The notes under the pieces are model-generated. The model searched no databases. It was not told the DNA's origin and saw only the letters and a program-made list of their open reading frames with translations. A stretch of DNA of 64,000 bases from Gemmatimonadota bacterium (GTDB lineage Bacteria > Gemmatimonadota > Gemmatimonadetes > Gemmatimonadales > Gemmatimonadaceae), in NCBI GenBank assembly GCA_016182795.1, contig JACPFW010000027.1:1-64000 (forward strand). The letters run 5' to 3'. The position numbers and the translations under genes were made by a program. Shown here in pieces: positions 1 through 64,000 of this stretch. Position 1 is the stretch's first letter. Each line of letters opens with the position of its first letter.

Positions 1-72
1 CCCGATTTGCTCCAGCTTGAAGGCCGTATTGAAGATCCGACGGCCATCCGCACCCCGACGATGTGCTTCCAT
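1..72 (-). CDS. transposase N-terminus (orfA-like), partial
   Basis: The first 24 codons of a minus-strand frame begin at ATG 72, nine bases downstream of AGGAGG. They read MEAHRRGADGRRIFNTAFKL followed by EQIG. The basic start leading into a 'RIFNTAFKLEQI' helix resembles the helix-turn-helix beginning of IS3/IS911-type OrfA proteins (general pattern RRxFxxEFKxExV). The rest runs off the window. Because only 24 residues are visible the family is not certain, but the ribosome site, the start position and the truncation of the neighbouring gene all agree with an IS. Confidence 0.55.
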   Translation of the reverse strand, partial: MEAHRRGADGRRIFNTAFKLEQIG

Positions 73-136
73 CTGCTGCCCCTCCTTTGAGAAGTAATCC
101 TACGCTTCCCAAAGTGCCTCGTCGAATTGGGGTACA
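1..136 (-). mobile_element. end of an insertion sequence (partial, runs off the window)
   Basis: Reading the minus strand, the coding frame of the SIR2-like gene is lost at about position 136, where the sequence becomes TGTACCCCAATTCGAC. This TG-beginning terminus is followed about 50 bases later by a strong ribosome site (AAAGGAGGGG) and the start of a transposase-like reading frame. That layout (terminal repeat, short leader, orfA) is typical of IS3-like elements. The other end, the inverted repeat partner and any target duplication lie outside the window, so the family is an inference. Confidence 0.6.
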
Positions 137-875
137 GACCAATCTGCTCAAGCTTCTTCTCCGGTGTACCCTCTGCTACGATGAGCGGATACTCTGAGCG
201 ACCAAGGCTCTCTCGTATCTGATCCGTGAGCCTGCGTTGCGTGCGATTCCAGCAGTGTTTCCGGAGTTGACCGCCCTTCACGTACAGATGCAAGGCACCG
301 TGCACAAAGAAGATGCCCTTGGCGCCGCCGAGCCGTTCCGTGAACACGACGTACGGCGCGTCCGGGTCGTCCTCGTCTGACCTGAACCCGTCTCCGTGAC
401 TGCCCTTCAGGCCTGACAGCACCGTCCAGTAGAGCAGTAGGTCGTAGTTGGTAGTGAAAATGTTGTGAAATGGTTTCAGGAACTCGCGAGCCGCTTCCTT
501 CTTCGCTTCCGATACAAGCCCAGAGTGCTCGAGATGCGATGCCGTGACCGCCTGAACTAGCGTGTTCTTCACAACTACAATGTCGTCTTGTAGATGCTTC
601 GTGTTCGGATGGGTGATGCTGTACTCCGAGCAGAGCCAGGACGCATCCTCCAGCAGTCTGAGCACACCTTCGAAGTTATTGGTCCCGAGACGTCGGAATG
701 CGGCCTGGGCTTTCTCGCTAAGACCCGCGGTTACCGCGGAGTCAAAGAGGCTCTGATAGCGGAAGATTGGGTCGCAGGCGATGCTGAACCCGTTGCCTAG
801 GAGTAAGTGCGATCGGCGTGTGCCCAGCACCTGTTTAACGTCGCTGAAAGTGAGCATTTGGAAGGCATCGGCCAA
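137..875 (-). pseudogene. SIR2-like DUF4917-type protein, 3' end removed by an IS
   Basis: An open frame runs on the minus strand from a TTG at 875 (AGGAG seven bases upstream; an in-frame ATG at 926 lies inside the attC site) to about position 137, 246 codons. It carries GNGFS near residues 27-31, TTNYD near 141-145 and VHGAL near 191-195. These are the nucleotide-binding and catalytic-region signatures of the SIR2-like fold, and the layout recalls the DUF4917 family, which is usually over 300 residues. Beyond 137 the frame enters the IS and reads basic nonsense, so the C-terminal part is missing. SIR2-like NADases often serve in phage defence, but a defence role here is inference. It directly follows an attC-like site and was therefore probably an integron cassette gene. 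Confidence 0.7.
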
Positions 876-894
876 GTGCGTGCTCTCCTGATCA

Positions 895-1002
895 GCATAA
901 CGTAAAGTTCTGCCGCGGGGCTTCATCACATTGCGGCAGGCCCGCGAAGCCGGCCAGTCGCCCTCCGAAAACAGCCCCGTCGGCAGCAGCGACGAGTTAT
1001 GC
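895..1002 (-). other. attC-like integron recombination site
   Basis: The minus strand starts GCATAAC and ends GTTATGC, a perfect inverted pair of 7-base core sites resembling attC R'' and R' boxes (VCR-type GTTATGC). Just inside, CTGCCGACGGGGC faces GCCCCGCGGCAG, giving a 12-bp stem interrupted by one extra base, as expected for the L boxes with an extrahelical base. The length of 108 bp is in the attC range. It lies directly after the lipoprotein gene and 20 bases before the SIR2-like start, the usual cassette position. Confidence 0.7.
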
Positions 1003-1080
1003 AATCTCTGAACGCGGGCTGAGCCGCTCGCCGCTCACGTATCGTGAGCGAGCGGTCGCCGCCCGTCCGGGAACGGTCCC

Positions 1081-1542
1081 TTAAGACCCAGGTGGATTCG
1101 GTCTTCCGATCTTGATCGTGTTCAGTAGAAAATGCCCTGGGTCTCCTTCGATCCAGAGCTCTAGCTCGGACGGTGCGCCAGCCTCACTGGCCTTGAACAC
1201 GACGTGCACCGAACTCGGTACGCCTTCCTTAGCAGGCACCGTGTTCCACTCCGCGAGGGTCAGCGTGGCCTTCGAGGAGGCGAGGACGCCTCGAAGAATA
1301 TCCATGTTCGGCGCGAAGCCTCTGAGAGCGCGCGTCTTCGGCGTAGTCAGCGGCAATACCGCCGACGAGCCGGAGTCTTGCAACACGCGGACGAACTCGC
1401 GGGCGAACCGTACCTCAGCGGGGAGTTGCGTGGACCGGGTGCCCGTAAGCCGACACCCACCGAGGAACAGTACGGCGGCGGCGAGCGCGCCAATTGCTAC
1501 AACACGACTGGGGACTGTGAGCATAGAGAAGTTGGCGTGCAT
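1081..1542 (-). CDS. small predicted lipoprotein, integron cassette gene
   Basis: A 153-residue protein is predicted from ATG 1542. The frame is open further upstream, but only this start gives a clean export signal: a short basic stretch, the hydrophobic segment AIGALAAAVLFL and the lipobox LGGC with Cys at residue 30. The mature part has no recognised domain; it looks like a small soluble alpha/beta domain ending in LLNTIKIGRPN. It should be exported and lipid-anchored. It sits between two attC-like sites, 60 bases after one and followed by the other, which makes it a plausible mobile gene cassette. Many cassette genes have no known function, and none is proposed here. Confidence 0.65.
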   Translation of the reverse strand: MHANFSMLTVPSRVVAIGALAAAVLFLGGCRLTGTRSTQLPAEVRFAREFVRVLQDSGSSAVLPLTTPKTRALRGFAPNMDILRGVLASSKATLTLAEWNTVPAKEGVPSSVHVVFKASEAGAPSELELWIEGDPGHFLLNTIKIGRPNPPGS

Positions 1543-1602
1543 AACGACGTTTGTGTGACAACTTATTCCGTCGCCGCAACTGTTATACTGTGAAACGAAT
1601 TC

Positions 1603-1700
1603 GCATAACGTCGCAGACCCCGCCAATATCCGGTGTTCTAGATCGTTGCGCCAGTTGCCGTTGATCGTGATCGCACCGCTCAGGCGCTCGCACGTTATGC
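1603..1700 (-). other. attC-like site upstream of the lipoprotein cassette
   Basis: The minus strand begins GCATAACGT and ends ACGTTATGC, a perfect 9-bp inverted repeat 98 bp apart. Core boxes match those of the site at 895-1002 exactly (GCATAAC and GTTATGC). The inner L-box pairing is weaker than in the other site, so the call rests on the identical cores, the length and the position in front of the next gene. Confidence 0.5.
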
Positions 1701-1859
1701 CGCACACCCGGTCAGCCTAGCACGGGTGCAAACCCCAACACCCCGCGAACGGGCCTTCAGCGCCAGCGTGCCGCACCAACCGCCGCCGCCCTCCTCATCC
1801 CCAACAATCGACCTATCCGCAGTCCCTACAACGATTTACCCAGTTGCATTTTGCGCCCC

Positions 1860-1888
1860 TTGCATCTTCGGTATTTGTTCGGTAATTG
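1860..1888 (+). promoter_or_regulatory. imuA promoter with candidate SOS operator
   Basis: A -35 TTGCAT (1860-1865) and a -10 TAATTG (1883-1888) are separated by exactly 17 bases, CTTCGGTATTTGTTCGG. The TTCGGT half-site occurs twice with an 11-base period. The same arrangement stands in front of dnaE2 (15517-15545). A direct repeat at 11-base spacing filling the spacer is what a LexA-type operator would need to block polymerase. The binding protein is inferred. Confidence 0.7.
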
Positions 1889-1909
1889 TAGAGCCCGTCC
1901 TTCGCTGGT

Positions 1910-2770
1910 GTGCCTGTGTCCATTGCCGTCCTGCGTCAGCAACTCGCCGAGATCGTTGAAGGCGCGCGCCCCGTCATGCCGGGGCTGCCCACCGGGCTGG
2001 CCGCGCTCGATGCGGTGCTCCCGGGGCACGGCCTGCCGCGCGGTCGGCTCACCGAAATCGCCGGCGCGCCGGGAAGCGGACGCACCACCATTGCCCGCCA
2101 ACTCGTGGCCGCCACACTGCACGCGGGATGGTGGGTGGCCTACGTCGACGCCTCACGCACGCTCGCTCCGCGCGACTGGGCCGCGCTCGGCGCGCACGAC
2201 GGGTTATGGGTGGTGCGCCCCGACGACCCGCAGCGCGGCGCCTGGTGCGCCGACGTGCTGCTGCGCAGCGGCGCCTTTGGCCTCGTCATTCTCGACGGCG
2301 CCCCTGCCCTGTCGCGCCCAGTAACCGTGCGCCTGGTGCGCCTCGCGCGCGCGAGCGACGCGGCGTTCGTGCTGCTCGCCCCCGACGGTCAGCACGCGGG
2401 CGTGGCCGGCGCGCTGCAACTGCGCGTGCAGCGCGTGCGAGGGAAACGAAAATCCGAACCGCTCGATTTGACGACGCGGCTGGAAGGATCACCCCGATCC
2501 AGCGCCCGCACCCCGGCGCAGCCCGAACTGCGTCGCCTGATGATCTCAATAGAAAAGGGCGGATCCGCCCAGCGCGTGGAGGTGTCTTATGCCGCCGACG
2601 AATCAACGCACGCCACGCGTCGCGTGCGTGAGGATCCCCAGGTTCCCGATCGGCGCGGTGTGGCTCGACGCGATCGGCACAAACGCGGCGCCCGCGCCGG
2701 CGGCGCCGGCGAGCGCAGCATCCGCCGCGGCGACGCCGCACTGGGACCGCCAACTGCTCGCCCTGCGTGA
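1910..2770 (+). CDS. imuA: ImuA-like RecA-fold accessory protein of the mutasome
   Basis: A 286-residue RecA/SulA-like protein is predicted from GTG 1910, about 15 bases after the expected transcription start. A P-loop GAPGSGRT is at residues 52-59 and a Walker B-like strand LVILDG at 125-130, in a compact RecA core. ImuA works with ImuB and DnaE2 in damage-induced mutagenesis. The conserved part ends near residue 230 (IEKGGSAQRVEV). The remaining 56 residues are Arg-rich and overlap the start of imuB by 182 bases in another frame, so the tail is probably read-through of little function. The promoter carries a candidate SOS operator. A second possibility is a simple RecA-like ATPase, but the imuB neighbour makes ImuA the best call. 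Confidence 0.8.
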   Translation: MPVSIAVLRQQLAEIVEGARPVMPGLPTGLAALDAVLPGHGLPRGRLTEIAGAPGSGRTTIARQLVAATLHAGWWVAYVDASRTLAPRDWAALGAHDGLWVVRPDDPQRGAWCADVLLRSGAFGLVILDGAPALSRPVTVRLVRLARASDAAFVLLAPDGQHAGVAGALQLRVQRVRGKRKSEPLDLTTRLEGSPRSSARTPAQPELRRLMISIEKGGSAQRVEVSYAADESTHATRRVREDPQVPDRRGVARRDRHKRGARAGGAGERSIRRGDAALGPPTARPA

Positions 2771-4268
2771 TGGCCAACGCCTGCGCGCCGTCACCGCGGC
2801 CGCCGCGCAACTACACGTGCGCGCTGGCATGACCGTTGCCGCCGCGCGCGGACGCTGCGCCACGCTCGAGGTGCGCGAGTGGGACGACGTCTGCGTGTCG
2901 CGCGAGATGGCGCGCACAAGCGCGGCCTTCCTTTCCGCCAGCCCGCAGGTGGCGCCGGCCGCCGGCCTGCCGGGCACCTGGTGGGTGGGAGCGTCAGGCT
3001 TTGATGGGCTCGGCGGGGAACGTGCGCTCGCCGATACGCTAAGACAGATGGCGAGAGTGTGGAGTCCGCGTGCCCGCGTGTGTGTGGCGGATTCGTGCGT
3101 GGTTGCACGCGCGGGCACTTGGGGGATGGCGGATGGCGGAGGGCAGATGGCGGATAGTGCGCACATTGTGCCGCCGGGCGGCGACGCCGCTTACCTCGCG
3201 CCGCTTCCGCTCACACTCATCCCGATGGACACCGAGGTGCGCGAGGCGCTGGTCGCGCTGGGGCTGGGCACGTGCGGCGCGCTCGCCGCGCTGTCGAGCG
3301 GCGAGGTCGAACGGCGATGGGGCGCCGCTGGCCTCTCGGCGTGGCGACTCGCCCACGGCATCGACCCGCGCCGTCCGGTGCTCACGCCCATCGGGCCGCT
3401 GCGGCAGGCGCACGCCGAGTTGGCGCTGAGCACCACCAGCGCCGAACCGGTGCTGTTTCTCGTGCGCGGCGCGCTCGAACGATTGATGGCCGACCTGATT
3501 CGCGACGGACGCGCCGCGGCCGCGGTGAGCATCACGCTCACCCTCGACGACGGGCGCGGCGCGCTCCCCTCGGGCGGCACGCCGCACACGATCACGCGCG
3601 AGGTGCGCGCGCCGCGCGCGCTGGCGCGCGTGGCGCCGTGGTTCGAACGGTGCCGTGCCCTGCTCGACACGTGGACACTTACCGCGCCAGTGTGCGCGGT
3701 CACCGTGGCCATCACCACCACCGCGCCACTCGGCGCCGAACAAGGCGACCTGCTCGCCCCCGCGTGGCGCGACCCGGCCGCCGCCGAGGCCGCGTTCGAA
3801 CGGCTGCGGAGCGCGCTCGGCGTGCGCGGCGTGGTGCGGCCGGTGGCGAGGGATGCGTACTGCCCTGAAAGGGAGGGCGTATGGACAGAGATGGGAACGG
3901 AGATGGTAGAGGGTAGAGGGTTGATGGTAGATAAGGCGACAACAACACCTCCACCCCACTCATCTACGGTCTACCATCCACCATCTACCACCTACCATCT
4001 GCCTTCCACCATCTCTCTCCGCTTACTCGAATCCCCCGAGCCGGTCACCATCATCGCCTCCCCACAGGGAGAGCCTCGCGCACTCGACTGGCAAAACCGC
4101 CGCATTCCCATTGCCCGCGCACGCGGCCCGGAGCGTTTGTCAGGCGCGTGGTGGACCGACGCGCCGTTCGCGCGCGACTACTGGCGCTGCGAGAGCGATG
4201 AACTGGAGCAGGAGTTCTTGCTCTACCGGGATTCAGAGGGGTGGAAGTTGCAGGGGTGGTACGATTGA
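2589..4268 (+). CDS. imuB: ImuB, catalytically inactive Y-family polymerase-like protein
   Basis: A 559-residue protein starts at ATG 2589 within the imuA frame. It opens with the ImuB-type strand RVACVRIPRFPIG and has the Y-family thumb and little-finger layout (LGLGTCGALAALSSGEV near residue 230, then a long alpha/beta C-terminal part ending DYWRCESDELEQEFLLYRD). ImuB lacks polymerase activity and acts as a clamp-binding adaptor for DnaE2. Two dispersed repeats sit in frame: a short one at about residues 179-189 and a long palindromic one at about 431-477 that adds some 45 low-complexity residues. Both preserve the frame, so the protein should still be made full length. It is followed convergently by the GT2 gene, with a palindromic repeat between them. 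Confidence 0.85.
   Translation: MPPTNQRTPRVACVRIPRFPIGAVWLDAIGTNAAPAPAAPASAASAAATPHWDRQLLALRDGQRLRAVTAAAAQLHVRAGMTVAAARGRCATLEVREWDDVCVSREMARTSAAFLSASPQVAPAAGLPGTWWVGASGFDGLGGERALADTLRQMARVWSPRARVCVADSCVVARAGTWGMADGGGQMADSAHIVPPGGDAAYLAPLPLTLIPMDTEVREALVALGLGTCGALAALSSGEVERRWGAAGLSAWRLAHGIDPRRPVLTPIGPLRQAHAELALSTTSAEPVLFLVRGALERLMADLIRDGRAAAAVSITLTLDDGRGALPSGGTPHTITREVRAPRALARVAPWFERCRALLDTWTLTAPVCAVTVAITTTAPLGAEQGDLLAPAWRDPAAAEAAFERLRSALGVRGVVRPVARDAYCPEREGVWTEMGTEMVEGRGLMVDKATTTPPPHSSTVYHPPSTTYHLPSTISLRLLESPEPVTIIASPQGEPRALDWQNRRIPIARARGPERLSGAWWTDAPFARDYWRCESDELEQEFLLYRDSEGWKLQGWYD
3125..3155 (+). repeat. dispersed GATGGCGGA-type repeat inside imuB
   Basis: Three GATGGCGGA/GCAGATGGCGGA units lie inside imuB in frame, encoding GMADGGGQMADS. 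The same unit recurs in dnaE2 and at the start of the gene at 27662. No matching opposite arm is found nearby, so this is a half copy. Confidence 0.7.
3881..4020 (+). repeat. long palindromic repeat inside imuB
   Basis: The left arm (3881-3935) is made of GATGGTAGAGGGTAGAGG-type units and the right arm (3961-4018) of CTACCATCCACCATCTACC-type units, which are its imperfect reverse complement. The insert keeps the imuB frame. It belongs to the same family as the repeat at 4269-4358. Confidence 0.75.
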
Positions 4269-4358
4269 GGCAGATGGTAGGGGGTAGATGGTGGACGGTA
4301 GATACTGAGCATCGTCTACCATCTACCATCTACTCTCTACCATCTGCCTTCTGCCATC
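4269..4358. repeat. palindromic GATGGTAGA repeat between convergent imuB and GT2 genes
   Basis: GGCAGATGGTAG at 4269 is matched by CTACCATCTGCC ending at 4347, and further GTAGATGG units in the left arm pair with CCATCTAC units in the right. The hairpin lies directly after the imuB stop and before the GT2 stop, so it may also act as a bidirectional terminator. Confidence 0.75.
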
Positions 4359-4360
4359 AC

Positions 4361-5770
4361 TTAGCCCTTCGCAAATCCCTCCCGCTGCATAACTCCCCAT
4401 CCCTTCTCGCCGCGCATCACTTTCCAGAACGCGTGGATGCGGTAGTACACGGTGAGCTGGCGGTAGCCGAGTCCTTCGACCAGCGCGAAGAACAGCAGGC
4501 GCCAGAGGTCGCCGGGGTGGTTATAGCGGCGGAACGTGACTTCCTCGAGCACGATGGCCCACATCGAGAGGAGGATGCCGTAGCCGACGGCGACAGCGAG
4601 GAAGGCGAGCGCGAACGGCACGTTGACCGCGCCGAGCACCAGGCCGAGCACGAGCCCGAGGTAGCCGAGCAGTTCGACGATGGGCGCGACCATCTCGCCG
4701 AACGTGAAGAACGGCAGCGCCACCATCCCCACCGAGCCGTAGCGCGGATTGAACAGCATCTTCCGCCGCTCCCACATCGTGCCAATGAGCCCGCGATGCC
4801 AGCGCTCGCGCTGGCGGTGCAAAATCTTGCTCGTGGCGGGCACTTCGGTCCACGCCACGGGATCGGGAATGAACGGCATGCTCGCCTTGATGCCGCTTTC
4901 GCGCAGATGGATGTGCAGACGCACGGCGAGGTCCATGTCTTCCGTGACGTTGCCGGTCTGGTAGCCGCCGATGGCGAGCAGATACTTGCGGGCGAACAAC
5001 CCGAACGCGCCGCTGATGATCAGGTTGCCGCCGATGCGGTTCCAACCGAGCCGGCCAAACAGGAACGCGCGCAGGTACTCCACAGTCTGGCAGCCGGGGA
5101 GCCAGCGCCGATCGACGCGCGCTTCGACGACGCGCCCAAGCTCCACCTTGCAGGCGTTGACGACGCGGATCGTGCCGCCGACCGCGGCAATCTCGCGCCC
5201 GAGCAGGAACGGGCGCGCAAGCCGCAGCAGTGCGTCGGGTTCAATGAGCGTGTCGGCGTCGCAAGCAATCACGTACGGAAAGCGCGCGGCGTTGATGGCC
5301 GCATTGAGCGAGTCGGCCTTGCCGCCGTTCTCCTTGTCGAGCACGAGCAGACGCGAGTGCGTGCGCGACCGGTACACGGCGCGCACCGCCGCCGTGGGAA
5401 TGGTGCGCGGAATCACCGGCGGGATCTCGTACAGGTCGTACGCGCGCATCAGCTCGTCCATCGTGCCGTCTTTCGACCCGTCGTTCACGAGCACCACTTC
5501 GTGCCGCGGATACTGCAGCGTGAGGAACGACAGCACGCTCGACGCGATGCTCACCTCTTCGTTGTACGCGGGGACGAGCACCGAGATGGGCGGCAGTGCG
5601 TCGGTGGACAGCGCGCGGGCAAAATACTCGTCGTCGGCAAGCTGGAAGTGCGTCCACAACTCGGGGAACGACAAAATGAGCAGCAGTGCGTAGAACGAGT
5701 TGAGAAAGATGAAATAGACGAGAATCGCCCAGTCGAGCGCCTGCAACGTCTGCAGAAGGGCATGCATCAT
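4361..5770 (-). CDS. membrane GT2 polysaccharide synthase (NodC/PgaC-like)
   Basis: A 469-residue processive family 2 glycosyltransferase. The frame is open further upstream, but ATG 5770 overlaps the stop of the HEAT gene (ATGA), which fits translational coupling. Residues 12-36 form a membrane segment. Catalytic signatures follow: NDGSKDG at 96-102, DAD at 171-173, TEDMD at 276-280 and QRERW at 320-324, as in chitin/hyaluronan/PNAG synthases. About three membrane segments follow near the C-terminus. It should polymerise an activated sugar and move the chain across the inner membrane. It is the last gene of an operon with a HEAT protein, a phosphorelay regulator, an LTA-synthase-like enzyme and a YaiO-like barrel. 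E. coli has a GT (yaiP) beside yaiO, which supports a shared surface-polymer role. The sugar is unknown. Confidence 0.85.
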   Translation of the reverse strand: MMHALLQTLQALDWAILVYFIFLNSFYALLLILSFPELWTHFQLADDEYFARALSTDALPPISVLVPAYNEEVSIASSVLSFLTLQYPRHEVVLVNDGSKDGTMDELMRAYDLYEIPPVIPRTIPTAAVRAVYRSRTHSRLLVLDKENGGKADSLNAAINAARFPYVIACDADTLIEPDALLRLARPFLLGREIAAVGGTIRVVNACKVELGRVVEARVDRRWLPGCQTVEYLRAFLFGRLGWNRIGGNLIISGAFGLFARKYLLAIGGYQTGNVTEDMDLAVRLHIHLRESGIKASMPFIPDPVAWTEVPATSKILHRQRERWHRGLIGTMWERRKMLFNPRYGSVGMVALPFFTFGEMVAPIVELLGYLGLVLGLVLGAVNVPFALAFLAVAVGYGILLSMWAIVLEEVTFRRYNHPGDLWRLLFFALVEGLGYRQLTVYYRIHAFWKVMRGEKGWGVMQREGFAKG

Positions 5771-6840
5771 ACGTCGGCGAGCTCGAGTACGGCCCCTTCC
5801 GAAAGCCCCGACGTCATCACCGCCATATCGCGCGCAAACTGATCGGGCGACTGCCGCGCGCGGCGCAGCGCGGCGCGTCCGGGCTCGCCGAGCAGGGCGA
5901 GCGACAGCGCGCAGCGAAAGCGCACCCACCACGCGCCGTCCGCCAAGCCGCGCTCCAGTTGCGGCAGCGACTCGGCGGCGCGCAGCGCGCCGAGTGCCTG
6001 CGCGCTCGCCGCGCGCACAAAGTCCTGTGGATCGTCGAGCAGCGACCGCACGGCCTCCACCGACTGCGCGTGCGGATACCGCCGCAGGGCGCGCACGGCG
6101 GCGGCGCGCACCTCGGGGTCGGCGTGCGATACGAGCGCGGTGATGGTCGGACGCAGCGACGGCAGGTGCAGCGATTCAGCGAGCGCCAGCCACGCGGCGA
6201 GGTCGTGCCCCTCCGCGGCCGGATCGCCGAGGAACTCGAGCAGCGGCGTCTCGGCGAGACGCCAGGAGATGCGCAGCGTGTTGCTGGTGAACAGGCGCAC
6301 CGCGAGCGGTTCGGCGGGATAGAAGGCCACCGCACTGCGCACGAGCGCGGGATCGGCCACCGCGGTGAGCGCTTCGGTGGCGGCGAGCCGAACGGCGGGG
6401 TGCTCGTCCTCGAGCAGTGCTTCCAGCGGCTTGGCATCGGCTGGCGTGCCGACGATGCCGTAGGCGCGCGCCGCGTCGAGACGCCGCCACCAGCGCCAGC
6501 TTGTCGCGCCGGCGAGCGCCCATCGCGTCCACCGCTCGCCGCGCATCGCGGCGCCGAGCGCCGCGCGCTGCGCCACGGGAACGCGCACGTCGTGCAGCTC
6601 CGACGCGGCGGCGAGTGCGGCGTCGCGCGGCAGATCGCTCAGACTCTCAACCACGGGCTTCAGCGAGCCGGCGCCGGTGAGCCAGCGCGCCAGCGGAATG
6701 TTCAGGCGCGCGCGCCCTTGCCGCACGCGGCGCCCGCGTTGCAGCAACCGCTCGCGCCGGGCCACGACGAACAGGCCGAGCAGGACGACGAAGACCGCCT
6801 GCGCCACGGCGATGACGCCGAGGACGACGAGCAGACTCAC
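5767..6840 (-). CDS. membrane-anchored HEAT-repeat protein
   Basis: A 357-residue protein with one N-terminal membrane segment (about residues 2-26), a basic linker, then repeated helical pairs. The pattern DEHPAVRLAATEAL, DPEVRAAAVRAL and DPQDFVRAASAQAL is typical of HEAT repeats (PBS-lyase type). Such proteins are scaffolds without catalytic activity. It overlaps the regulator gene upstream by 4 bp and the GT2 gene downstream by 4 bp, so the three products are probably made together. The likely job is to link the cytoplasmic regulator to the membrane synthase; this is inferred from context only. Confidence 0.75.
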   Translation of the reverse strand: MSLLVVLGVIAVAQAVFVVLLGLFVVARRERLLQRGRRVRQGRARLNIPLARWLTGAGSLKPVVESLSDLPRDAALAAASELHDVRVPVAQRAALGAAMRGERWTRWALAGATSWRWWRRLDAARAYGIVGTPADAKPLEALLEDEHPAVRLAATEALTAVADPALVRSAVAFYPAEPLAVRLFTSNTLRISWRLAETPLLEFLGDPAAEGHDLAAWLALAESLHLPSLRPTITALVSHADPEVRAAAVRALRRYPHAQSVEAVRSLLDDPQDFVRAASAQALGALRAAESLPQLERGLADGAWWVRFRCALSLALLGEPGRAALRRARQSPDQFARDMAVMTSGLSEGAVLELADV

Positions 6841-8741
6841 TTGCCGCTCCGCGGCTGGCGCGCCCAGCGCGGCAGCTTGGAGAGCAGCACGCGCAGACTC
6901 ACCGGCTTGGTGAGGTAGTCGGCCGCCCCGGCGCGCAGGGCGCGCACCTGATCGGCATCGCCGGCGTGCGCGCTCAGGAAGACGACCACGAAATCGCGGG
7001 GACGTTCGATATGCAGCGCCTCGTGCACCGCGTGGCCATCGAGGCCGGGGAGATCGAGATCAAGAAAGACAACTGGCTTCTGCGAACTGACCGGCATCGC
7101 GCGCAGCGCCTCGAGCGCCTCGGGGCCGGTGCGCAGCACGCGGTACGTGTACCCTTCCTGATGCAGCGCGTACTCGAGCAGATCGGCGAACGCGACGTCG
7201 TCCTCGACGATCACAACATCTGGCGCGCGCGTGGAGTCTTCGGGTGTCCACACGTGATTGTCCTGATGCGCGGCGAGCGCGGCGGCCGCGGCATCGGCGG
7301 CGGCATGCCACAGGTCGTCGATGTTCAGCGCGCCCACGGTGATGGCTTCGGCGAAGCCGAGCACCCAGCGCGGCTCCGTGCCCTCGGGATCGGTGGCGCG
7401 CAGCGCGTTGAGGGCGCGCAGCATCGGGTAGTAGCCGTCGCGCACGGTGGCGACGAGCGAGATGTTGTCGTAGTGCGACAGCACGGCATCGGTGCCGCGC
7501 AGCGCGCCGGCAACAGACGCGCAGGCATGCGGCCAGCGCACTTCGTCGACCGGATCGCGCAGGCGAATCACGGCGGCGCTGAGCGCGCCCCCTTCGCGGC
7601 GCTGGGCGCCGAAGAGCTGTTCGGCCTCGCGACGCCCCGCCTCGCGTTCGGGGAGCGCGGTGGCCGGATTCAATCCGTTGGCGAGCCGGTTCTGCCGCAT
7701 CTGCTCGAGCCGGGCGAGCAGCTGCGTGCGAAGCTCGGCGGGGGCGACGGGCTTGGGCAGGAAGCCGTCGGCGCCGGCGACGATGGCGCTCTCGCGCGCC
7801 TCAGGGCTGGTGTCGGCGGAGAAGAGCACGACAGGCAGGGCGATCCAGTCGGCGCTGGCGCGAATGCGCCGCGTCAACTCGAAACCACTCGTGCCCGGGA
7901 GCTGCACGTCCATCAACAGCACGCCGGGTCGCTCGTCCTCGAGCGTCATGAAGAGCTTGGCGGGATCCTCAATGGTGATCGTGCGCAGACCGGCGCGCTC
8001 GCAGATGGCGCGCACGAGCACGAGAATCATTGGATCGTCGTCGAGGATAACCACCGAACCGCCGCTCACCGACGTGCGTTGGGCGAGTTGCTCGATGATG
8101 ACAATCAGGTCGTCGGCGGCAATGTCCTGATCGACCACGGTGACGGCGCCGAACGACCGGCCTCCCGGTGCCGCGGGCTGCAGCGTGGCCGAGAGCAGGA
8201 CCATGGGCAGACCGTCCGGCACCTGCAGGGCGCGCCCGAGATCGGCCGGCGCGATCAGCGCGAACGGACGCTCGCGCCCCTGCACGCGGCTGGCGAACTC
8301 GCCGGCGTGCATGGGGACGAACCGCATGTGCGACGACGCCCCCAGCTTGCTCCACTCACCGAGCCGCTCGGCGGGCGACGCCACGCACCACACCTCGCGC
8401 GTCTCGATCTCGGTCGGCGATTCGGCGGCGGCGCCGTACGCCGTGTACAGCGCGTCCACCAACCGGCGCAGCAGCGCGCCGCGCCGATCACCATCGAGCG
8501 AGGCGTCGAGCGCCCACGTGCGCGCGCGCTGCTCCATATCGGCAATCAGCTCGCCCGCCTCGGCGTAACCGTACGAGCCCGACGAGCCGCGCAGGCGGTG
8601 CAGTTCGCGCCGCAGCGTGTCGAGCACGTTGGCATCGCGAGCGTCGAGTTCGAGGAGCGCCGCATATTGATGCAGGCGCTCGAGCGCGGCGTGCGCCGAG
8701 CCGAGGAATCGTTCGCGCAGGGCCGGGGTGGGCGCGGTCAT
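6837..8741 (-). CDS. Hpt-REC-degenerate GGDEF-REC regulatory protein
   Basis: About 634 residues from ATG 8741 (AGGA eight bases upstream; another ATG lies at 8750). An N-terminal Hpt domain has the phosphorylatable His in ELHRLRGSSGS (about residue 48). A first receiver domain has acidic residues ILDDD near 231-235 and the phosphoacceptor Asp in LLMDVQLPG (about 277). A GGDEF-like fold follows (about 352-470), in which the signature loop reads HYDNIS instead of GGDEF, so it is probably unable to make c-di-GMP. A second receiver has Asp in VFLDLDLPG (about 560) and the conserved Lys in YLTKP. There is no kinase domain and no kinase gene nearby. It overlaps the HEAT gene by 4 bp and likely controls the polymer synthase. 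Confidence 0.8.
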   Translation of the reverse strand: MTAPTPALRERFLGSAHAALERLHQYAALLELDARDANVLDTLRRELHRLRGSSGSYGYAEAGELIADMEQRARTWALDASLDGDRRGALLRRLVDALYTAYGAAAESPTEIETREVWCVASPAERLGEWSKLGASSHMRFVPMHAGEFASRVQGRERPFALIAPADLGRALQVPDGLPMVLLSATLQPAAPGGRSFGAVTVVDQDIAADDLIVIIEQLAQRTSVSGGSVVILDDDPMILVLVRAICERAGLRTITIEDPAKLFMTLEDERPGVLLMDVQLPGTSGFELTRRIRASADWIALPVVLFSADTSPEARESAIVAGADGFLPKPVAPAELRTQLLARLEQMRQNRLANGLNPATALPEREAGRREAEQLFGAQRREGGALSAAVIRLRDPVDEVRWPHACASVAGALRGTDAVLSHYDNISLVATVRDGYYPMLRALNALRATDPEGTEPRWVLGFAEAITVGALNIDDLWHAAADAAAAALAAHQDNHVWTPEDSTRAPDVVIVEDDVAFADLLEYALHQEGYTYRVLRTGPEALEALRAMPVSSQKPVVFLDLDLPGLDGHAVHEALHIERPRDFVVVFLSAHAGDADQVRALRAGAADYLTKPVSLRVLLSKLPRWARQPRSGK

Positions 8742-8840
8742 GGCCGGCATCCTATTTGCATTGGCTCAATTTCCGCGTCGCGCGATCCGAGGGGAATACC
8801 CATCCCGACCGAATCGCATCGCCTCTGACATGTCCCAGGT

Positions 8841-11324
8841 TCACGGTTGTACGAGCCGCATGCGCAGCGAGTCGGCCGCCGGACTCCGGGGCTGCACCCG
8901 GCGCAAGGCATTGAGCGTGGCGAGCGCGGCGGCCTTTTGGCCGGTCAATTCCAGCGCGCGCGCCTTGCAGTACAGCAGGCCGGGATCCGCTGGGAAGCGC
9001 GCGAGCGCGCTCGTTGCCGCGATCAGCGCGGGCGCGCCGCGCTCCTGGAATAGGTCGAGCTCGATCAGCGCGGCGATCCCGTCGGCGTAGTTGGGCGCCC
9101 GTCGCACGAGGTCCGTGAGAATCGGACGTGCCTCGTCGAACCGGCGCTCCCAGGCATACGTCCGACCGAACAACGCGCGCGCGTCATGATAGCTGGGCGC
9201 GTCGCGCAGCAGGCGCCGCAGCACGAGCCGCGCGGTCTCGTACTGCTTTTGTTCGGCGAGCCCGCGCGCCGCCGTGAACGCCTCGACGGGCGTGGCCCTG
9301 TCGAGGTCGAGCGCCTCGTAGGCCGTGGACTCCCGCGCGAGCTCGGTTGGATCAACGTCAACGCTTCCCGGCCCGGCCGACGAACGGGGCATCAGGTGAT
9401 CGCCGGTGGTCACGAAACGGTTGATGGCGCGAAACCGATTGAGCTTCGTCCGTACGTCGTCGCGCATCGACGCATCGCGCAGCGGAGAGAGGACCATTCC
9501 GTCACCGAGGCGAAACAGCTGCTCGTCACCGAGGAACCGCGTGCCGTCCAGATAGTCGTCGAGCGCGTTCTTCGTGCGCATGAGCGCCAACGCATGCGCG
9601 TGCCGAAACGCAACGACGGTGTCGAGCCCCGTGCCAAGCCAGGCCGCGCTGTCGGGTGGCGCCAAGCTGTACCGGTGCTGCAGCAGCGCCAGCACTGACG
9701 GCACGACATCCAGGTGCGACGACACCGCGCCGATGTGCTGCGGCGCGAGCAGCATCGGTGAGAAGACGAGCAAGGGCACGTGATACCGCGCGATGCGGTT
9801 GGACGGCGGAACCGGAATCAGCCGATGGTCGCCGGTGATAAAGAAGATGGTGCGCCCGTAGTCGGCGCGCGCCGCGTACGCCTGCAGAAAGCCACGCAGG
9901 GCGTCGTCGGCATACAGCAGTGAGGCGAAGACGCCGCTGTACTCGCGATAGACCGCTCGCTTCGCCGCGCTCACCTGCATCGCGGCCAGCCGGCGCTCGA
10001 AGCGCGCGCGGTACTCGACGGCCCGCGGCGGGATGAACGGCTCGTGCGTCGAGATGGTGAGGTAGATGTCGAGGCGCGGCGCGCGTGACGGTGCGTCGAT
10101 GAGTTCGAGAGAACGCTGATAGAGCGCGCCGTCCGAGTAGCCCCACGATTCACCGCCGGCGCCGGCGGGCAGGCGCTCATCGGCCGCGCTAAAGCCCGAC
10201 GCGTCGGTGAAGCGGTCGACACGCTGACGCTCCATGAACGCGTCGATATTGTCGAAGTGGCCGTTGGTGCCCGTGAAGTAGTTCGTCGTGTAGCCAAGCG
10301 ACTTGAGCAGCGGGCCCAGCGTCAGGTGGCTCGGCATACGGGAGCCGAGTTCCATGAAGCCGTTTGCGCCGAATGGCAGTGATCCGAGCAGCGACGGCAG
10401 GATGCCGAAGGTGCGCCCTGACGTACTCAGGAAGTTGTCCCAGCTAAGACTGCGGTCGGCGAGCGAGTCGAGGAACGGGGTGAAACCGCCGAGTTCGGCG
10501 CCGCGACCGGTGAAGTCGCGTCCGAGCCCCTCGATGATGACGAACACCAGGTTGGGCGGCGTATCTCCCAGCGTCATGCGCGGCCCCAGCACGTCGTCGT
10601 ACGACACGCGGTGCCGCAGTGGATAGCCCTGCAGCGCCAGTCCGGCGGACGGCGGGCGCAGCTTCTCAACGAGCAGCGCGAGCGCCTTGGCGGCAAACCA
10701 CCCTGACTTGTTCAGCGCCAGCCAATAGGCGGTGTCCGACGTGAATGCCGACGGAGACGGACGCAACAGGCTCGGTATGCCAACGGAGGCCAGCATCGCC
10801 GCCCCAATCAGCGCGCTGGTGATGCGGTTCACCGGGACGCGTCGACCGAGGTTGGGCACGATCCACGCGGCGGCGCCCACCAGCGCGAGGCCCAGCACAG
10901 CGCCGATCGACACCCCGCCCGACGCCGTGACCGTCTCGCGAATATCCAGCCAGCTGTAGCCGAAGAGATCGGCGCCGAGGGGGACGAGCGTGACCGCGAA
11001 GTACTGCGAGAGCGCGGCCGCCACCAACGCGACCACCACCAGCGCGGCGCGGTGGGCCAGACGCGCGGCCCGCGGCCGCCACCGCGCGAGCACCAGCACC
11101 GGCGGCGCGAGCACGACGGCAACCCAGAGCGTCAGCGCCGCATCACTGCCGATCGCGCGCAGCCAGTCGGCGGCGGATGCCGACGGCAGCGCGTGCGCGG
11201 CACCCGCCATCCACCGCTCGGCGAGACGCAGCACCAGCACGACCGCGAAGAACCCAACGCTCGTGCGCAGGTACTCCACAGCGGCGGAGCGAAGAGGTCC
11301 GTCGCCGGCCGCCGATCCCGTCAT
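8841..11324 (-). CDS. LTA synthase-like phosphotransferase with C-terminal TPRs
   Basis: An 827-residue membrane enzyme. About five N-terminal membrane helices (to about residue 205) precede a periplasmic alkaline phosphatase/sulfatase-fold domain. Metal site residues are visible in LVFVIIEGLG and in FITGDHR, and the segment STSGRTFGILPSLLGSLP carries the probable Ser/Thr nucleophile. The last 140 residues look like tetratricopeptide repeats. LtaS-type enzymes transfer glycerol-phosphate or related groups onto surface glycans, here possibly onto the product of the GT2 synthase. Three bases separate it from the YaiO-like gene and about 100 bases from the regulator gene. The donor and acceptor cannot be told from sequence. 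Confidence 0.8.
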   Translation of the reverse strand: MTGSAAGDGPLRSAAVEYLRTSVGFFAVVLVLRLAERWMAGAAHALPSASAADWLRAIGSDAALTLWVAVVLAPPVLVLARWRPRAARLAHRAALVVVALVAAALSQYFAVTLVPLGADLFGYSWLDIRETVTASGGVSIGAVLGLALVGAAAWIVPNLGRRVPVNRITSALIGAAMLASVGIPSLLRPSPSAFTSDTAYWLALNKSGWFAAKALALLVEKLRPPSAGLALQGYPLRHRVSYDDVLGPRMTLGDTPPNLVFVIIEGLGRDFTGRGAELGGFTPFLDSLADRSLSWDNFLSTSGRTFGILPSLLGSLPFGANGFMELGSRMPSHLTLGPLLKSLGYTTNYFTGTNGHFDNIDAFMERQRVDRFTDASGFSAADERLPAGAGGESWGYSDGALYQRSLELIDAPSRAPRLDIYLTISTHEPFIPPRAVEYRARFERRLAAMQVSAAKRAVYREYSGVFASLLYADDALRGFLQAYAARADYGRTIFFITGDHRLIPVPPSNRIARYHVPLLVFSPMLLAPQHIGAVSSHLDVVPSVLALLQHRYSLAPPDSAAWLGTGLDTVVAFRHAHALALMRTKNALDDYLDGTRFLGDEQLFRLGDGMVLSPLRDASMRDDVRTKLNRFRAINRFVTTGDHLMPRSSAGPGSVDVDPTELARESTAYEALDLDRATPVEAFTAARGLAEQKQYETARLVLRRLLRDAPSYHDARALFGRTYAWERRFDEARPILTDLVRRAPNYADGIAALIELDLFQERGAPALIAATSALARFPADPGLLYCKARALELTGQKAAALATLNALRRVQPRSPAADSLRMRLVQP

Positions 11325-11327
11325 CGG

Positions 11328-12140
11328 TTAGAAGGTGAGCTTGAGGCCCGCCGACGCGGTGATGCTTTTCCGCGTGTTTCCGGGGCTGAGCTCTTCCTCA
11401 TCATGGCCAAGCGTCCACGTGGCCAGCAGGCGCGGCGTCAGTCCGGTGGATCCGTTCAGCGACATCGAGAACGCCTGCGTGCGGCCCACGGCATCCGGAG
11501 TAATGCGGTCGGTGGGACTGCTGCCGTAACTGGCGGCGACGCCCATCCAGTGATCTCCGTCTTCGAAATACCGTCTAGCGGTGAGCCCGGCCGACGCGGA
11601 CAGCCCGCCCTCCTTGGAGCGGACATATGGCCGCAGCGAGAACCAGTAGTTGCCGACGTACTTGCCCACCGCGCCGGTGAACAGCGTGACGGGCGCGCCG
11701 CCGAAGCGGAGTTGCCGGAAGCCCAGTGATGCCTCCCACGCCTGCGGCAGTGACGTGAAAGCCTCGCCGCCAACGCGCCACTCGGGGAAGATCGTGGCGC
11801 TGCTGTAGCCGGCGTTGAGATAGAGGTAGACGTTCTCGCTGACGCGCGGATAGGCATCGGCTTCGACTTGCACGCCGTCGGTCGCGAAGCGGTTGGCGTA
11901 GTTGATGCGGGCGATGAGCGATCCGCGAGCGCCGCGGCGCGAGAGCGACACGGAGCCAAGGCGCCACGGGTCGGTGTCACCGGAGAACGAGACGAGGCTG
12001 TAGTCACCGGCCGCCGTCACCGTCGGCTTCACGTCCTTGCGCGCGACGGTGGCGTCTTGGGCGACGGCCGTCAGGGGGAGGACGGCCACCATGAGCAGCG
12101 ACGCGATGGCGCTGGGGAATCGGCAGGAAAGTCGAGGCAT
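11328..12140 (-). CDS. YaiO-family outer membrane beta-barrel protein
   Basis: A 270-residue exported protein. I chose ATG 12140 because it gives a standard signal peptide (SAIASLLMVAVLPLTAVAQ). A frame extension to 12203 exists, where a GTG/ATG touches the stop of the formyltransferase gene. The mature part is a series of amphipathic strands rich in aromatic and Gly residues (NVYLYLNAGYSS, GNYWFSLRPYVRS) and ends with an aromatic Phe (SAGLKLTF), as outer membrane barrels do. The pattern resembles YaiO. It is the first gene of the surface-polymer operon and could export or anchor the polymer. It is separated by 3 bases from the LTA synthase-like gene. Confidence 0.75.
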   Translation of the reverse strand: MPRLSCRFPSAIASLLMVAVLPLTAVAQDATVARKDVKPTVTAAGDYSLVSFSGDTDPWRLGSVSLSRRGARGSLIARINYANRFATDGVQVEADAYPRVSENVYLYLNAGYSSATIFPEWRVGGEAFTSLPQAWEASLGFRQLRFGGAPVTLFTGAVGKYVGNYWFSLRPYVRSKEGGLSASAGLTARRYFEDGDHWMGVAASYGSSPTDRITPDAVGRTQAFSMSLNGSTGLTPRLLATWTLGHDEEELSPGNTRKSITASAGLKLTF

Positions 12141-12199
12141 GATTCTAATGTAGCTGCCCGCGCCTTCGGCGCGCCAAGCGTCTTGGACCGGCTCGAGCA

Positions 12200-13009
12200 T
12201 CACGTCGCCGGCACAAACCGCGACAGCAGTGTGTCGACGTCGTCGCGCCCGAATAGGCGCCAGCCGGCGGCGGTGAACCGCGCGACGTCATCATCGGTGG
12301 GGAACGAATAGTACGCCCCCGCGTCGGGTGATTGCGGCACGGTCGGCAACGATTGGCCGCGCTCGAGCGCGAGCACGGCGCGCGCCATGGCGTTCATCCC
12401 TGGCCCGTAGAGCGTGAGCACGTGCCAGAGCAGCGACCGCGCGCGGTCTACCGCGACGCGCGGAGCCTCGATGATCGCGCCGGCGTCGATGCTTGGCGAG
12501 TCGATCCAGTGGAGCGTGCAGCCGATCTCGGCGTCGCCGTTGAGCAGGGCGCGGAAGGTGGCGATGACGCCGCGGTACCGCGGGAGCAGGCCGGAGTGGA
12601 GGTTGAGCACCCCGCGCGGCGGGATGGCGATGGCATCGTCGCGCAGGATGTGGCCGAAGCGCACGGAGAGAAACAGGTCGGCGCGCGCGGCGCGCAGGGC
12701 GTCGAGCGCTTCGGGCGCGCGCGCCGACGCCAGCGAGCGCACGGGAATGCCGTGCACGCGCTCGAACTCGGCGAACGTGAGATCGCGGCCGTGCGGCGGC
12801 GTGCGTTCGACGGCGGGAAAGACGTGGTGGTTGAAGAAGTCCTGCTCCACGAACGACAGCGGCTCGAGCGCGCGCGACGCCGCCGAGCGGCCGCCGACGC
12901 GTTCGGAGAGAAAGACGGCGCCGATGCGCGCGCCCAGCGCGCGATGCAGTTGGTTGAGCGCAACGCACGACTCGATGTCGCGGTTGGTGAGGAGGGCGAG
13001 GCGGAGCAT
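12200..13009 (-). CDS. formyltransferase-fold enzyme (not Fmt)
   Basis: A 269-residue protein starting at MLRLALLTNRD (ATG 13009; an earlier in-frame ATG at 13021 is possible). It has the formyltransferase core: NLHSGLLPRYRG with the catalytic Asn and His, followed by SPSIDAGAII with the catalytic Asp. This motif set uses N10-formyl-tetrahydrofolate. The protein lacks the C-terminal tRNA-binding domain of methionyl-tRNA formyltransferase and reads more like sugar- or amino-group formylases of surface glycan pathways. Its stop touches the extended frame of the YaiO-like gene, so it may be the head of that operon and modify a sugar precursor. The substrate is unknown. Confidence 0.7.
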   Translation of the reverse strand: MLRLALLTNRDIESCVALNQLHRALGARIGAVFLSERVGGRSAASRALEPLSFVEQDFFNHHVFPAVERTPPHGRDLTFAEFERVHGIPVRSLASARAPEALDALRAARADLFLSVRFGHILRDDAIAIPPRGVLNLHSGLLPRYRGVIATFRALLNGDAEIGCTLHWIDSPSIDAGAIIEAPRVAVDRARSLLWHVLTLYGPGMNAMARAVLALERGQSLPTVPQSPDAGAYYSFPTDDDVARFTAAGWRLFGRDDVDTLLSRFVPAT

Positions 13010-13129
13010 GGTCCCAAGCATACGCCGACGGTGCGGCGCTGCAACCACCGGGCGAATGCCGGGCACCTTGCCGCGCGCCCGCCAGGACGTAGCGTTCGCT
13101 GCACCGTAACGGTCCCGAGGTCGGTCTCG

Positions 13130-14668
13130 ATGCGTTTCCCTGCGATCGCTGCTGACGTGCGGCGAACGATCGTCGCGTGCCTCGCCATCAAGCTAGGCAT
13201 GCACCTGGCAGTCGCGATCGGCACGCCGTTCGAGTTTCACCGTGACGAGCTGCTGTACCATGCGATGGGAAGCCATCTCCACTTCTTCCGGATGGACTTT
13301 CCGCCGTTCATCGCGCTGCTGGCGGAGCTCATTCGGCATACCACGGGCGCCACGGTGTTCATGTATCGCCTCGTGCCCGGCCTCGCCGGCACGGCCGTGA
13401 TGGCGCTGGCGCTGCTCCTCGTGCACCGACTAGGTGGGTCGCGCATGGCTGTGGTGCTCACGTCGGTGGCGTTGCTGGCCAGTCCGCTCTTTCAGCGCGC
13501 GGCGGCGCTCTTTCAGCCGGTGGTGTTTGACCAGCTGGCGTGGATGATGGTTCTATACGCGTGCGTCGAGTTGTGTGATCACGACGACGTCCGTTGGTGG
13601 ATCACGCTCGGCGTGAGTGCGGGTTTCGGGTTGCTCACCAAGTTCTCGATTGCGTTCATCGGCGTCGGCGTGCTCACGGGCCTCGTGCTCACCGGACACC
13701 GGCGCCGGCTGGCCACGCGCGGCCCGTGGGTGGCGTTGCTGGTTGCTGTGGTGATCGGGAGCCCCAGCGTCATTGGGCAGTATGCGCTGGACTGGCCGGT
13801 GGTTGCGCAGATGGAGCAACTCCAGAGCGGTCAGCTTGATCATGTGACGTGGGGCGGGTTCCTCGGCGCGCAGTTCCTCATGGTCGGGCCCGCCGTGCTC
13901 CTCGCGCTGGCCGGACTTGCGGCATTCCTGCGCGGGCCGCTCGACCGATATCGATTGCTGGGAGTGGCGTGCCTCGCGACGTTCCTCCTCCTCGGCGTGA
14001 CGCACGGCAAGCCCTATTACGTTGGCCCGCTGTATCCCGCGCTGATTGCCGCTGGCGCCGTGTGGGTGGAGCGTCTCGCGCCGCGCGTTCGCCGGGTCAC
14101 CGCCTGGAGCGTCGGCACCGCGTCCGCGGCGTTCGGCCTGGCCGTTTTGCCGATCGGCCTGCCCATACTGCCCGCGGAGCAGACCGCGCGATACGCGGCG
14201 GCATTGGGCATCGAAACGGCCACGCGCACGAACTGGGGCACCCAGCTCACGCTGCCGCAGGACTTCGCCGACATGCTTGGCTGGAGAGAAAAGGCCGAGG
14301 CCGTCGCGCGGGTGGTGGCATCACTTACGCCGGAGGAGCGGGCGAAGACGGTCCTCTACGGGAACAACTACGGACAGGCCGGCGCACTGGATCTCTATGG
14401 TCGGCGGCTCGGCTTGCCCGCCGTCATCAGCCTGGCCGGGAGTTTCTACACGTTCGGCCCTGGCTCTCTGCCGGGTGAGGTGATCGTCTTTCTCGGTGTC
14501 GCCAAGGATGATCTTGCGGACTTGCACTGCGCCTCACTCATCGAAGCCGGGCGTGTGCAGAACGTGTGGGGAGTTCCCGAGGAGCGTGATGTACCGATCT
14601 TCGTCTGTCGTGCTCCCAAACTCACCGTGCAGCAGGTGTGGCGTCTCGAGGGGCCGCACTGGGGGTAG
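13130..14668 (+). CDS. GT39/ArnT-like membrane glycosyltransferase
   Basis: A 512-residue polytopic protein from ATG 13130. It opens with a helix and then FEFHRDELLYHAMGSHL, the acidic first loop (DE) typical of the PMT_2/ArnT superfamily, followed by some ten to eleven hydrophobic helices and a soluble C-terminal domain. These enzymes transfer sugars from polyprenyl-phosphate donors in the periplasm or outer leaflet. It is divergent from the formyltransferase, sharing a 120-bp upstream region. A link with the neighbouring surface-polymer operon is plausible but unproven. Donor and acceptor are unknown. Confidence 0.75.
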   Translation: MRFPAIAADVRRTIVACLAIKLGMHLAVAIGTPFEFHRDELLYHAMGSHLHFFRMDFPPFIALLAELIRHTTGATVFMYRLVPGLAGTAVMALALLLVHRLGGSRMAVVLTSVALLASPLFQRAAALFQPVVFDQLAWMMVLYACVELCDHDDVRWWITLGVSAGFGLLTKFSIAFIGVGVLTGLVLTGHRRRLATRGPWVALLVAVVIGSPSVIGQYALDWPVVAQMEQLQSGQLDHVTWGGFLGAQFLMVGPAVLLALAGLAAFLRGPLDRYRLLGVACLATFLLLGVTHGKPYYVGPLYPALIAAGAVWVERLAPRVRRVTAWSVGTASAAFGLAVLPIGLPILPAEQTARYAAALGIETATRTNWGTQLTLPQDFADMLGWREKAEAVARVVASLTPEERAKTVLYGNNYGQAGALDLYGRRLGLPAVISLAGSFYTFGPGSLPGEVIVFLGVAKDDLADLHCASLIEAGRVQNVWGVPEERDVPIFVCRAPKLTVQQVWRLEGPHWG

Positions 14669-14715
14669 GCGGCACAGCACGCGAGTGAAGTGAAACCGTA
14701 CTAACTTCGGGTAAC

Positions 14716-15450
14716 ATGCGTCTATCTCTCTGCTTCTTGTGCACAGTGCTGGTTGGTACGCCGCTCAGGTCGAGTGAAGCGCAGTCGCAGGATGCTCGCC
14801 AGGCTGCTCTCGATTCGATCTTGCGCGAGTACACCGCGGCAGACTCCCGCGCGGACGCCGCCATGCTGGTGCGCCTCGACCGCCGCATTCGCCATCTGGT
14901 GCCGACGAGGGGATGGGATACGCTGAGCTTCCCGATGTCGCTCTATCGCACCGAATACCGTGCCATCGGGGTCGAACCAATCCTGTTCGATCAGGACTGG
15001 ACCGGCTACTCAGGGAAGTTGCTGCGCGAGGCGCATCGGCACGATCCTCACGCGTACCGGTCGCTGACGCTCTACTCGACGTTGTTCGACGCCGACGGCG
15101 AACTGAGCAACGGCTTGCCCGATACCAAGGCCGCGGAGCAGTACCTCCACGAGTTCCCAAGCGGCCCGTTTGCGCTGGAAGCGCACTTTGCGATCGGTGC
15201 GCTCAATTCCGATCTGTTTCAGACACTGCGTCTTTGGTCCACGCCCGAACTTCTGGATTACAAGCTCGCCTGCTATAAGGACCTTCGCACCAAGGAACCG
15301 CTGTCTAAGCAGCGGGAGCGCGTGCGCGACGTCGCGATCTCCCATTTTCGGGTTCTCGTTCGCCTACGTCCCGACGTGACGCAGTTCACCGAAGGCTTGG
15401 AGAATCTGCTAAAGCGGCGTGAGGGTGGCTGGTACTACTGCGCGGATTAG
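14716..15450 (+). CDS. secreted protein of unknown function
   Basis: A 244-residue protein with a short signal peptide (SLCFLCTVLVGTPLRSSEAQ, cleavage near residue 23). The mature part is mostly helical and rich in charged residues, with TPR-like spacing (AAEQYLHEFPSGPFALEAHF, VAISHFRVLVRLRPDVTQF). I do not recognise a family. It lies 47 bases after the glycosyltransferase gene on the same strand and could be co-transcribed. No catalytic motif is evident. Confidence 0.6.
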   Translation: MRLSLCFLCTVLVGTPLRSSEAQSQDARQAALDSILREYTAADSRADAAMLVRLDRRIRHLVPTRGWDTLSFPMSLYRTEYRAIGVEPILFDQDWTGYSGKLLREAHRHDPHAYRSLTLYSTLFDADGELSNGLPDTKAAEQYLHEFPSGPFALEAHFAIGALNSDLFQTLRLWSTPELLDYKLACYKDLRTKEPLSKQRERVRDVAISHFRVLVRLRPDVTQFTEGLENLLKRREGGWYYCAD

Positions 15451-15516
15451 CCCACCAGACACGTGGGTGCGCTTGATCGGACGCTCCGTTTCACCTTCCC
15501 CGAGAGCCAATTGGCC

Positions 15517-15545
15517 TTGTAGCTTCGGTGTTTATTCGGTATTCT
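15517..15545 (+). promoter_or_regulatory. dnaE2 promoter with candidate SOS operator
   Basis: A -35 TTGTAG (15517-15522) and a -10 TATTCT (15540-15545) flank a 17-base spacer CTTCGGTGTTTATTCGG. It differs from the imuA spacer at two positions only (CTTCGGTATTTGTTCGG) and keeps both TTCGGT half-sites at 11-base spacing. The start codon of dnaE2 is 79 bases downstream of the -10. Confidence 0.7.
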
Positions 15546-15623
15546 TTCATTAGATAGACCATGCCCGGTCCGGCGGGCAGGCCGCGTTGCAGTTCCCTGC
15601 CACCCTGAACCCTGCACCCGGAC

Positions 15624-18600
15624 GTGTACGCCGAGCTGCACTGCCACTCCACGTTTTCGCTGCTCGATGGCGCGTCGGATCCCGAGCGCCTCGTGGAGCG
15701 CGCGGTGGAACTTGGGCTGAGCGCGCTCGCGCTCACCGACCACGACGATCTGGGCGGCGCGGTGCGGTTTGCGACGGCTGCGAAAGCGGCGAGGCTGCCG
15801 GGGATTATTGGCGTCGAGCTCACGGTCGAAGGGATGGCGGAGGGCGGAAGGCCGATGGCGGATGCGGGCGTCACATCGGCCATCCGCCCTCCGCCATCTG
15901 CCATCACTCACGTCGTGCTCCTATCCGAGAACGCCACCGGCTATTCCAACCTCAGCTCGCTCGTCACGCGCGCGCGGATGGACAATCCCCGCGGCACCCC
16001 GCGCGTTTCGCTCGACACGCTCGCGCGGCACGCCGATGGCCTGTATGCGCTCACCGGCTGCGCGCGCGGTGCGGTGCCGCAGGCGCTGGTGCGCAGCGGA
16101 CGCGACGCGGCGTGCGAAGCGCTGTCCACCCTGCTCGACATCTTCGACCGGCGCGTGTCGGTGGAAGTGTGGAATCACGCCGTCCCCGAGGAGCGCGACC
16201 TCGTGCGCGAACTCCTCGCCGTGGCGCGCGCGCTCGACGTGCCGTGGGTGGTGACCAACGACGTGCACTACGCGCGCCCCACACAGCGCATTGCGCACGA
16301 CGTGCTCTGCGCCCTGCGGCACGGCGAGACGCTGGAGTCGATGGGGACGCGCCTGCGCCCCAATGGCGAGTGGTACCTCAAGGGGCACGCGCAGATGCGC
16401 CGGCGCTGGCAGGACGACGATGCGGGAATCAGACAGACACTGGCCATCGCCGAGCGATGCGCGTTCCGCCTGCAGGATCTCAAGCCCAAGCTTCCGCACT
16501 TCACGCTGCCGCCGGGGGTGACCGAGGATGAATACCTGCGCTTGCTGGTGAGGCAGGGGGCCGAAGAACGGTGGGCGTGGCGGCGCACGGCGCGGCACGA
16601 CAAGCAGCTCGAGCACGAGCTGGCGCTCATCGCCAAGCTCGGGCTCGCCGGCTACTTCCTGATTGTCTGGGACATCGTGCGCTTCGCGCGCCGCGAAGGG
16701 ATCCTCTGCCAGGGACGCGGCTCGGCGGCCAACAGCGCGGTCTGCTACTGCCTGGGAATCACGGCGGTGGATCCGATCAAGCTCGAGCTGCTGTTCGAGC
16801 GGTTCCTGAGCGAGGAGCGCACCGAGGCGCCGGACATCGACATCGACTTTGCGCACCGCGACCGCGAGCGCGTGCTGCAGTATGTGTACGACCGCTACGG
16901 GCGCGAGCACACCGCGATGGTGTGCGAGCACATCACCTGGCGCGGGCGCAGCGCGGTGCGCGACGCGGCGCGCGTGCTGGGCTACTCGCCGCAGCAGGCG
17001 GAGGAGTTGGCGCTGACGGCCGATCGGTTTTCGGCGCGGCGGACGGCGGAGGCTTTGCGACAGATGGCGTCAGCGGAGGATCCGGTTCGCGAGGCTCTCG
17101 GACCGCTTCGCGGTCCTGCGGCCGCCTCGCGAACCGGATCCTCCGCTTCCGCCGTCCCTCCGACGCCCGCCGATCCGTTCGCGCCGGAGATCGCCGACGT
17201 GATGGGGCCGGCCAACTATCACAAGCGCGGCAACGTGACGAGCGTCGCCGACCGGTTGGGCCAGCAGTTCATGCCGGGCACGCAGGCATATGCGAGGATG
17301 CGCGCGGAGAGAGACGCGAGCAGGACGGTGATGGTGGATGGCGGAAGGCAGATGGCGGAACAGCCGGAGCCGACCGCATCGGCCATCAGCCATCCGCCCT
17401 CCACCATCACTCGCCCTCTCACCGCACTGTCGGCGCTAGCCGACATCGTCGAATCGCTACACCAAGCGCCGCGCCACCGCGGCATCCACGTCGGCGGGTT
17501 CGTGCTCACCGAACAGCCGCTGCGCACGATTGTCCCCATCGAGCCCGCCGCGATGGAGGCGCGCACCGTCATCCAGTGGGAGAAGGACGACCTCGACCCC
17601 GTGGGGCTGGTGAAGATCGATCTGCTCGGACTCGGCATGCTCACGCTGCTGCAGGACTGCATCAAGTACGTGCGTGCCACGCGCGGCGTCACCATTGAAC
17701 TCTCCCAGCTCGACACGCGCGATCAGGCCGTGTACGACGATCTGTGCAACGCCGACACCGTGGGCGTCTTTCAGGTGGAGAGCCGCGCGCAGATGAACAC
17801 GCTGCCGCGCCTCAAGCCGCGCTGCTTCTACGATCTGGTCGTCGAGGTGGCGCTCATCCGCCCCGGACCCATCCAGGGCGAGATGGTGCATCCGTACCTG
17901 CGCCGCCGCGCGGGCGAAGAGGAAGTCACGTATCCGCACCCGTCGCTCGAGCCGGTGCTCAAGCGCACGCTCGGCGTGCCGCTCTTTCAGGAACAGGGAA
18001 TGCAGGTCGCCATTGTCGCCGCGGGGTTCACGCCCGGCGAGGCTGACGTGCTGCGCAAGGCGATGGGGCACAAACGCAGCCACGAGCGGATGGCCGCCAT
18101 CTGCCAGAAGATGATTGAGGGGATGAAGGCCAACGGCATTGCCGACGACGTGGCCCACCGCATTTACAACCAGATCAACGCCTTCGCCGACTACGGCTTT
18201 CCCGAGAGCCACGCCGCGAGCTTTGCGCTGATTGTCTACGCCAGCGCATACCTGCGGCACTACTACCCGGCCGAATATCTCTGCGCGATCCTCAACGCCC
18301 AGCCGATGGGCTTCTACAGCGAAGGGACGCTCATTGAGGATGCCAAGCGCCACGGCGTGAAGGTGCTGGGCGCCGACGTCACGCGCAGCGGGTGGGATCA
18401 CCAGCTGGTGTGTGTTAACGGGACTATCGTGCGGCCGAAGGATGGGGTCGTGTTTACGACTGCAGAGAAACAACAGAGAGACAACAGAGAGACAACAGAG
18501 AAACAACAGGGGGCGCATCTACCATCTACCACCCACCCTCTACCATCTGCCGCCCCTCACGTGCGCCTCGGCCTCCGCTCCATTCGCGGCCTCGGCCCTG

Positions 18601-19274
18601 ACGCCCGCGACCGCATTGGGCGCGCACGCGCGGGGGGAGCGTTCCGGTCCATCGACGACTTCGTGCAGCGCACGCGGCTCGACCGGCGCGCGCTGCGCCT
18701 GCTCGCCGAGTCGGGGGCGCTCGACGCGTTCGTGCGCGACGAGCCGCTGGCGCGCCGGCGGCGCGTGGCGCTGTGGAAGGTGCTCGAGGCCCAGCGCGGG
18801 AGCGGCGGGCCGCTGGCGCTCTTTCCCGACGTGGAGGTGCCCAAGTCGCTGCCGGCATATACCGCGCCCGAACTCACCGAAGCCGACTACCGGCTCACCG
18901 GCGTCTCGCTGCACGGGCATCCGATGCGCCACCTCCGCGCGGTGCTCAAGCTCAACGACCTCGCCACCGCCAAGGCGCTGCTGGAGCACGGGCGTGACGG
19001 CGCGCCGGTGGGGATGGCCGGGCTCGTTATCTGCCGCCAGCGCCCGGGCACGGCCAAGGGGTTCGTCTTCCTGACGCTCGAGGACGAAACCGGGATGGTC
19101 AATGTGGTCGTGACGCCGCAGGCGTTTGAGCGGCAGGCGCTGCTCATCTCGCGCACGCCGCTGCTCCTCGTCCGCGGCATCCTGCAGGTGGAACAGCGCG
19201 TGGTGAACATCCGGGCCCGCGAATTCTCGCCGCTCGAGGGAACCATTGCGGCGCGGTCGCACGATTACCGCTAG
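15624..19274 (+). CDS. dnaE2: error-prone DNA polymerase III alpha subunit DnaE2
   Basis: A 1216-residue C-family polymerase from GTG 15624. The PHP domain starts at once ([23 protein letters not shown]). The polymerase palm has [18 protein letters not shown] and EAPDIDIDF, with the catalytic Asp residues. [21 protein letters not shown] and an OB domain near the C-terminus complete the family layout. DnaE2 does translesion synthesis with ImuA and ImuB. It is longer than most DnaE2 proteins (about 1050-1100) because four repeat blocks are inserted in frame at 15833, 17073, 17328 and 18463. The gene is 11 kb from imuAB but has the same promoter. Keeping the frame through all four inserts argues that the protein is functional. 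Confidence 0.9.
15833..15905 (+). repeat. palindromic GATGGCGGA repeat inside dnaE2 (PHP domain)
   Basis: The left arm GATGGCGGAGGGCGGAAGGC continues into CGATG, and the right arm, ending GCCATC at 15905, is its reverse complement with about one mismatch in 25 bases. The reading frame is kept. Codons give [14 protein letters not shown] on the left and [11 protein letters not shown]-like residues on the right. Confidence 0.75.
17073..17146 (+). repeat. perfect 23-bp inverted repeat with nested hairpin inside dnaE2
   Basis: Positions 17073-17095 are the exact reverse complement of 17124-17146 (GCGGAGGATCCGGTTCGCGA then GGC). The 28-base loop holds a second perfect hairpin, GGACCGC TTC GCGGTCC (17100-17116). 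It lies in frame, between the palm segments, and differs in sequence from the GATGGCGGA family. Confidence 0.85.
17328..17410 (+). repeat. palindromic GATGGTGGATGGCGGA repeat inside dnaE2
   Basis: The left arm 17328-17360 (GTGATGGTGGATGGCGGAAG and on) faces the right arm 17378-17410 (ending CCCTCCACCATCAC), complementary at about 29 of 33 positions with a 17-base loop. The frame of dnaE2 is preserved. Confidence 0.8.
18463..18555 (+). repeat. ACAACAGAGA tandem plus CCATCTACC repeat inside dnaE2
   Basis: Four to five copies of an 11-12 base unit (AGAGACAACAG) at 18463-18509 are followed by CATCTACCATCTACCACCCA and more units of the GATGGTAGA family. Codons give [15 protein letters not shown], a low-complexity polar linker, in frame. 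Confidence 0.7.
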
Positions 19275-19340
19275 CACGGCATTGCTTCCCGAACCCTGCG
19301 TCAGGCATCACATTTCGAGTATTCTCCAGCCGGTCCAACA

Positions 19341-19892
19341 ATGACGACGCCCCCCAATGAGCTGGCCAAGGCCACGCTGGCCGGTGGCTGCTTCTGGTGC
19401 CTCGAAGCCGCCTTCGAACGTTTGCGCGGCGTCCACGCCGTGAAGAGCGGCTACGCCGGCGGCGCGCGCCCCAACCCGACGTACGACCAAGTCTGCACGG
19501 GCACAACCGGACACGCGGAAGTCATTGAGGTCACATACGATCCACGCGAGATCTCGTACCACGACCTGCTCGAAGTCTTCTTCACGATCCACGACCCGAC
19601 GCAGCTCAACCGGCAAGGGCCGGATGTCGGCACGCAGTACCGGTCGGCCATCTTCCCGCACACACCGGAGCAGGACGCCGAGGCGCAGGCCGTAATTGCG
19701 GCGCTGGTCAAGGACGAGGTGTACGACCTGCCGATCGTCACGACAATCGAGCGCAACGCCACATTCTGGCCAGCCGAGTCGAACCACGACCGCTACTACC
19801 GCCGGCATCCGTACCAGCCGTACTGCCTGGCGGTGATCTCGCCCAAGATCGCCAAGCTGCGCGCCAAGCACGCCGGCAAACTGCGCGACTGA
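19341..19892 (+). CDS. msrA: peptide methionine-S-sulfoxide reductase MsrA
   Basis: A 183-residue MsrA. The active-site motif GCFWCLEAAF places the catalytic Cys at residue 17, and downstream motifs GYAGG, TGHAEVIEVTYDP, DPTQLNRQGPDVGTQYRS and the aromatic AESNHDRYYRRHP match the family. It reduces the S-epimer of methionine sulfoxide in proteins, using thioredoxin. No signal peptide is visible, so it should be cytoplasmic. It stands 66 bases after dnaE2 and may share its damage-induced transcription, but has its own spacing. Confidence 0.95.
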   Translation: MTTPPNELAKATLAGGCFWCLEAAFERLRGVHAVKSGYAGGARPNPTYDQVCTGTTGHAEVIEVTYDPREISYHDLLEVFFTIHDPTQLNRQGPDVGTQYRSAIFPHTPEQDAEAQAVIAALVKDEVYDLPIVTTIERNATFWPAESNHDRYYRRHPYQPYCLAVISPKIAKLRAKHAGKLRD

Positions 19893-19951
19893 GTGACGCC
19901 GACGCGCGGCGGCGGTAGATTCGGCACACGCTCCCACACACCACGAGAGGC

Positions 19952-20461
19952 ATGATGTACCGCACGATTAGTGACTTTGCAGGGACCTGGAAGCACGAGA
20001 CCGAGAGCACCCTCAAGATCCTGCGCGCGCTCACCGATGCGTCGCTGAGCCAGCCGGTAGTTCCCGGCGGTCGCACGCTCGGATTCCTCGCCTGGCACAT
20101 CACCTGCTCACTCGCCGAGATGGGCCGGCAGGCCGGGCTGACGATCGACGGCCCCACGGAGCAGTCGCCGGACGCCGTGCCGACGCGCGCGGCCGACATT
20201 GCGGCGCAGTACGAGCAGACGGCGAATCGCGTCGTCCCGGCGGTGCAAGCGGCGTGGACCGACGCGCAACTGCTCGAAACGATCCCGATGTACGGCGAGC
20301 AGTGGCCGCGGGGCCTGACGCTGTCGATCCTGCTCAGCCACCAGACGCACCACCGCGGGCAGATGACGGTGCTGATGCGTCAGGCCGGACTGCCGGTGCC
20401 GGGGATGGTGGGGCCGTCGAAGGAAGAGTGGGCCGCGATGGGCATGTCGGCCCAGCCATAA
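19952..20461 (+). CDS. DinB-fold protein
   Basis: A 169-residue four-helix protein of the DinB/YfiT superfamily. Metal-binding His are visible in FLAWHITCS and in LLSHQTHHRGQM, the usual one-plus-two His pattern, and the C-terminus is short. These proteins bind a divalent metal; many are thiol transferases (bacillithiol or mycothiol dependent), others are unassigned. It lies six bases upstream of a small membrane protein gene on the same strand. It is the first of three DinB-fold genes within 3.6 kb. Confidence 0.8.
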   Translation: MMYRTISDFAGTWKHETESTLKILRALTDASLSQPVVPGGRTLGFLAWHITCSLAEMGRQAGLTIDGPTEQSPDAVPTRAADIAAQYEQTANRVVPAVQAAWTDAQLLETIPMYGEQWPRGLTLSILLSHQTHHRGQMTVLMRQAGLPVPGMVGPSKEEWAAMGMSAQP

Positions 20462-20467
20462 GCCGAC

Positions 20468-20821
20468 GTGTACGAGCACCGCACCGCCCCGCTGCTTCCG
20501 CGTCGCCAGTTCTGGCAGCGGATGGTGCGCCACGGCGGTGCGGCGGCGGCGGCCATCGCGGTTTCGCTGGTCGCCGGCACCATAGGCTACCACACGCTGG
20601 GCCAACTCGCCTGGGTCGATGCGTTTGAAAACGCATCGATGATTCTTGGCGGGATGGGTCCGGTGGACCCGATCACAACCACGAGCGGCAAGCTGTTTGC
20701 GTCGTTCTACGCGCTGTACTCAGGCGTCGTCTTCCTCGTGGTCGCCGGTCTGCTGTTCACGCCCGTGCTGCACCGGGTGCTGCACCACTTCCACGTTGAG
20801 CGCGGCGAGCGGACGCGGTGA
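20468..20821 (+). CDS. small two-helix membrane protein, possibly channel-like
   Basis: A 117-residue protein with an N-terminal basic region, a first membrane segment (about residues 24-46) and a second (about 83-105), separated by a loop with GGMGPVDPITTTSGKLFASF. The two-helix layout with a re-entrant-looking loop recalls a minimal ion channel unit, but no TVGYG-type selectivity filter is seen. I do not assign a function. The C-terminus is rich in His and Arg. Its stop overlaps the NRAMP-like start by 4 bp, suggesting joint expression. Confidence 0.6.
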   Translation: MYEHRTAPLLPRRQFWQRMVRHGGAAAAAIAVSLVAGTIGYHTLGQLAWVDAFENASMILGGMGPVDPITTTSGKLFASFYALYSGVVFLVVAGLLFTPVLHRVLHHFHVERGERTR

Positions 20822-22023
20822 CCGAGCCGCCGAAGAGTCGAACCGCCCCGCTGCGCGTGCTGGCCGGCGCCGCGTTTCTGATGGCAACCTCGGCCATCGG
20901 CCCGGGCTTCCTGACGCAGACGGCCGCGTTCACCGAACAGCTCGGCGCGAGCTTCGCGTTCGCCATTCTGCTGTCGGTGCTCTTCGACCTCGGCGCGCAG
21001 CTCAACATCTGGCGCGTGCTGATTGTCAGCGGCAGCCGCGCGCAGGATGTGGCCAACCTCGTGGTGCCGGGGCTCGGGCACCTGCTCGCCGGACTCGTGG
21101 TGCTGGGCGGTCTCGCGTTCAACGTCGGCAACGTGGCCGGCGCCGGGCTGGGGCTGAACGTGATGTTCGGGCTCGACGTGCGTACCGGCGCGGTGCTCAG
21201 CGCGGCACTCGCCGTGGCGCTGTTCCTCGTCAAGGAAGCCGGGCGCGCGATGGACCGATTCACCGTGGCCCTCGGCTTCGTGATGGTCGCCCTCGCCGCG
21301 TACGTCGCGATCGCATCGGCGCCGCCGCTTGGTGATGCGCTGCGACAGAGCGTGGTCCCCGAGCGCATCAACCCACTGAGCATCGTGACGATCGTGGGCG
21401 GCACCGTGGGCGGCTACATCACGTTCGCGGGGGCGCACCGCCTGCTCGACGCCGGACTCAGCGGGCCGGGCGCGGTGCGCGCGGCCACCAACTCGGCCAC
21501 CAGCGCCATTCTCATTGCGTCGTTCATGCGCGTGGTGCTCTTCCTCGGCGCGCTGGGCGTCGTGGCCCACGGCCTGAAGCTCGACCCGCAGAATCCGCCA
21601 GCGTCGGTCTTCCGGTTGGCGGTCGGCGAGGCGGGCTACAAGGTATTCGGCATCGTGATGTGGTCGGCAGCTATTACGTCGGTCGTCGGCTCGGCGTATA
21701 CGTCGGTCTCGTTCCTGCGCGGGCTGCTGCCGCGCGTCGAAGAGCGCTGGTCGTGGCTGGTCATCGGATTCATCGTCGTCTCCACGGCCGTCTTCGTGAC
21801 GGTTGGCCGCCCGGTGAAAGTGCTGATTCTCGTCGGCGCGCTTAACGGGCTTATACTTCCACTCTCCCTCGGCACGATGCTCGTCGCCGCGCAGCGCCGC
21901 GCGGTGGTCGGCGACTACCGCCACCCGATGGCGCTGACCGTTGGCGGCGCGATCGTGACGATCGCCATGACCTGGCTCAGCGTGCAAACGCTGATCCGCG
22001 AAGTCCCGGCGCTGATGCGCTGA
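20818..22023 (+). CDS. NRAMP-like transporter lacking the canonical metal motifs
   Basis: A 401-residue protein with eleven or so hydrophobic helices and the overall LeuT-type NRAMP pattern. The first unwound helix reads IGPGFLTQ (residues 27-34) where Mn/Fe transporters have DPGN, and helix 6 reads YITFAGAHRLLD (about 200-211) where they have a Met-Pro-His motif. It therefore lacks the Asp, Asn and Met ligands of metal-transporting NRAMPs and resembles distant branches (YcsG-like), whose substrate is not a settled transition metal. It overlaps the preceding membrane protein by 4 bp. A substrate cannot be named. Confidence 0.75.
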   Translation: MTEPPKSRTAPLRVLAGAAFLMATSAIGPGFLTQTAAFTEQLGASFAFAILLSVLFDLGAQLNIWRVLIVSGSRAQDVANLVVPGLGHLLAGLVVLGGLAFNVGNVAGAGLGLNVMFGLDVRTGAVLSAALAVALFLVKEAGRAMDRFTVALGFVMVALAAYVAIASAPPLGDALRQSVVPERINPLSIVTIVGGTVGGYITFAGAHRLLDAGLSGPGAVRAATNSATSAILIASFMRVVLFLGALGVVAHGLKLDPQNPPASVFRLAVGEAGYKVFGIVMWSAAITSVVGSAYTSVSFLRGLLPRVEERWSWLVIGFIVVSTAVFVTVGRPVKVLILVGALNGLILPLSLGTMLVAAQRRAVVGDYRHPMALTVGGAIVTIAMTWLSVQTLIREVPALMR

Positions 22024-22041
22024 ACACTCCATGAGGACGCC

Positions 22042-22560
22042 ATGACTGCCCCCGACATCACCACGCAGCTGCACGCCATGATCCTGCGCGACCTCCGCGC
22101 CCTGCGCCGAGAGGTTGAAGCGTACCCGAACGATTCGGCCGTATGGGCGGTGCCGACTGGTATCTCCAACTCCTGCGGCACGCTCGTGCTGCATCTCTCC
22201 GGCAATCTGCGCCTGTACGTGGGTCATGTAATCGGAAGCATCGCGTACGAGCGTGATCGCCCGCGTGAGTTCTCGGCGCGTGACCTGCCGCGCGCCGATC
22301 TATTGCGCGAGATCGACGTGACGATTGACGCGGTGGATCGCGCGCTCGTCCACGTCTCCGCCGACACGTTGGCCAGCGAGTTCCCGCTGGCCGTTGGCGC
22401 CGTGCGCGTGAACACGCAGGACTTCCTGCTGCATTGCGCCGTCCACCTTGGGTACCACCTCGGGCAGATCGACTATCACCGACGCCTCACGACGGCATCG
22501 CCGACGACCGTGGCTACGGTGGCCCCGTCGGAACTCTCCAGCGCCCGCCCGACTGCCTGA
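22042..22560 (+). CDS. DinB-fold protein
   Basis: A 172-residue protein. HLSGNLRLYVGHVIG and HCAVHLGYHLGQIDYHRR give the His pattern of the DinB superfamily, and the arrangement resembles the DUF1572 branch. It follows the NRAMP-like gene by 18 bases and its stop TGA overlaps the next ATG by one base (TGATG), so the genes are probably translated together. The function is unknown; a metal-dependent thiol transferase is the general possibility for the fold. Confidence 0.75.
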   Translation: MTAPDITTQLHAMILRDLRALRREVEAYPNDSAVWAVPTGISNSCGTLVLHLSGNLRLYVGHVIGSIAYERDRPREFSARDLPRADLLREIDVTIDAVDRALVHVSADTLASEFPLAVGAVRVNTQDFLLHCAVHLGYHLGQIDYHRRLTTASPTTVATVAPSELSSARPTA

Positions 22561-23525
22561 TGCGCGTGTCGCGATTCGCCATTCCGCCGCTGCGTGACTG
22601 GGCCCTCCTCGGGCGGCCGGTGGGCGAGTGGCTGTACCTCGCGGCGATGAGCGCGAACGCGGTAAATGAGCTGCGCAATGTCATGCCACAGGGATCACTG
22701 CCGGCAACGGCACGCGCCGTTGCGGCGGGTCAGTTCCTCATTGGCGCGACGTCGCTCGGCGTCGTGGTGGCGACGATTCTGGGGTTGCGCGCCGGACTGC
22801 GCCTGTTGTGGCTGTTTGCGTTCGCCGTCTGCTCCACCGTCGCCATCGCGTCAATGTCGGTCACTGGCGCGCCACTCACCGATGTTGCGCTCGCGGTGCT
22901 CGGCGCGCTGGGCATCAGCAGCGCGGTGGTCTGGTACGGCCGCCGGCGTCTGCACGCGGCCATCACGCATCGATTGTGGCCAGCAGTGCTCTCCGACCAT
23001 GCGGCGGCGGCGGATGCCTTCGTTGCGGACGTGGGGGCATTGACGCCAGCACAGTGGTTGATGCGTCCGAATCCCGAGGCCTGGTCGCCAGCCGAAATCA
23101 CCGACCATCTCGCGCGCACCTATTCACAGTACGCGGGCGAGGCGCGCGGCAAGAACGCTCTGCGCATCCGACTGCGCTGGCCTCAGCTCTGGCTGGCGCG
23201 CGCTTTCGTGAAGCCGCGCCTGCTGAACGGCGCGCCGTTCCCCAAGGCCAAGGCGCCACGCGCGCTGCGTCCGGGCACGGTGGTGGCCACGCCGGCCGAC
23301 GGCGTGGCGCTCTTCCGCGCCACCGGCGCGGCGTGCCTGCGCGACATCGGCCTGCTCGCCGAGCGCCGGCCGTATCGCCAGTTGGTGCATCCGTATCTTG
23401 GCGCGCTGCCGCTGTACGACATGGTCCGCTTCGCCGCGCAGCACGTGCGTCATCACCACCGGCAGCTGCTTGCAGTGGTTGCCACGCATCCGTCAACGGA
23501 GAGGCCCGATGTCAACGCGTCGTGA
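22560..23525 (+). CDS. membrane domain fused to a DinB-like domain
   Basis: A 321-residue protein from ATG 22560, which overlaps the previous stop. Residues about 20-130 hold three or four hydrophobic helices (GQFLIGATSLGVVVATILGL, LLWLFAFAVCSTVAIASMSV). From about 150 on, the sequence becomes a DinB-like bundle: WSPAEITDHLARTYSQYAGE with one His, and FAAQHVRHHHRQLLAV with the His pair. This would place a DinB domain at the inner membrane. Such a fusion is uncommon to my knowledge. The end overlaps the next start by 17 bases. The function is unknown. Confidence 0.65.
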   Translation: MRVSRFAIPPLRDWALLGRPVGEWLYLAAMSANAVNELRNVMPQGSLPATARAVAAGQFLIGATSLGVVVATILGLRAGLRLLWLFAFAVCSTVAIASMSVTGAPLTDVALAVLGALGISSAVVWYGRRRLHAAITHRLWPAVLSDHAAAADAFVADVGALTPAQWLMRPNPEAWSPAEITDHLARTYSQYAGEARGKNALRIRLRWPQLWLARAFVKPRLLNGAPFPKAKAPRALRPGTVVATPADGVALFRATGAACLRDIGLLAERRPYRQLVHPYLGALPLYDMVRFAAQHVRHHHRQLLAVVATHPSTERPDVNAS

Positions 23526-24363
23526 TGCTGTCAAACTGCTCGCCGCGCTCGCCGCGGCCGGCGTTGCTCCGCGCGCGCTGCGCGCCGCTGGCGCCACGTC
23601 GCCCGCGCCCGACGCGATTGAGCGCATCGGCCTCCAGTTGTACACGGTGCGATCGCTGATGAACACCGATATGCCCGGCACGATCGCCGCGGTGGCACAG
23701 CTCGGGTATCGCGAGGTCGAGTTCGCCGGCTACTTCGGGCGCACGCCCGCTGATGTGCGTGCACTGCTGACCGCGAACGGCCTGACCGCGCCGTCCACGC
23801 ATCTCGGGCTCGAGGATGTGCAGGCGCGCTTTGACGCCACGGCCGCCGCCGCGCAGGCGATTGGCATTCGGTATCTCACCGTCGCCTCGCTCGACATGCG
23901 CACGCTCAAGACAGTCGATGACTGGGCGCGCATGGCGGAGACGTTCAATGCGATCGGCGCGCGGGCCAAGCAGGCCGGCCTGCGGTTCGGCTATCACAAC
24001 CACTCGGTGGAGTTCACGCCGGTGGATGGCCGCCGACCGCTCGACATCCTGATTGAGGGCACCGATCCCGCGCTCGTGGCGTACGAGCTGGATCTCTACT
24101 GGGCGGTCCGCGCCGGGCAGGACCCGGTGGCGTACTTCAAGCGCTACCCCGGGCGCTTTGCCATGGTGCACGTGAAGGACGCGACCGCCGCGCCCGCGCT
24201 GGCGATGACCGATGTCGGGTCAGGGACGATCGACTGGAAGGCGATCTTCGCCCTGCACGCCACCGCGGGCATCGAGCACTACTTCGTGGAGCATGACAAC
24301 CCCGCCGCGCCGATGGAGAGCATCGGCAAATCGGCGGCGTACCTGAAGGCGCTGCGCTTCTAG
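23509..24363 (+). CDS. exported sugar phosphate isomerase/epimerase-fold protein
   Basis: A 284-residue protein starting at ATG 23509 with a Tat-like N-terminus (STRRDAVKLLAALAAAGVAP) and a cleavage region near residue 25. The mature part is a xylose isomerase-like TIM barrel: IGLQLYTVRS, GYREVEFAGYFG, FGYHNHSVEF, ELDLYWAVRAGQDP, MVHVKDA and a final VEHDNP carry the metal-ligand Glu, His and Asp positions. Related exported proteins often sit in sugar oxidation clusters. In this window the GMC dehydrogenase pair, two Gfo/Idh proteins and a DUF1080 hydrolase are consistent with a 3-keto-sugar pathway. The substrate is unproven. Confidence 0.8.
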   Translation: MSTRRDAVKLLAALAAAGVAPRALRAAGATSPAPDAIERIGLQLYTVRSLMNTDMPGTIAAVAQLGYREVEFAGYFGRTPADVRALLTANGLTAPSTHLGLEDVQARFDATAAAAQAIGIRYLTVASLDMRTLKTVDDWARMAETFNAIGARAKQAGLRFGYHNHSVEFTPVDGRRPLDILIEGTDPALVAYELDLYWAVRAGQDPVAYFKRYPGRFAMVHVKDATAAPALAMTDVGSGTIDWKAIFALHATAGIEHYFVEHDNPAAPMESIGKSAAYLKALRF

Positions 24364-24373
24364 CGGTTGTGCG

Positions 24374-25864
24374 CTAGCGCAGGCCCTTCTCGATCCGCGC
24401 GCAGAGCGTCTTGAGCACCTTGAGGCGGGCGTGGTACTTGTCGTTGGCCTCCACCAGCGTCCACGGCGCCTTGGTGCTCGACGTGCGCCCCACCATGTCG
24501 CAGACGGCGTCGCTGTAGGCGTCCCATTTCTTGCGGTTGCGCCAGTCTTCCTCGGTGATCTTGAACGTCTTGAACGACACCTGCTCGCGCTCCTTGAACC
24601 GGCGCAGCTGCTCGGCCTTGGAGATCGCGAGCCAGAACTTGCAGACGATGGTGCCGTGGTTCACCATCTCCTCTTCAAAGTCGTTGATCTCGCCGTAGGC
24701 GCGCTCCCAGTCGTACGGCGCGGCGAATCCCTCGACGCGCTCCACGAGCACGCGGCCATACCACGACCGGTCGAAGATCGTGATGTTCCCCTGCCGCGGG
24801 AGCTGCCGCCAGAAGCGCCAGAGGTACGGATGCGCCTTCTCCTCGTCGCTGGGCGCGGCGATGGGCACCACGCGCACGACGCGCGCATCGACCGCGCCGG
24901 TCACCCGGCGAATCGTGCCGCCCTTCCCCGCCGCGTCGTTCCCCTCGAAGACCACGACTACTGAGTGGTCCTTGAACGCCTTGTGCCGCGCGAGCAGCGC
25001 CAGCTCACCCTGCCACTTCTCGAGGTCCTTCTCGTACTTGTTCTTCGAGACCTTCTTGGTCAGGTCGAGTTCCGACAACAGCGTGCGCTTGGCGTCGACT
25101 TCGGGAATGTCGCTCGAGCGGGCGGGCGTCGGGCGCGCCGCCTTGGGCGACGCCAATCGTGCCTTGATGGCCCGCAGCAGCTCCTCGGCGACGTACAGCT
25201 CACGATACCGGCGATCGATCCCTTCCACGACCAGCCATGGCGCGAGCGCCGTGGAGGTGTGGCGCAGGGTGTGCGCGGAGACCTCGCGAAAGCGGTCGTA
25301 CTTCTTGAAGTAGTCCTCGTCGATGCCCGTCACGCGCCAGCGCGTGTGCGGATCCTTCTTCAGTTCCTTGATCCGCTTGCGCTGGGCGTCCTTGGACAGA
25401 TGGAACCAGAACTTCAGCACCAGTGTGCCTTCTTCCGACAGCATCCGTTCGAAGCGCACGATCTCATCGATGCGCTGTTCGAGCATTGCCCAGCGCGCGT
25501 GTCCCTTGGTCAGCGACGCCTGTAGAATGGGCGCCGTGTACCACGAGCCAAAGAAGATGCCGACCTTCCCCTTGGGCGGCAGCGCGCGCCAGAAGCGCCA
25601 CATGCGCGGCCGCTCGAGTTCTTCGTCCGAGGGCTCGCCCATTCCATTCACTTCGACGTGACGCGGATCGAGCCATGAGGTGAGGGCGTTCACCGTCTCG
25701 CCGCGACCACCGCCCTCGACGCCGCCGACGAGCAGTACCACGGGAAACTGTTTGGCGTCCTTCAGCGCGAACTGTGCATCGAGCAGTTCGGAGCGCAGCG
25801 TTGGCACGCGCGCATCATATGTACCCTTGTCGATCGCATGGCCGAGCTCGGCATCTTCGAACAT
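24374..25864 (-). CDS. pap: polyphosphate:AMP phosphotransferase, two-domain PPK2
   Basis: A 496-residue protein with two tandem PPK2 domains, as in class II PPK2 (Pap), which is usually about that long. The C-terminal domain has a full Walker A (EGNDAAGKGGTIRR) and the lid/Walker B segment TIFDRSWYGRVLVERV. The N-terminal domain carries a degenerate loop (GGVEGGGRGE) and FFGSWYTAPI, so it is probably inactive, as in known Pap proteins. The enzyme phosphorylates AMP to ADP with polyphosphate. I chose ATG 25864 because the longer frame overlaps the divergent GMC gene region and lacks homologous sequence. It converges with the isomerase gene, 10 bases between the stops. Confidence 0.9.
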   Translation of the reverse strand: MFEDAELGHAIDKGTYDARVPTLRSELLDAQFALKDAKQFPVVLLVGGVEGGGRGETVNALTSWLDPRHVEVNGMGEPSDEELERPRMWRFWRALPPKGKVGIFFGSWYTAPILQASLTKGHARWAMLEQRIDEIVRFERMLSEEGTLVLKFWFHLSKDAQRKRIKELKKDPHTRWRVTGIDEDYFKKYDRFREVSAHTLRHTSTALAPWLVVEGIDRRYRELYVAEELLRAIKARLASPKAARPTPARSSDIPEVDAKRTLLSELDLTKKVSKNKYEKDLEKWQGELALLARHKAFKDHSVVVVFEGNDAAGKGGTIRRVTGAVDARVVRVVPIAAPSDEEKAHPYLWRFWRQLPRQGNITIFDRSWYGRVLVERVEGFAAPYDWERAYGEINDFEEEMVNHGTIVCKFWLAISKAEQLRRFKEREQVSFKTFKITEEDWRNRKKWDAYSDAVCDMVGRTSSTKAPWTLVEANDKYHARLKVLKTLCARIEKGLR

Positions 25865-25970
25865 GGCTCCTCCCGGGTCACATCCAACATGGTGCGTCCC
25901 GGCTGAGTGCTCAACCGCCGCCAACACCGATGCGCTGGCGCACGGGCGTGCTTCTGGGCATTTTCGCCTT

Positions 25971-27665
25971 ATGCAAACCCAACCCAAGCGACTCGAATAC
26001 GACGTGATCATCGTCGGCTCCGGCGCGGGCGGCGGCATCACCGCCCATGCCCTGGTGGAAGCCGGAGCAAACGTCCTGATGCTCGAAGCCGGCGGCTGGT
26101 GGGACAACAGCATGGACTCGACGATGCTCAAGATGCCGTACGACTCGCCGCGTCGCGGCGCGGGCACGACCGAGCGTCCGTTTGGCGAGTTCGACGCCTG
26201 CATCGGCGGCTGGCAGCTACCCGACGAGCCGTACACGGTCGCCGCCGGCCAGAAGTTCGACTGGTGGCGGGCGCGCATGCTCGGCGGTCGCACCAATCAC
26301 TGGGGGCGCATCTCGCTGCGGTTTGGCCCCGACGATTTCCGCCGCAAGAGCATCGACGGGCTCAGCGACGACTGGCCGATCACGTACAAGGACGTCGCGC
26401 CGTACTACGACAAGGTGGATCGTCTCGTCGGCATTTTCGGGTCCGCCGAGAATCTGCCGAATCACCCCGACAGCATCTTCCAGCCGGCGCCGCGGCCGCG
26501 CTGCCATGAGTTGTATGTCAAGAAGGCGGCCGACCGCCTTGGCATCTGGTGCATCCCGTCCCGGCTCTCGATCATCACCAAGCCGCTGAACAACCGCGCG
26601 CCGTGCCACTACTGCGCGAACTGCAACCGCGGCTGCATGACCAACTCCAACTTCACGTCTGGCGACGTGCTGCTCTTCCCCGCCGCCAAGACGGGGCGGC
26701 TGTCGATCATCACCAACGCGATGGCGCGCGAAGTGACGGTGGATGCCAAGGGGATGGCCACTGGCGTGGCGTACATCGACAAGCCGACGGGCAAGGACAT
26801 GCATGTGAAGGGGCGGATTGTCGTGCTGGCCGCCAGCGCGTGCGAGTCGGCGCGCATCATGCTCAACAGCAAGTCGTCGCGATTCCCCAACGGCATCGGC
26901 AACCAGGGCGGCGTGCTCGGCAAGTACCTCACCGACAGCACGGGCACCGACGTGGGCGGCTTCATTCCCAAGCTCACCGATCGCGTGCGGCACAACTGCG
27001 ACGGCGTGGGCGGCGGGCACATCTACATGCCGTGGTGGCTCAACAACAAGAAGCTCGACTTTCCGCGCGGTTACCACATTGAAGTGTGGGGCGGCATGGG
27101 CCAGCCCAGCTACGGATTCATGGGCGGCATTGAGAATTATCCGAACTTCAAGGGATACGGCGCGGGGCTCAAGGAAGATTACCGGCGGTTCTGGGGCTCC
27201 ACCGTCGGCTTCTCCGGCCGCGGCGAGATGATTCCCAACGCCGACAGCTACTGCGAGATCGATCCCACGAAGAAGGACAAGTGGGGCATCCCGGTGCTCA
27301 AGTTCCACTGGAAGTGGAGCGACTACGAGCACAAGCAGGTGCGGCACATGCAGCAGACCTTCCGCCAACTCATCGCCGAGATGGGCGGCGAGGTATGGAG
27401 CCCAATGCCTGGCCCGGAGAAAGGGTACGGCATCTCCAACGGCGGGCAGATCATCCACGAAGTCGGCACGGTGCGCATGGGCAACGACCCCAAGTCGTCG
27501 GCGGTCAACGCGCACCAGCAGGCGTGGGGATGCAAGAACCTGTTCGTCGCCGACGGCGGCCCATTTGTGACGCAGGCCGACAAGAACCCGACGTGGACCA
27601 TCATGGCGCTCGCGTGGCGCACGGCGGACTACATCACGCAGCAGCGGAAGGCGGGGGCGCTATGA
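25971..27665 (+). CDS. GMC-family FAD oxidoreductase (sugar 3-dehydrogenase-like)
   Basis: A 564-residue flavoprotein from ATG 25971. The dinucleotide-binding motif is VIIVGSGAGGGITAHAL near residue 12. GGRTNHWGR and the cysteine cluster CHYCANCNRGC follow, and the C-terminal half has HEVGTVRMG and NPTWTIMALAWRTADYI with the GMC catalytic His/Asn region. It overlaps the next gene by 4 bp. That partner is a gluconate dehydrogenase subunit 3-type protein with a Tat signal, which usually carries the large subunit across the membrane. This pair resembles glucoside 3-dehydrogenase or gluconate 2-dehydrogenase. The cytochrome c subunit is not next to it. Confidence 0.85.
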   Translation: MQTQPKRLEYDVIIVGSGAGGGITAHALVEAGANVLMLEAGGWWDNSMDSTMLKMPYDSPRRGAGTTERPFGEFDACIGGWQLPDEPYTVAAGQKFDWWRARMLGGRTNHWGRISLRFGPDDFRRKSIDGLSDDWPITYKDVAPYYDKVDRLVGIFGSAENLPNHPDSIFQPAPRPRCHELYVKKAADRLGIWCIPSRLSIITKPLNNRAPCHYCANCNRGCMTNSNFTSGDVLLFPAAKTGRLSIITNAMAREVTVDAKGMATGVAYIDKPTGKDMHVKGRIVVLAASACESARIMLNSKSSRFPNGIGNQGGVLGKYLTDSTGTDVGGFIPKLTDRVRHNCDGVGGGHIYMPWWLNNKKLDFPRGYHIEVWGGMGQPSYGFMGGIENYPNFKGYGAGLKEDYRRFWGSTVGFSGRGEMIPNADSYCEIDPTKKDKWGIPVLKFHWKWSDYEHKQVRHMQQTFRQLIAEMGGEVWSPMPGPEKGYGISNGGQIIHEVGTVRMGNDPKSSAVNAHQQAWGCKNLFVADGGPFVTQADKNPTWTIMALAWRTADYITQQRKAGAL

Positions 27666-28363
27666 GACAGATGGCGGATGGCAAAGGGCGGAAGGCGGAT
27701 AAGGAGCTTCCGGTGATCGAGCAGGCGTCCGACGACACCGCGACGGGGCTCGACCGCCGCGACGTGGTGAAGATGCTGGGTGCGGCAGCGCTGGCGGCGG
27801 TGGGGCTTGCCGTGCCGGACGTGGCGCGCGCGGCGGACTATGCAGAAGCGGCGCTGCAGCAGGGGGCGCCGGCCTACAAGCCGCTCTACTTCACCAAGGC
27901 CGAGTGGCCGATGGTGCGCACGCTGGCCGATCTGGTGATTCCGCGCGACGCGCGCTCCGGCAGTGCGAGCGACGCCGGCGTGCCCGAGTTCATGGACTTC
28001 ATCATGGTGGAGTTCAAGAGCAACCAGAAGTGGATGCGCCCGGGGCTCCAGTGGCTGAACGCCGAGTGCACCAAGCGGTTCAAGAGGGGCTTTGTGGCCT
28101 GCACGCCCGCGCAGCAGAAGCTGGTGCTCGACGACATTGCCTTCCCCAAGAAGGCGCCGGCCGCGCTCAAGCCCGGCGTCGAGTTCTTCACGCGCTTCCG
28201 CGACATGACGGCGAGCGGCTTCTGGAGCAGCCGCGTCGGCTACAAGGATATTGGATACATGGGCAATACCGTTGTACCGGTGTGGGAGGGCTGCCCCGAG
28301 CCGCAACTGCAGAAACTCGGCGTCTCGTACAAGATGTCGATGAAGGCGGTGCGCCGAGGATGA
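27662..28363 (+). CDS. gluconate 2-dehydrogenase subunit 3-type protein with Tat signal
   Basis: A 233-residue protein starting at ATG 27662, which overlaps the GMC stop (ATGA). A Tat-type signal DRRDVVKMLGAAALAAVGLA begins near residue 31 and ends at AARA-like cleavage. The rest (FTKAEWPMVRTLADLVIPRD, GVPEFMDFIMVEF, DIGYMGNT) matches the small subunit of membrane sugar dehydrogenases. Its role is to escort and anchor the flavoprotein. Residues 2-15 (RQMADGKGRKADKE) are encoded by a dispersed GATGGCGGA repeat that also supplies the start region, so the true N-terminus may have been rebuilt by the insertion. Confidence 0.85.
   Translation: MRQMADGKGRKADKELPVIEQASDDTATGLDRRDVVKMLGAAALAAVGLAVPDVARAADYAEAALQQGAPAYKPLYFTKAEWPMVRTLADLVIPRDARSGSASDAGVPEFMDFIMVEFKSNQKWMRPGLQWLNAECTKRFKRGFVACTPAQQKLVLDDIAFPKKAPAALKPGVEFFTRFRDMTASGFWSSRVGYKDIGYMGNTVVPVWEGCPEPQLQKLGVSYKMSMKAVRRG
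27665..27703 (+). repeat. GATGGCGGA repeat at the start of the subunit 3 gene
   Basis: CAGATGGCGGATGGCAAAGG followed by GCGGAAGGCGGAT matches the units in imuB and dnaE2. It covers codons 2-14 of the gene. Confidence 0.6.
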
Positions 28364-28425
28364 ATTGCGGGTTCGCGTATACCATAGAGCAGAGGTGCGC
28401 GGCTTCTTCTGACGTGATGTGGGGG

Positions 28426-28454
28426 TTGCCCTGAGTCATCCATCGAGTTACACT
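28426..28454 (+). promoter_or_regulatory. promoter of the ilv-leu operon
   Basis: TTGCCC (28426-28431) and TACACT (28449-28454) are separated by 17 bases, close to a housekeeping promoter. The expected start of transcription is about 28460-28462, which coincides with the ATG of the leader peptide at 28461, so the leader mRNA should be leaderless. Confidence 0.6.
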
Positions 28455-28460
28455 GGCTTC

Positions 28461-28562
28461 ATGCTTCTCTCGGCCCGACTTTCCCTTTCGCTGCTTAGCA
28501 TCGCGCTTATTAGCGTGCTGCTTCTTAGCGTTCGGGAGCCGGGTCTGCAGGTCGCGATGTAA
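28461..28562 (+). CDS. Leu/Ile/Val-rich attenuator leader peptide
   Basis: A 33-codon frame, ATG 28461 to TAA 28562, contains 11 Leu, 2 Ile and 3 Val ([20 protein letters not shown] is the core). It ends shortly before two hairpins and the ilvD start at 28670. This is the classical design of an amino acid attenuator: ribosome stalling at scarce Leu/Ile/Val codons would prevent the terminator. The ATG lies about six bases after the -10 box, with no ribosome site, so translation probably starts on leaderless RNA. Most Leu codons are CTT, unusual in this GC-rich genome (CTG/CTC preferred), which could sharpen the sensing. Confidence 0.8.
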
Positions 28563-28575
28563 TCGCGCACCGCAC

Positions 28576-28598
28576 CCCTCCCGAGACGATCGGGAGGG
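28576..28598 (+). promoter_or_regulatory. first leader hairpin (pause or antiterminator partner)
   Basis: CCCTCCCGA (28576-28584) pairs perfectly with TCGGGAGGG (28590-28598) around a 5-base loop. It lies 13 bases after the leader stop codon and before the terminator hairpin, where a pause or competing hairpin is expected. Its exact role is inferred. Confidence 0.5.
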
Positions 28599-28617
28599 CT
28601 GCCCTTGAGAGACACAA

Positions 28618-28652
28618 GAGGCCCCTTCCGGTTCCGGAAGGGGCCTCTTCGT
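28618..28652 (+). terminator. attenuator terminator hairpin before ilvD
   Basis: GAGGCCCCTTCCGG (28618-28631) pairs perfectly with CCGGAAGGGGCCTC (28634-28647) around TT, a 14-bp GC-rich stem. It is followed by TTCGTCTTC, a pyrimidine/T-rich tail. It stands 22 bases before the ilvD start. Confidence 0.75.
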
Positions 28653-28669
28653 CTTCTCGAGCCCCCTGC

Positions 28670-30391
28670 ATGCGATCAGACATCATCAAGCGCGGCCCCC
28701 GCCGGGCCCCACATCGGGCCCTGCTGCGCGCCACCGGCCAGATGCGCGACGCGAGCGACTTCGACAAGCCGTTCATCGCGGTGTGCAACTCGTACGTCGA
28801 CATCGTGCCTGGGCACGTGCATCTGCAGGCGTTCGGACGGGCGGTCAAGGAAGCCATCCGCGACGCGGGCGGCGTGCCGTTCGAGTTCAACACCATCGGC
28901 GTGGACGACGGCATCGTGATGGGGCACGCGGGCATGCACTATTCGCTGCCGTCGCGCGAGCTCATCGCCGATTGCGTCGAGACGATGGTGGCGGCGCACT
29001 GCTTTGACGGGATGATCTGCATCCCGAACTGCGACAAGATCGTCCCCGGCATGCTGATGGGCGCGGCACGCGCGAATGTGCCGACGATCTTCGTCTCGGG
29101 CGGCCCGATGGAAGCGGGCGTCGATCAACGCGGGGCAAAGATCGACCTCATCTCGGTCTTCGAGGGCGTTGGACAGCACGCCGCGGGGGCCATCGACGAC
29201 GCGCGACTCACGGAACTCGAACGCTTCGCCTGCCCCACGTGCGGCAGCTGCAGCGGCATGTTCACCGCCAACTCGATGAACTGCCTGTGCGAGGCGATGG
29301 GAATCGCGCTGCCGTACAACGGGTCGCTGCTCGCCACGCGGCCGGAGCGGCTCGACCTCGCGCGGCGTGCGGCCCGCGAGCTGATGCGCATGGTGCAGAG
29401 CGAGGTGCGCTTTCTCGACATCGTGACGGCCGAGGCAATCGACAACGCGATCGCGCTGGACGTGGCGATGGGTGGATCGACCAATACCGTCCTGCACGTC
29501 CTCGCGCTGGCGCGCGAGGCGCAGGTGGACTATCCGCTCGCGCGCATCAACGACGTGGCGGCACGCGTGCCGCACCTGGCGAAGGTATCGCCGGCATGGG
29601 ATGGCAATCGGCAGTGGCACCTGCAGGACGTGCATCAGGCCGGCGGCGTCCCCGCCATTCTCGCCGAACTGCACACGCGCGCGCTGCTGCACGCCGATGT
29701 CCCCACGGTGACGGGGAAGACGATGGGCGAGAACCTCGCGGGCGTCACGAACGCGAACCCGGAGTGCATTCGCCCGATCGCGAACCCGCATGCCGCTCGT
29801 GGCGCGCTGTGCGTGCTGTACGGCAGCCTCGCGGAAGACGGTGCGGTGGTGAAGGTGGGGGCGGTCGACGAACAGGCGCTGCAATTCCGCGGTCCCGCCC
29901 GCGTCTTCGACAGCGAGGAGGACGCGCTCGAGGCGGCAGCGGCGGGCGGCATCGTGGCCGGCGACGTGGTGGTGGTGCGTTACGAGGGCCCGCGCAGTGG
30001 CGGCATGCGCGAGATGCTGGCGCTTACGAGCTTCATCAAGGGGCTGCCGATCGGCGACGCGGTTGCCCTCGTCACCGACGGCCGCTTTTCCGGCGGCACG
30101 CGCGGCCTGTGCATTGGGCACGTTTCGCCGGAAGCCGCGGAGGGAGGCGCGATCGCGCTCGTCCGCGCCGGCGACGAGATCGCCATCGACTGCGTCGCGC
30201 GCACCCTGGACGTCAACGTCAGCGCCGTCGAGATGGCGGCCCGCCGCGCGGCATGGGTGGCGCCCGAACCCCGCTTCACGCGCGGCTGGCTGGCGCGCTA
30301 TGTGCGCTTCGTGACGAATGCGTCGCAGGGCGCCGTGCTTGACGTGGACGAGGGTCGCCCGGCGGCGGTGGCCGCGACGGTGGACGCATGA
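28670..30391 (+). CDS. ilvD: dihydroxy-acid dehydratase IlvD
   Basis: A 573-residue enzyme that makes 2-oxo acids from dihydroxy acids in valine, isoleucine and leucine synthesis. Characteristic motifs are [32 protein letters not shown], and [19 protein letters not shown] with the Fe-S cysteines, and [18 protein letters not shown] near the C-terminus. It is the first gene of the operon after the attenuator. The stop overlaps ilvB by 4 bp. Confidence 0.95.
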
Positions 30392-32088
30392 GCGCCGCCA
30401 TGCGCACCGGCGCGCAGATCATCTGCGAAGCGCTCATCCGCGAGAATGTCGAAGTGCTGTTCGGCATTCCCGGCGGCAACATCATGCCGCTGTACCACGC
30501 GCTGTGGGAGTACCACGCGCACCTTCGCCATGTGCTCTGCCGCCACGAACAAGGCGCCGGTCACGCGGCCGAGGGATATGCGCGCGCCAGCGGCCGCGTC
30601 GGCGTGTGCATCGCCACGAGCGGCCCGGGGGCCACGAACCTCGTGACGCCGATCGCCGACGCGTGGATGGATGGGACGCCGCTCGTCGCGATCACGGGCC
30701 AGGTGTCCCGCGCCGTGCTGGGCTCCGATGCCTTCCAGGAAGTCGACATCACGGGCATCACCGTGCCCGTGACAAAACACAGCTATCTGGTGAGCGATGC
30801 GCACGAGCTGCCCCGGGTGGTCGCCGAGGCGTTCCACATTGCGCGCACCGGGCGACCGGGGCCGGTGCTGATCGACGTCACCAAGGACGCGCAACTGGCC
30901 ACGGTGACGCCCGACTGGAGCCAGCCACTCGACCTGCCGGGCTACCGGCCCGCGCAGGTTCCGCACGCCGACTCGCTGCAGGCGGCGGCGGACGCGCTGT
31001 CGCGCGCGGCGCGTCCGCTGATTCTCGCCGGTCACGGTGTGATCCAGTCGGGCGCGTCCGACGCGCTCCTCGCCTTCGCGGAACACACCGGCATACCGGT
31101 GATCACCACGCTGCAGGGACTGGGCGCGTTCCCGCAGGAGCATCCGCTCTCCCTTGGCATGCCAGGCATGCATGGTTGGGTCCACGTCAATCGCGCCATT
31201 CAGGCGTGCGACGTGCTGTGCAATATCGGCAGCCGGTTCGACGACCGCGTCACCGGCAAGGCGTCGACCTTTGCCCCGCGCGCGACCATCGTGCACGTGG
31301 ACATCGACGCCGCCGAAATGGCCAAGACGGTGCGCGCCGACATTCCCGTGCTGGGCGATGCGCGCCGCGCGCTCGAAGCGCTGCGCGTGTTGGTCCCCAC
31401 GCTGGACACCGCGTCGTGGCGCGCCACCGTGCACGCACTCCGCGCCGAGTATCAGCCGCGGCAGGCCTATGTGCGGCGCGAACGCATCGCGCCGCTGATG
31501 CCGTACGACGTGTTCGACGTGATGCACGAAACGTTCGCGCGGCGCGCCGACTGGCGGGTGGTCACCGATGTCGGCCAGCACCAGATGTGGGCCGCGCAGC
31601 TGCTCGAGTGGCGCCGCCCCGGCACGCACATCACGAGCGGCGGCGCCGGTACCATGGGATTCGCCATTCCGGCCGCGCTCGGTGCCGCCATTGCCGCGCC
31701 CAACGACACCATCTGGGCGGTGGTCGGCGACGGTGGCTTTCAGATGACCAATCAGGAGCTCGCCACGATCCAGCAAGAGGGCCTTCGCAACGTGAAGGTC
31801 GCCGTGATCAACAACGGGCACCTCGGCATGGTGCGGCAGTGGCAGGAGCTGTTCCACAGCCGTCGCTACAGCGGTACGCCCCTCTCCGGGCCTGACTTCG
31901 CCGCGCTCGCACATGCCTACGGCATGATGGGCGTTCGCGTGGAACGCGTGGAGGAGGCGGCCCCGGCCATCGAGCGCGCGTGGCGCCACGACGGCCCCTC
32001 ACTTGTCGATTTCCGCGTCGATCAGGGCGCGAATGTCTTTCCCATCGTCCCGGCCGGAAGCTCCATCGGCGAGATGATCACACAGTAA
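30388..32088 (+). CDS. ilvB: acetolactate synthase large subunit IlvB
   Basis: A 566-residue thiamine-diphosphate enzyme (AHAS) making acetolactate and acetohydroxybutyrate. Motifs include [36 protein letters not shown] with the catalytic Glu, and the ThDP-binding [20 protein letters not shown] continuing to [13 protein letters not shown]. ilvN follows after 73 bases holding a small hairpin. Full length and motifs suggest activity. Confidence 0.95.
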
Positions 32089-32089
32089 C

Positions 32090-32108
32090 CGCCGCCACGC
32101 TGGCGGCG
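32090..32108 (+). promoter_or_regulatory. intercistronic hairpin between ilvB and ilvN
   Basis: CGCCGCCA and TGGCGGCG pair perfectly around CGC. There is no T-rich tail, so it is more likely an RNA stability or processing element than a terminator. Confidence 0.4.
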
Positions 32109-32161
32109 CCGACCGCTGCACGCCGTATCCGTCCCTTTCCCCGTTCGAGGAACGCCGTCCC

Positions 32162-32701
32162 ATGAAGGAACACACCCTGATCGTTCTCCTGCAGGATCGC
32201 GCTGGCGTGCTGCACCGCACGGTCTCGCTCCTGCGCCGACGACAATTCAACATCACGAGCCTGTCGGTCGGCCACTCTGAGATGCCGGGCATCAGCCGCA
32301 TGACGCTCGTGGTCGACACCGCGGACGTGACGCAGGTGGTAAAGCAGCTCGACCGGCTCGTCGACGTCCTCGTCGTGCGCGATGTGACGGAGGCGCCAAG
32401 CGTGCAGCGCGAGACCGCGCTCGCGAAGGTTGCGGTGGACGAGGACGCGCTCTTCGCCCTCATCACCCGGGTGCGCGACGCGGGTGCGCGCGTGCTCGAC
32501 GTGGCGGGCGGCTCCGTGGTCGTCGAGATCACGGACTCCCCGGTCCGCGTGGACGCCTTTGTCGAGGACTTGCGCACGATGGGGCTTCGCGAGCTGATGC
32601 GCACCGGAAGGCTGGCGATGATGCGCGGCGAGGTGGAGATGTCGCGTCCGCAGGCGTTCCGCGAGCAGGGCGACGGCGCGGGCGAGGAGGATGCGGCATG
32701 A
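32162..32701 (+). CDS. ilvN: acetolactate synthase small (regulatory) subunit IlvN
   Basis: A 179-residue subunit that controls AHAS and confers valine feedback. The N-terminal ACT domain reads [20 protein letters not shown] and the following [15 protein letters not shown] segment is the family signature. A second ACT-like domain ([20 protein letters not shown]) ends the protein. The stop overlaps ilvC by 4 bp. Its start is at ATG 32162, 73 bases after ilvB. Confidence 0.93.
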
Positions 32702-33723
32702 GCGCGACCATCTACTACGATCGGGATGCCCAGCCGGGGCGGCTCGCTGGCCGCATCGTGGCCATCATCGGTTTCGGCAGTCAGGGGCATGCCCACGCCC
32801 TGAACCTGCGCGACAGCGGCGTGGACGTCGTCGTCGGCCTGCCGGAGTCGTCGGCCAGTCGCGCGAAGGCGGTGGCGGCCGGCCTCCGCGTCGCAGCGGT
32901 GGCGGAGGCCGCCGCACAGGCGCACATCGTCATGCTGCTCGCCCCTGACACGGCACAAGCCGCGATCTTCGACGACGCGCTACGCGCGGCATTGACGCCC
33001 GGCAAGACACTGATGTTCGCCCACGGATTCAACATCCACTATCAGCTCATTGTGCCGCCGGCCGGCGTCGACGTGAGCCTGGTCGCGCCGAAATCGCCGG
33101 GGCACCGGGTGCGCGAGACGTTCGTGTCGGGAGGCGGAACACCCGGACTGGTCGCCGTGGCCCAGGATGCCTCGGGCCACGCTTTGGCCGACGCGCTGGC
33201 GTACGCCCGGGGCATCGGATGCACGCGCGCGGGCGTCATCGCGACGACGTTCCAGGAAGAGACGGAGACCGATCTCTTCGGCGAGCAGGCGGTGTTGTGC
33301 GGCGGGACGGCCGCGCTCGTGAAGGCGGGCTTCGAGACGCTCGTCGAGTCGGGGTACCAGCCGGAGCTCGCGTACTTCGAGTGCCTGCACGAACTGAAAC
33401 TCATCGTGGACCTGATGTATCAGGGCGGCCTCAACTACATGCGCTACTCGGTGAGCGACACCGCCGAATACGGCGATTACGTGGCGGGTCCGCAGATCGT
33501 GACTGACGCAACCCGCGAGTCCATGCGCGTTCTGCTGGCGCGCATCAAGGACGGGACCTTCGCGCGTGACTGGGTGGCGGAGAACCAACGGGGCCGTCCG
33601 TGGTTCAACGATGCACGCCGCCGCGACACCGATCACCAGCTCGAACGCGTCGGCGCGTCGCTGCGCGCCATGATGCCGTTCGTGGAGGCCAGGATCGTGC
33701 AGCCCGGCACCGGGGGGGCTTGA
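32698..33723 (+). CDS. ilvC: ketol-acid reductoisomerase IlvC (class I)
   Basis: A 341-residue NADPH enzyme converting acetolactate to dihydroxyisovalerate. It has the nucleotide loop [18 protein letters not shown] near residue 21 (the usual form is GYGSQG), [41 protein letters not shown] and the C-terminal knotted domain with [21 protein letters not shown]. The stop TGA shares a base with the leuA ATG. Confidence 0.95.
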
Positions 33724-35312
33724 TGCTCGAGCGACTCCGCATCTTCGACACCACACTCCGCGACGGCGAGCAGGCGCCGGGCTGCACAATGACGCCCAGC
33801 GAGAAGCTCAGTGTGGCGCGCAAGCTCGCGCAACTCGGCGTGGACATCATCGAGGCCGGCTTCCCCGCCGCGTCGCCCGGGGACTGGCAGGCGGTGCACG
33901 CCATCGCAGCGGAGGTCGGCGCCGGCGCGGATGCGCCAGTGATCGCCGGCCTCGCCCGGTGCAATGCGTTCGACCTCGACCAGGCCGCGAGCGCCATCGC
34001 GCCAGCCGCGCACCGGCGCCTGCACACCTTCATCGCGACCTCCGACCTGCATATCCACGAGAAGCTCCGCAGCACACGAGGCGCGGTGCTTGCTCGCATC
34101 ACGGAGATGGTAGGGCACGCCCGCCAGCTCTGCGACGACGTCGAGTTCTCACCGGAGGATGCCACCCGCAGCGATCGCGACTTTCTGTTTGAGGCGCTGC
34201 ACGCGGCGATCAATGCGGGCGCGACAACACTGAACATCCCCGACACCGTGGGCTATGCGACACCGGAGGAGTATTTCGAGCTGATCGCCGCCGTCACGCG
34301 CGACGTGGTTGGCACGCGCAAGGTGGTGGTGTCTACGCACTGCCACGACGACCTGGGCCTGGCGGTGGCGAACACACTGGCCGGGGTGAAGGCGGGCGCG
34401 CGTCAGGTGGAATGCACCGTCAACGGCCTTGGCGAACGGGCCGGGAACGCCGCCCTCGAGGAAGTCGTGATGGCGCTCAGTGTACGGCCCCAGCAGTACT
34501 TCGTGCACAGCAACATCGTGACGCGCGAGATCGGCGCGGCCTCTCGCCTCGTCGCCCGCTGCACCGGCGTTCGCGTTCCGCCGAACAAGGCGGTCGTCGG
34601 CGCCAACGCGTTCGCGCACGAGTCGGGCATCCACCAGGATGGCGTGCTCAAGAACCGCCGCACGTACGAGATCCTCAACGCCGAGCACCTTGGCCTGGAA
34701 GGCGCACGACTCATTCTTGGCAAGCACTCAGGACGCAACGCCTTTCGCCGGCATCTCGCGGCGCTTGGGCACGAACTCGACGAGGCAGAGTTCGAGGCGG
34801 TCTTCAACCGCTTCAAGGAAGTGGCCGACCGCAAGAAGGTGCTCACCGACCGGGAGATTGAGGCGATCATCGAAGGCGAGACGAGCCGCGCGAGCGCTTA
34901 CTACGCGCTCGATCTCGTGCAGGTCTCGTGCGGCACACACGCGATCGCAACGGCCACGGTCCGGCTGCATGGTCCGGACGGCCGGCCGCTCGTCGCGGCC
35001 GCGGAGGGCGACGGTCCGGTGGACGCGGTCTGTCACGCCATCAACGACTGCGTTGGCGAGGTCGCCGACCTGGTGGAGTTCAACGTCGACGCCGCGGCTG
35101 AGGGAATCAACGCGGTCGGCGGTGTGACCGTACGCCTGCGCGAAAAGGTCGCCTCGCAGTCCATCGCCGGCGATGACGCCGAACGCCGGCGCGTGAGCAC
35201 GGGATTCGCCGTGCACACCGACATCATCGTCGCGGCCGCCGAGGCCTACGTGTCAGCAGTCAACGGCCTCGTGCGGGCACGCCGCAACGATGCCGTGGAG
35301 GTGCCGGCGTGA
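33723..35312 (+). CDS. leuA: 2-isopropylmalate synthase LeuA
   Basis: A 529-residue enzyme, the first committed step of leucine synthesis. I chose ATG 33723, which overlaps the ilvC stop, because it gives the conserved opening [18 protein letters not shown]. Metal ligands appear in [20 protein letters not shown] and [31 protein letters not shown] precedes the C-terminal regulatory (leucine feedback) domain with [15 protein letters not shown]. It overlaps leuC by 4 bp. Confidence 0.95.
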
Positions 35313-36715
35313 GGACGCTGTTCGAGAAAGTCTGGCAAGCGCACGTCGTGCGCGAGGCCGGCGACGCACCCACCATCCTGTATGTCGACCTGCACCTCCT
35401 GCACGAGGTGACCTCGCCGCAGGCGTTCTCCGAGCTGGCCGCACGCGGCTTGGCTGTGCGTCGTCCCGATCGCTCCGTCGCGACGATGGACCATTCGACG
35501 CCAACAGTGACGGCGCCGGCGGGCGCCGCCGCACGCGCCCTGCCGATGGCGGCGGGGGCGGCGGAGCAACTGGCGCAGCTCGAGGCCAACTGCGCCCGCT
35601 ATGGCGTGCCGCTCATTGGATGGGACGATGACCGCCGTGGCATCGTCCACGTCTTTGGACCAGAACTGGGCTACACCCAGCCCGGCATGACCATCGTGTG
35701 CGGCGACAGTCACACGAGTACGCATGGCGCCTTTGGCGCGCTTGCCTTTGGCATTGGCACGTCGGAAGTGGGCCACGTGCTCGCGACGCAATGCCTGCTG
35801 CAGCGCAAACCGTGCACCATGGAAGTGCGTGTCGACGGTGCGCTCGGTCCGGGCGTGCGCGCCAAGGATCTGGTGCTCGCCATCATTGCCCGCATCGGAG
35901 TGGGCGGCGGCACCGGGCACGTCATCGAGTACACCGGCAGCACCATTCGCGCCATGTCGATGGAGTCGCGAATGACCGTGTGCAACATGAGCATTGAGGC
36001 AGGAGCGCGAGCGGGGATGATCGCCCCGGACGACACGACGTTCGACTATCTCGCGGGGCGCCCGGGGGTCCCGACGGGCGAGGCGTGGGACGCCGCAGTC
36101 TCGCGGTGGCGCGCGCTGGCCACTGACGAGGGGGCGACGTACGACCGAACCGTGACCATCGACGCGACCACCATCGCGCCGATGATTTCGTACGGCACCA
36201 ACCCCGAGATGTCCATTGCCGTGAACGCCCCCGTTCCCGGCTTGGCCGACTACCGCGATGGACCGGCGCTCGAGCGCGCCCTCGCGTACATGGGCGTGAC
36301 GCCTGATGAGCCGCTGCTCGGCAAGCCGGTGCAGACGGTGTTCATCGGCAGTTGCACCACTGGCCGCACCTCCGACCTGCGCGATGCCGCAGCGGTGCTG
36401 CGCGGGCGGCGTGTGGCCGACTCGGTGCGCATGCTCGTCGTCCCGGGCTCGCAGCAGGTGAAGCGCCAGGCAGAGGCGGAGGGACTGGCCGACGTCTTTC
36501 GCGCGGCGGGCGCCGAGTGGCGTGAGAGCGGATGTTCCATGTGCATTGCCATGAATGGCGACCAGGTGCGCGCCGGCGACTATGTCGTGAGCACCAGCAA
36601 TCGCAACTTCGAGGGGCGCCAGGGGCCCGGCGCCCGCACGCTCCTCGCCAGTCCGCTCACCGCGGCGGCCTGCGCGGTGCGCGGCGTCGTGACCGATCCG
36701 AGAACCCTGCTATGA
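35309..36715 (+). CDS. leuC: 3-isopropylmalate dehydratase large subunit LeuC
   Basis: A 468-residue aconitase-family subunit. [35 protein letters not shown] and [12 protein letters not shown] carry the cluster ligands, and [20 protein letters not shown] closes the family pattern. The usual motif is SCTNGR; here SCTTGR, a small variation. It works with LeuD (overlap of 4 bp) to isomerise 2-isopropylmalate. Confidence 0.95.
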
Positions 36716-37347
36716 CACCACTGCCCTTCACCACGCTCGAGGCGCGCGCCGTGCGTCTCGTGCGCGACGACATCGACACCGATCAGATCATCCCGGCGCG
36801 CTTTCTCACGACCATTTCGCGCGCGGGACTCGGCCGGCACCTGTTTGCCGACTGGCGATGCGACTCGATGAATGCACCGCGTCCCGACTTTCCGTTGAAC
36901 GCGCCCGCCGCCGAGGGCGCACGCGTGCTGGTCGCCGGGCGCAACTTCGGGTGCGGCTCATCGCGCGAGCACGCTTCGTGGGCCTTGGCAGACTGGGGAT
37001 TCCGCGTCATCATCGCGACGTCCTTCGCCGACATCTTTCGCAACAACGCCAGCAAGAACGGTCTGCTGACAATCGCACTTGGCGCGTCCGACCACCGAGC
37101 CCTGCTCGACGTGCTCGAGGGCGACGGCTCGGCAACGCTGCACGTCGACCTCGCCGCACAGCGCGTGGCAGCAGGGAACTGGAGCGCCTCCTTCACGATC
37201 GAACCGTTTGCCAAGCGTTGCCTCCTCGAGGGCGTGGACGAACTGGGGTTCCTCCTCGCCGTCGACGCGGACATCGCCGCCTTCGAGGTGCGCCATACGC
37301 CGGGAGTCGCCGCCGCGCTGCTCACGGCATCACGGGCGGCGTCGTGA
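36712..37347 (+). CDS. leuD: 3-isopropylmalate dehydratase small subunit LeuD
   Basis: A 211-residue swivel-domain subunit from ATG 36712, overlapping leuC (ATGA). [14 protein letters not shown] and [20 protein letters not shown] are the family motifs, with [15 protein letters not shown] following. It forms the heterodimer with LeuC. The stop overlaps the leuB GTG. Confidence 0.95.
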
Positions 37348-38462
37348 AGGCCACCATCGCCGTGCTGGCGGGCGACGGTGTCGGCCCCGAAGTGAGCACC
37401 GAAGCAGTGCGCGTACTGCGGACGGTCGCAGAATGTCACGGCCACGACTTCACGTTCCTGGACGCGCTCGTGGGTGGGGCGGCGATTGACGCGACCGGGG
37501 ATCCGCTGCCCGCTTCGACGCGACGCACCGTGGAGGCGAGCGACGCCGTGCTCCTTGGGGCCGTCGGCGGACCCAAGTGGAGCGATCCCTCGGCGACGGT
37601 GCGGCCCGAGCAAGGGTTGCTCGCACTGCGCGGACTGCTCGGCGCATTCGCCAACCTGCGGCCGGTGCAGCCACATCCCGCTCTCGTCGGCGCGGCACCC
37701 ATCCGGCCCGAATTGCTGACTGGCGTGGATGTGCAGTTCGTGCGGGAACTGACCGGCGGCATGTACTTTGGCCGAAAGTCGCTTGAGACGGATGGACCAG
37801 GGCAAGAGGTTGCGACCGACCACTGCACCTACTCGACCAGCGAAATCGAACGGGTGGCGCGAGTAGCCGGACAGCTTGCCCGCGAGCGGCGACGGCGCGT
37901 GACGTCGGTGGACAAGGCGAACGTCCTCGAGACGTCGCGGCTGTGGCGGCGCACCGTGACGCGCGTCATGCGCGACGAGTTCCCCGACGTCACCCTGGAG
38001 CATGCACTGGTCGATTCGTTTGCCATGACACTGCTGCGGGCCCCCGCGTCGTTCGATGTTGTGGTGACGGAGAATCTCTTTGGCGACATTCTCACCGACG
38101 AGGCGGCGGTGCTCGCCGGCTCAATCGGCGTGCTGCCGTCCGCGTCGTTCGGTGAGCGCCGTGCCGACGGACGACGTCAGGGCATCTACGAACCTATTCA
38201 CGGCTCCGCGCCCGATATCGCCGGTCAAGGCAGCGCGAACCCGATTGGGACCATCCTGTCCGCCGCGCTGCTGCTGCGCCATTCGCTCAACCTGACCGAC
38301 GAGGCGGCACACGTCGAACGGGCCGTCGGCGACGTGATCGCCGATGGCTGGCGCACCGCCGATCTCTGGAGCGCGGCAGACCAGTCGGCACCGGTACACC
38401 GTGCCTCCACGACCGCGATGGGCGCAGCCGTCGTCGACCGCTTGAGGCGGATCATGTCGTAG
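37344..38462 (+). CDS. leuB: 3-isopropylmalate dehydrogenase LeuB
   Basis: A 372-residue NAD-dependent beta-decarboxylating dehydrogenase from GTG 37344 (GTGA overlap with leuD). It opens with IAVLAGDGVGPEVSTEAVRV. LLGAVGGPKW, LRPVQPHPAL, the tyrosine/lysine region TYSTSEIERVARVAGQLA, and TSVDKANVLETSRLWRRTV with the catalytic Lys follow. YEPIHGSAPDIAGQGSANPI is the cofactor region. This is the last gene of the operon; a hairpin follows at 38527. Confidence 0.95.
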   Translation: MKATIAVLAGDGVGPEVSTEAVRVLRTVAECHGHDFTFLDALVGGAAIDATGDPLPASTRRTVEASDAVLLGAVGGPKWSDPSATVRPEQGLLALRGLLGAFANLRPVQPHPALVGAAPIRPELLTGVDVQFVRELTGGMYFGRKSLETDGPGQEVATDHCTYSTSEIERVARVAGQLARERRRRVTSVDKANVLETSRLWRRTVTRVMRDEFPDVTLEHALVDSFAMTLLRAPASFDVVVTENLFGDILTDEAAVLAGSIGVLPSASFGERRADGRRQGIYEPIHGSAPDIAGQGSANPIGTILSAALLLRHSLNLTDEAAHVERAVGDVIADGWRTADLWSAADQSAPVHRASTTAMGAAVVDRLRRIMS

Positions 38463-38526
38463 ACGCGTCGGTTCAACTCGCCTGCTCTCGACATATACGG
38501 TCCGGCTCACCACGCTGGCACGTCAT

Positions 38527-38554
38527 CGCGCCACGCAGACCTGTGCGTGGCGCG
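38527..38554 (+). terminator. hairpin after leuB, possible terminator
   Basis: CGCGCCACGCA (38527-38537) pairs perfectly with TGCGTGGCGCG (38544-38554). No strong T-run follows, so termination is likely but not certain. Confidence 0.5.
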
Positions 38555-38610
38555 CGCCGTTTCGCCACGACATGGATGGCGAACCCCCCGCGCCACAAGC
38601 GATAATTATC

Positions 38611-38653
38611 CCGCCCCTTCCCCTGCACCACACCCTGCCCCTTCCCCTTCACT
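38611..38653 (+). repeat. CCCTGCACCACACCCTGCC-type repeat upstream of a Gfo/Idh gene
   Basis: CCGCCCCTTCCCCTGCACCA and CACCCTGCCCCTTCCCCTTC match the repeat family at 50113-50260. It ends nine bases before the ATG at 38662, so it forms the leader of this gene. Only one arm is present. Confidence 0.65.
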
Positions 38654-38661
38654 CGTCCTTC

Positions 38662-39897
38662 ATGTCTCGTCTCGGCGTAGGCTTCATCGGCTCCGGCTTC
38701 AATGCCCGCTTTCATATGCAAGGGTGGGTCGGCGTGCGCGACGCCGACATCCTCGGCGTTTGGAGCCCCGACGACAAGAGCGCCAAGTCGGCCGCCGCGT
38801 ACTGCCGCTCGCTCAATGTTGGTGACTGCAAGGCGTACCGCAGCATCGCGCAGATGGTGGCTGATCCAACCATTGACGCCATCTGGCTCAGCGGCCCCAA
38901 TCACGCACGCGTCGAGAACGTCGAGGAGATCGTCGACACGATCAAGCGCGGCAAGGGGGAACTCAAGGGCATCGCCTGCGAGAAGCCGCTGGCGCGCAAT
39001 GTGGCCGAAGCCAAGCGCGTGAAGCAGTTGGTCGATTCGGTCGGGTTGAAGACCGGCTATCTCGAGAATCAGCTCTTCGCCCCGCACGTGGAGGCCGGCA
39101 AGAAGCTCATCTGGGCGCGCGGCGCGGCGACGACCGGACGCCCGTACCTCGCGCGCGCCGCCGAGGAGCACAGCGGACCGCACAGTCCGTGGTTCTGGAT
39201 GGGCCAGCTGCAGGGCGGCGGCGTGCTCAACGACATGATGTGCCACTCGGCACTCGTCGTGCGCCACCTGCTCACGCGCCCCGGCGAGCCGCTGAGTTCG
39301 GTGAAGCCCGTGAAGGTCACGGGCCACATCGCGTCGCTCAAGTGGTCGCGGCCGGCCTATGTGAAGAAGCTCAAGCAGAACATGGGCGCGCAGGTGGACT
39401 ACGCAAAGGCGCCGTCGGAAGACTTCGCCTCGCTCACCATCGAGTTCGAGACGGCCGAAGGACACCGCGTGATCGGCGAGGCGTCCACGTCGTGGAGCTT
39501 CGTTGGCGCCGGCCTGCGGCTGTCGGCCGAACTGCTCGGCCCCGAGTACTCGATGAAGTGGAACTCCCTCGACAGCGGACTGCAGCTCTTCTTCAGCCGC
39601 GAGGTCACGGGGCGCGCCGGTGAAGACCTGGTGGAGAAGCAGAACGCCGAGCAGGGTGTCATGCCGGTGGTGCCGCAGGAGCATCTCGCATACGGCTACA
39701 CCGACGAGGACCGACACTTCGTGAACGTCTTCCTCGGGCGCGAGGAGCCGCTGCTCACGTTTGACGACGGGTTGGAGGTCGTCAAAATGCTGATGACCGC
39801 CTACCAGAGCGCCGAGAGCGGCAAGACGCTCACGTTCCCGCCGCGCGGCCTCGATACGTTCAAGCCGCAGGTGGCGCGCGGAGTGTGGAAGCCGTGA
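38662..39897 (+). CDS. Gfo/Idh/MocA-family oxidoreductase
   Basis: A 411-residue NAD(P)-binding oxidoreductase from ATG 38662. The Rossmann motif is VGFIGSGFNARFHMQG near residue 6, and CEKPLARNVAEAKRVKQLV carries the EKP motif common to the family, followed by GYLENQLFAPHV. There is no signal peptide, so it is cytoplasmic. Substrates of this family are sugars, inositols or their oxidised forms, but none can be chosen from sequence. The stop shares GTGA with the proline dehydrogenase start, an odd pairing. Together with the other sugar genes of the window it may act in 3-keto-sugar metabolism. Confidence 0.85.
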   Translation: MSRLGVGFIGSGFNARFHMQGWVGVRDADILGVWSPDDKSAKSAAAYCRSLNVGDCKAYRSIAQMVADPTIDAIWLSGPNHARVENVEEIVDTIKRGKGELKGIACEKPLARNVAEAKRVKQLVDSVGLKTGYLENQLFAPHVEAGKKLIWARGAATTGRPYLARAAEEHSGPHSPWFWMGQLQGGGVLNDMMCHSALVVRHLLTRPGEPLSSVKPVKVTGHIASLKWSRPAYVKKLKQNMGAQVDYAKAPSEDFASLTIEFETAEGHRVIGEASTSWSFVGAGLRLSAELLGPEYSMKWNSLDSGLQLFFSREVTGRAGEDLVEKQNAEQGVMPVVPQEHLAYGYTDEDRHFVNVFLGREEPLLTFDDGLEVVKMLMTAYQSAESGKTLTFPPRGLDTFKPQVARGVWKP

Positions 39898-40820
39898 GCA
39901 TCGGCCGGACGATCCTGCTCAAGATGGCCGATTCGCCGTTCCTGAATCGGCAGGCCACGCAGCGCGCCTTTGTGAAACGCGCCACGCGGCGCTTCATGCC
40001 CGGCGAAGCGCCCGAGGACGCGCTGCGCGCGGCGGCGCTGCTCAAGGCCGAAGGGCGCGGCACCGTGTTCACCAAGCTCGGCGAGAACATCGAGGTGCCC
40101 GCCGACGCCGATGAGGTGCGCGACCACTATCTGTGGTTCTTCGATCAGCTCGCCGAGTCCGGGCTCGATGGGCACGTGAGCGTGAAACCCACGCAGCTTG
40201 GGCTCGACCTGTCGTACGAGCGGTGTCTGGAGCACCTGCTCGTGCTCGCGGCGCGCAGTGAGTCGATCGGCAAGATCTTCTGGATCGACATGGAGAGTTT
40301 CGTCTACGTCGATCGGACGCTACAGCTATATCGGGCGCTCAAGGAGCGGCATCCGCACGTCGGGCTGGCGTTGCAGGCGTATCTGTATCGGACGCAGGCT
40401 GATATCGAAGCGCTTCTGCCGATCCACCCAGTAGTTCGCCTGGTGAAGGGGGCGTACGCCGAGCCATCGAGCGTGGCGTACCCGGTGAAAGCCGACACCA
40501 ACCGCAACTACTTTGATCTCGCCGACCGGATGCTGCAGGCGGCGGCGAGCGGCCATTGCACGCCCATCCTCGGCACGCACGACATCCCGCTGCTCGACCG
40601 GCTGGTGGCGCGCGCCAAGGCGCACGGCACGCCCGACCGCGGGTACGAGATCCACATGCTCTACGGCATTCGCGACGCCGACCAGCGCCGTCTGCGCAGC
40701 GACGGGCGCACAGTGAAGACGCTCATCAGCTACGGCAGCGCGTGGTACAAGTGGTACATGCGCCGGCTGGCGGAGCGGCCGGCGAATGTGGGATTCGTAT
40801 TGCGGTCGATGCTGGGCTAG
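39894..40820 (+). CDS. monofunctional proline dehydrogenase
   Basis: A 308-residue FAD-dependent TIM barrel. I chose GTG 39894 (GTGA overlap with the previous stop); another GTG lies at 39885. Family motifs are HVSVKPTQLGLDLSYERCL, ALQAYLYRT, RLVKGAYAEPSSVAYP, GTHDIPLLDRL, HMLYGIRDADQRRL and the C-terminal WYKWYMRRLAERPANVGFV. It oxidises proline to pyrroline-5-carboxylate and passes electrons to the quinone pool. The second PutA domain (P5C dehydrogenase) is not in this window. Confidence 0.9.
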   Translation: MSIGRTILLKMADSPFLNRQATQRAFVKRATRRFMPGEAPEDALRAAALLKAEGRGTVFTKLGENIEVPADADEVRDHYLWFFDQLAESGLDGHVSVKPTQLGLDLSYERCLEHLLVLAARSESIGKIFWIDMESFVYVDRTLQLYRALKERHPHVGLALQAYLYRTQADIEALLPIHPVVRLVKGAYAEPSSVAYPVKADTNRNYFDLADRMLQAAASGHCTPILGTHDIPLLDRLVARAKAHGTPDRGYEIHMLYGIRDADQRRLRSDGRTVKTLISYGSAWYKWYMRRLAERPANVGFVLRSMLG

Positions 40821-40828
40821 AACGGACA

Positions 40829-40850
40829 ACGGCGCCTCTCGGCGCCGTTC
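40829..40850. terminator. hairpin terminator between convergent genes
   Basis: AACGGCGCC pairs perfectly with GGCGCCGTT around TCTC and is followed by CTCTTCTC. It lies between proline dehydrogenase and cutC, which converge. Confidence 0.75.
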
Positions 40851-40876
40851 TCTTCTCGCGTGCGGAACAGACGCGA

Positions 40877-41518
40877 CTACAGCTTGTCCACCGCCTCCGC
40901 CATTCCCATGAACGCGCGGCCGTGCACCATCTTCACGCCGGTCTTCTTCACGAGCGTGCCAACGTTGGCCGCGGTGATCGAGCCGCCGGCAATCACGTTG
41001 ATCCGGTCGTCGGCGCGCTCCACCAGATGCTTGATGCGCGTTGCCCCCTTGGCCGCCGTCGCCGCGCCGCCGCTCGTCAGGATGCAGTCGAACTGGAGCG
41101 AGACCAGCAGCTCGAGCGCCTCGTCCTGGTCCTTCACCTGATCGAACGCGCGATGGAATCCGACGCGCAACGGACTTGCCACGGCGTGCAACTCGGCCAG
41201 CCGATCGGCATCGACTTCGCCGTCGGGCGTCAGGATGCCGATCACCACGCCGTCCGCGCCAAGCTCCTTGGCCACCGCGATGTCGCGCTTCATGATCTCG
41301 AACTCGTCGTCCGTGTACACGAAGTCGCCCACGCGCGGGCGCACAAGCACGTGAACAGAGACGAGCAGCCGCTCCAGGCACCGCGCAATCAGCCCGGCGC
41401 TCGGCGTCGTCCCACCCTCCACCAGCGGGCCGCACAGTTCGATGCGGTGCACGCCGGCCTGTTGTGCCGACATCGCCCCCGCAAAGGAATCGACCGCCGC
41501 TTCCACGCGCACTGACAT
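40877..41518 (-). CDS. cutC: copper homeostasis protein CutC-like
   Basis: A 213-residue TIM barrel starting at MSVRVEAAV (ATG 41518). Family motifs are HRIELCGPLVEGGTTPSAGL, VHVLVRPRVGDFVYTDDE, GFHRAFDQVKD and ILTSGGAATAAKG. CutC was named for copper tolerance, but its biochemical activity is unsettled. It is the last gene of a five-gene minus-strand operon and starts four bases after the DUF885 stop. Confidence 0.9.
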   Translation of the reverse strand: MSVRVEAAVDSFAGAMSAQQAGVHRIELCGPLVEGGTTPSAGLIARCLERLLVSVHVLVRPRVGDFVYTDDEFEIMKRDIAVAKELGADGVVIGILTPDGEVDADRLAELHAVASPLRVGFHRAFDQVKDQDEALELLVSLQFDCILTSGGAATAAKGATRIKHLVERADDRINVIAGGSITAANVGTLVKKTGVKMVHGRAFMGMAEAVDKL

Positions 41519-41522
41519 GGCC

Positions 41523-43325
41523 TTACTTGCCTCCTGGGGGTGGGAGCGTCGCCGCAAACTTCCACTGCGTCGTGAAGTCGCGCGTCAACGGCTGCTTGAG
41601 CATCAGCACCCGCACCATTTCCACGGGCATTGCCCCGTGAGTGTAGATGAAATCGTGGAACTGCCGGTTGGTCATCTTGCCGCCGTCCACCAGCTCATGA
41701 TGCAGCGCGCGGAACTGCAGCCCGCCCATCATGTACGCCACCTGATACAACGGCCCATACGATCCATTGAACGACCGGCGCACCTCGGCGGTGGCGTTGG
41801 CCCGCTCGTGCCCCACGCGGTCAATCAGGAACTCGATGCACTGCTGGGGCGTCCAGTTGCCGAGATGGAAGTTGAGCGAGAAGATGATTCGCGCCGAGCG
41901 ATGCATGCGCCAGAACAGCGCGCCGATGCGGTCCTCGGGGCTCGCGTGAAAGCCGTTGTCCCAGAGGATCGTCTCCCAGTAGAACGCCCCGCCTTCGCTC
42001 CAGAACGGCGTGCTGAACTCGCGCCGGTACGGATAGTAGCGCGACGTCATGAACCCCTGCATGTGATGCCCGGGGATCATCTCGTGGAACGCCGTCGCGT
42101 GCGAGAAATGCGGATTGTTGCCGCGCATCGCCATCAGCTTGTCGTCATCTGACATGCTGTCGGTGGGATACGCCACCTGGAACACCTCGCCGCCGAGGAA
42201 AAACGGTGACGTCTTCTGCCGTTCGGGCGAGATCATCTCGATGCGCCAGACATCCTGCGCCAGCGGCGGGATGGTGACCATGTCGTGGTCGCGCAGCCAC
42301 TGCACGGCGCTAAACTCAAGGTCGCGCACGAGGTTCACCTGGTCGCCCGGCGGCACGTAGGTCTGCTTCACCTTCTCCATCGCCGCCTTCCAGTTGTCGC
42401 CGAATCCCATCTCGCGGGCCGCCTTCTTCATTTCGCTCTCGCCCCAGTCGAGCTCCTTCTGGGCGATGGCGATGAGCTCCTCGGGCGAGTACGGCAGTAT
42501 CTCGTGCTTGATGCTCGTTTCGATGGCCGCGCGGCCGATGGGCAACCCGACGATGGGTTCGTCGTCGCCGCGCTTCCAGCCGACGATCTTCTCGCGCAGC
42601 ACGCGCTGGTAGTTCACGAGCGCCGAATCGGCCGAGCGGTACGGCGCGCCGGTCCACCACGAGAACATGGGGTCGTACCCGTTGTAGAACTGGTGCCAGC
42701 TCCGCAGCAGCGTGCGCAGGCTCGCGGTGACTTCGGCGGCGCGATACGCCGCCATCTTGCTGATCTTCGCCGCCGACGAATCGCCCTTGGGCGGATTCTC
42801 AATCTTGGTGCGCAGCGCGTTGACTGTTTTGCCCACGAACGCGAGCGTGCGCGCCGAGCGTTGGCCGTCCACTTTCTCCATTCGGCGGCGCGCGTCTTCG
42901 AGCGCAAAGATGGAATCGGCGAACGGCAGCAGCGCACCGAGGTCGGCGTACACCTTGGCGTCACGCGCCAGTTCGTCCTGCGACTCCTCAATGGTATTGC
43001 GCAGGAGAATGTGGTCGACCTTGGCGTCGTGGCTCAGCTTGCCAAAATCCACCGCCTTCAACTGCCCAAGCCATGCCGTGTAGAACTTGCCAAAGACGTC
43101 GCGCTGGGCGGGTGAGTACTGCTGCGGATAGCGGCGCTGCAGCACGCTGCGATCGGCCGTGTAGCGCTCCACGACGCCGCGCATCTCGCTCCCGCGCTCG
43201 GCGAGGAGAAGGTTCGCGTCGGGCGTATACACCGCCGGCCGGCCCTGCACGTTCTGCGCCGACGCCGCGCCGGCGACGAGCAGCGCCGCGCACGCGACGC
43301 CAACTGCGCGGCGCCCGTGGCTCAT
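41523..43325 (-). CDS. exported DUF885-family zinc peptidase-like protein
   Basis: A 600-residue exported protein from ATG 43325 with signal peptide VACAALLVAGAASAQ. The motif HEMIPGHHMQ near residue 410 is the HExxxGHH-type metal site of the DUF885 family, related to carboxypeptidase-like metallopeptidases. The rest is mostly helical, as expected. It is encoded between a Tat Gfo/Idh gene (overlap of 4 bp) and cutC. It may degrade peptides outside the cytoplasm; its link to the sugar genes is unclear. Confidence 0.8.
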   Translation of the reverse strand: MSHGRRAVGVACAALLVAGAASAQNVQGRPAVYTPDANLLLAERGSEMRGVVERYTADRSVLQRRYPQQYSPAQRDVFGKFYTAWLGQLKAVDFGKLSHDAKVDHILLRNTIEESQDELARDAKVYADLGALLPFADSIFALEDARRRMEKVDGQRSARTLAFVGKTVNALRTKIENPPKGDSSAAKISKMAAYRAAEVTASLRTLLRSWHQFYNGYDPMFSWWTGAPYRSADSALVNYQRVLREKIVGWKRGDDEPIVGLPIGRAAIETSIKHEILPYSPEELIAIAQKELDWGESEMKKAAREMGFGDNWKAAMEKVKQTYVPPGDQVNLVRDLEFSAVQWLRDHDMVTIPPLAQDVWRIEMISPERQKTSPFFLGGEVFQVAYPTDSMSDDDKLMAMRGNNPHFSHATAFHEMIPGHHMQGFMTSRYYPYRREFSTPFWSEGGAFYWETILWDNGFHASPEDRIGALFWRMHRSARIIFSLNFHLGNWTPQQCIEFLIDRVGHERANATAEVRRSFNGSYGPLYQVAYMMGGLQFRALHHELVDGGKMTNRQFHDFIYTHGAMPVEMVRVLMLKQPLTRDFTTQWKFAATLPPPGGK

Positions 43326-44737
43326 AGCGAGTACCCCGACCGATACGGCGTGGAAATCCACTCGGCGGGAATGCCCGAGGTAAGCAGCTCGCCGTTGGTC
43401 GGGTTGAGGTCGATGGCGCGCCCGGCACGGACGGCGAGATTGCCGAGCACGATCATCTCGGTGAGCGGACCGGCGTGGCCGGCGATGTTCGAGCCCGGCT
43501 GCGTGCCGTTCTTGATGGCGTCAATGAACTCGCCGTACACGCCACGGGTGCGCGCATACTTCTGCGGCAGCGGCGACGCCTTCACCTGCTTGTCGAGATC
43601 TGCGTCGAGCAGACGTGGGTTCTCGCCGTACGTGCCGGCGATCGCCATTCCCTTCTCACCCTTCCAGATCTGCAGGCCGTCGTCCCACAGCGGCCAGTTG
43701 TCCATGGCGGTGATGCCATCGGGACGCGCCGGAATAATTCCGCCATCGCGCCACGTCAGCGTCAGCTTGCCGTTCTTGCCGACGGCGTTCATCGTGCCGT
43801 CCACCGGGAACTCGTACGTGATGCGCGACAGCTTGGGCGCGGTCTCGGGGAAGAGCGGCGATGTTTCGGGGATCACGCGACCCGGGAACTTCAGGCCGAG
43901 GATCCAGACCGAGCAGTCCATGATGTGGCACGCCATGTCGCCCATCGCGCCGGTGCCGAAATCCCACCAGCCACGCCAGTTGAACGGTGCGTAGCCCGGG
44001 TGATACGGCCGGAACGCGGCGGGGCCAAGCCACAGCTCCCAGTCGAGCGTCGGCGGCACGTTATGCGCTTCGGTCGGCCGCTTTATGCCCTGCGGCCAGA
44101 TAGGGCGATTGGTGTAGAAGTCGACCGACTCCACCTTGCCAATGAGACCGGCCTCCACCCACTCGCGCAGAATGCGGATCCCTTCGGCGGCGTGCCCCTG
44201 GTTGCCCATCTGCGTCGCCTGCTTCGGGCGCTTGGCCGCTTCGGCCTTGAGCGCGCGCACTTCGGCGACGGTGCGGGCCAGCGGCTTCTGGCAATAGACG
44301 TGCTTGCCGGCGCGCAGTGCGAGCATCGTGGCCGCGGCGTGATGATGGTCGGGCGTCGAGACGGTGATGATGTCGACGTTCTTGTACTCCTTGTCGATCA
44401 TCTCCCGGTAGTCCTTGTACTTCTTGGCCTGCGGCTGGGCGCGATAGCTGCGCTCGGCGTTCACGTCGTCGACGTCACAGAGGGCGTAGATGTTGCAGTC
44501 CGCCTGGGCGGCGAAGCCGCGCACATCGCTCTGTCCCATGCCGCCGACGCCAATGCACGCAACGTCGAGCTTGTCGCTGGGCGCCACGTGGCGCCCGCCG
44601 CGCGCGCCGAGCACGTGCGGCTTGACGATGGTGAAGGCCATGCCGGCCATCGAGGTCTTCTCCACGAACTCGCGGCGCGACACGCTCGGGCTTTCGGGCG
44701 TGGCGGCGGGCGTGGCGGCGGGATCCTTGGGGGTCAT
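43322..44737 (-). CDS. Tat-exported Gfo/Idh/MocA oxidoreductase
   Basis: A 471-residue oxidoreductase with a twin-arginine signal (SRREFVEKTSMAGMAF near residue 20). The cofactor motif IGVGGMGQSDVRGF follows at about 62, and KHVYCQKPLARTVAEV is the EKP-like region (here QKP). NWRGWWDFGTGAMGDMACHI is typical of the secreted branch found in Planctomycetes, Acidobacteria and related soil bacteria. It probably acts on sugars in the periplasm with a tightly bound NAD(P). Part of the operon with the MFS permease and DUF1080 protein. Confidence 0.85.
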   Translation of the reverse strand: MTPKDPAATPAATPESPSVSRREFVEKTSMAGMAFTIVKPHVLGARGGRHVAPSDKLDVACIGVGGMGQSDVRGFAAQADCNIYALCDVDDVNAERSYRAQPQAKKYKDYREMIDKEYKNVDIITVSTPDHHHAAATMLALRAGKHVYCQKPLARTVAEVRALKAEAAKRPKQATQMGNQGHAAEGIRILREWVEAGLIGKVESVDFYTNRPIWPQGIKRPTEAHNVPPTLDWELWLGPAAFRPYHPGYAPFNWRGWWDFGTGAMGDMACHIMDCSVWILGLKFPGRVIPETSPLFPETAPKLSRITYEFPVDGTMNAVGKNGKLTLTWRDGGIIPARPDGITAMDNWPLWDDGLQIWKGEKGMAIAGTYGENPRLLDADLDKQVKASPLPQKYARTRGVYGEFIDAIKNGTQPGSNIAGHAGPLTEMIVLGNLAVRAGRAIDLNPTNGELLTSGIPAEWISTPYRSGYSL

Positions 44738-44748
44738 CGTCTCTCTCC

Positions 44749-45978
44749 TTACTTGGCGGTGCCCGGCACCGCCGGGTTTTCCTTGGGACGGAACAGGATC
44801 GCGAACAGCACCATCACGGCGGCAGCGGCAACCGCCGGATGCAACCAGATGGACGGCCAGTTGTGCGTGGCCGCGACGGTGGCATCAGCGGACGTCGTGG
44901 TGTAGCGCTCGACGACCGCGCCGCTGACGGTGGCGCCGAGGTAGTAGCCGACGCCGTTGGTGACAAAGTTGATGAGTCCCTGCGCGGCGCCGCGGATCTT
45001 CTCACCGGCGCGCTCGTCGGTGTAGATCTGCCCGGCGACGAAGAAGAAGTCATAGCAGACGCCGTGGAGCAGGATGCCGCCGTAGATCATCCACATGCCG
45101 GCCTGCGCGTTGCCGTGCGCGAACGCGAAGTAGCGCAGCGCCCACGCCGCCATGCCGCCGACCATGATCCACTTGATGCCGAGCTTCCGCAGGAAGAAGG
45201 GAAGGAGGAGCATGAAGAAGATCTCGCTCATCTGGCCAAACGACTGGATGAACGCCGGCTCGGGAGCGCCGATCTCATTGAGGAAGAGATTGGCGAACGA
45301 GTAGTAGAACTGCAGCGGGACGCAGAGCAGGAACGAGCCGACGACGAAGAGCAGGAAGTCCCACTGCTTGAGGAGCTGCAGCGCGTCGAAGCCGACCGCA
45401 TCGTGCCAGTTGAACGGCGTGCCCGCCGCCTTGGGCGGCGTGTGCGGGAGGATGAGCGCGAAGATCGCCATCACGACCGAGGCGTAGGCGGCGAGCTCCA
45501 TGGGCAGCGCCAGGGCGTCGGCCTTCAGCACCTTGCCAACGAGGATCCCGGCGACGATCCAGCCGATGGTGCCCAGCACGCGGATGGCCGGGAACTCACG
45601 CGCCGGATCCTTCACGTGGTGGAAGCTGATCGAGTTGGTGAGCGACAGCGTCGGCATGTAGCAGAGCGCGTAGCCGATGAGCACCGGATAGAACGTCGCG
45701 AACGTCGTCTGCGTCGAAGCCACCCACATCAGCGCGGCGCCGACGAGGTGCAGGATGGCGAGTAGCTTCTCCGACGAGAAAAAGCGGTCGGCGATCATTC
45801 CCACGAAGAACGGGGAGATGAGCGCGGCAATCGCGGTGGCGCCGTAGGCGGCGCCGATCTGCGTCCCCGAGAACTTGAGCGTGGCGCCGAGGTAGGTGCC
45901 CATCGTCACGAACCAGACCCCCCAGATGAAATACTGGAGGAACATCATCGTCATCAGCTTCAGGCGCGTCGCGTTCAT
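44749..45978 (-). CDS. MFS permease of the nucleoside:H+ symporter (NupG) type
   Basis: A 409-residue twelve-helix transporter. The opening [20 protein letters not shown] and the segment [18 protein letters not shown] are typical of the NupG/XapB family. In operons with Gfo/Idh and DUF1080 genes these permeases are commonly thought to take up oxidised sugars, which may apply here. It lies eleven bases upstream of the Tat Gfo/Idh gene. Confidence 0.8.
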
Positions 45979-46008
45979 CGGGGCTCCGGCGGGCGTGGAG
46001 ACGCGGGG

Positions 46009-46701
46009 TCAGTTGAGCGGGCGAATGCGGATGTTGCGGAGCGAGAGCGCGCCGTTGTGGTCGCCCTGAATGCCGATGGCGCCGCGCTTGGCGAGGCCGT
46101 AGTTGGGATACTTGGCGAACTTGCTGGCGGCGACCTTGGCCTTCCAGTCGGCGCTCCACAGCTCGTACTCGTCAACCTTGACGCCGTTGAGCCAATGCTC
46201 GACGTGGTTGTTCTTGATGAGGATGCGCGTCTTCTGCCACTCGCCGGCGGGCTTGAGCGCGCCCTCGGCGGCGGGGTAGAGCCCGTAGGCGGCGCCGGCC
46301 GAGGTGAGGCGGGTGCGCCCGTCTGGGGCATTGGCGTCGTCGAGCAGCTGATACTCGGTGCCGCTCCAGTAGATCTTCTCGTACTCCTCGGTGGCGCGGT
46401 AGAAGATGCCGGCGTTGCCGCCCTTCTCGAGCTTCCACTCCAGTTCGAGCTCGAAGTCGCCGAACGTCTCGCGCGTCATGATGTCGCCCGTGGTTCCCTT
46501 CTTTACCAGCTCACCGTTTTCGATGGCCCAGCCCTTGGGCATTTCCTGGCTGTGGTAGCCGCGCCAGGCGGCGAGCGAGGAGCCGTCAAACAACGGTTGC
46601 CAACCGCGCCCTTGGAACGGCAAATGCATGGAGGCGCAGGAGGCCAGGATCAGGGCGCCAAGTGGGAGGGCGCGCGACGCATGCTTGAGAAGACGGGTCA
46701 T
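46009..46701 (-). CDS. DUF1080 lipoprotein, 3-keto-glycoside hydrolase-like
   Basis: A 230-residue exported protein with lipobox LILASC near residue 22. The mature part is a concanavalin-like beta sandwich of the DUF1080 family: QPLFDGSSLAAWRGY, FGDFELELEWKLEKGGNAGI, YWSGTEYQLLDDANA, WLNGVKVDEYE. Members have been shown to hydrolyse 3-keto-disaccharides. It is the first gene of the operon DUF1080-MFS-Gfo/Idh-DUF885-cutC. Together these suggest a system that oxidises, cleaves and imports sugars. Confidence 0.85.
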   Translation of the reverse strand: MTRLLKHASRALPLGALILASCASMHLPFQGRGWQPLFDGSSLAAWRGYHSQEMPKGWAIENGELVKKGTTGDIMTRETFGDFELELEWKLEKGGNAGIFYRATEEYEKIYWSGTEYQLLDDANAPDGRTRLTSAGAAYGLYPAAEGALKPAGEWQKTRILIKNNHVEHWLNGVKVDEYELWSADWKAKVAASKFAKYPNYGLAKRGAIGIQGDHNGALSLRNIRIRPLN

Positions 46702-46814
46702 GGTCTGGAGAGGGGTGTGGGTAACCGCGAAAACGTACCGCCGGGGGGCGGGTTTCGACAGGTTCTCGGGGACCAGTACTCTATAGGTAGGGGAGTCCCT
46801 TGGTGTGAGAGCAA

Positions 46815-47022
46815 GGAACAGAGAACCACGGATGACACACGGATTACACGGATGGGACTACAGGAACTCGTCACAGCACCTGCCCTATCCGTGCAATCCG
46901 TGCCAGATCCGTGTCCATCCGTGGTGTCGCTGCGTAGGTCCATCCGTGAAATCCGTGCAAAATCCGTGTCATCCGTGGTGTCAGTGTTGTGGTGTCAGTG
47001 TTGTGGTGTCAGTGTTGTGGTT
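46815..47022. repeat. ATCCGTG-rich repeat block and 14-bp tandem in the 351-bp gap before the GNAT gene
   Basis: Units ACCACGGATGACACACGGAT and TACACGGATGG on the left are matched by reverse-complement units (ATCCGTGCAATCCGTG, GTCCATCCGTG, GTGTCATCCGTGGTG) on the right, a large imperfect palindrome. It ends in three copies of TCAGTGTTGTGGTG at 46981-47022. No gene is seen in the gap 46702-47052. Confidence 0.75.
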
Positions 47023-47052
47023 TCGTTATCGTAGGACGAGAACCCGCTGACG

Positions 47053-47544
47053 ATGACCTCCCCCCCCTTCCCCATCGAACCTGCCCGCGACGACGCCGAC
47101 CGCGCCGCCTGCGCGCGCATGATGTGCGAGACCGATCCGTGGATCACGCTCGGGCGGTCGTACGATCGCTGCCTCGTGGCGGTCTCCGATCCGGGACGTG
47201 AGCTCCACGTCGCACGCGCGAAAGCCGGCGAAGTGGCCGGGTTCATCCTGATCACCATGAAGGGACAGTTCCCCGGCTACATCGCCTCCGTCTGCGTGGC
47301 GGCGACGGCGCGCGGTTCGGGACTTGGCACCCAGCTTGTCGCGTTCGCCGAACGGCGAATCCACCGCGAATCGCCGAACGTATTCCTGTGCGTGTCGTCG
47401 TTCAACCATCGCGCACGGGCGCTCTACGAACGGCTCGGCTACCAGTACATCGGCTCGCTCAAGGACTATATCGTACCCGGGCACGACGAACTGCTGTATC
47501 GCAAGACCATCGGCCCGTGGAACAGCTTTACGCCGACCACGTAG
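47053..47544 (+). CDS. GNAT-family N-acetyltransferase
   Basis: A 163-residue acetyltransferase. ASVCVAATARGSGLGTQLVA is the acetyl-CoA binding loop (R/QxxGxG/A), and NHRARALYERLGYQYIG is the typical motif B region. The fold is complete. The substrate is not evident; the related RimI-like proteins acetylate proteins or small amines. It is followed by a membrane protein gene 37 bases downstream. Confidence 0.85.
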   Translation: MTSPPFPIEPARDDADRAACARMMCETDPWITLGRSYDRCLVAVSDPGRELHVARAKAGEVAGFILITMKGQFPGYIASVCVAATARGSGLGTQLVAFAERRIHRESPNVFLCVSSFNHRARALYERLGYQYIGSLKDYIVPGHDELLYRKTIGPWNSFTPTT

Positions 47545-47581
47545 AAGGTTCCTGCCCCCCTCGCTCCTCCCGTCCCCCCCC

Positions 47582-48229
47582 ATGTTCGTCGGTCATATCG
47601 CTGTCGCCCTCGCCGCCAAGCGCGTCGCGCCCCGCACCAACTTTGGTCTTCTTGCCCTCGCCACCCAATGGGCCGACACGCTCTGGCCTGTGCTGGTGCT
47701 CCTCGGCGTTGAGCGCGTGGAGATCCGCCCCGGCGTCACGGTGATGACGCCGCTCGATTTCATCTCGTATCCGTGGTCCCACTCGCTGCTGATGCTGGTG
47801 GTGTGGGGCGCGCTGGCGTACGCGGCGTACCGGCGCGGAGGCGGCCGGCGCGACGCGCTCGTGCTCGCCGCCTGCGTCGTCAGCCACTGGGTGCTCGACT
47901 GGATCACGCACCGTCCCGACATGCCGCTGATCCCGTTCGTCGACATCAAGCTCGGGCTCGGCCTGTGGAATCACCCCGTGGCCGAAGTCGTGCTCGAGGG
48001 GGCGATGTACCTCGCTGGAGCGTGGCTGTACTTCACCGGCACTCGCGGTCGGGATGCGGTCGGCCGGTGGGCCGTGGCCGTGTTGGTGGTTGTGCTGGCG
48101 GCCATTTGGCTGGCCAGCACGTTCGGGCCGCCTCCGCCGAGCGTGGACGCCGTGGCGTGGTCAGCACTGGCGGCGCTGGTGTTCTTTGGCTGGGCGTGGT
48201 GGGGCGACGCGCATCGCGAGCCGGCCTGA
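47582..48229 (+). CDS. membrane protein, YdjM-like metal-dependent hydrolase fold
   Basis: A 215-residue protein from ATG 47582 with five or so membrane helices. MFVGHIAVALAAKR and ATQWADTLWP near the start and WSHSLLML, VVSHWVLDWITHRPDMPL further on give the spaced His and Asp residues of the YdjM/DUF457 group, a putative membrane-bound metal hydrolase family. The function in this family is largely unknown. No partner gene is obvious. Confidence 0.7.
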   Translation: MFVGHIAVALAAKRVAPRTNFGLLALATQWADTLWPVLVLLGVERVEIRPGVTVMTPLDFISYPWSHSLLMLVVWGALAYAAYRRGGGRRDALVLAACVVSHWVLDWITHRPDMPLIPFVDIKLGLGLWNHPVAEVVLEGAMYLAGAWLYFTGTRGRDAVGRWAVAVLVVVLAAIWLASTFGPPPPSVDAVAWSALAALVFFGWAWWGDAHREPA

Positions 48230-48348
48230 GGCGGCATACGCGCTGACGCCGCAGCGCCGAACGAGTAGGTTAGAGAGATGCATGGTCGCCTTGCTGCCAT
48301 GCCCTACGTCATTCGACAGGCGCCTCGCGCCTGCGCCAGGAGCGCTCC

Positions 48349-50112
48349 GTGTCCAACACACCGCATCTCGCTGATCCCGACAAGAACCCGTCGTTCACCA
48401 AAGGCGTTTTCTCCGGCGAAATCCGCGAGGATCTCGTCTTTCCGTTCCCGGTGCCGTCTGCGGAGGACCGCGAGGCCGCGGCCGCGATTCTCGATTCGCT
48501 GCGCGGCTGGGCCGCCGACAACGTGGACACGCGCAAGCACGACCACGACGGCAAGTTCACCGACGAGGTGCGCGCCGGCATGGCTGAACTCGGCCTGATG
48601 GGGCTCAACATCCCCGAGGAGTACGGCGGATTTGGCGCCAGCGCGATGGTCTTCAACCGGATCATGGGCGAAATCGGCTCCATCGACGCCGCGCTGACGG
48701 TCTACTTCGGCGCGCATCAGTCGATCGGCTGCAAAGGCATCACGCTGTTTGGCACGGAGGCGCAGAAGCAGAAGTACCTCACCAAGTGCGCCACCGGCGA
48801 GCTGATCGCCGCCTTCTGTCTCACGGAACCCGGCTCCGGCTCCGACGCGCAGGCGATGCTCTCTACCGCGATCCCCAGTGCGGACGGCACGCACTATGTG
48901 CTCAACGGCACGAAGATCTGGATCTCCAACGCCGGCTACGCCAGCCTGCTCACGGTCTTCGCCAAGGTGCCGGTGGAGGTCGACGGCAAGCAGAAGCAGC
49001 GCGTGACGGCGTTCATTGTCGACGCCCACGCCCTGGGCGTGTCGATGGGCCAGCCCGAGCAGAAGATGGGGATCAAGGCGTCGGACACGCGCACGTTCAC
49101 GTTTGAAAACGTGAAGGTGCCGGTGGAAGACCGCCTGGGCGATGTGGGCCACGGGTTCAAGATCGCCCTCGAGATCCTCAACTCCGGGCGACTCGGCCTC
49201 GCGGCAGGTTCGACGCGCGGCACGCGGGCCATGATGCGCCACGCGCTCGAATACGCCAAGCAGCGCGAACAGTTCGGACGTCCAATCGGCACGTTCGAGA
49301 TGATCCAGCGCAAGTTCGCGACGGCGGCGTCGGAGTGCTACGCCTCGGACGCGGCGTGGATCGTGACGTCGGCGATGGTGGACCGCGGCGGCGTCGATTT
49401 CTCGCTGGAGACGGCGGCGTGCAAGATCTTCGCGTCTGAGTTGGCGAACCGCACCGCCAACGAGACGATGCAGATTGCCGGCGGCATCGGCTACTCCAAG
49501 GAGTATCCGTACGAGCAGTTCGTGCGCGACTCGCGCATCAACATGATCTTTGAGGGGACCAACGAGATCCTGCGCGCGCTTATCGCGCTCTCCGCGCTGC
49601 AGGAGCCGGGTGAGCGGCTGAAACAGATCGGCAAGGCGTTCAAGGATCCGCTCCGCTCGATTGGCGCCATCAGCGGCTTCATTGCCGGGCGCGCCAAGCG
49701 CCAGCTGACGAAGGCCGAGTTCGCCAAGGTCCACCCCAAGCTACACGACGAGGCCGAGCAGGTGGCCGACGTCATCCACGCCCTCGCGCTCGGCGTCGAG
49801 GGGCTGCTGATGGCCGAGGGGAAGACCATCATTGAGAAGCAGTTTCATCAGGAGCGGCTCGCCAACGCCGCCATCGACATCTACCTGTCGGTCTGCACGC
49901 TGTCGCGCGCCACGGCCGCGCTCGAAGCGGTAGGCGGCAACGAGGAGGAGGCGGCGCCCGACCTGGATTGCGCACGGCTGTTCATCGGCGCCGCGATGCG
50001 CCGCGCACGGCGCGCCGTGCGCGCCCTCACCCGCAATCAGGACGAACGGCAGAAAGCGGTGGCGCAGCGGGCGATGGAAAGCGCGCAGCTCTGCCCGGAA
50101 ACTCCCATCTGA
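48349..50112 (+). CDS. acyl-CoA dehydrogenase
   Basis: A 587-residue flavoprotein of the long-chain type (core of about 400 residues with a C-terminal helical extension, as in VLCAD/ACAD9-like enzymes). FCLTEPGSGSDAQAM is the FAD signature, and KEYPYEQFVRDSRINMIFEGTNEILRA with the family's catalytic Glu nearby completes the core. It catalyses the first step of beta-oxidation. The start is GTG 48349. No other beta-oxidation gene is adjacent. Confidence 0.85.
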   Translation: MSNTPHLADPDKNPSFTKGVFSGEIREDLVFPFPVPSAEDREAAAAILDSLRGWAADNVDTRKHDHDGKFTDEVRAGMAELGLMGLNIPEEYGGFGASAMVFNRIMGEIGSIDAALTVYFGAHQSIGCKGITLFGTEAQKQKYLTKCATGELIAAFCLTEPGSGSDAQAMLSTAIPSADGTHYVLNGTKIWISNAGYASLLTVFAKVPVEVDGKQKQRVTAFIVDAHALGVSMGQPEQKMGIKASDTRTFTFENVKVPVEDRLGDVGHGFKIALEILNSGRLGLAAGSTRGTRAMMRHALEYAKQREQFGRPIGTFEMIQRKFATAASECYASDAAWIVTSAMVDRGGVDFSLETAACKIFASELANRTANETMQIAGGIGYSKEYPYEQFVRDSRINMIFEGTNEILRALIALSALQEPGERLKQIGKAFKDPLRSIGAISGFIAGRAKRQLTKAEFAKVHPKLHDEAEQVADVIHALALGVEGLLMAEGKTIIEKQFHQERLANAAIDIYLSVCTLSRATAALEAVGGNEEEAAPDLDCARLFIGAAMRRARRAVRALTRNQDERQKAVAQRAMESAQLCPETPI

Positions 50113-50260
50113 GTGCAGGGTGCAGGGGCAGGGTGTGGTGCAGAGAAAGGGGCGAACCGCAACGCGGCTCGCCCCCTTTCACTTCACGCCTCTGCACCCT
50201 GCACCACACTCTGCCTCTGCACCCTGCACCACACCCTGCCTCTTCCCCTGCACCCTATCT
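50113..50260. repeat. GTGCAGGGTGCAGGGG palindromic repeat between convergent genes
   Basis: The left arm has GTGCAGGGTGCAGGGGCAGG and GTGTGGTGCAGAG. The right arm has CTCTGCACCCTGCACCACAC, CTCTGCACCCTGCACCACAC and CCTGCCTCTTCCCCTGCACC, the reverse complement in two tandem copies. The centre holds a strong hairpin. It fills the whole space between the acyl-CoA dehydrogenase and Rieske genes. Confidence 0.8.
50146..50179. terminator. central hairpin of the repeat, probable bidirectional terminator
   Basis: AAAGGGGCGAACCGC faces GCGGCTCGCCCCCTTT around AAC with two mismatched positions, giving A-run and T-run ends on opposite sides as a two-way terminator would. Confidence 0.65.
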
Positions 50261-50719
50261 GTTGATCGTGACGGTTCCCGCCACCGCATCGTATGTCGAG
50301 ACGAGGCCCCGCAGGTTGGTCGTCCGCTGACCGCCGGTCCACATTCCGGAGCTCGCAAAGCGGGCGCCGTGCCCAGTGCAATAAAATCCGTTCGTCTGCA
50401 CGCTCACCGTGACGCCCTCGTGCGGGCACCGCAGCGAGAACGCCGCAAAAGACGTGGCGCCGGTGCGCACCAGCGCCACGGGCAGGCCGTTGCCGCCGTC
50501 CACTCGGGCCGCGCCTCCGACGTTGGCCAGCGCGGTGAACGAACTCACTGTGACGACGAGCGTCGTGCCCGTGCTGCCGGTATCATCTGCCTGGGTCGGG
50601 CCAATCTGACCATCGCCGCACGCCGTCTGCAGCAGCGACAGCGCGGTGAGCGCCGCGGCGCCGAGGAACTCACGCCGTCCCAGCGGGCATCCGGAGCCGT
50701 CACAGGTGTGGTCAGCCAT
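50255..50719 (-). CDS. Tat-exported Rieske [2Fe-2S] lipoprotein
   Basis: A 154-residue protein from ATG 50719. The N-terminus reads TCDGSGCPLGRREFLG, a pair of cysteines directly before the Tat Arg pair, then a hydrophobic stretch and lipobox LLQTAC (Cys 34). The Rieske ligands are CPH at 98-100 and CTGH at 114-117. It should carry a high-potential cluster outside the inner membrane. It is the last of four genes in a minus-strand operon. Confidence 0.8.
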   Translation of the reverse strand: MADHTCDGSGCPLGRREFLGAAALTALSLLQTACGDGQIGPTQADDTGSTGTTLVVTVSSFTALANVGGAARVDGGNGLPVALVRTGATSFAAFSLRCPHEGVTVSVQTNGFYCTGHGARFASSGMWTGGQRTTNLRGLVSTYDAVAGTVTINR

Positions 50720-50733
50720 CGTCGGCCTCTCGG

Positions 50734-51234
50734 TCACAGGGTGATTACGGCGGCGGCCCACTGCGCGGGTTCGGAATCCGACTCGTACCACTTGTCGACG
50801 TCCACCACCGCGTTGTTTCCGTCGCGGCGAATGACCAGCCGGTCCATGTTGCGCGTCGCGCGCCCCGAGATGAACTCGCCCGTCGGGCGGTAGCGCGACT
50901 CGTGCTTGGTGCAGTAGAAGCCGCCGGTGCCGGCCGGATCGAGCTTGAGCGCGGTGCTCTGATGCGGACACGACAGGGCGAAGGCGTACACCTTGCCGGC
51001 GTTGCGCACGAGGATCACCTCGTTCTTGTCGTCGAACTGCACGCCGTCCTTGGGCGGAATGGGATAGCGCACCTCGGTCGCCTCGCGCGACAACGCGCGA
51101 ATCGGGCTCGCCGCCGCCATCGCGCCGCGCGGCGCAAGGCCGGCGGCCACCAGCGCGGCCGTAAACAAGGACACGTCCTTCAGGAAGACGCGGCGTGCAA
51201 TCGGGCAGTCGCCCGCACAGTCGTGGGAACTCAT
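50734..51234 (-). CDS. Tat-exported Rieske [2Fe-2S] protein
   Basis: A 166-residue protein. DCAGDCPIARRVFLKDVS near the start repeats the cysteine pair plus Tat design of the next gene. Rieske ligands CPH are at 89-91 and CTKH at 108-111. It may be membrane-held by its uncleaved signal, as in cytochrome bc1-type Rieske proteins. It lies between the two four-helix membrane proteins and the second Rieske gene and probably passes electrons with them. Confidence 0.8.
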   Translation of the reverse strand: MSSHDCAGDCPIARRVFLKDVSLFTAALVAAGLAPRGAMAAASPIRALSREATEVRYPIPPKDGVQFDDKNEVILVRNAGKVYAFALSCPHQSTALKLDPAGTGGFYCTKHESRYRPTGEFISGRATRNMDRLVIRRDGNNAVVDVDKWYESDSEPAQWAAAVITL

Positions 51235-51255
51235 CGAAAGAAACCGCGTGAAGGG

Positions 51256-51753
51256 TCAGGCGTTCATGAGGAGCACGCCGCCCAGCACGACGGCGAACCA
51301 GAGCACATAACTGAAGCGTGAGGCGAGCGCGAGCCGCGGCCAGGCCTTACCGAACGTTGCCGGCGCGCGCTGGGCGCCGCGCTCGAGCGACTGGAGCCAC
51401 GCGCCGTTGGCGAGCAGCAATGCCAGCGCCGTCATCTTGCCCCAGAAGATGAGCGACGGGAGATACGTCTCAACGTCGGCGGCGGCCATCAGGACGCCCG
51501 ACACCGCGGCCATCGCGAGGCCGATGATCACCGGGCGATGCGACGCGGAGATCTCGGCCAGCAGCCGGGCGCGCGCCTCATCCGTGGCGGTGCGCGCCTT
51601 CCACACCGCGCGGTCGGCGGCAATCGCCACGCCACCGCCGCCCAGCAGCCCGGCGAGGTGCGTGAACATCACCACCGTCTGGGCGGCATGCGACTTGGAA
51701 TAGAACTTCGCCCACGGCTGCGTGAGGTCGGCAAGCGTTTCCAGCAGCGGCAT
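51256..51753 (-). CDS. four-helix membrane protein of the Rieske operon
   Basis: A 165-residue protein with about four membrane helices. SHAAQTVVMFTHLAGLLGGG on the first helix has two His residues, and ASHRPVIIGLAMAAVSG on the second has another. Such His could bind haem, but the pattern is not a standard family. It is encoded one base after the neighbouring four-His membrane gene (51755) and before the first Rieske gene. I do not recognise it. Confidence 0.6.
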   Translation of the reverse strand: MPLLETLADLTQPWAKFYSKSHAAQTVVMFTHLAGLLGGGGVAIAADRAVWKARTATDEARARLLAEISASHRPVIIGLAMAAVSGVLMAAADVETYLPSLIFWGKMTALALLLANGAWLQSLERGAQRAPATFGKAWPRLALASRFSYVLWFAVVLGGVLLMNA

Positions 51754-51754
51754 C

Positions 51755-52357
51755 TCAATCTCTCCGCAAGGGCTTGAGCATCATCAGGTACGACACCGTC
51801 GCGACTGACATGGACGACAGCGCCACGGTGCGGTGCAGCTTGCGCTTGTCGAGCGACTCCTCGGCCTCGTCGGCAAGCACGCCGGTCACCGTGAAGCCGG
51901 CCTCGGCGAGCATCATCAGCGCGGCGTGCGTCGTCCTCCAGGCGCGGCCCCCGGGTTGCTTGCGCGTCTCCCACCAGTTGAGCCCGCCCGTCACGGTGTT
52001 CACGGTGAAGAGGCCGGCAATCACGCCGGCGCCGGCGCCGTGATAGTCGCGCGCCCACTGCGGCGCCGAGGCGCTCTTCTTGAACAGCTGGTCGCCTGCC
52101 GCGTACTGGAAGGCGAACAGCGGGAGCATCGCATACGACGAGTACCTGTGGATCTTGAGCCGCGTATTGTACGCCTCGCTCAGCCGCACCGCCTTGCGAC
52201 GCACTCGCACAGTGTCCTCGACCGGCGCGGCCTCAACCCCGACCCCGACGCGCGTTGCCTCAACGCGCGGACCAGAGCCCACGCCGTTGGGCTGTTCCGT
52301 CGCCTGACCTCCAAATCCCATAGACAGCATCATCGCTAGCGCTGCGCCCGCAACCAT
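51755..52357 (-). CDS. cytochrome b561-like four-His membrane protein
   Basis: A 200-residue protein. ATG 52357 has GGAG eight bases upstream; a GTG at 52366 is the alternative. After a signal-like N-terminus and a Val-rich linker, four membrane helices each carry one His at about residues 70 (KIHRYSSYAM), 106 (ARDYHGAGAG), 144 (WRTTHAALMM) and 175 (KLHRTVALS). Four spaced His on four helices are the hallmark of bis-haem b561-type proteins, but I do not recognise the exact family. It is first in the operon with the two Rieske genes, so electron transfer is likely. Confidence 0.6.
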   Translation of the reverse strand: MVAGAALAMMLSMGFGGQATEQPNGVGSGPRVEATRVGVGVEAAPVEDTVRVRRKAVRLSEAYNTRLKIHRYSSYAMLPLFAFQYAAGDQLFKKSASAPQWARDYHGAGAGVIAGLFTVNTVTGGLNWWETRKQPGGRAWRTTHAALMMLAEAGFTVTGVLADEAEESLDKRKLHRTVALSSMSVATVSYLMMLKPLRRD

Positions 52358-52509
52358 GACAGTCACTCCGGAATGTGAAGCGGCGCGCGCGCGATCGCCT
52401 CACTTGGTACACCGCTGGCGTGCGAGGTTCCGACGCACGTCCACCCATGTCATTTGAACATATCGCGATCTTCGCGCGATAGCGGCGAGAATGATGTCAC
52501 GCGGATAAA

Positions 52510-54459
52510 TTGCGCCCTGTGACCCAGATCACTCTTACGGGTGTGCGCGTCGAATTCGGCGCCACCGCGCTGCTCCGTGATGTCTCCTTTACAGTCGCCG
52601 AGGGCGAACGTTGGGGCATCGTGGGGCGCAACGGCAGCGGCAAGACGACGCTCTTCCGCCTCATCACCGGCGAACAGCGTCCGACGGCCGGCGCCGTGGC
52701 GCGTCCGGGTGGCCTGCGGCTCTCACTTCTCGACCAGCATCGCGATTTCGGCGACGCCGTCACCGTCTGGGAGGCGGCCGCGCAGCCCTTTGCCCCGCTG
52801 ATCGCGCTCGAGGCGTCGCTGGCCGAACAGGCCAACCGCCTGGCGGACATGGGAGCGGATCCCGACCTGGCAGCGCTCGACCGCTACGGGCACGACATGG
52901 AGCGGTTTGCCCACGAGGGCGGCTACGAGTTCCACGCCCGCGTCGACGCCGTGCTGCAGGGCCTCGGTTTCGACGCCGAGGAGGCCAAGGTCAAGCGCGT
53001 GGCCGTCCTCTCCGGCGGCGAACGCGGCCGGGTCGGGCTCGCCGCGCAGCTCGTCGCGCCGGCCGACGTCCTGCTGCTCGACGAACCCACCAACCACCTC
53101 GACCTCGAGACGACGGAGTGGCTGCAGCAGTACCTGACCGAGCGGCGCGGCACGTCGCTGATCATCAGCCACGACCGCGCCTTCCTCGACGAGACGGTCG
53201 ATCACGTCCTTCACATCGAAGGCGGCACGGCCGTAGCGTACCGCGGCGGCTACTCGGCGTTCGTCACCCAGCGGACGGAGCGGCGGATGGCGCTCGAACG
53301 CCAGGTGGACCAGCAGCGCAAGTTCATCGCCAAGGAAGAGGAGTTCATCCGCCGCAACATTGCCGGACAGAACACCAAGCAGGCGCAGGGGCGCCGCAAG
53401 CTGCTCGCCCGCCTGCCGCGCATGACCCCGCCTCCCGGCGAGGACGACGCGATGGCGTTTTCGCTCGACGTCAAGGAACGCGGCGGCGATCGCGTGGTCT
53501 ACTGCGACCAGCTCGACATCGCCATCGAGGGGCGCACGCTGGTGAAGGGGTTCCACGCGACGGCGATGCGCGGCGACGTCGTGGCGATTGTCGGGCCCAA
53601 CGGCGCCGGCAAGTCGACGCTGCTGCGCACCATCCTCGGCGAACGCGAGCCAACGGCCGGCGAGGCGAGGCTTGGCGGCTCGATTACGGCGGCGCATTTC
53701 CGGCAGGATCTCGCGCAGGTGCCGATGGGCACCACTATCTACGACTGCATCAACGACCTGCGTCCGCTCTGGACCCGCGGGCAGATTCAGGGCCTGCTCG
53801 GCGCCTTCGGCTTCTCGGGCGATACGGTGCAGCGCCGCACCGATGTCTGCTCCGGCGGCGAACGCTCGCGCCTCGCGCTGGCGATGATCACGCTGTCGCG
53901 CGCCAACCTGCTGGTGCTCGACGAGCCGACCAACCATCTCGACGTTGAGTCTATCGAGTCCATTGAGGACGCGCTGGACGGCTACGAAGGGACGGTGCTG
54001 CTCGTCAGCCACGACCGCGCGTTCCTACGCGAACTCTCCACGCGCGTCTGGGCGTTCGACGGCACGCGCGTTGAGGACTTCTCCGGCACGTTTGTGGAGT
54101 GGGAAGCGCGGCAGAAGGCCCGGGCGGCAGACGCGGCGGCCGAGGCCACCCGCGCATCCATTGCCCGGCGCGACGCGGAGAAGCGCGAGGCCCAGCGCAG
54201 CGCGGAGTCGCAGGGCAAGGAGCACGCCGCCCGCCGCGACCGTCGGCGCGCCGTGGCGACCGCGGAGCGCGATGTGGCTGCCGCCGAGCGTCGGGTGGAG
54301 GAGTGCCGGGCCGAGCTGCAGGACCCGGCGCTCTATGATGGATCGGCCGCCGCCGCGCGGCGTGCCGCCGACCTGACCCGCGCCGTCAAGGATGCCGAGG
54401 CGGCGCTCGATGGTGCGATGCACCGGTGGATGGAACTCACCGCGGCCGGCGAGCCATAA
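52510..54459 (+). CDS. ABC-F ATPase, Uup-like
   Basis: A 649-residue cytoplasmic protein from TTG 52510; GTG 52519 is an equally good start. Two ABC domains are joined by a linker with no membrane segment. The Walker A motifs are GRNGSGKTT and GPNGAGKST, and the signatures LSGGERGRVGLA and CSGGERSRLALA and two LLLDEPTNHLD/LVLDEPTNHLD Walker B motifs follow. The last 130 residues form a charged coiled coil (EEREAQRSAESQGKEHAA type), as in Uup. ABC-F proteins act on ribosomes or in DNA replication-linked roles. It is transcribed divergently from the Rieske operon. Confidence 0.85.
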   Translation: MRPVTQITLTGVRVEFGATALLRDVSFTVAEGERWGIVGRNGSGKTTLFRLITGEQRPTAGAVARPGGLRLSLLDQHRDFGDAVTVWEAAAQPFAPLIALEASLAEQANRLADMGADPDLAALDRYGHDMERFAHEGGYEFHARVDAVLQGLGFDAEEAKVKRVAVLSGGERGRVGLAAQLVAPADVLLLDEPTNHLDLETTEWLQQYLTERRGTSLIISHDRAFLDETVDHVLHIEGGTAVAYRGGYSAFVTQRTERRMALERQVDQQRKFIAKEEEFIRRNIAGQNTKQAQGRRKLLARLPRMTPPPGEDDAMAFSLDVKERGGDRVVYCDQLDIAIEGRTLVKGFHATAMRGDVVAIVGPNGAGKSTLLRTILGEREPTAGEARLGGSITAAHFRQDLAQVPMGTTIYDCINDLRPLWTRGQIQGLLGAFGFSGDTVQRRTDVCSGGERSRLALAMITLSRANLLVLDEPTNHLDVESIESIEDALDGYEGTVLLVSHDRAFLRELSTRVWAFDGTRVEDFSGTFVEWEARQKARAADAAAEATRASIARRDAEKREAQRSAESQGKEHAARRDRRRAVATAERDVAAAERRVEECRAELQDPALYDGSAAAARRAADLTRAVKDAEAALDGAMHRWMELTAAGEP

Positions 54460-54474
54460 GGCTCGCCCGTCGGC

Positions 54475-54960
54475 CTACGCCGCCGACGGCCTGACCTTCT
54501 GGTACTGCTCCACGGCATAGCGGAGCGCGAGCACGGCCGAGGCCTTGAGCTCGTATTCGATGGCCAGCTCGCCAAGCTGCGCCGCCGAGTGCCGGCTCAT
54601 CTTCGCCGACTTGACGTTGCACGAAAGATGGCGCCGCGCGTACTCCCGGCTCGCATGCCAGAGCGTGTTGGCGGCATGCCACGTGATCTCGTCGAGCCCG
54701 TCGCGCGACCCCGAGCCGAGCGACCAATAGCGCTCGCACGACTCATTGAGAATCCGCACGCACAGCACCGACACCTCGATGACCGCCTCGAGTTCGTCCT
54801 CGCCGCACTTTAGGTCGAGCACCCGGCCGATGCGCGCCTGCTGGCGGCAGCACTCCGCGGCCGAACGGAATAAGTTGTCCGCCGCGCCAGTGAGCGTGGG
54901 AGCATCCACGGTGGTTTGGGCAGCACCGCCCTTCGCAACAGCAGCTTTCGTGTTCGGCAT
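54475..54960 (-). CDS. helical protein of unknown function
   Basis: A 161-residue, predominantly helical protein with seven or so charged and aromatic helices and several Cys (ECCRQQ, VLDLKCGEDELE, SVLCVRIL, SCERYWSLG, LSCNV). The end lies 15 bases from the ABC-F stop (convergent). I do not recognise a domain. A short AT-rich palindrome lies just upstream of its start. Confidence 0.5.
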   Translation of the reverse strand: MPNTKAAVAKGGAAQTTVDAPTLTGAADNLFRSAAECCRQQARIGRVLDLKCGEDELEAVIEVSVLCVRILNESCERYWSLGSGSRDGLDEITWHAANTLWHASREYARRHLSCNVKSAKMSRHSAAQLGELAIEYELKASAVLALRYAVEQYQKVRPSAA

Positions 54961-54993
54961 ACGACGCCTGGTCCGGGGTGGGAGGGGCCATTG

Positions 54994-55003
54994 AACAATT
55001 GTT
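54994..55003. promoter_or_regulatory. AT-rich palindrome upstream of the 54475 gene
   Basis: AACAATTGTT is perfectly symmetric and is flanked by TTG and TGAA, an AT-rich island in a GC-rich genome about 34 bases upstream of the start codon. It could be an operator or promoter element; the evidence is composition and position only. Confidence 0.3.
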
Positions 55004-55029
55004 TGAATGCACCCCCCGAAACAAGCGCC

Positions 55030-55800
55030 CTAGCGCAACTCGCCCGCCCGGACGTGGAGCGGGAAGGCGACCCGCCGCATCGACTGAGGGATCCCCCAGC
55101 GCTCCGCGACGGACCGCGCGAAGGCATCCAGGCTGTCCCGGCCCCGGGCCGCGATGCAGCGCTGGACGGCGGACCAGGTCTCGACGTACCCCAGGAATTG
55201 CGCGAGGGTCATGTCGGCCTGCAGCTCGAACGGAGGCACATCGAGTTCGTCGATCGGCAGCGCCACGGTGCGATACCCCTCGTCGACCAGTCGCCGTTCG
55301 GGCGGCCAGAACGAGCCGATCGTCACCCGGTAGAAGAACTCCACCAGCTCATCGAGCTCGGGCGCGATGCGGCAGAGCGAGTAGCACCAGACGGCCAGCA
55401 GTCCGCCGGGCTGCAGCACCCGGCGCGCCTCGCCGAGGAACGCCGGGATGTCCATCCAGTGCAGGGCCTGCGCGGCGGTCACGAGCTGTGCGCTTCCGCT
55501 CGTGATGCCGCTGTCGGTGGCGGTCACGCGATACGTGATGCGCGGGTGGGCGCGCGCCTGCGCAATCTGCTCGGCACTCGGGTCGGTGGCCACGACGTGC
55601 GCGAAGCGTTCGGCGAGTCCCTGCGCGGCCTGCCCGTTGCCGGTGCCGCAGTCCCACGCCAGCGTGGTGCCCGGCGCGCGGAGGGCCAGGTAGTGGAAGA
55701 GCACCGTCGGGTAGCGCGGGCGAAATCGGACGTACGCCTGCGCGTGCGACGAGAAGTGGTCGGCGAAGCCGACCGCGTGGCGCCCGTCAGGGACTCGCAC
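55030..55800 (-). CDS. class I SAM-dependent methyltransferase
   Basis: A 256-residue enzyme; I chose GTG 55800, 14 bases inside the end of the previous gene, though the frame is open to 55830. The SAM-binding motif is AWDCGTGNGQAAQGLAER near residue 50, with ATDPSAEQIAQARAHP next, and ALHWMDIPAFLGEARRVLQP is typical of the methyltransferase 11 branch (YcgJ-like). The substrate is unknown. It is translationally linked to the beta-propeller gene upstream. Confidence 0.75.
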   Translation of the reverse strand: MRVPDGRHAVGFADHFSSHAQAYVRFRPRYPTVLFHYLALRAPGTTLAWDCGTGNGQAAQGLAERFAHVVATDPSAEQIAQARAHPRITYRVTATDSGITSGSAQLVTAAQALHWMDIPAFLGEARRVLQPGGLLAVWCYSLCRIAPELDELVEFFYRVTIGSFWPPERRLVDEGYRTVALPIDELDVPPFELQADMTLAQFLGYVETWSAVQRCIAARGRDSLDAFARSVAERWGIPQSMRRVAFPLHVRAGELR

Positions 55801-56713
55801 GATCCTCCGCCACAAACGCCAAGCGGTCACCGGTGGGGCTCAGCGCCAGGCGCGAGATGTTGCGCACGCCGTCGACAGCGACGTCGGCCACGACGTCCCA
55901 CCGTCCATCGACCCACGCGAGTATCCGCGAGCCGCTCGCCGTGAGCAGCACGCCGCCGGGCGTCCACACATGGTAATCGGCGCGCGCCGGCGCCTTCGCT
56001 ATCGGCGTCGCGCGCCCGGTCGCCAGATCAAGCGAGGTGATCCACGCGCCATCGCCGCCCTGCTGCACAAAGCTAATGGCGTTGCGTCCGGGAATCCGCT
56101 GCAAGGCCCGACCGATGTCGCGCGCGACCACCGTCGCGGTGCCCAAGCGCACGTCGGCGATCTGCAGCGTCGATGGCGGACTGTTGGGCGTGCCGAGGGC
56201 GGCGCCAAGTACGTACAACCCGAGCGTCACATCGCTCGCCCAAACGTGGTAGCCGACAGGCTGGATCTTCTCGAACAGCAGCGCCGGGGTTTCGTCGCCC
56301 GCCAGCGCGAATCGCCACAGCCGCTGCGTGCTGTCGGCCTCGACACGCACCGACGAGAAGTGCACGCCGTCGGGCATCGGCGTCGCCGAGTACTCGCTTT
56401 CGACCGTCGTGCGGGTGAGGTTGACGCGCGCGCGGGTCGGCAGGTCGAGCCGATAGATGTCGGCTGGTCCGTCGCCGTCGATAACCGTGTAGAGAATCGC
56501 GCCGCCGTCGGGGGTGAACGCCGGCTGGTTATCGTAGCCGATGCGCTGGGTGAGGTTCTCGGCGCGCCCAACGCGCGGCACGCCGCGCCCCTCGAGTGAC
56601 ACGATCCAGATGTCGGTTGAGGGACGCCCCTGAGCGTATGCGGGCGAGATGAGAACCGCGCTCAACGCGCAGGTTTTCCGGCAGGCAGAGAGCAGCGTGC
56701 GGCATGATCGCAT
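55787..56713 (-). CDS. exported TolB-like beta-propeller protein
   Basis: A 308-residue protein from ATG 56713 (GGAG eight bases upstream). The signal peptide is TCALSAVLISPAYAQG. Repeated blades such as GYDNQPAFTPDGGAILYTV, GPADIYRLDLP, LALSPTGDRLAFVAED carry the WD40-like/TolB repeat pattern. These proteins often bind other proteins or glycans in the periplasm. A function is not assignable. Confidence 0.7.
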   Translation of the reverse strand: MRSCRTLLSACRKTCALSAVLISPAYAQGRPSTDIWIVSLEGRGVPRVGRAENLTQRIGYDNQPAFTPDGGAILYTVIDGDGPADIYRLDLPTRARVNLTRTTVESEYSATPMPDGVHFSSVRVEADSTQRLWRFALAGDETPALLFEKIQPVGYHVWASDVTLGLYVLGAALGTPNSPPSTLQIADVRLGTATVVARDIGRALQRIPGRNAISFVQQGGDGAWITSLDLATGRATPIAKAPARADYHVWTPGGVLLTASGSRILAWVDGRWDVVADVAVDGVRNISRLALSPTGDRLAFVAEDRASP

Positions 56714-56750
56714 AGGGCTTCTCCAGTGTGCGCCGGCAGTAGTTATCGGA

Positions 56751-58073
56751 TCAAGCATGCGCGGACCCCAGCACTCCGCTGCACTCGCCGAACCCGATCC
56801 GCCGGAATCCCGCGCGCTCACACCAGCCGCGCAGGGTGATCTCGTCGCCGTCGTGCAGGAAGGCGCGTGTTTCCCCTGTGGAGAGCGTCACCGGCGTCTG
56901 ACCGCGCCACGCCAGCTCCAGCAGACAGCCGCGCGCACCGCGCTCCGGCCCGGAGACCGTGCCGCTGGCAATCAGGTCGCCGGCGCGCACATTGCAGCCG
57001 GCGCTGGCGTGATGGGTCAGCATCTGCGCGAGCGTCCAGTACATGCCGCCGAAGTCGCCGCGGCTCAGGCGCTCCGCCGGCTTGCCCGCCTCACGCATCG
57101 TGGCGGTACAAATCCAGACTTCGAGCGTGATGCCGAATCCACCACTCGCCTGGTCGGCTGCGTCATTCAGATGTGGCAGGGGGGCCGGATCGCCGGCCGG
57201 CCTGGCGAAGGACGGCGTGCGGAACGGTTCGAGCGCATCGAGCGTCACGACCCACGGCGAGACCGTCGTCGCAAAACTCTTGGAGAGGAACGGGCCCAGC
57301 GGCTGGTACTCCCACTGCTGGATGTCACGCGCCGACCAGTCGTTGACGAGACACAACCCGAAGAGATGCTGCTCCGCGCGCGCCAGCGGAATTGTGTCGC
57401 CCTGCCGGTTGCCGCGCGCTACAAAGGCCCCGACCTCGAGTTCGTAGTCGACCCGCGCACTCGGCGCGACCGTCGGCGGGCCTTCGGGCGACGAGACCAC
57501 CTGACCCCACGGCCGGCGCACCGGCGTGCCGCTCGCCACGATGCTCGACGCGCGGCCGTGATAGCCAATCGGCATCCACTTGTAGTTCGGCAGCAGCGGA
57601 TTGTCGGGACGGAACATGGAGCCGACGTTCGTCGCGTGGTGTACCGACGCGTAGAAATCGGAGTAATCGCCGATCTCCGCGGGAACGCGCATGCCGATGG
57701 CGTCGGTGGACGCGAGGATGTCGCCGGCCATCGCGCGGGCGCGCGCACCCTCCGGCGTGTTGGCCCGCAGGAGGCGATGCGCCACGCGGCGCACCGCTCG
57801 CGCGTCGTCGCGCCCGAGCGTCATCAGCGCGTTGAGCGACCACGACGTCAGCGCGGCGCGCACCGCCGGATCGAGTTCGTGGAATAGTCCTTCGTGCGTA
57901 GCCGCGAGGCAATCGAGCACGCGGTCGCCAATAGCGATCCCGACGCGCGGGCGCTCCTCGAAATCGTGCCGGAAGATTCCGAACGGCAGGTTCGCCAGCG
58001 GGAAGTCGGTATCCGCCGCGTTGGCGCTCTCCACCCAGGAGATCGCCGACGGGTCGTGAGTTTCGTCGAGCAC
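56751..58073 (-). CDS. fahA: fumarylacetoacetase
   Basis: A 440-residue enzyme from GTG 58073. FAH motifs include DFYASVHHATNVGSMFRP, NYKWMPIGYHGRASSIV, the metal-binding DYELEVGAFV, and VNDWSARDIQQWEYQPLGPF, with GSGTVSGPE-like ISGTVSGPERGARGCLLEL near the end. It cleaves fumarylacetoacetate to fumarate and acetoacetate, the last step of tyrosine catabolism. The upstream gene ends eight bases before the start, so they are probably co-transcribed. Other tyrosine pathway genes are not in the window. Confidence 0.9.
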   Translation of the reverse strand: MLDETHDPSAISWVESANAADTDFPLANLPFGIFRHDFEERPRVGIAIGDRVLDCLAATHEGLFHELDPAVRAALTSWSLNALMTLGRDDARAVRRVAHRLLRANTPEGARARAMAGDILASTDAIGMRVPAEIGDYSDFYASVHHATNVGSMFRPDNPLLPNYKWMPIGYHGRASSIVASGTPVRRPWGQVVSSPEGPPTVAPSARVDYELEVGAFVARGNRQGDTIPLARAEQHLFGLCLVNDWSARDIQQWEYQPLGPFLSKSFATTVSPWVVTLDALEPFRTPSFARPAGDPAPLPHLNDAADQASGGFGITLEVWICTATMREAGKPAERLSRGDFGGMYWTLAQMLTHHASAGCNVRAGDLIASGTVSGPERGARGCLLELAWRGQTPVTLSTGETRAFLHDGDEITLRGWCERAGFRRIGFGECSGVLGSAHA

Positions 58074-58081
58074 GGGAGGGG

Positions 58082-58948
58082 TCACGAGAAGGAGAGTGCC
58101 GAGAGGTCGTCGAGTGGCTCGCGAAACGAGCACGAACCGAAACTGGCCGCGAACGCCGTACGATCGGCGGCGAGCGTTTCGGTGGAGAGCAGATGGCCGC
58201 GCCACGCGATGCCGGCATCGGACACGGTGAACGCACGAGGATTGCGCTCTTCGAGCAGCTGCGCAAGGTCGTGGACCGCCATGCCGTGCCGGGCGTGCGA
58301 CGCCGCAAGAAAGACGTTCAAGTACCCGAACATCGTACCGCGCGCCGAGTCGACTTCGTAGGTCAATGGATACTCGCCGCGCACCGGGTGGTGCAGGCCG
58401 GCGGTCGCTTTAAGCATCACGCCGTGCTGCGCGCACCGCGCGAGGAAACGCGCCACGTTCGCCGCGGTGGGAAAGGAATCGGAGGTGACGCCGCCGGTGC
58501 GAACCTTGGCGCGCAGTCCGGCCGCGGCAACAGCGGCGATCAGGGAGTCGGGGTCCTCCTCCACCGGGAGTTCGACATACACCACCGCCGACGACGCCAA
58601 CGGCGCGAGCGTGTGCACGTCGTCGACGATTGACGCGCGCGACTCAATGACATCGGCCACCGCGCGCCCCGGCATCCGCGCGTTGAAGGCGCGAATCGAA
58701 TCCGCATCGGTCGCCTGCGCCAACACCGCGAGTCGCCACGGCGCCGCGTGGAGATACGGCGTCGCCGTGTGCTCAAACTCGTCCAACCGGACGACCGACA
58801 CCACGAACCGCCCCAACGCCCACGCGTCGGCCCCCTCACGGTACGTCGCGTACGCCGCCACCGCGCCGGCCATCGGCACCGACGCCGGCGGGAACAGACC
58901 GGCGTAATCGATGCGCTCAGTAAGCAACGCCCGCAGCGCGCTATTCAT
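58082..58948 (-). CDS. conserved protein of unknown function, upstream of fahA
   Basis: A 288-residue protein from ATG 58948. It begins NSALRALLTERIDYAGLFPP, a phrase I recall from unannotated proteins in Acidobacteria and Planctomycetes, and continues as an alpha/beta domain (KVRTGGVTSDSFPTAANVAR, LKATAGLHHPVRGEY) that could be a TIM barrel. It lies eight bases before fahA, so a role in aromatic amino acid breakdown is possible. The ATG is at the edge of a dispersed repeat. Confidence 0.55.
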   Translation of the reverse strand: MNSALRALLTERIDYAGLFPPASVPMAGAVAAYATYREGADAWALGRFVVSVVRLDEFEHTATPYLHAAPWRLAVLAQATDADSIRAFNARMPGRAVADVIESRASIVDDVHTLAPLASSAVVYVELPVEEDPDSLIAAVAAAGLRAKVRTGGVTSDSFPTAANVARFLARCAQHGVMLKATAGLHHPVRGEYPLTYEVDSARGTMFGYLNVFLAASHARHGMAVHDLAQLLEERNPRAFTVSDAGIAWRGHLLSTETLAADRTAFAASFGSCSFREPLDDLSALSFS

Positions 58949-58982
58949 CTGCCATCTACTTTCCACCATCTACCATCTGCCC
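58949..58982 (-). repeat. GATGGTAGA-type repeat filling the gap between two genes
   Basis: On the minus strand GGCAGATGGTAGATGGTGG then AAAGTAGATGGCAG runs from the S9 peptidase stop right up to the ATG of the next gene. It is one arm of the family at 4269. Translation would have to start directly at the repeat edge. Confidence 0.65.
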
Positions 58983-61058
58983 TCATGGCACCAATCCCTT
59001 CGTCAGATACTTCCCCAGCCATCCGTGCACTTCCTGGTACCACCGCTGGCTGTTCTGCGGCTTCAGGATCCAGTGCCCCTCGTCCGGATAGACGACGATG
59101 CGGGCATCCACGCCCTGGCGGCGCAGCGACGTGAACATCGAGAGGCCTTCGGTATACGGCACGCGGTAGTCGAGCTCGCCGTGGATCACGAGCGTCGGCG
59201 TCTTGAAGTTCTGGGCAAAGAGGTGCGGCGAATACTTGCGGTACTGCGTGGCCATTGCCGTCGGATTCCAGAACGGACCGCCGTACTCCCACTCGGGAAA
59301 CCAGAGCTCCTCGGTGGCGGCATACATGTTCTCGAGGTTGAACGGTCCCGCGTGCGACACCAGCGCCTTGAAGCGGTTGGTGTGACCGGCGATCCAGTTC
59401 ACCATATAGCCGCCATACGCGCCGCCGGCCGCCGCCATCCGCGTGCTGTCCATCCACGGATTGACCTTGAGCGCGGCATCGAGCCCCTTCATTAGGTCGA
59501 CGTAGGTCTTGCCGCCCCAGTCCTTGCTGACGCCGTCGGTGAGCTTCTGCCCATATCCCGTCGAGCCGGTGGGATTGAGGATGACCAGTCCGTAGCCGCC
59601 TGTGGCGAACATCTGGTAGTTCCAACGCGTGCTCCACGAGTCGAACCATGCCCCCTGCGGGCCGCCGTGGACGAGCAGCAGCACCGGGAACTTCTTGCCG
59701 GCTTCAAACTGCGGCGGCTTCACGATGAAGCCGTGCATTTTCACGTTGTTCGATCCGGTGAACCAGAAGTCCTCGAGCGGCGGCAGGTTCAGCTTCGCCA
59801 GCAGCGCGTCGTTCTCGTGCGTGAACTGGCGTTGCGCGCTCACCCCCGACGCGTCGAGCGTCCCGACCCACACCTCGGCCGGCGCGGCGCCCGACTCGCG
59901 GATCCAGGCGACCGTGCCATTCTTGGCGATTGAGAGCTGGGTGTTGTTGTGCTCGGTGATCACCGGCTGCGGCGCGCTCGCCTTGCCCGCGGCGTCGAGC
60001 GTGACGCGGAAGTACTTGTCGCGGCCGATGTCACCGGCGAGCACGAACAGCGTCTTGCTGTCGGGGGCGACGACGATGCCGTCGGCGTTGCGATCCCAGT
60101 TCGGCAGCAGCTCACGGCCGCCCATGCCGTCGATCAGCGCGCCCATCAGACGCCACTTGTCGGCCTCAAATCCGGCCCGCCGCTGCGAGGCGAAGAACAT
60201 CATCCGCCCGTCACCGGAGACCACCGGGTTTTGGTCGGCTCCCTTGTTGTCACCCGTCAGCACGCGGGCAACGCCGGCGGCGACCGCCACCGAGTAGACG
60301 TTGAGATCGGTGGTCCATGCGTCCTTCGATCCCTGATCCTTGGCCGTGTACAAGGCGAACCGTCCGTCCGAGCTGAAAGTGTATCCCTCGCTCCCCCCAA
60401 AGGGCCCGGGCGGCACATCATACGCCGCGCCCGGGATCAGGTCGCGCAGGTCGCCGCCGTCCGGCTTCACAACGAACAGATGCGACCGCGTTCCTTCGTC
60501 GTACGCGTTCCAGTGGCGGAAGAGCAGATTATCGGCGGCGTGGGCCTTCACCTTGCTCTCGCTCTTCGCCTTGTCCTTGGCCGCGTTGCACGCGTCATCG
60601 CGGCACTCGGGATAGACCGCCGAGACGAAGGCGATGCGGTCGCCGGTGGGCGACCAGACTGGGCCGCTGGCGCCGCCGGTGAGGTTGGTCAGCTGCTTGG
60701 CGGCGCCGCCGCGCACGGGGGCAATCCACAGCTGGCCGCCGCTCGTGTACGCCACCGACGCGCCGTCGGGCGCCCAGCGCGCCTCGCTCGCCATCGTGCG
60801 ATCGTCCGGAAACTGGCGCGCCGCGCCGCCGCTCACCGGAGCGATCCACGTCCGCGTCGTCCGTCGATTGGCGGCCAGATCGGTGCTGCGCACCGCGTAC
60901 AGCAGCCACTTCCCGTCGGGCGACAGCTGCGGGTCAGAGACAATCTTTGCCGAGGCGAACTCCTCGAACGTGATCGGTCGGCGCGTCTGGGCGCTGACAG
61001 TGGGCGCGATCGTCGCGAGGGCGAGCAGCGCAACGGACAGGCGGCGCAGCAGCAGCAT
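58983..61058 (-). CDS. exported S9-family peptidase with Ser-to-Ala at the nucleophile
   Basis: A 691-residue protein with signal peptide LLALATIAPTVSA, an N-terminal beta-propeller (SPDGKWLLYAV, SPTGDRIAFVS) and a C-terminal alpha/beta-hydrolase domain, as in dipeptidyl peptidases. The nucleophile elbow reads GGAYGGYMVN with Ala at residue 547 (codon GCG at 59420-59418), where the family has Ser (TCG would differ by one base). The other catalytic residues are present: Asp 630 in HGELDYRVPY and His 662 in DEGHWI. It is therefore predicted inactive, or a binding protein, unless the base is a sequencing error. Confidence 0.85.
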   Translation of the reverse strand: MLLLRRLSVALLALATIAPTVSAQTRRPITFEEFASAKIVSDPQLSPDGKWLLYAVRSTDLAANRRTTRTWIAPVSGGAARQFPDDRTMASEARWAPDGASVAYTSGGQLWIAPVRGGAAKQLTNLTGGASGPVWSPTGDRIAFVSAVYPECRDDACNAAKDKAKSESKVKAHAADNLLFRHWNAYDEGTRSHLFVVKPDGGDLRDLIPGAAYDVPPGPFGGSEGYTFSSDGRFALYTAKDQGSKDAWTTDLNVYSVAVAAGVARVLTGDNKGADQNPVVSGDGRMMFFASQRRAGFEADKWRLMGALIDGMGGRELLPNWDRNADGIVVAPDSKTLFVLAGDIGRDKYFRVTLDAAGKASAPQPVITEHNNTQLSIAKNGTVAWIRESGAAPAEVWVGTLDASGVSAQRQFTHENDALLAKLNLPPLEDFWFTGSNNVKMHGFIVKPPQFEAGKKFPVLLLVHGGPQGAWFDSWSTRWNYQMFATGGYGLVILNPTGSTGYGQKLTDGVSKDWGGKTYVDLMKGLDAALKVNPWMDSTRMAAAGGAYGGYMVNWIAGHTNRFKALVSHAGPFNLENMYAATEELWFPEWEYGGPFWNPTAMATQYRKYSPHLFAQNFKTPTLVIHGELDYRVPYTEGLSMFTSLRRQGVDARIVVYPDEGHWILKPQNSQRWYQEVHGWLGKYLTKGLVP

Positions 61059-61092
61059 GCGGAACTCCCGCGGCCAGGTCGGCCGCCACGGG

Positions 61093-61578
61093 TCAGAGGA
61101 ACGGCAGGAAATCAGGGAACGACGCCTTGAGACGCGCAGCGCAGTCGGGCATGTCGCGCATCAGGCGGAAATCTGAGAACTCAAAACCGGGGGCCACGGT
61201 GCAACCGGCAAGCGTGTAGTCGCCCGTGCAGCGCACGGCCTGCCAGCAGCCGGCCGGCACCACGCGCACGGGCGCGCTCGACGCCTCAACCGGTCCGAGC
61301 CGCTCGGTGCGCGCGCGGCTGACAGTTCCATCAACAACGTGCAGCTCGAGCGGCGCCCCTTCGTACCAGTGCCAGATCTCATCAGAGGCCACGCGATGCC
61401 AGCGGTTCACATCGGTGCCGCGCAGCAGATAGTAGATGGTCGTCGTCGCCCAGCGCTCCGACCGGCCGTCGTCGGTGCGCACCATGCGACGCGACCGGAA
61501 CAGTTCGCGGTAGAACCCACCCTCGGGATGCGGCGCGAGGTTCAGTTCGCGCACGAGATCGTCGGCGCGGCTGCTCAT
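61093..61578 (-). CDS. cupin-fold protein, DUF985 family
   Basis: A 161-residue protein from ATG 61578, overlapping the terC stop by 4 bp. It opens with LNLAPHPEGGFYRELFRSR, followed by TTTIYYLLRGTDVNRWHRVASDEIWHWYEGAPLEL and PAGCWQAVR, the DUF985 (YML079w-like) cupin pattern with metal-ligand His and Glu. Function in this family is unknown. The overlap suggests co-expression with TerC. Confidence 0.85.
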   Translation of the reverse strand: MSSRADDLVRELNLAPHPEGGFYRELFRSRRMVRTDDGRSERWATTTIYYLLRGTDVNRWHRVASDEIWHWYEGAPLELHVVDGTVSRARTERLGPVEASSAPVRVVPAGCWQAVRCTGDYTLAGCTVAPGFEFSDFRLMRDMPDCAARLKASFPDFLPFL

Positions 61579-62312
61579 GGTGTGCTCTGGCGCAGCTTCA
61601 CGGCCGTCGCCCTCGCGCGCACGCGAATGTTGATGAACTCCACCGCCACCGAGAACGCCATCGCAAAGTACGTATAGCCCTTGGGCACGTGGTAGCCGAA
61701 GCCCTCGATGATCAGGTTGCCGCCAATCATCACCAGGAACGCGAGCGCGAGCACCTTGATGGTCGGGTGACGGTCCACGAACTCCGAAATCGGCGTCGAC
61801 GCCCAGAGCATCACCATCAGCGCGAGCACGTTGGCCGCGATCATGATGCTCACGCTTTGCACCATGCCGACGGCGGTGATCACCGAGTCGACGGAGAAGA
61901 CGATGTCGATGACCATGATCTGCGCCACGACGGCCCACAGCGACGACCTGACCGCCGCCTCATGATGATGCTCGACACCCTCGAGCTTCGAGTGGATCTC
62001 GAACGTCGCCTTGCCGATGAGGAACAGGCCGCCGACGATGAGAATGAGGTCGCGTCCGCTGATCTCGCGGCCCATCATCGTGAACAGGTTGCCGGTGAGC
62101 CCCATGATCCACGTGATGCTCAACAGGAACGCGATGCGCGTGACGAGCGCGCCGCTGAGTCCCAGCCGCCGCGCCCGCCCCTGCTCGGATTTGGGCAGCT
62201 TGCCGGCGAGGATGGCGATGAAGATGACGTTGTCGATGCCAAGCACGAGCTCGAGCGCCGTCAGCGTCACGAGCCCAATCCACACGTTTGGATCAGTGAG
62301 CCAGTCGATCAT
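61575..62312 (-). CDS. TerC-family membrane protein
   Basis: A 245-residue polytopic protein. GLVTLTALELVLGIDNVIFI and VIDIVFSVDSVITAVGM are the two acidic transmembrane motifs of TerC/Alx proteins, linked to manganese export and tellurite resistance. The topology of seven helices fits. It starts the two-gene unit terC-cupin. Confidence 0.9.
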   Translation of the reverse strand: MIDWLTDPNVWIGLVTLTALELVLGIDNVIFIAILAGKLPKSEQGRARRLGLSGALVTRIAFLLSITWIMGLTGNLFTMMGREISGRDLILIVGGLFLIGKATFEIHSKLEGVEHHHEAAVRSSLWAVVAQIMVIDIVFSVDSVITAVGMVQSVSIMIAANVLALMVMLWASTPISEFVDRHPTIKVLALAFLVMIGGNLIIEGFGYHVPKGYTYFAMAFSVAVEFINIRVRARATAVKLRQSTP

Positions 62313-62352
62313 TCGGGTGTATGCGTAAAGGTGGTCTCACCAGCGCTGCCTA

Positions 62353-63366
62353 CTATCGGTCGTCGCTCGTCTCTCGCTTCGTCCCCGTCCACGTCACCAT
62401 CCACCGCCGCGTTGCTCCCGGCTCGATCCACTGCGCCCCCTCCCACGCCCCCAGCGCCTCGCTGAGCGTGCCGGGCGCGCCGATTGCCGGCTCGAACCCG
62501 AGATTGAAATACGGGGTCGGCTTGCGCCACGGCAACCACGAGGTGCGCGGCAGCGGATTCCATCCGCCGTGGTTGACCCACAGCCCGAGATGCGGCACCT
62601 CCGCCGACGAAAAACTCGCGGTCAGCAGGTCCGTCCCCTCGGCCACGCTCACGTGCTGCCCATCGGCCGGCAGATCGACGTACAGCATGCACGCGAACGG
62701 CCGCTTCCACGCCCGCCCGGGCGACGAAAAGTCGAGAATCTGCCCGCCACTGCGCACCCGCGGCCACCGATGTTCGGCTCCGGGGTTGCCGAGGTCGACG
62801 CCGTGCTGCGCGGCAACGCGCGTGCGCGCCCCGTCAGGAAGCAAGACCCGCGTGCCGCGGCTCAGTGGCACCAGCGCGTGCGACGCCCAGACGAACGGCA
62901 GCTTGAGTTCGCCGATGTTCGTCGCCGCGTATTCGCACCGCACTTCACCGCACGGAGTGACCAGCAGCGTGCGCTCGAACGTGTAGGGCAGCTGATCGCC
63001 CCGCCACGCGAGATGCGCGCGATGGCCGTCGTCATTGGTCGTCAGGGCCAGCGCAGGCTGCTGCGCCCACAGTTCACCGTGGTCCGCCAGCTCACGTCCG
63101 CCGGCGCCGCGCACCAGCGACGGCAGGGTGCACGCGCCCACCGTCGGAAAACACTCGTCGAGGCCGCCGCTGTCGGCCGTCAACACATACGATGCGCCGG
63201 CGACCGGCGTGCGGTACGGCAGCTGCGCATTGCGCCACAGCCACTGCCGTTCGCCAAACCAGAGCTCGGAAATCTTGCCGCCGAGCGACGGGATGATGAC
63301 CACACGCGCGTTCCCGCCACGCAGCTCAACGCTGCCGAACGAGGGCGAACCGAGCGGTGTGGCCAC
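62353..63366 (-). CDS. aldose 1-epimerase-fold protein
   Basis: A 337-residue beta-rich protein from GTG 63366. ARVVIIPSLGGKISELW near the start and GGLDECFPTVG, SHALVPLSRGTRVLLPDG and LGLWVNHGGWNPLPRTSW resemble the galactose mutarotase superfamily. It may isomerise or bind a sugar. It lies four bases downstream of ispH and may be co-transcribed with it. Confidence 0.7.
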   Translation of the reverse strand: MATPLGSPSFGSVELRGGNARVVIIPSLGGKISELWFGERQWLWRNAQLPYRTPVAGASYVLTADSGGLDECFPTVGACTLPSLVRGAGGRELADHGELWAQQPALALTTNDDGHRAHLAWRGDQLPYTFERTLLVTPCGEVRCEYAATNIGELKLPFVWASHALVPLSRGTRVLLPDGARTRVAAQHGVDLGNPGAEHRWPRVRSGGQILDFSSPGRAWKRPFACMLYVDLPADGQHVSVAEGTDLLTASFSSAEVPHLGLWVNHGGWNPLPRTSWLPWRKPTPYFNLGFEPAIGAPGTLSEALGAWEGAQWIEPGATRRWMVTWTGTKRETSDDR

Positions 63367-63370
63367 CCGG

Positions 63371-64000
63371 CTACGCGATGGTGGACAGGTCGATGCCGCG
63401 CGTCGCGAACACGCGGGCCACGGCGTCGCCGATCTTGTTGTTTGGCGTGCTCGCTCCGGCCGTCAACCCGACGGTCACCGGGCCGGTGCCCAGCCAGTTC
63501 GACGCCTCGAACCGCTCCCCCGACTTCGCGTCGCGCGCCTGGATCACCCGCCGCTCGGGGTCGATGCAGAGCGCATCCTCCACGTGGAAGGTGCGCACCT
63601 TCTCGGCGCACAGCGCCGCCAGCGAAATCGTGTTGCTCGAGTTGTAACCGCCGATCACGAGCATCACGTCGGGCGGATCGAGGAGCATGGCGTTGACCGC
63701 GTCCTGCCGGTCTTGCGTGGCGCTGCAGATCGTGTCGAACGTCCGGAAGTTCGTGGCCCGATACGCTTCGCCTTTCGCCGCCGCCATCGCCGCGCCAACA
63801 AACTCGCCGATCTCCAGCGACTCGCGGGCCAGCATCGTCGTCTGGTTGGCGACCCCGATGCGCGCGAGGTGGATGTCGGGATCGAAGTGGGCGCTGGCCG
63901 CCTTGCCGTATTTCGCCAGAAACGCCGATCGGTCGCCCCGCCCCGCCAGGTACTCGGTGACGTCGCGTGCCTCGTCCATGTTGCGGACCACGAGATACGT
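63371..64000 (-). CDS. ispH: 4-hydroxy-3-methylbut-2-enyl diphosphate reductase, C-terminal part
   Basis: The last 209 codons of IspH; the 5' end is beyond the window. It begins TYLVVRNMDEARDVTEYL, followed by ICSATQDRQDAVNAML with one cluster Cys, IGGYNSSNTISLAALC, and VGLTAGASTPNNKIGDAVA near the end. IspH makes IPP and DMAPP in the last step of the MEP pathway, with a [4Fe-4S] cluster. Identity is clear. Confidence 0.9.
   Translation of the reverse strand, partial: TYLVVRNMDEARDVTEYLAGRGDRSAFLAKYGKAASAHFDPDIHLARIGVANQTTMLARESLEIGEFVGAAMAAAKGEAYRATNFRTFDTICSATQDRQDAVNAMLLDPPDVMLVIGGYNSSNTISLAALCAEKVRTFHVEDALCIDPERRVIQARDAKSGERFEASNWLGTGPVTVGLTAGASTPNNKIGDAVARVFATRGIDLSTIA

Follow-up and report, generated by a model that had tools for sequence, protein, structure and literature searches.

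Organization of the ilv-leu locus

The window, i.e. the entire 64,000-nt stretch of Gemmatimonadota DNA analysed here, contains a complete ilv-leu cluster, the genes of which lie on the forward strand in the order ilvD-ilvB-ilvN-ilvC-leuA-leuC-leuD-leuB. The gene for dihydroxy-acid dehydratase, ilvD (28670–30391; TIGR00110, 774 bits), is followed by ilvB (30388–32088), ilvN (32162–32701), ilvC (32698–33723), leuA (about 33729–35312), leuC (35309–36715), leuD (about 36721–37347) and leuB (about 37350–38462), some of the leu gene starts being uncertain. This gene identification agrees with the fused ilv-leu operon of the original prediction, which had been made before any database search, and the locus shows that ilv and leu genes can be placed together under one leader. 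Between the upstream gene and ilvD are found a promoter-like sequence, a short open reading frame (ORF) for a candidate leader peptide and two hairpins. No Shine-Dalgarno-like site was seen before the ilvD ATG (28650–28670), though two relatives, L005 and L007, have one.

The gene located 5′ of the leader (PF13618) is encoded on the same strand and ends at position 28363. The upstream neighbours (25680–28363) encode a GMC oxidoreductase and a protein that resembles gluconate 2-dehydrogenase subunit 3 and carries a Tat signal, and the region 3′ of the cluster (38572–40820) encodes a Gfo/Idh/MocA oxidoreductase and a proline dehydrogenase.

The leader peptide ORF

The leader ORF (28461–28562, forward strand) consists of 33 codons and its translation yields the same counts as originally given, 11 Leu, 2 Ile and 3 Val, i.e. 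16 of the 33 codons specify branched-chain amino acids. It was compared to 3,025 short ORFs from both strands of 410 kb of the same genome, with all start codons allowed. Only three of these combined a Leu+Ile+Val content of at least 40% with at least eight Leu residues; the one at 28461 has the highest Leu+Ile+Val fraction of the three, and its downstream hairpin scores −30.9, whereas those of its two rivals score −12.1 and −14.8. The leader ORF is a clear outlier in this set. The 230-nt leader region as a whole also folds far more stably than its shuffled versions (z = −8.9).

Leucine codons in the leaders of the window and its relatives are biased towards CTT, which accounts for 41% of Leu codons in leaders vs 6% in the genes of the operon; in the window leader, seven of the 11 Leu codons are CTT. 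This preference may reflect slower decoding, or it may serve to prevent undesired pairing with segment 0 (see below).

Hairpins and competing RNA segments

The 9-bp hairpin expected after the leader is present at 28572–28602 (forward strand), where three outer pairs can be added to the stem (−22.3 kcal/mol). Its 5′ and 3′ arms are referred to as segment 1 (28572–28584) and segment 2 (28590–28602), respectively, and the hairpin as 1:2, the putative anti-antiterminator. An intrinsic terminator hairpin, 3:4 (28616–28649, forward strand; −30.6 kcal/mol), is located between the leader ORF and ilvD, the first structural gene. Its stem had been described as a perfect 14-bp one and proved to be slightly longer, with 15 bp closed by a 4-nt GTTC loop; the U-tract that follows (CGTCTTC) is weak.

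An antiterminator, which was missing from the original prediction, could also be discerned. Segment 2 (TCGGGAGGG) is able to form a duplex with segment 3 (CCCCTTCCGG), which is the 5′ arm of the terminator, and the resulting structure, 2:3 (approximately 28592–28633, forward strand), is predicted by folding to be mutually exclusive with the terminator. In two relatives, the sister species (L002) and L027, the hairpin search selected the 2:3 antiterminator unprompted. Two further segments lie within the leader ORF on the same strand. Folding and the swap test described below indicate that segment 0 in the ORF tail (28529–28552), with its core GTTCGGGAG at 28530–28538, is the partner of segment 1 when a ribosome is stalled upstream, and that segment −1 (approximately 28472–28486) is the partner of segment 0 when the leader is untranslated.

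These segments suggest the following mechanism. When branched-chain aminoacyl-tRNAs are plentiful, the ribosome would run through the leader and cover segment 0; hairpin 1:2 would then form, segment 3 would be left free and terminator 3:4 would halt transcription before ilvD. Under a shortage of Leu (or Ile/Val), it would instead stall within codons 1–21, covering segment −1 and leaving segment 0 free, whereupon 0:1 and 2:3 would pair, the terminator would be blocked and the operon would be transcribed. In the complete absence of leader translation, pairing of −1 with 0 would again lead to termination. Translation would most likely start on a leaderless transcript, the 5′ end of which would coincide with the ATG at 28461 or lie no more than 1–2 nt from it.

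In other phyla, ilv-leu operons are controlled by tRNA-sensing T-boxes, and control of the present operon by a T-box or a metabolite riboswitch, with the ORF arising by chance, might accordingly be envisaged. However, none of the Rfam covariance models, including those of leader, T-box and riboswitch families, reached its gathering score in the window; over the leader, at E-values up to 5, just low-scoring models of eukaryotic microRNAs, snoRNAs and lncRNAs were matched. We give this explanation almost no credence.

Co-variation, folding and codon dependence of the switch

Native segment duplexes were compared to swapped combinations of segments from different relatives (15 sequences, 5,000 permutations). 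Native 0:1 duplexes were stronger than the swapped ones (p = 0.0002), and none of the 5,000 permutations matched the native 2:3 duplexes. In a stricter version of the test, with a single sequence per clade (n = 8) and all permutations considered, the exact p values were 0.0004 for 0:1, 0.0012 for 2:3 and 0.006 for −1:0. For the one-hairpin sequences taken alone (see below) the duplex test was not significant (p = 0.68), n = 4 being too small a number and the segment window being badly placed for L121.

The nascent RNA downstream of the ribosome was also folded to its minimum energy with the ribosome edge set at every codon of the leader in turn. The untranslated window leader is predicted to terminate, ribosomes at codons 1–21 to cause antitermination, and those from codon 22 to the stop codon to cause termination. 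Most relatives behave likewise. Termination throughout was obtained for L007, L111, L116 and L119 under minimum-energy folding, and antitermination almost throughout for L008 and L118, in which 2:3 is preferred even at the stop codon; in the latter two, the outcome would have to be settled by transcription order.

As a control, the leader was recoded 200 times with synonymous codons drawn from the usage of the operon itself, keeping the peptide unchanged. Only one of the 200 recodings was as switch-like as the native sequence, for the window leader and likewise for the leader of L003. In these folding models, then, the switch depends on the choice of codons and not merely on the peptide encoded.

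Codon dependence also bears on the possibility that the terminator hairpin serves the upstream gene, as a constitutive terminator or a processing element, that the ORF is incidental and that a protein regulator controls the ilv-leu genes. The PF13618 gene, being on the same strand, could indeed make use of a terminator at this position. Such an element would not, however, explain the codon dependence of the switch, nor the retention of the leader ORF, of its position and of the competing pairings despite sequence divergence, and we regard this possibility as highly improbable. We consider it very probable that the region constitutes a six-segment ribosome-mediated attenuator of the ilvD-to-leuB cluster, most likely with a leaderless start. 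The original proposal of an attenuator for ilv-leu is upheld by the conservation of the leader, the co-variation of its pairings and the codon dependence of the switch, and computation lends strong support to the attenuation mechanism. In vivo, this mechanism would entail ribosome stalling in the leader and a response to Leu, Ile and Val.

Conservation of the attenuator in Gemmatimonadota

Loci upstream of ilvD orthologs with at least 63% identity were collected from relatives. A Leu/Ile/Val-rich leader ORF precedes ilvD in 24 of the 27 distinct Gemmatimonadota loci, and the conservation in relatives that had been named as a check on the prediction is thereby borne out; no leader ORF was found upstream of ilvD in the other three (L006, L115 and L123). 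Hairpin 1:2 is present in 22 of the 24 leaders. It is missing in L005 and L121; in these one-hairpin variants, the tail of the leader pairs straight with the arm of the terminator, and control keeps the same sign. The attenuator, ordinary in principle, is real and well conserved. The leader peptides themselves diverge, albeit with a recurring Leu-Ile (or similar) pair followed by Gly/Ser, located just 5′ of the segment that begins the RNA switch.

Candidate promoter and translation start of the leader

The promoter TTGCCC-17-TACACT proposed near the leader ATG is located at 28426–28454 (forward strand), and the ATG at 28461 follows the −10 element after 6 nt. The promoter is weak, matching the consensus at seven of 12 positions. 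Since the pattern TTGnnn-17-TAnnnT is about as frequent in the window as expected by chance (3 observed vs 2.5 expected), the weight of this promoter derives only from its position and conservation. On these grounds we infer a transcription start at 28461 or within 1–2 nt of it. The stated lack of a ribosome-binding site before the leader was also found, the best match to AGGAGG upstream of 28461 being 3/6.

In the sister species (L002), the sequence TTGTGC-17-TAAAAT is positioned 7 nt before the leader ATG. Good promoters are present in L005 and L114, with the −10 element at 9 and 8 nt before the leader start, respectively; L003 is ambiguous. A different arrangement is seen in at least 12 other Gemmatimonadota relatives, the good promoters of which have a −10 element ending 33–52 nt ahead of the leader start; a convincing Shine-Dalgarno sequence was seen in none of them. 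Judging from promoter position, the 5′ UTR would measure some 26–45 nt in most relatives that share this attenuator. Conservation thus extends to the attenuator but not to the leaderless state. The spacing of 6 nt here and 7 nt in the sister species would fit the leaderless mRNA of the original prediction; that spacing is not conserved in most relatives. The position of the promoter makes leaderless initiation likely in these two genomes.

A sample of about 410 kb (L126–L145 and the window) was searched for a genome-wide leaderless signal. The motif TANNNT was found 6–9 nt before 23 of 840 candidate starts, about 8 being expected from the frequency at other distances (approximately 2 per distance), and in the same position before only six of 1,654 internal codons used as a control. 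This enrichment suggests many leaderless genes in this genome, and leaderless genes therefore seem to be normal in this organism.

The arrangement in the at least 12 relatives with distant promoters, along with the weakness of the promoter in the window, could be accommodated by the same attenuator with a transcription start further upstream, the ribosome entering through a 5′ UTR devoid of a Shine-Dalgarno sequence. Against this, no better promoter emerged from a scan of the 97-bp interval that separates the leader from the upstream gene, the −10 element lies merely 6–9 nt before the start in L001, L002, L005 and L114, and the leaderless signal is seen genome-wide. We regard entry through a 5′ UTR in the window as rather unlikely and retain the leaderless start as the preferred reading.

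Comparison with known attenuators

Most documented cases of ribosome-mediated attenuation come from Proteobacteria, Firmicutes and Actinobacteria. A close parallel to the relay described here is offered by the enteric his attenuator, which contains segments A–F, with the pairs A:B, C:D and E:F leading to termination and B:C and D:E to antitermination; its untranslated leader terminates, and a stalled ribosome covers the first segment. The pairs −1:0, 1:2 and 3:4 vs 0:1 and 2:3 form the corresponding relay in the window, where the untranslated leader is likewise predicted by folding to terminate. The window system differs in sensing, as proposed, Leu/Ile/Val rather than His, in preceding an ilv-leu cluster and in being probably leaderless, and sequence homology between the two attenuators is not expected. 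Leaders of the E. coli ilvGMEDA and leuABCD operons have Leu/Ile/Val control codons, a terminator and a bias towards rarer Leu codons. The window leader shares with them the control codons, the terminator ahead of the operon and the rarer-Leu-codon bias; the E. coli leaders differ in that they are translated from a Shine-Dalgarno sequence and that ilv and leu are under separate control.

Leaderless leader peptides are already on record from Sinorhizobium, Streptomyces and Corynebacterium. In Sinorhizobium meliloti, the trpL attenuator RNA has the ATG of its leader peptide at the very 5′ end (PMC7298713). Its leader peptide is leaderless, as is inferred for the window; it differs in having Trp codons, in preceding the trpE(G) operon and in belonging to Alphaproteobacteria. 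The Corynebacterium glutamicum ilvBNC operon is subject to attenuation with a leaderless leader peptide (PMC11857589), and most leader peptides of Streptomyces lividans are leaderless, the leaderless ones being ilvL, leuL1, leuL2, trpL1, trpL2, metL and thrL (PMC8079986). Common to the ilvB leaders of these two species and the window leader are a branched-chain leader peptide, an intrinsic terminator and downstream ilv genes, as well as the leaderless state, which is probable for the window. Their peptides are shorter (15 and 13 aa, respectively), they have fewer segments, they come from another phylum and the first gene is ilvB, rather than ilvD as in the window. A 2005 paper predicted ilvB leaders in Actinobacteria (PMC1262725), and a 2026 paper reported attenuation at ilvB1 of Mycobacterium tuberculosis (PMC13236596). 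To call leaderless attenuation uncommon is a weak claim, being undercut by the S. meliloti, S. lividans and C. glutamicum examples and, in addition, by the many leaderless genes that the TANNNT signal suggests for the genome itself.

A literature search, covering mainly open-access journals, retrieved nothing joining Gemmatimonadetes with attenuation and leader peptides, which does not prove priority, and nothing joining Gemmatimonas with leaderless transcripts. The attenuator described here is apparently the first of its kind, and its leader apparently the first probably leaderless leader peptide, described in Gemmatimonadota. With two dozen relatives, two-hairpin and one-hairpin versions and two kinds of 5′ end, both the switch and its initiation are easy to dissect by comparison. 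It is conceivable, though doubtful, that one family having the same attenuator on leaderless and on UTR-bearing, Shine-Dalgarno-less leaders represents a natural experiment on the loading of the first ribosome, with leaderless initiation by intact 70S ribosomes acting as a control step inherent in the system. If true, attenuation in leaderless species would answer to stress states that favour leaderless translation, besides amino-acid supply.

Distribution of the leader and the operon

A leader profile (A1) searched against the genome of the window recovered the ilv-leu locus (E = 6e-6), and no second leader was detected elsewhere in that genome at E < 0.6. Across 298 genomes of the phylum, the profile matched 11, once in each, and all 11 carry this ilvD; the leader is found only at this operon.

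Outside Gemmatimonadota, the same kind of leader, with a single-hairpin attenuator, is present in two Oscillochloris (Chloroflexota) metagenome-assembled genomes (MAGs), at −469 to −397 (L029) and −309 to −216 (L031) relative to ilvD. The ilvD of each is about 70% identical to that of the window, and horizontal transfer or misbinning are possible explanations for their leaders. Candidate Leu/Ile/Val-rich leader ORFs were also noted in an Ornatilinea MAG (L051; −193 to −94 from ilvD) and a Neomarinimicrobiota MAG (L089; −217 to −130).

The operon itself is patchily distributed. Auxotrophy for branched-chain amino acids may be common among the relatives, or the operon may be horizontally mobile. 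Any match to ilvD (E-value 1e-3) was found in only 21 of 60 relatives, and a close ilvD in only 27 of 179 genomes of the family and in two of the 11 from the window's own genus.
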